Positions 1 through 10,642 of a stretch of DNA of 10,642 bases are shown piece by piece; the stretch's first letter is position 1; each line of letters starts with the position of its first letter. The position numbers and the translations under genes were made by a program. Source of the DNA: Alphaproteobacteria bacterium (lineage in GTDB: Bacteria > Pseudomonadota > Alphaproteobacteria > Sphingomonadales > Sphingomonadaceae); the NCBI GenBank assembly GCA_016650315.1, contig JAENVZ010000273.1:1-10642 (forward strand), given 5' to 3'. The notes beneath the pieces were generated by a model. That model worked only from the letters and a program-made list of their open reading frames with translations. It was not told the origin of the DNA and did no database searches.

Positions 1-559
1 ACCGCAAATCAACGCGGACCACATAGCCGTCGCCATCACGTTTGCTGAGCAATTCCACCACCCGGCGCCCGATCCTGACCGCCGCCTCTATCGGTTCTTC
101 CCGCGCACGCCGGGGCATGGTTGCGGGATCGAATATGAAGATCGGGTCGATATCGGAACTGTAATTCAGTTCCCTGCTGCCAAGCTTTCCAAGCGCAATG
201 ACCGAAAATCCGCGCGATTCCTCGTCTGAAAATCGTTCTGCAAAGGCTGTGCGGATCGCATCATCCAAGGCATTGTCGGCAAAATCCGACAACACCCGCA
301 TTACCCGGCCCAAATCCCACGCCCCGGAAAGGTCGGCCACGGCGGTTACCAGCGCCAATGCATTGCGCCGCTGCCGCAACGCCTGCGCCATGTCTGTCGC
401 CCCCTCTCCACATGCTAGGGCCGCCTCATAGGCCAGCTCAATCGAGCCTGTCGCCAGCAGCGCCGAAACTGAGGGATTGCGTTGCAGCAGCAGGGCCAGA
501 AAACCGGAAAATTCCTGCGCCCGCGCCAGCGCGCCCGGAACATCATTCATGCGCTTCAT
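1..559 (-). CDS. glnE: Glutamine synthetase adenylyltransferase/deadenylase, 5' part only
   Basis: GlnE attaches AMP to, and removes it from, glutamine synthetase in response to PII, so it sets ammonium assimilation in the cytosol. The frame is open to the left edge, so only 186 N-terminal codons are present. The nucleotidyltransferase signature is clear: GKLGSRELNYSSDID at residues 124-138, followed by PIFIFD and, near the edge, DGDGYVVRVDLR, which matches the conserved DGY-x-RVDLRLRP block. The preceding helical segment is short compared with enterobacterial GlnE, where this signature lies roughly 35 residues later, as seems usual in this group. ATG codons at 559 and 550 are both possible. 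Neither has a clean Shine-Dalgarno, and no in-frame ATG lies further upstream before a stop at 647-649. The gene is divergent from the small gene at 654. The family call is certain; the exact start is not. Confidence 0.95.
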   Translation of the reverse strand, partial: MKRMNDVPGALARAQEFSGFLALLLQRNPSVSALLATGSIELAYEAALACGEGATDMAQALRQRRNALALVTAVADLSGAWDLGRVMRVLSDFADNALDDAIRTAFAERFSDEESRGFSVIALGKLGSRELNYSSDIDPIFIFDPATMPRRAREEPIEAAVRIGRRVVELLSKRDGDGYVVRVDLR

Positions 560-619
560 CCGCCTGCCCAGCCCGCCTCTCGTTTGTGATATTGCGCGCT
601 CAAAGCGACAATAAATAAC

Positions 620-645
620 GGAAACTTTTCCATCATATCTTCGTT
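620..645 (+). promoter_or_regulatory. Candidate sigma-EcfG (general stress response) promoter
   Basis: The general stress sigma factor of alphaproteobacteria recognises GGAAC, 16-17 bases, then CGTT. Here GGAAAC (620-625) is followed by exactly 16 bases and CGTT (642-645). Aligned as GAAAC the -35 has one mismatch, and the -10 is exact. Transcription would start close to the ATG at 654, giving a very short leader or leaderless mRNA. The match alone could be chance; the NepR-like gene right after it makes it more credible. Confidence 0.45.
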
Positions 646-653
646 GTTAAGCC

Positions 654-842
654 ATGTTCATGCCAAACGAAAGTTCATGCGAGCCATATACGGGAGAAGG
701 AAGTCGTTATTTCACGATTTCCCGTCCCACCGAGCATGAAGGCATCTGTCGCGCTCTACGCCGTGCCTACCGGCAACCGGAAAACGGCCTGCCGATCGAA
801 ATGATGGATTTGTTGAAGAAACTGAATCACAGTCGGGCGTGA
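654..842 (+). CDS. Small NepR-like anti-sigma factor (putative)
   Basis: This is a 62-residue soluble protein. Residues about 27-36 read HEGICRALRR, then AY, and after a short linker LPIEMMDLLKKLN. That resembles the two-helix NepR pattern: I-x-x-x-L-R-x-x-Y, a linker, then [VI]P-x-x-[FM]-x-x-L-L-x-x-L. NepR proteins bind sigma-EcfG and are titrated by phosphorylated PhyR in the general stress response. The linker is about two residues shorter than I would expect. The gene stands alone: no ecfG follows it, and it converges on tgt 25 bases further on. ATG codons at 654 and 660 are both possible, and neither has a Shine-Dalgarno. That would fit a leaderless transcript from the EcfG-like promoter just upstream. 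Codon use looks coding. The NepR assignment is from pattern memory and is not proven; the fallback is a conserved hypothetical small protein. Confidence 0.55.
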   Translation: MFMPNESSCEPYTGEGSRYFTISRPTEHEGICRALRRAYRQPENGLPIEMMDLLKKLNHSRA

Positions 843-847
843 CGCCT

Positions 848-863
848 GCTTTCAATCGAAAGC
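848..863. terminator. Weak hairpin between convergent genes
   Basis: GCTTTC (848-853) and GAAAGC (858-863) form a six-base stem with the loop AATC, in the 25-base gap between the small plus-strand gene and the end of tgt. There is no T-run on either side, so at best it is a weak or factor-assisted terminator. Confidence 0.2.
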
Positions 864-867
864 CACC

Positions 868-2133
<1,266 letters not shown>

Positions 2134-2339
2134 CTATGTTACAGTTATTTGGCAGGCACAGTCGGAGATCTGCTCATATTGATACGGGAATAACTGATCA
2201 ATCCGCCACCGCAGTCGAAGTCTTTCAATCGCCGGTAGCGGCCAATAAAAATTTCGGTGCCAGCGGACATGGTCAACAGCCAGGGCCGCCCAGCCGCTGA
2301 ACGTAATGTCAGTGTAATCCCGTAATGATTTTGCTGACC

Positions 2340-2358
2340 CTCTGTCATAAGGACAGAG
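2340..2358. repeat. Perfect 7-base inverted repeat, possible operator
   Basis: CTCTGTC (2340-2346) and GACAGAG (2352-2358) are separated by ATAAG. It lies 230 bases before rpfF and about 20 bases before a ribosome-site/short-ORF pair. It could be a dimeric regulator site or a small RNA hairpin. No T-run follows, so a terminator is unlikely. Confidence 0.35.
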
Positions 2359-2379
2359 ATACGGATCAGGAGTTAAAAA

Positions 2380-2430
2380 ATGATTTTAATAGAGCCAGTA
2401 CGGATGATTCCCACATTTTACGGGCTTTAA
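2380..2430 (+). CDS. Possible 16-residue leader peptide
   Basis: ATG at 2380 follows AGGAG with a seven-base spacer, one of the best ribosome sites in the window. The frame gives MILIEPVRMIPTFYGL and a TAA stop. It lies about 155 bases before the rpfF start in the same orientation. No family is recognised, and a 17-codon frame can arise by chance. The well-spaced Shine-Dalgarno in a non-coding, AT-rich stretch is the only positive evidence. It could be an upstream leader ORF for rpfF or simply noise. Confidence 0.2.
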   Translation: MILIEPVRMIPTFYGL

Positions 2431-2568
2431 TTCATAAAACTGAGTTTTCGGCGCAACAAAGTGAGTCCGTGACGCAACAGATTTGGTAAAAAAGGGGTTA
2501 ATATATGTCCCAATATGGAAAAGCTGTTGCTTTACAATGCCTAAGCATGTTCTCTGTACTCATGCATT

Positions 2569-2582
2569 GTTCCGGGGGGAAC
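2569..2582 (+). promoter_or_regulatory. Hairpin covering the rpfF ribosome-binding site
   Basis: GTTCC (2569-2573) and GGAAC (2578-2582) pair around the loop GGGG. The G-run of loop and right arm (2574-2580) is the only purine-rich element before the GTG start at 2587, so folding would compete with ribosome binding. The stem is only five base pairs; its effect is inferred. Confidence 0.3.
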
Positions 2583-2586
2583 TGAC

Positions 2587-3516
2587 GTGATTGAATCAGG
2601 CCATCTCGGCGCTTTAGACAAATCGGATGAAATTTTGGGCGAAGTGGAAACGCACGACGAAATCAGCACTGATTTCCGGCATGTTCCAACTCCCCTTTTC
2701 GACCTGGGACAGATTAATGTCGATTGGGAAGAAGATACCGGCACATTATGGGCCTTTCTGACCCCTGCTGAGCGTCCCAATTGCAATATGCCTCTACTCC
2801 GGGATGCCATCACCTGGCAGACTGAAACCAAGCGGGTTTTCGGACACCCAAGCTCACCGCTCAAATATATGGTGCTGGGTTCACGCTTCCCCGGCATATT
2901 CAATCTCGGCGGCGACCTGGAAATGTTTGCCGACTGCATTGAACGACGCGATCGTGAAGCACTGCTGCATTATGGCGGCATATGTATCGAATTTGTGCAT
3001 CGCGTCTGGCATAATAATAACATGCCGATCATCAACATCGCCCTTACACAGGGCGATGCGCTGGGCGGTGGATTTGAAGCCATGTTGACGTTCGACGTGA
3101 TTATCGCCGAACGTCAGGCGCGCTTTGGACTGCCCGAGATCCTGTTCGGCCTGTTTCCTGGCATGGGCGCCTATAGCCTTCTGGCCCGACGACTTGGCCG
3201 CGCCATGGCGGAAAAGATCATTCTTGGCGGCAAGGTTTATACGGCCCAGGAAATGTACGACATGGGGATTGTCAGCATCCTTGTCGATGAAGGGGAAGGC
3301 GAACAGGCCGTACGCGATTATATCCGCGACACCACCGACCGCCACGCCGGTTATTGCGGCATTTATCGCGCCGGACGGCAAGTCGATCCGTTGCATATCG
3401 AGGAACTGACCGAAATTGTTGAAAACTGGGCGGATACGGCGCTGAAGCTGACACCCAAGGACTTGAAGCTTATGAGGCGTCTCGCCGCAGCGCAAGCGCG
3501 CCTGCCGTCTCGTTGA
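2587..3516 (+). CDS. rpfF: DSF-family signal synthase (RpfF-type crotonase)
   Basis: RpfF enzymes make diffusible signal factor, a cis-2-unsaturated fatty acid, by acting as both acyl-ACP dehydratase and thioesterase in the cytosol. The 309-residue product is a little longer than Xanthomonas RpfF (289). The hallmarks are present: GSRFPGIFNLGGDL at 98-111, GDALGGGFEA with E164, and GLPEILFGLFPGMGAYS with E184. E164 and E184 are 20 apart, as are the two catalytic glutamates E141 and E161 of RpfF. This separates it from ordinary enoyl-CoA hydratases. The start is GTG, with a stop upstream and no in-frame ATG between; a G-run serves as a weak ribosome site and may be folded away. The first ~35 codons look acidic and somewhat AT-rich. 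No RpfC or RpfG gene is adjacent. The 3' end overlaps the convergent GGDEF-EAL gene by 47 bases. Confidence 0.88.
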   Translation: MIESGHLGALDKSDEILGEVETHDEISTDFRHVPTPLFDLGQINVDWEEDTGTLWAFLTPAERPNCNMPLLRDAITWQTETKRVFGHPSSPLKYMVLGSRFPGIFNLGGDLEMFADCIERRDREALLHYGGICIEFVHRVWHNNNMPIINIALTQGDALGGGFEAMLTFDVIIAERQARFGLPEILFGLFPGMGAYSLLARRLGRAMAEKIILGGKVYTAQEMYDMGIVSILVDEGEGEQAVRDYIRDTTDRHAGYCGIYRAGRQVDPLHIEELTEIVENWADTALKLTPKDLKLMRRLAAAQARLPSR

Positions 3517-5509
3517 TCGGCGGGATTGACGACATTCCGCTCCACATGCTGGCGGGCGGCGCTCCATCGCCCCTTTCGAGCAACTTCAATATCGCATCGT
3601 CGCTCATGGGCTTGTTGAGCAGATAGCCCTGCAAATTGGTAAAGCCGGCATCCTTGGCATAACGCAGTTGTTCGTGCGTTTCGATCCCTTCAGCCACCGT
3701 GTCCATATTCAGTTCGCGGGCAAGATGCGCCACCGCCCGAATGATTGCGCGGTCCTCAAAACTCTTGTCGATCCCGGCCAGGAAGGACTGATCCACCTTG
3801 ATCGTATCGAAACTGTAGGAACGCAAATAGCTGAGCGAGGAATAGCCCGTTCCAAAATCATCCAGCGCCATGCGTAAACCGATACGCCGCAATTCCCGCA
3901 ATATCTGGCTTGTCTGCGTATTATCTTCGAGGAACACCGATTCAGTCACCTCAAGCTCCAGCCTGCGGGCCTTGAGCCCTGAGGAATAGAGGCAGGCAAT
4001 AACCGTCCGCGGCAAATCACCCGCACGCAACAAGGCCGGCGATATATTCACGGCGACACGAACATCGTCCGGCCATTGCGCAGCCGACGCGCAGGCCTGC
4101 CCCAGAACCCATTCGCTGATGGGGCCAATCATTGAAATGCTCTCGGCGATCGGGATGAATTCGCCCGGAGACACATCGCCCAACACGGGATGATGCCAGC
4201 GAATCAATGCCTCGCAACACGCGACCCGGCCCGTCTCGATGTCGAATATGGGCTGATAATGCATTTTGAATTCGCCACGCTCAATCGCCTTGCGCAGTCC
4301 CGCCTCAATCTCACGAATGCGGTGGAACCGCTCCTTCATGGACCATTCAAACAGGCTGAAACGGTTCCGCCCGCCATGTTTGGCGTGATAAAGGGCCATG
4401 TCCGCATGTTGCAGAATTTCGTCGCGGTCATGTCCATCCTGTGGGGCTACCGCAATGCCGATGGACGCCGAAACAGTCAGATGATGACCGCTGATCTCAA
4501 TGGGTTCTGCAAGATAGTCCAATATATCCTTGGCAATTTCCGCTGCGTCCGGTCGGCTTGTCTGGCGGCACAGAATGATGAATTCGTCGCCGCCAAAGCG
4601 CGCGATTGTACCGCGGTCGGCCAAAGCCTGACTGATTTTTTCCGCCACCAACACAAGCAACTGATCGCCAACGATATGGCCAAGCGAATCATTGATCTCC
4701 TTGAACCGGTCAAGGTCCATCCAGATAACCGCCAGACCATCGCGCTCACCATTGCTTTCGTCGAACATGTCACGAATGCGCATCTGCATCGCCATGCGGT
4801 TTTCAACACCCGTCAGGCTGTCATAGCGCGCCAGCTTCTCAAACTTCGCGGCGAGCAGCGATTTCTGATGTTTGCCGTTTAACGCTTCAAGCACGACCCG
4901 ATGGGTTGCAGATGAAATTTCGGCAAGGCCGAGAATCATTAAGATGACTGAAACCGACAAAACCCGGTAGCCAATGTTGTCCACAGTCATCAAACCAGCG
5001 GCAGTAGGCGCCAGCGTCAGAAACACTTGCCCCACCGCAATGTGCACCCGTCCGGCATCGCGCCCAGATATGCTGCCTGCATAGCCTGTGGCCAGCGCCA
5101 CGCACAGCAGGTGCGCGATGGCATTTTCGCTGCGAACCAGGGCCGTGAACGCCAACAGCCCCAACAGGCTGGCATAAATCCAGGCGCCATGCTCGTAGGC
5201 CAGTTCCCAGCCACGCGACCCGCGGGTCACACCCGACTGCACATTGCGCTTGAAATAATAGGCCGAAAAAGCGCGCAAGACAGCGATCGTGCAGATCAGA
5301 ACGGTTATGCCAGTGATAATATTGTCGTTTACAATGCGCATCACGGCAACGCTGACGGCGCTACCGGCGACCGCGCCCAAGGCCAGGGAAAGCGGTGAAG
5401 CATAGAGCGATTCAACCAGCGCGCGGCGCACATCCACATTCTGCCGCGCATCAACTGTCGACTTGGCCCGCCATCTGGACAGAAAATTTCTCAACTGCGA
5501 ATTCCACAT
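3470..5509 (-). CDS. Membrane-anchored GGDEF-EAL cyclic-di-GMP enzyme
   Basis: This 679-residue protein can in principle make and degrade cyclic-di-GMP, the second messenger for the motile-to-sessile switch. Residues 1-30 are basic and cytosolic. About five or six hydrophobic segments between 40 and 200 form a membrane sensor domain I do not recognise. A GGDEF domain follows, with the intact signature FGGDEF at 305-310; the usual inhibitory RxxD five residues before it is ADRG, so product inhibition is probably absent. The EAL domain looks active: E433-A-L, N488, E520, D550-D551, K571, D573, E607-G-I-E610 and LQGY near 626. A 40-residue proline-containing tail follows. The start ATG has AAGG five bases upstream. 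Its end overlaps rpfF tail-to-tail. RpfR, the DSF receptor of Burkholderia and Cronobacter, is also GGDEF-EAL but has a soluble PAS-type N-terminus, which this protein lacks. A link to DSF is therefore only suggested by position. Confidence 0.93.
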   Translation of the reverse strand: MWNSQLRNFLSRWRAKSTVDARQNVDVRRALVESLYASPLSLALGAVAGSAVSVAVMRIVNDNIITGITVLICTIAVLRAFSAYYFKRNVQSGVTRGSRGWELAYEHGAWIYASLLGLLAFTALVRSENAIAHLLCVALATGYAGSISGRDAGRVHIAVGQVFLTLAPTAAGLMTVDNIGYRVLSVSVILMILGLAEISSATHRVVLEALNGKHQKSLLAAKFEKLARYDSLTGVENRMAMQMRIRDMFDESNGERDGLAVIWMDLDRFKEINDSLGHIVGDQLLVLVAEKISQALADRGTIARFGGDEFIILCRQTSRPDAAEIAKDILDYLAEPIEISGHHLTVSASIGIAVAPQDGHDRDEILQHADMALYHAKHGGRNRFSLFEWSMKERFHRIREIEAGLRKAIERGEFKMHYQPIFDIETGRVACCEALIRWHHPVLGDVSPGEFIPIAESISMIGPISEWVLGQACASAAQWPDDVRVAVNISPALLRAGDLPRTVIACLYSSGLKARRLELEVTESVFLEDNTQTSQILRELRRIGLRMALDDFGTGYSSLSYLRSYSFDTIKVDQSFLAGIDKSFEDRAIIRAVAHLARELNMDTVAEGIETHEQLRYAKDAGFTNLQGYLLNKPMSDDAILKLLERGDGAPPASMWSGMSSIPPINETAGALALRRDAS

Positions 5510-5621
5510 CCACGCCTTAATGGACGAGCAACCTTGTTTTTTCGTTAAATTCCGGGACTCAATTCATCCCTTCCCGAGCGAAAACTCTAGAAATTCGGAC
5601 CTTTCAACCCGGATACAAAAA

Positions 5622-6659
5622 TTAACGCCTGATGTCGGGAAGCAACAAGCTGGCATCGCCATAGCTGTAAAATCGATACCCTTCCGAAATAGCATGGGCA
5701 TAGGCCGCCTGCATCCGCTCTGCCCCCATCAGGGCACTCACCAGCATGAACAAGGTTGATCGAGGCAAGTGAAAATTGGTTATCAAGCCGTCAATGGCGC
5801 GAAATCTGTAGCCCGGTGTGATGAAAATGCGTGTATCTCCCTCGAATGGGCACAGCGTTCCATCTTCTCGCGCAGCACTTTCCAGCAGGCGCAGGCTGGT
5901 GGTGCCAACCGGAATGATCCGCCCACCATTTGCCCGAACAGCATTCAGTCGCGCCGCCACAGCGGCATCCATACGGCCCCATTCGGCATGCATGTGATGA
6001 TCGGTCGTATCGTCCGCTTTGACTGGCAAAAAAGTCCCCGCGCCAACATGCAGAGTCAACGTTTCGATCATCGCTCCGGCCGCTTGCAGCCGCTCGATCA
6101 GATCCGGCGTAAAATGCAGCGCAGCCGTGGGCGCGGCCACGGCACCCTGCTCCCGCGCGAACATGGTCTGGTAATCCTCATGATCCTGTGCGTCGGTTGG
6201 GCGCTTGCTGGCGATATAGGGTGGCAACGGCATGGTTCCTGCCCGTTCCAGCAATAACTCGATCGGCTCATCGCCTTCGAAATCCAGCGTTACGCTACCT
6301 TCATCGGTCCGGTCGCCGGCAAGCGCACTGACACCCTCGCCGAAATCGATCCGGTCGCCCGTGCGCACTCTTTTTGCGTTGCGTATGAAGGCCTGCCATT
6401 GTCGCAACCCGGTCCGCTTGTGCAATGTCGCGCCGATGCGCGCTTCACCTCGTCGGCCTTCAAGCTGGGCCGGAATGACTTTCGTGTCGTTGAAAACCAG
6501 GCAATCGCCCGGACGAATCAGGTCTGGCAGATCAAAAACGTGCCGATCAGCCATGCCGTCGGGCGCGACCACCAGCATCCGGGCGCTGTCACGGGGCCGC
6601 ACTGGACGCAACGCGATATTGTCAGACGGCAGGACAAAATCGAACAGATCGACGCGCAA
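5622..6659 (-). CDS. queA: S-adenosylmethionine:tRNA ribosyltransferase-isomerase
   Basis: QueA transfers and isomerises the ribosyl part of S-adenosylmethionine onto preQ1 in tRNA, giving epoxyqueuosine, the step after Tgt. The 345-residue product is near the usual length (E. coli 356). It begins with the typical [11 protein letters not shown] and carries [41 protein letters not shown] and [18 protein letters not shown], all characteristic of QueA. The start codon is TTG at 6659. The frame is closed by the stop of the preceding gene 15 bases upstream and has no ATG until residue 28, so TTG is nearly forced; GAGCGGG precedes it. It is probably co-transcribed with the upstream isomerase gene (15-base gap). 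In many alphaproteobacteria tgt follows directly; here the GGDEF-EAL and rpfF genes intervene. Confidence 0.96.
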
Positions 6660-6674
6660 TTTCCCGCTCGTTTC

Positions 6675-7346
6675 CTATTGCCTGATCGGAGTATTTAGAT
6701 CATCCACTGAAATATCCTTGCCGGACGCCACCCCAGGAGCGGCGGATATTTGCGATGGCGGCGCCTTGCCATCGGCTTCGACCGACGCCTGCAGGACGCG
6801 CGTGGGATTGGTGGGCGGTTCGCCGCGTACGATTGCATCGACATATTCCATGCCGCCGATCACACGGCCCAAAGCGGTATATTTGCGGTCGAGCGTAAAA
6901 CGCGGCATCAACATGATGAAAAACTGGCTGTTGGCGCTGTCTTCCGACGATGCGCGCGCCATCGACACCGTACCGCGCAAATGCGGATAGGCATTGAATT
7001 CGGCTTTCAAGTCGGGAAATTCCGAACTGCCCTGGCCGGTCCCTGTCGGATCACCGGTCTGCGCCATGAAGCCTTCGATCACGCGATGAAAAATGACGCC
7101 ATTGTAAAAACCCTGACGCGCGAGCGCCTTGATCCGCTCGACATGATTGGGGGCAATGTCCGGGCGCAACTGAATGCGGACGCGTCCGCCATTGGACAGA
7201 TCCAGATCCAGCACATTTTCCGCTTCGACAGGCACATTGGCTGCTGGAGTTGGCATACGGGCAGGTGCCTTCGCCGGCTCCTGCGCAATCGCTCCCGATG
7301 CCGCAAACAGTATCGGCAGACAGAATATAAGGGCTTTGATCGGCAT
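6675..7346 (-). CDS. Cyclophilin-type peptidyl-prolyl isomerase, exported
   Basis: This enzyme speeds cis-trans isomerisation of proline bonds during protein folding, here in the periplasm. From the ATG at 7346 it has 223 residues. Residues 1-21 are a signal peptide with a hydrophobic core and AIA before Q22. A linker rich in proline and alanine follows, then the cyclophilin fold from about 45 to 190. The core signature FHRVIEGFMAQTGDPTGTGQG (86-106) contains the catalytic R88, F93 and Q96, and SQFFIM (140-145) is also conserved. The tail from 195 is low complexity. An open frame reaches 7406, but it would start with TTG and would bury the signal peptide; ATG 7346 has GGAG twelve bases upstream, somewhat far. 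It lies 69 bases after coaD and 15 before queA, so probably in the same transcript. Confidence 0.92.
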   Translation of the reverse strand: MPIKALIFCLPILFAASGAIAQEPAKAPARMPTPAANVPVEAENVLDLDLSNGGRVRIQLRPDIAPNHVERIKALARQGFYNGVIFHRVIEGFMAQTGDPTGTGQGSSEFPDLKAEFNAYPHLRGTVSMARASSEDSANSQFFIMLMPRFTLDRKYTALGRVIGGMEYVDAIVRGEPPTNPTRVLQASVEADGKAPPSQISAAPGVASGKDISVDDLNTPIRQ

Positions 7347-7415
7347 GATTAAGCTATTCTCCAAAGAAAATGGACGCTGCGACAGCAGACAACTAAGCAA
7401 TCGCAAATGAATGGA

Positions 7416-7931
7416 TCATGACCCTTTGCCACCGATAAGATTGACCCGCTCGACCATCTCATCGCTGACGATTGGCGTCACAAACTTGCGGATGTCGCCG
7501 CCAAACAAGGCGATTTCCTTCACAAGACGCGAAGCAATCGGTTGCAGGGATACATCGGCCATCAGGAATACCGTTTCGATCCGGCTGTTCAATTGCTGGT
7601 TCATGCCGGCCATTTGATATTCATATTCAAAGTCGGCCACGGCGCGCAGCCCCCGAATGATGACGCCCGCCCCCTCCCGTTCGGCAAAATCCATCAGCAG
7701 CAAGTTGAAGGCAACGACATGGATTTCCGAATCAATTCCAGCACATTCCCGCCGCACCATCTCCATCCGTTCCTCGACCGTGAACATCGGCGATTTGGAG
7801 GGGTTGTTGGTGACGCCGATGACCAGCCGGTCGACCAGCTTCGCACCGCGCCTGATGATGTCCATATGGCCCAGCGTGATGGGGTCGAATGTCCCGGGAT
7901 ACACGCCCACGCGCAGTTTTGGCTCCGTCAT
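7416..7931 (-). CDS. coaD: Phosphopantetheine adenylyltransferase
   Basis: CoaD joins 4'-phosphopantetheine with ATP to give dephospho-CoA, the fourth step of CoA synthesis. The product has 171 residues (E. coli 159). Motifs: VYPGTFDPITLGH (10-22) with the nucleotidyltransferase TxGH at 19-22, IRGLRAVADFEYE (92-104), and IASRLVKEIALFGGD (132-146), the alphaproteobacterial form of the ISSTxVR region. The ATG follows the ispA stop directly (TGA-ATG), with GGGAGGG inside the end of ispA acting as ribosome site, so the two are translationally coupled. Cytosolic. Confidence 0.97.
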   Translation of the reverse strand: MTEPKLRVGVYPGTFDPITLGHMDIIRRGAKLVDRLVIGVTNNPSKSPMFTVEERMEMVRRECAGIDSEIHVVAFNLLLMDFAEREGAGVIIRGLRAVADFEYEYQMAGMNQQLNSRIETVFLMADVSLQPIASRLVKEIALFGGDIRKFVTPIVSDEMVERVNLIGGKGS

Positions 7932-8846
7932 TCAGCGATCCCTCCCAATCACATAGTCCGCTATGGCCCGCAGCAAATTCGCCTCCGCGCCATAGATATG
8001 CAGATGGTCCTTGGCCTGTTGGACCAGCATTTTCGCCTGTTCGCGTGCCCGTTCGACACCCAGTAACGAGACGAAGGTTTCCTTGCCCGCTCGCGCATCC
8101 TTGTGCAACGCTTTACCCGCACGCCGCTCATCGCCCTCAACGTCCAACAGGTCATCGGCGATCTGGAATGCCAGGCCTATGTCGCGTGCGTAGCCGCGCA
8201 GGCCCGTGCGGCTTTCAGATGGCACATGCGCCATGATCGCCCCCGCCTCCAGGCAAAAAGAAATGAGCGCGCCAGTCTTCATCTGTTGCAGCCGCGTTAC
8301 CGTGGCAAGGTCAAGGCTTGCCGTTTCAGCCTCCAGATCCATCATCTGTCCGCCCGCCATGCCCGATGGCCCCGCCGCCCGCGCCAGTTCCAGCATCAGT
8401 TCGGCGCGCACGAACGGATCGCGGTGCGTCTGCTCGCTGCCCAGCACTTCGAACGCCAGGGCATGAAGCGAATCCCCCGCCAGCACCGCAGTTGCCTCAT
8501 CAAATTGCCGATGCACGGTCGGCTTGCCCCGGCGCATGTCATCATCGTCCATACAGGGCAGGTCGTCATGAATCAGCGAATAGACATGAATACACTCGAT
8601 CGCCACGCCCACACGTAATGCCGCCGCGGGATCAATGTTGAACAGGTCGCATGTCGCCTGCACCAGTAACGGGCGAAGCCGCTTGCCCCCGCCAATGGCG
8701 GCGTGGCGCATGGCTTCGAAAAGCCGCGCACGGGAATCGTCCGGCACCGCAAGCAAATGGACGAACTGCGCATCGATGTCCCACGAAACGCGTTCAATGG
8801 CCGGTTGCAGGCTGAAGCCTCCGTCTCCTGGCTCACCGCTACCCAA
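7932..8846 (-). CDS. ispA: Farnesyl (geranyl) diphosphate synthase
   Basis: This trans-prenyltransferase condenses isopentenyl diphosphate with dimethylallyl and geranyl diphosphates to make farnesyl diphosphate, the precursor of quinones, undecaprenol, hopanoids and carotenoids. With a TTG start at 8846 it has 304 residues, the family norm. It has GGGKRLRP (52-59), the first aspartate-rich motif DDLPCMD (94-100), and the second, FQIADDLLD, with D231, D232 and D235. No ATG is available: the first in-frame methionine lies 46 codons in, within the core fold. A GTG at 8948 would overlap xseB by about 100 bases and give an odd Arg/His-rich N-terminus. TTG 8846 lies just past the xseB stop; CTG 8816 after GGAGG is another option. 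The gene sits between xseB and coaD. Confidence 0.93.
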   Translation of the reverse strand: MGSGEPGDGGFSLQPAIERVSWDIDAQFVHLLAVPDDSRARLFEAMRHAAIGGGKRLRPLLVQATCDLFNIDPAAALRVGVAIECIHVYSLIHDDLPCMDDDDMRRGKPTVHRQFDEATAVLAGDSLHALAFEVLGSEQTHRDPFVRAELMLELARAAGPSGMAGGQMMDLEAETASLDLATVTRLQQMKTGALISFCLEAGAIMAHVPSESRTGLRGYARDIGLAFQIADDLLDVEGDERRAGKALHKDARAGKETFVSLLGVERAREQAKMLVQQAKDHLHIYGAEANLLRAIADYVIGRDR

Positions 8847-8848
8847 TG

Positions 8849-9094
8849 CTAATCCGTTCCAAACGGTTCTGATCCGGTGACAGTGCCGTCGCTGCCAAGC
8901 GTAATCTTGTCGATCCGTGCCTGCGCATCGGCCAGCCGCTTCTGACACTGGGCCCGCAGCCGATCACCCTCGGCATAAAGCGTGATCGACTGGTCAAGCG
9001 GCACATCGCCGCTTTCCAGTTGCTGGACAATCGACTCGAGCCGCTTCAGGGCGTCCTCGAAGGACAGGGATGAAAAATCTGTTTCTTCCGCCAT
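8849..9094 (-). CDS. xseB: Exodeoxyribonuclease VII small subunit
   Basis: XseB is the small helical subunit that coats the XseA nuclease, acting on single-stranded DNA in repair. From the ATG at 9094 it has 81 residues (E. coli 80). LSFEDALKRLESIVQQLESG and VPLDQSITLYAEGDRL are the family's conserved two-helix region. A frame open to 9181 would add 29 residues of unlike sequence and is not favoured. The ribosome site is weak (CAGGG close to the ATG). It heads the run xseB-ispA-coaD-isomerase-queA, all on the minus strand with small gaps. Confidence 0.95.
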   Translation of the reverse strand: MAEETDFSSLSFEDALKRLESIVQQLESGDVPLDQSITLYAEGDRLRAQCQKRLADAQARIDKITLGSDGTVTGSEPFGTD

Positions 9095-9237
9095 GGCCCT
9101 GCAATGACGAGGCAGCCGCCCGGGGTCAAGAGCGCGTGAAACTCCACTGTGACGATGGTGCATTTTTTTACTAAAAACCATGAATTAACCATCGCACGCA
9201 ACAATGTTCCGCCTCTTGGAAATCTCACGCCTTGCCT

Positions 9238-9255
9238 ATGCAATTTTTCTTGCAT
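9238..9255. repeat. Inverted repeat upstream of the lipoprotein gene
   Basis: ATGCAA (9238-9243) and TTGCAT (9250-9255) are perfect inverted arms around TTTTTC, 54 bases before the lipoprotein start, in the gap shared with divergent xseB. It could be a regulator site; the arms are short, so chance is possible. Confidence 0.2.
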
Positions 9256-9308
9256 GTGCCAAAAAAACCATTGACTGTCTTTGGTCCAATCGCAAAGAGA
9301 GGCAGGTT

Positions 9309-9692
9309 ATGAAACCCTACATCCTTTTCCCCTTCGCCGCCGCGGCGCTCATGTCTCTTTTGGCTTGCGGCCAGTCTCAACCTGAAGTCGTCGACAACAA
9401 GGCGCCAGATCCTATCGCGGAGCAAGCGGCCATGGCTACGCCTGTGGCGTTGCCACCGTCCGTCAAGGATAGCCGCAGCTACCGCTGCAAGGACAACTCC
9501 ATCATCTATGTCGATTTCCTTGCCGACGACAAATCCGCCAACTTGCGGATGGAAAAAATGGGTGCCCCTACCACACTGAAGGCGGAAGCCCCGGGCGGAC
9601 CATACAAACTCGACGGCTATGAACTGGTCGGCCACGGCACCTCTGTCACCGCAACCATCCCTGGCAAGGGAACGCAGGCCTGCAAGGCGTAA
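9309..9692 (+). CDS. Small lipoprotein with MliC-like domain
   Basis: The 127-residue product starts with a lipoprotein signal peptide: a hydrophobic core (4-17) and the lipobox LLAC with C20 as the lipid-bearing residue, so it should be anchored in a membrane facing the periplasm. Residues 21-55 are an Ala/Pro-rich linker. Residues 58-127, from YRCKDNSIIYVDF through APGGPYKLDGYELVGHG to QACKA, resemble the MliC/PliC fold of C-type lysozyme inhibitors. C60 near the start and C125 at the end could form the family's disulfide. The assignment is by pattern only. A frame open from 9204 exists, but ATG 9309 has AGAGG six bases upstream and begins a clean signal peptide. It is divergent from xseB and is followed by a strong terminator. 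Confidence 0.75.
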   Translation: MKPYILFPFAAAALMSLLACGQSQPEVVDNKAPDPIAEQAAMATPVALPPSVKDSRSYRCKDNSIIYVDFLADDKSANLRMEKMGAPTTLKAEAPGGPYKLDGYELVGHGTSVTATIPGKGTQACKA

Positions 9693-9716
9693 CTTCAATT
9701 TCCACAACAGATCGCA

Positions 9717-9752
9717 AGAAAAGGCCGGAAGCCAAAACTTCCGGCCTTTTCT
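9717..9752. terminator. Bidirectional intrinsic terminator
   Basis: A perfect 15-base stem (9717-9731 with 9738-9752) with the loop CCAAAA contains the GC core GGCCGGAAG. Each strand ends in TTTTC. It lies between the convergent lipoprotein and kinase genes and can end transcription from both sides. Confidence 0.92.
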
Positions 9753-9792
9753 ATTCCGGTTTTGTAAGATGGCAGCCAACGCCAAAATTCAG

Positions 9793-10642
9793 TCACTCGC
9801 ATAGCGAAATGGCAATGGCATATTCTCCCTTGTTAGAGGCGTAATCCAGCTGCGACCGGAGTTGGCGGGAAAGGCCAGTGAGAATACGGCCAAAGCGCTG
9901 ATCCAGATATTGAGTCATTGTTGCGGATGTTATGAGCGCATTCGATTGCACGCGCAAAATGGCGCGATGCATATTGGCCCGATGCCGAACGGATTCGCCC
10001 AGTCTGACAGAAATGCTGATAGGCGCGCGCGGATCCACCAATATTGACAGTTCGACCAGTTCGGTAATGAGGAACGAGATCGGCACGGCAACATCCTGAC
10101 TCACAAACAGGTGGTCGCTGCTCACCTGAATCGCTATATTGGGTGCATCGTCCGGCATACTGCTACCTAGCGCTATCGACAATTCGCTGACCAGCGAGCG
10201 GACACCTACACCGCGATGTTCCTCCAGTTCGGCATAATGGTTGCGATGAACGACCGAGAGCGCGTCCACCCGTCGCTGAATCGAGGCATAGGCATCGGCG
10301 GCCTCTTTCGTCTGGGCAGAGCGGCTGTGCAGGTTGATCAGGCTGGCGATGATCTGCAGGTTATTTTTGACCCGGTGATGCACTTCGCGGGTAAGGCGCG
10401 TTTGCCGATCCAGGCTTGCGGCCAGTTCGGCCTCATGATCCGCGACAGTCTGGGTAATGGCGCGAAACGTGTTGCCAAGATCGCGGATTTCCTGCGCGGG
10501 CGTTGGCATTTTACGGAGCGGTTCGAGCACTTCGCCAGGGTGATAGTCCGATACCAGGCGACGAAGCTGGATGAGCGGAAAGATAAGCAGCCGGTTGACC
10601 ACGAACCAGCCAATTCCGGCTGCGGCGATCCACATCCGGGGC
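9793..10642 (-). CDS. HisKA_2-family sensor kinase with degenerate ATPase domain, 3' part (PhyP-like)
   Basis: The frame is open to the right edge, so the 5' part is missing. Residues are counted from the first in-window Met (10635), which lies within a membrane helix and is not the likely start. Residues 1-20 are the end of that helix; a HAMP-like segment follows to about 70. The HisKA_2 box EVHHRVKNNLQIIASLINLHSR holds the phosphoacceptor H87. The ATPase domain is worn: the N-box, normally NELVxNAxKH, reads TELVELSILV, losing the essential Asn (L196), and the D-x-G-x-G of the G1 box is S-N-A-L-I (231-235). The last part, GLSRQLRSQL and KGEYAIAISL, still follows the family pattern. It is therefore probably unable to autophosphorylate and may act as a phosphatase or phosphotransfer partner. 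As I recall, PhyP, the negative regulator of PhyR in Sphingomonas, is of this kind; that identity is inferred. Confidence 0.85.
   Translation of the reverse strand, partial: PRMWIAAAGIGWFVVNRLLIFPLIQLRRLVSDYHPGEVLEPLRKMPTPAQEIRDLGNTFRAITQTVADHEAELAASLDRQTRLTREVHHRVKNNLQIIASLINLHSRSAQTKEAADAYASIQRRVDALSVVHRNHYAELEEHRGVGVRSLVSELSIALGSSMPDDAPNIAIQVSSDHLFVSQDVAVPISFLITELVELSILVDPRAPISISVRLGESVRHRANMHRAILRVQSNALITSATMTQYLDQRFGRILTGLSRQLRSQLDYASNKGEYAIAISLCE

Follow-up and report, generated by a model that had tools for sequence, protein, structure and literature searches.

A gene for an RpfF-type crotonase and a gene for a membrane GGDEF-EAL protein form a conserved gene pair, present in a sphingomonad genome and in many of its relatives. 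In gene content, the membrane GGDEF-EAL protein stands where, in other alphaproteobacteria, rpfF faces an RpfC-like kinase with a receiver protein as partner. The pair is probably a third DSF/c-di-GMP architecture, in which the membrane domain would be the sensing part.

Perception of DSF is described as following two core routes, RpfC/RpfG and RpfR, and the known rpfF-rpfGHC and rpfF-rpfR genes are likewise convergent (PMC4504480). RpfC is a DSF receptor in Xanthomonas (PMC5391125). RpfF has acyl-ACP thioesterase activity, inhibited by the FI domain of RpfR (PMC6361424).

The gene pair in the window

The window, i.e. the whole stretch of DNA analyzed, is contig JAENVZ010000273.1 with a length of 10,642 nucleotides. 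Its genome of origin, 90% complete and spread over 324 contigs totaling 2.06 Mb, belongs to the family Sphingomonadaceae. Its relevant features are:

868..2097, minus strand: tgt (queuine tRNA-ribosyltransferase), flank on the rpfF side
2587..3516, plus strand: rpfF-like gene with GTG start, encoding a putative DSF synthase of the crotonase family with 309 aa (from ORF, family profiles and alignments)
3076..3078, plus strand: codon of Glu164 in the GGGFEA motif, aligned with a solved RpfF glutamate
3136..3138, plus strand: codon of Glu184 in the GLPEIL motif, aligned with a solved RpfF glutamate
3470..3516, no strand: 47-bp tail-to-tail overlap of both 3' ends, stops included
3470..5509, minus strand: gene of the 679-aa membrane GGDEF-EAL protein, a candidate receptor and c-di-GMP enzyme (from ORF, Pfam and model)
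3608..4297, minus strand: EAL domain, residues 405-634, motifs EAL, DDFGTGYSS and KVD (Pfam, 243 bits)
4361..4831, minus strand: GGDEF domain, residues 227-383, motif RFGGDEF (Pfam, 151 bits)
4859..5509, minus strand: N-terminal membrane domain, residues 1-217, in which two initial helices precede six of membrane length; no Pfam family
5622..6659, minus strand: queA, flank on the far side

The original prediction, that a synthase of the RpfF family is encoded convergently with a GGDEF-EAL protein, is confirmed by these coordinates and by the overlap of the two genes. Regarding the GTG start of rpfF, the alignment with the same-genus relative G075 begins at residue 1. With about 2000 genes assumed, the chance that a given gene adjoins one of the genome's 8 EAL genes is about 0.8%. 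In Rhizorhapis suberifaciens (locus L127), tgt, the pair and queA follow one another in the same order as in the window, queA again adjoining the pair, and in locus L135 queA lies about 2.3 kb from it.

The crotonase

The rpfF product matches the crotonase family ECH_1 of Pfam at 86 bits and NCBIfam NF006452 at 363 bits, with a cut-off of 177. On the narrow RpfF model NF053515 it reaches 196 bits of the 550 needed, a failure that is uninformative because Burkholderia cenocepacia RpfF, at 188 bits, also stays below this cut-off. The two proteins thus score similarly on both models, and they are identical in 98 of 271 aligned columns (36%). Among PDB sequences, four solved relatives lead with 163.6-171 bits, the next crotonase reaching 63 bits. 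Of these four, 6dgn and 3m6m bear the name RpfF; the others, 7zq7 and 5fus, are named crotonase and putative enoyl-CoA hydratase, and we take both to be RpfF proteins. Judged by these comparisons, the window crotonase belongs to the PRK08788/RpfF group, nearest to RpfF among solved proteins, and the predicted membership in the DSF-synthase family is borne out. Glu164 and Glu184, which align with the two catalytic glutamates of RpfF, are conserved throughout the 138 aligned rows (duplicates counted). Family membership and this conserved glutamate pair suggest that the product would be a cis-2-unsaturated fatty acid.

The membrane GGDEF-EAL protein

The AlphaFold2 model of the partner (mean pLDDT 90.9) contains six predicted membrane-length helices, the last of them continuing into the linker, in agreement with the multi-pass membrane N-terminus foreseen. 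Pfam recognizes GGDEF and EAL only, with no FI or PAS, and the layout is a membrane domain followed by GGDEF-EAL, in which no soluble RpfF-binding domain like FI was seen. Across 20 members, the membrane domain has no consistent Pfam match. Its residues R79, R150, R154 and Q161 are invariant. Its best match among PDB sequences has an E value of 0.36, fold matches are weak only, and comparison with the RpfC-type input domain detected no sequence relationship (hhalign probability 0.8%).

The GGDEF motif is intact in 81 of 81 adjacent copies and the Glu of EAL likewise in 81 of 81, five duplicates included; from their motifs, both catalytic sites look intact, as had been claimed. No RxxD I-site was seen in the GGDEF-EAL sequence. 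The further claim that the membrane domain stands in place of PAS holds for sphingomonads and fails for the Hyphomicrobiales version, which combines the membrane domain with PAS. In the protein of locus L188, Pfam places PAS between the membrane domain and GGDEF, and those of L164, L179, L183 and L196 carry, by eye, similar extra sequence.

Relation to known systems

The RpfF/RpfR system of Burkholderia and Cronobacter resembles the window in that rpfF is convergent with a GGDEF-EAL gene and the synthase belongs to the same NCBIfam family. It differs in the receptor: RpfR has a cytosolic FI-PAS part, whereas the window protein has a six-helix membrane domain. In the RpfF/RpfC/RpfG system of Xanthomonas, rpfF is likewise convergent with a membrane-anchored sensor leading to c-di-GMP. 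Unlike there, candidate sensor and c-di-GMP enzyme of the window are joined in one protein, with no histidine kinase, receiver, Hpt or HD-GYP, and the membrane domain is without detectable kinship to the input domain of alphaproteobacterial RpfC. Another membrane GGDEF enzyme with a six-helix N-terminus is ImcA of Pseudomonas aeruginosa (8wcn).

This architecture is not described in the excerpts consulted from PMC4504480, PMC8357829, PMC6361424, PMC10904736, PMC5391125, PMC9756655, PMC10673610, PMC12950752 and PMC9878147. Our search of the open literature found no title on rpfF in sphingomonads, Methylobacterium or Pseudolabrys. As far as their excerpts tell, papers pairing rpfF with such a genus name concern other bacteria or unrelated matters (PMC10673610, PMC12950752, PMC9878147).

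The original prediction had also raised the question of known DSF receptors elsewhere in the genome. The window's genome (90% complete) and that of G075, which is complete, both came out negative for HD-GYP (PF13487), for the RpfC-type input domain and for an RpfR FI-PAS query. HD-GYP occurs somewhere in 12 of the 34 genomes searched. The FI-PAS query gave two weak partial matches in these 34, a set without a known RpfR genome as positive control. Hpt proteins of the window's genome are one CheA-like protein and one 158-aa frame. One of its 8 EAL proteins (L001) is cut at a contig end, so that one N-terminus is out of view.

Co-occurrence and adjacency

A sample of 199 Sphingomonadaceae genomes, the window's included, was drawn evenly across genera. 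A match above 200 bits was counted as rpfF. For the membrane domain, a cut of 43 bits was picked after the list had been viewed; 90 genomes were matched, 84 entered and 80 counted. The six weakest matches were left out of entry, one of them being the rpfF-only genome G051 (20.5 bits). Both genes occur in 67 genomes, rpfF alone in 7, the membrane domain alone in 13 and neither in 112. The membrane domain is thus present in 67 of 74 genomes with rpfF versus 13 of 125 without, counts that take no account of relatedness; the same holds for the Fisher value computed from them, which is not read as a probability here. Within the family sample, co-occurrence is strong, as expected from the original prediction.

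Adjacency is less frequent. Among the 67 two-gene genomes, the genes are direct convergent neighbors in 17, far apart on one contig in 30 and on different contigs in 20; they are apart in 50 of 67, and both are still kept. The original prediction, which counted genes usually found apart against itself, stands in part only: usually apart is literally what this sample shows, and the pair nevertheless stays together in many lineages and surroundings. Surroundings of rpfF were examined as long loci in the window's genome and in 36 others of the 74 rpfF genomes, and both loci were examined in 14 of the 50 separated genomes.

To follow the pair across lineages, the best 80 of at least 557 candidates encoding relatives were kept as named loci, ranked by likeness to the window; being those most like the window, they give a tally and not a frequency. 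The pair is adjacent in 64 of these best 80 (55 convergent, 9 divergent) and absent as such in 16, and the adjacent pairs belong to Sphingomonadales and Hyphomicrobiales. Eight of the nine divergent loci are recorded as Pseudolabrys, Hyphomicrobiales or Rhizobiales, and one as Proteobacteria only. Thirteen of the 16 loci without an adjacent pair have asnB and/or zapE, neighbors of the exosortase A locus. Locus L190 has a pirin-like neighbor, as do some exosortase A (XrtA) loci, L163 has a different gene after rpfF, and the contig of L166 is cut inside a convergent GGDEF-EAL gene. A wrong-frame ORF in L160 was ignored.

Grouping by neighbors common within 5 kb assigned the 76 non-duplicate pairs (five duplicates removed) to 16 surroundings, an upper count because the singletons L120, L125 and L126 lie less than 3 kb from a contig end; nine groups hold at least two loci. 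One set, that of Sphingobium and Rhizorhapis, has 34 pairs in one common surrounding. An rpfF match was obtained for 16 records of a plasmid collection, Methylobacterium accounting for four. On the two plasmids read, from Methylobacterium oryzae and Sphingomonas parapaucimobilis, rpfF is again convergent with a membrane GGDEF-EAL protein.

The tree of RpfF

An RpfF tree of 131 rows was built by a quick method, which gave a long-branch warning; its partner labels were assigned manually. The rows exclude five duplicates of named loci, the truncated L225 and L212 (a long fused frame). The cut-off L166 was labeled by its GGDEF-EAL part alone, and L163 and L190 were kept as "other". For the XrtA labels, NCBIfam names were checked for the genes of L071 and L073.

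All membrane-type and XrtA rows fall within a single branch of 106 rows (SH-aLRT 100), with the 21 RpfC-labeled rows outside it; L163 falls inside its membrane-type part. In separated genomes, rpfF is found beside the XrtA exopolysaccharide cluster (27 rows labeled by hand). These 27 rows together with L190 form one branch (SH-aLRT 99), so that separation there fits a single event. In 14 of the 27, the same genome keeps the membrane protein elsewhere, and the 14 separated genomes with examined rpfF loci all fall in one branch. Distances of RpfF and receptor correlate at 0.94 over 90 pairs and at 0.32 in the 14 separated pairs.

RpfC-like partners of other rpfF genes

Of the seven rpfF-only genomes in the family sample, six were examined, and in every one a kinase of cluster 21 followed by a receiver-like protein of cluster 0 is convergent to rpfF. 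The seventh genome, G135, is 77% complete. In locus L085, Pfam identifies the kinase as HisKA-HATPase-REC-Hpt, the layout of RpfC, and its partner as REC-PAS-GGDEF-EAL. A profile of the RpfC-type input domain matched six of six rpfF-only genomes; in the 28 membrane-type genomes searched, among them that of the window, it matched nothing. As the six supplied rows of the profile, only the 28 negatives count as a test.

The search was extended to a class-wide draw of 337 genomes, with rpfF called at E 1e-40 and at most nine membrane-domain candidates scored per genome. Here rpfF is present in 22 genomes, 20 of them outside the family, and the membrane domain in six, three of them outside. In none of the 20 out-of-family rpfF genomes does a membrane domain lie beside rpfF. 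Two of the three out-of-family carriers, G385 and G472, are without rpfF at that threshold. In the third, G211, the domain sits on a 507-aa kinase-like frame elsewhere, and the genome's own rpfF faces an RpfC-like kinase. Since none of the three adjoins rpfF, membrane-type loci are in the minority within this draw of the class.

A kinase like that of L085 adjoins rpfF, by eye, at 16 of the 20 best out-of-family loci; it is missing at L223 and L226, and a contig end interrupts the locus at L219 and L225. Scans of two of these kinases gave HisKA-HATPase-REC-Hpt for both. Among the partners scanned, five have the layout REC-PAS-HisKA-HATPase and one has REC-PAS-GGDEF-EAL; another, encoded one gene further away, has REC-PAS-HisKA.

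What the pair may do

The pattern, a single crotonase subfamily together with a dedicated c-di-GMP enzyme in the membrane and mutual exclusion with RpfC, is that expected of a replaced receptor. We lean towards the view that the pair is a DSF-type signaling module with the membrane GGDEF-EAL protein as its dedicated one-piece receptor. RpfF would make a cis-2-unsaturated fatty acid, which the six-helix domain may bind in or at the inner membrane. The continuous last helix could then pass the change to the GGDEF-EAL part and alter net c-di-GMP synthesis or breakdown; with both motifs intact, the shift could go either way. More speculatively, the receptor might also restrain RpfF, as RpfC and RpfR do. 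The third architecture, proposed at the outset, gains from co-occurrence, adjacency in either orientation, the varied surroundings and plasmid copies of the pair, the branching of the RpfF tree, the intact motifs, a convergent order like that of the known rpfF systems, the shared position with RpfC and the lack of RpfC, RpfR and HD-GYP finds in the window's genome. It loses from the genes being apart in most two-gene genomes, from the 13 genomes with the membrane protein alone, from the missing pair at the out-of-family rpfF genes of the class-wide draw, from L163, from the lack of sequence kinship between the membrane domain and the RpfC-type input domain, and from the low distance correlation of the separated pairs. 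The broader proposal can be made tentatively, at somewhat less than even chances: a third core pathway of DSF perception in Sphingomonadales, Hyphomicrobiales and plasmids, in which a one-component receptor within the bilayer replaces the RpfC phosphorelay and receptor-only genomes listen to other species. The 13 receptor-only genomes could be such listeners, or their protein could also serve another cue.

The two genes could be functionally linked without any extracellular signal. The crotonase would then release or modify a fatty acid in the service of membrane or lipid homeostasis, with the GGDEF-EAL protein reading the state of the membrane (fluidity, chain composition) and conveying it to c-di-GMP and exopolysaccharide. 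The location of separated rpfF beside the XrtA cluster, the thioesterase activity of RpfF on acyl-ACP (PMC6361424) and the receptor without rpfF in 13 genomes agree with this. It is nevertheless unlikely, since the solved proteins named RpfF score far above other crotonases, Burkholderia RpfF scores like the window protein on both NCBIfam models, and the partner swapped in by sister genomes is an RpfC-like kinase, RpfC being a DSF receptor in Xanthomonas (PMC5391125).

We disfavor as improbable the explanation that the pair is inherited synteny with no functional coupling, co-occurrence reflecting common ancestry of two Sphingomonadaceae genes. It draws on the single surrounding of the 34 Sphingobium and Rhizorhapis pairs, on the strong clustering of partner labels in the RpfF tree and on family counts uncorrected for relatedness. 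Against it stand the variety of surroundings, nine of them shared by at least two loci, the occurrence of the pair in two orientations, in two orders and on plasmids, and the finding that, of the seven rpfF genomes lacking the membrane protein, six have an RpfC-like kinase.

Least probable of all is that the GGDEF-EAL protein mainly regulates RpfF by contact, as the FI domain of RpfR does (PMC6361424), its membrane domain sensing another ligand and rpfF output being target instead of input; persistence of the protein without rpfF in 13 genomes and the lack of homology to the RpfC-type input domain would suit this, but no soluble FI-like domain was seen in it and the window's genome gave no match to the FI-PAS query.

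A third receptor, if conserved, would bring sphingomonads, Methylobacterium and Pseudolabrys into the range of DSF signaling. The membrane domain, in which charged and polar residues are invariant, presents a defined target for tests of direct lipid-signal sensing, and a partner swap made by nature can be compared in the sister genomes that have the RpfC-like kinase.

Genomic surroundings of rpfF

In six Sphingomonadaceae genomes (loci L085-L090) the partners of rpfF are a kinase resembling RpfC and a receiver protein, an arrangement that is another variant of the RpfF pathway. The position of RpfG, the HD-GYP regulator, is taken in L085 by the receiver protein, whose domain order is REC-PAS-GGDEF-EAL.

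L085, 3444-8101: rpfF, RpfC-like kinase and receiver protein

Among other Alphaproteobacteria, rpfF is faced in L208, L210, L213, L217 and L222 by an RpfC-like kinase and a REC-PAS-HisKA-HATPase protein, and it is this second kinase that stands where RpfG would be expected. The window itself ends within a HisKA_2/HWE histidine kinase, of which the C-terminal part is present (9793-10641); it is like PhyK, yet falls under the curated cut-off (95/750 bits).

In mostly Novosphingobium- and Erythrobacter-like genomes, rpfF has as neighbours zapE, the exopolysaccharide cluster of exosortase A (XrtA), or both, which ties it by position to exopolysaccharide production.

Loci with rpfF beside the XrtA cluster and/or zapE
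Set 1: L071-L084
Set 2: L175, L176, L178, L180, L191, L193, L194
Set 2, continued: L197, L198, L200, L204-L206

An extra frame that clusters with GGDEF-EAL proteins adjoins the pair of rpfF and the membrane GGDEF-EAL gene in L113, L114 and L115, with a hydrophobic stretch near its N-terminus in L113 and L115. On a Methylobacterium oryzae plasmid rpfF lies between two c-di-GMP genes, because a separate GGDEF-domain gene occupies its other side.

L232, 2930-4378: separate GGDEF-domain gene, Methylobacterium oryzae plasmid

A plasmid of Escherichia coli (IncK2/Z) encodes an RpfF-family crotonase, set in a series of genes for ABC transporters and lipoprotein sorting; neither a GGDEF nor an EAL gene is among those listed near it, in a gene table that is incomplete.

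L234, 4815-5648: RpfF-family crotonase, E. coli plasmid

The membrane protein and its domain apart from rpfF

Thirteen genomes of the Sphingomonadaceae sample possess the membrane GGDEF-EAL protein and no rpfF above 200 bits; these are possibly receptor-only listeners.

Genomes with the membrane protein only
First seven: G010, G044, G047, G064, G078, G102, G121
Other six: G126, G130, G151, G163, G186, G197

The membrane domain of the candidate DSF receptor is found in genome G211 on another frame, which also resembles a histidine kinase.

L229, 5812-7332: kinase-like frame of 507 aa with the membrane domain

Since this kinase-like frame bears it, the membrane domain may serve other outputs as well as GGDEF-EAL.
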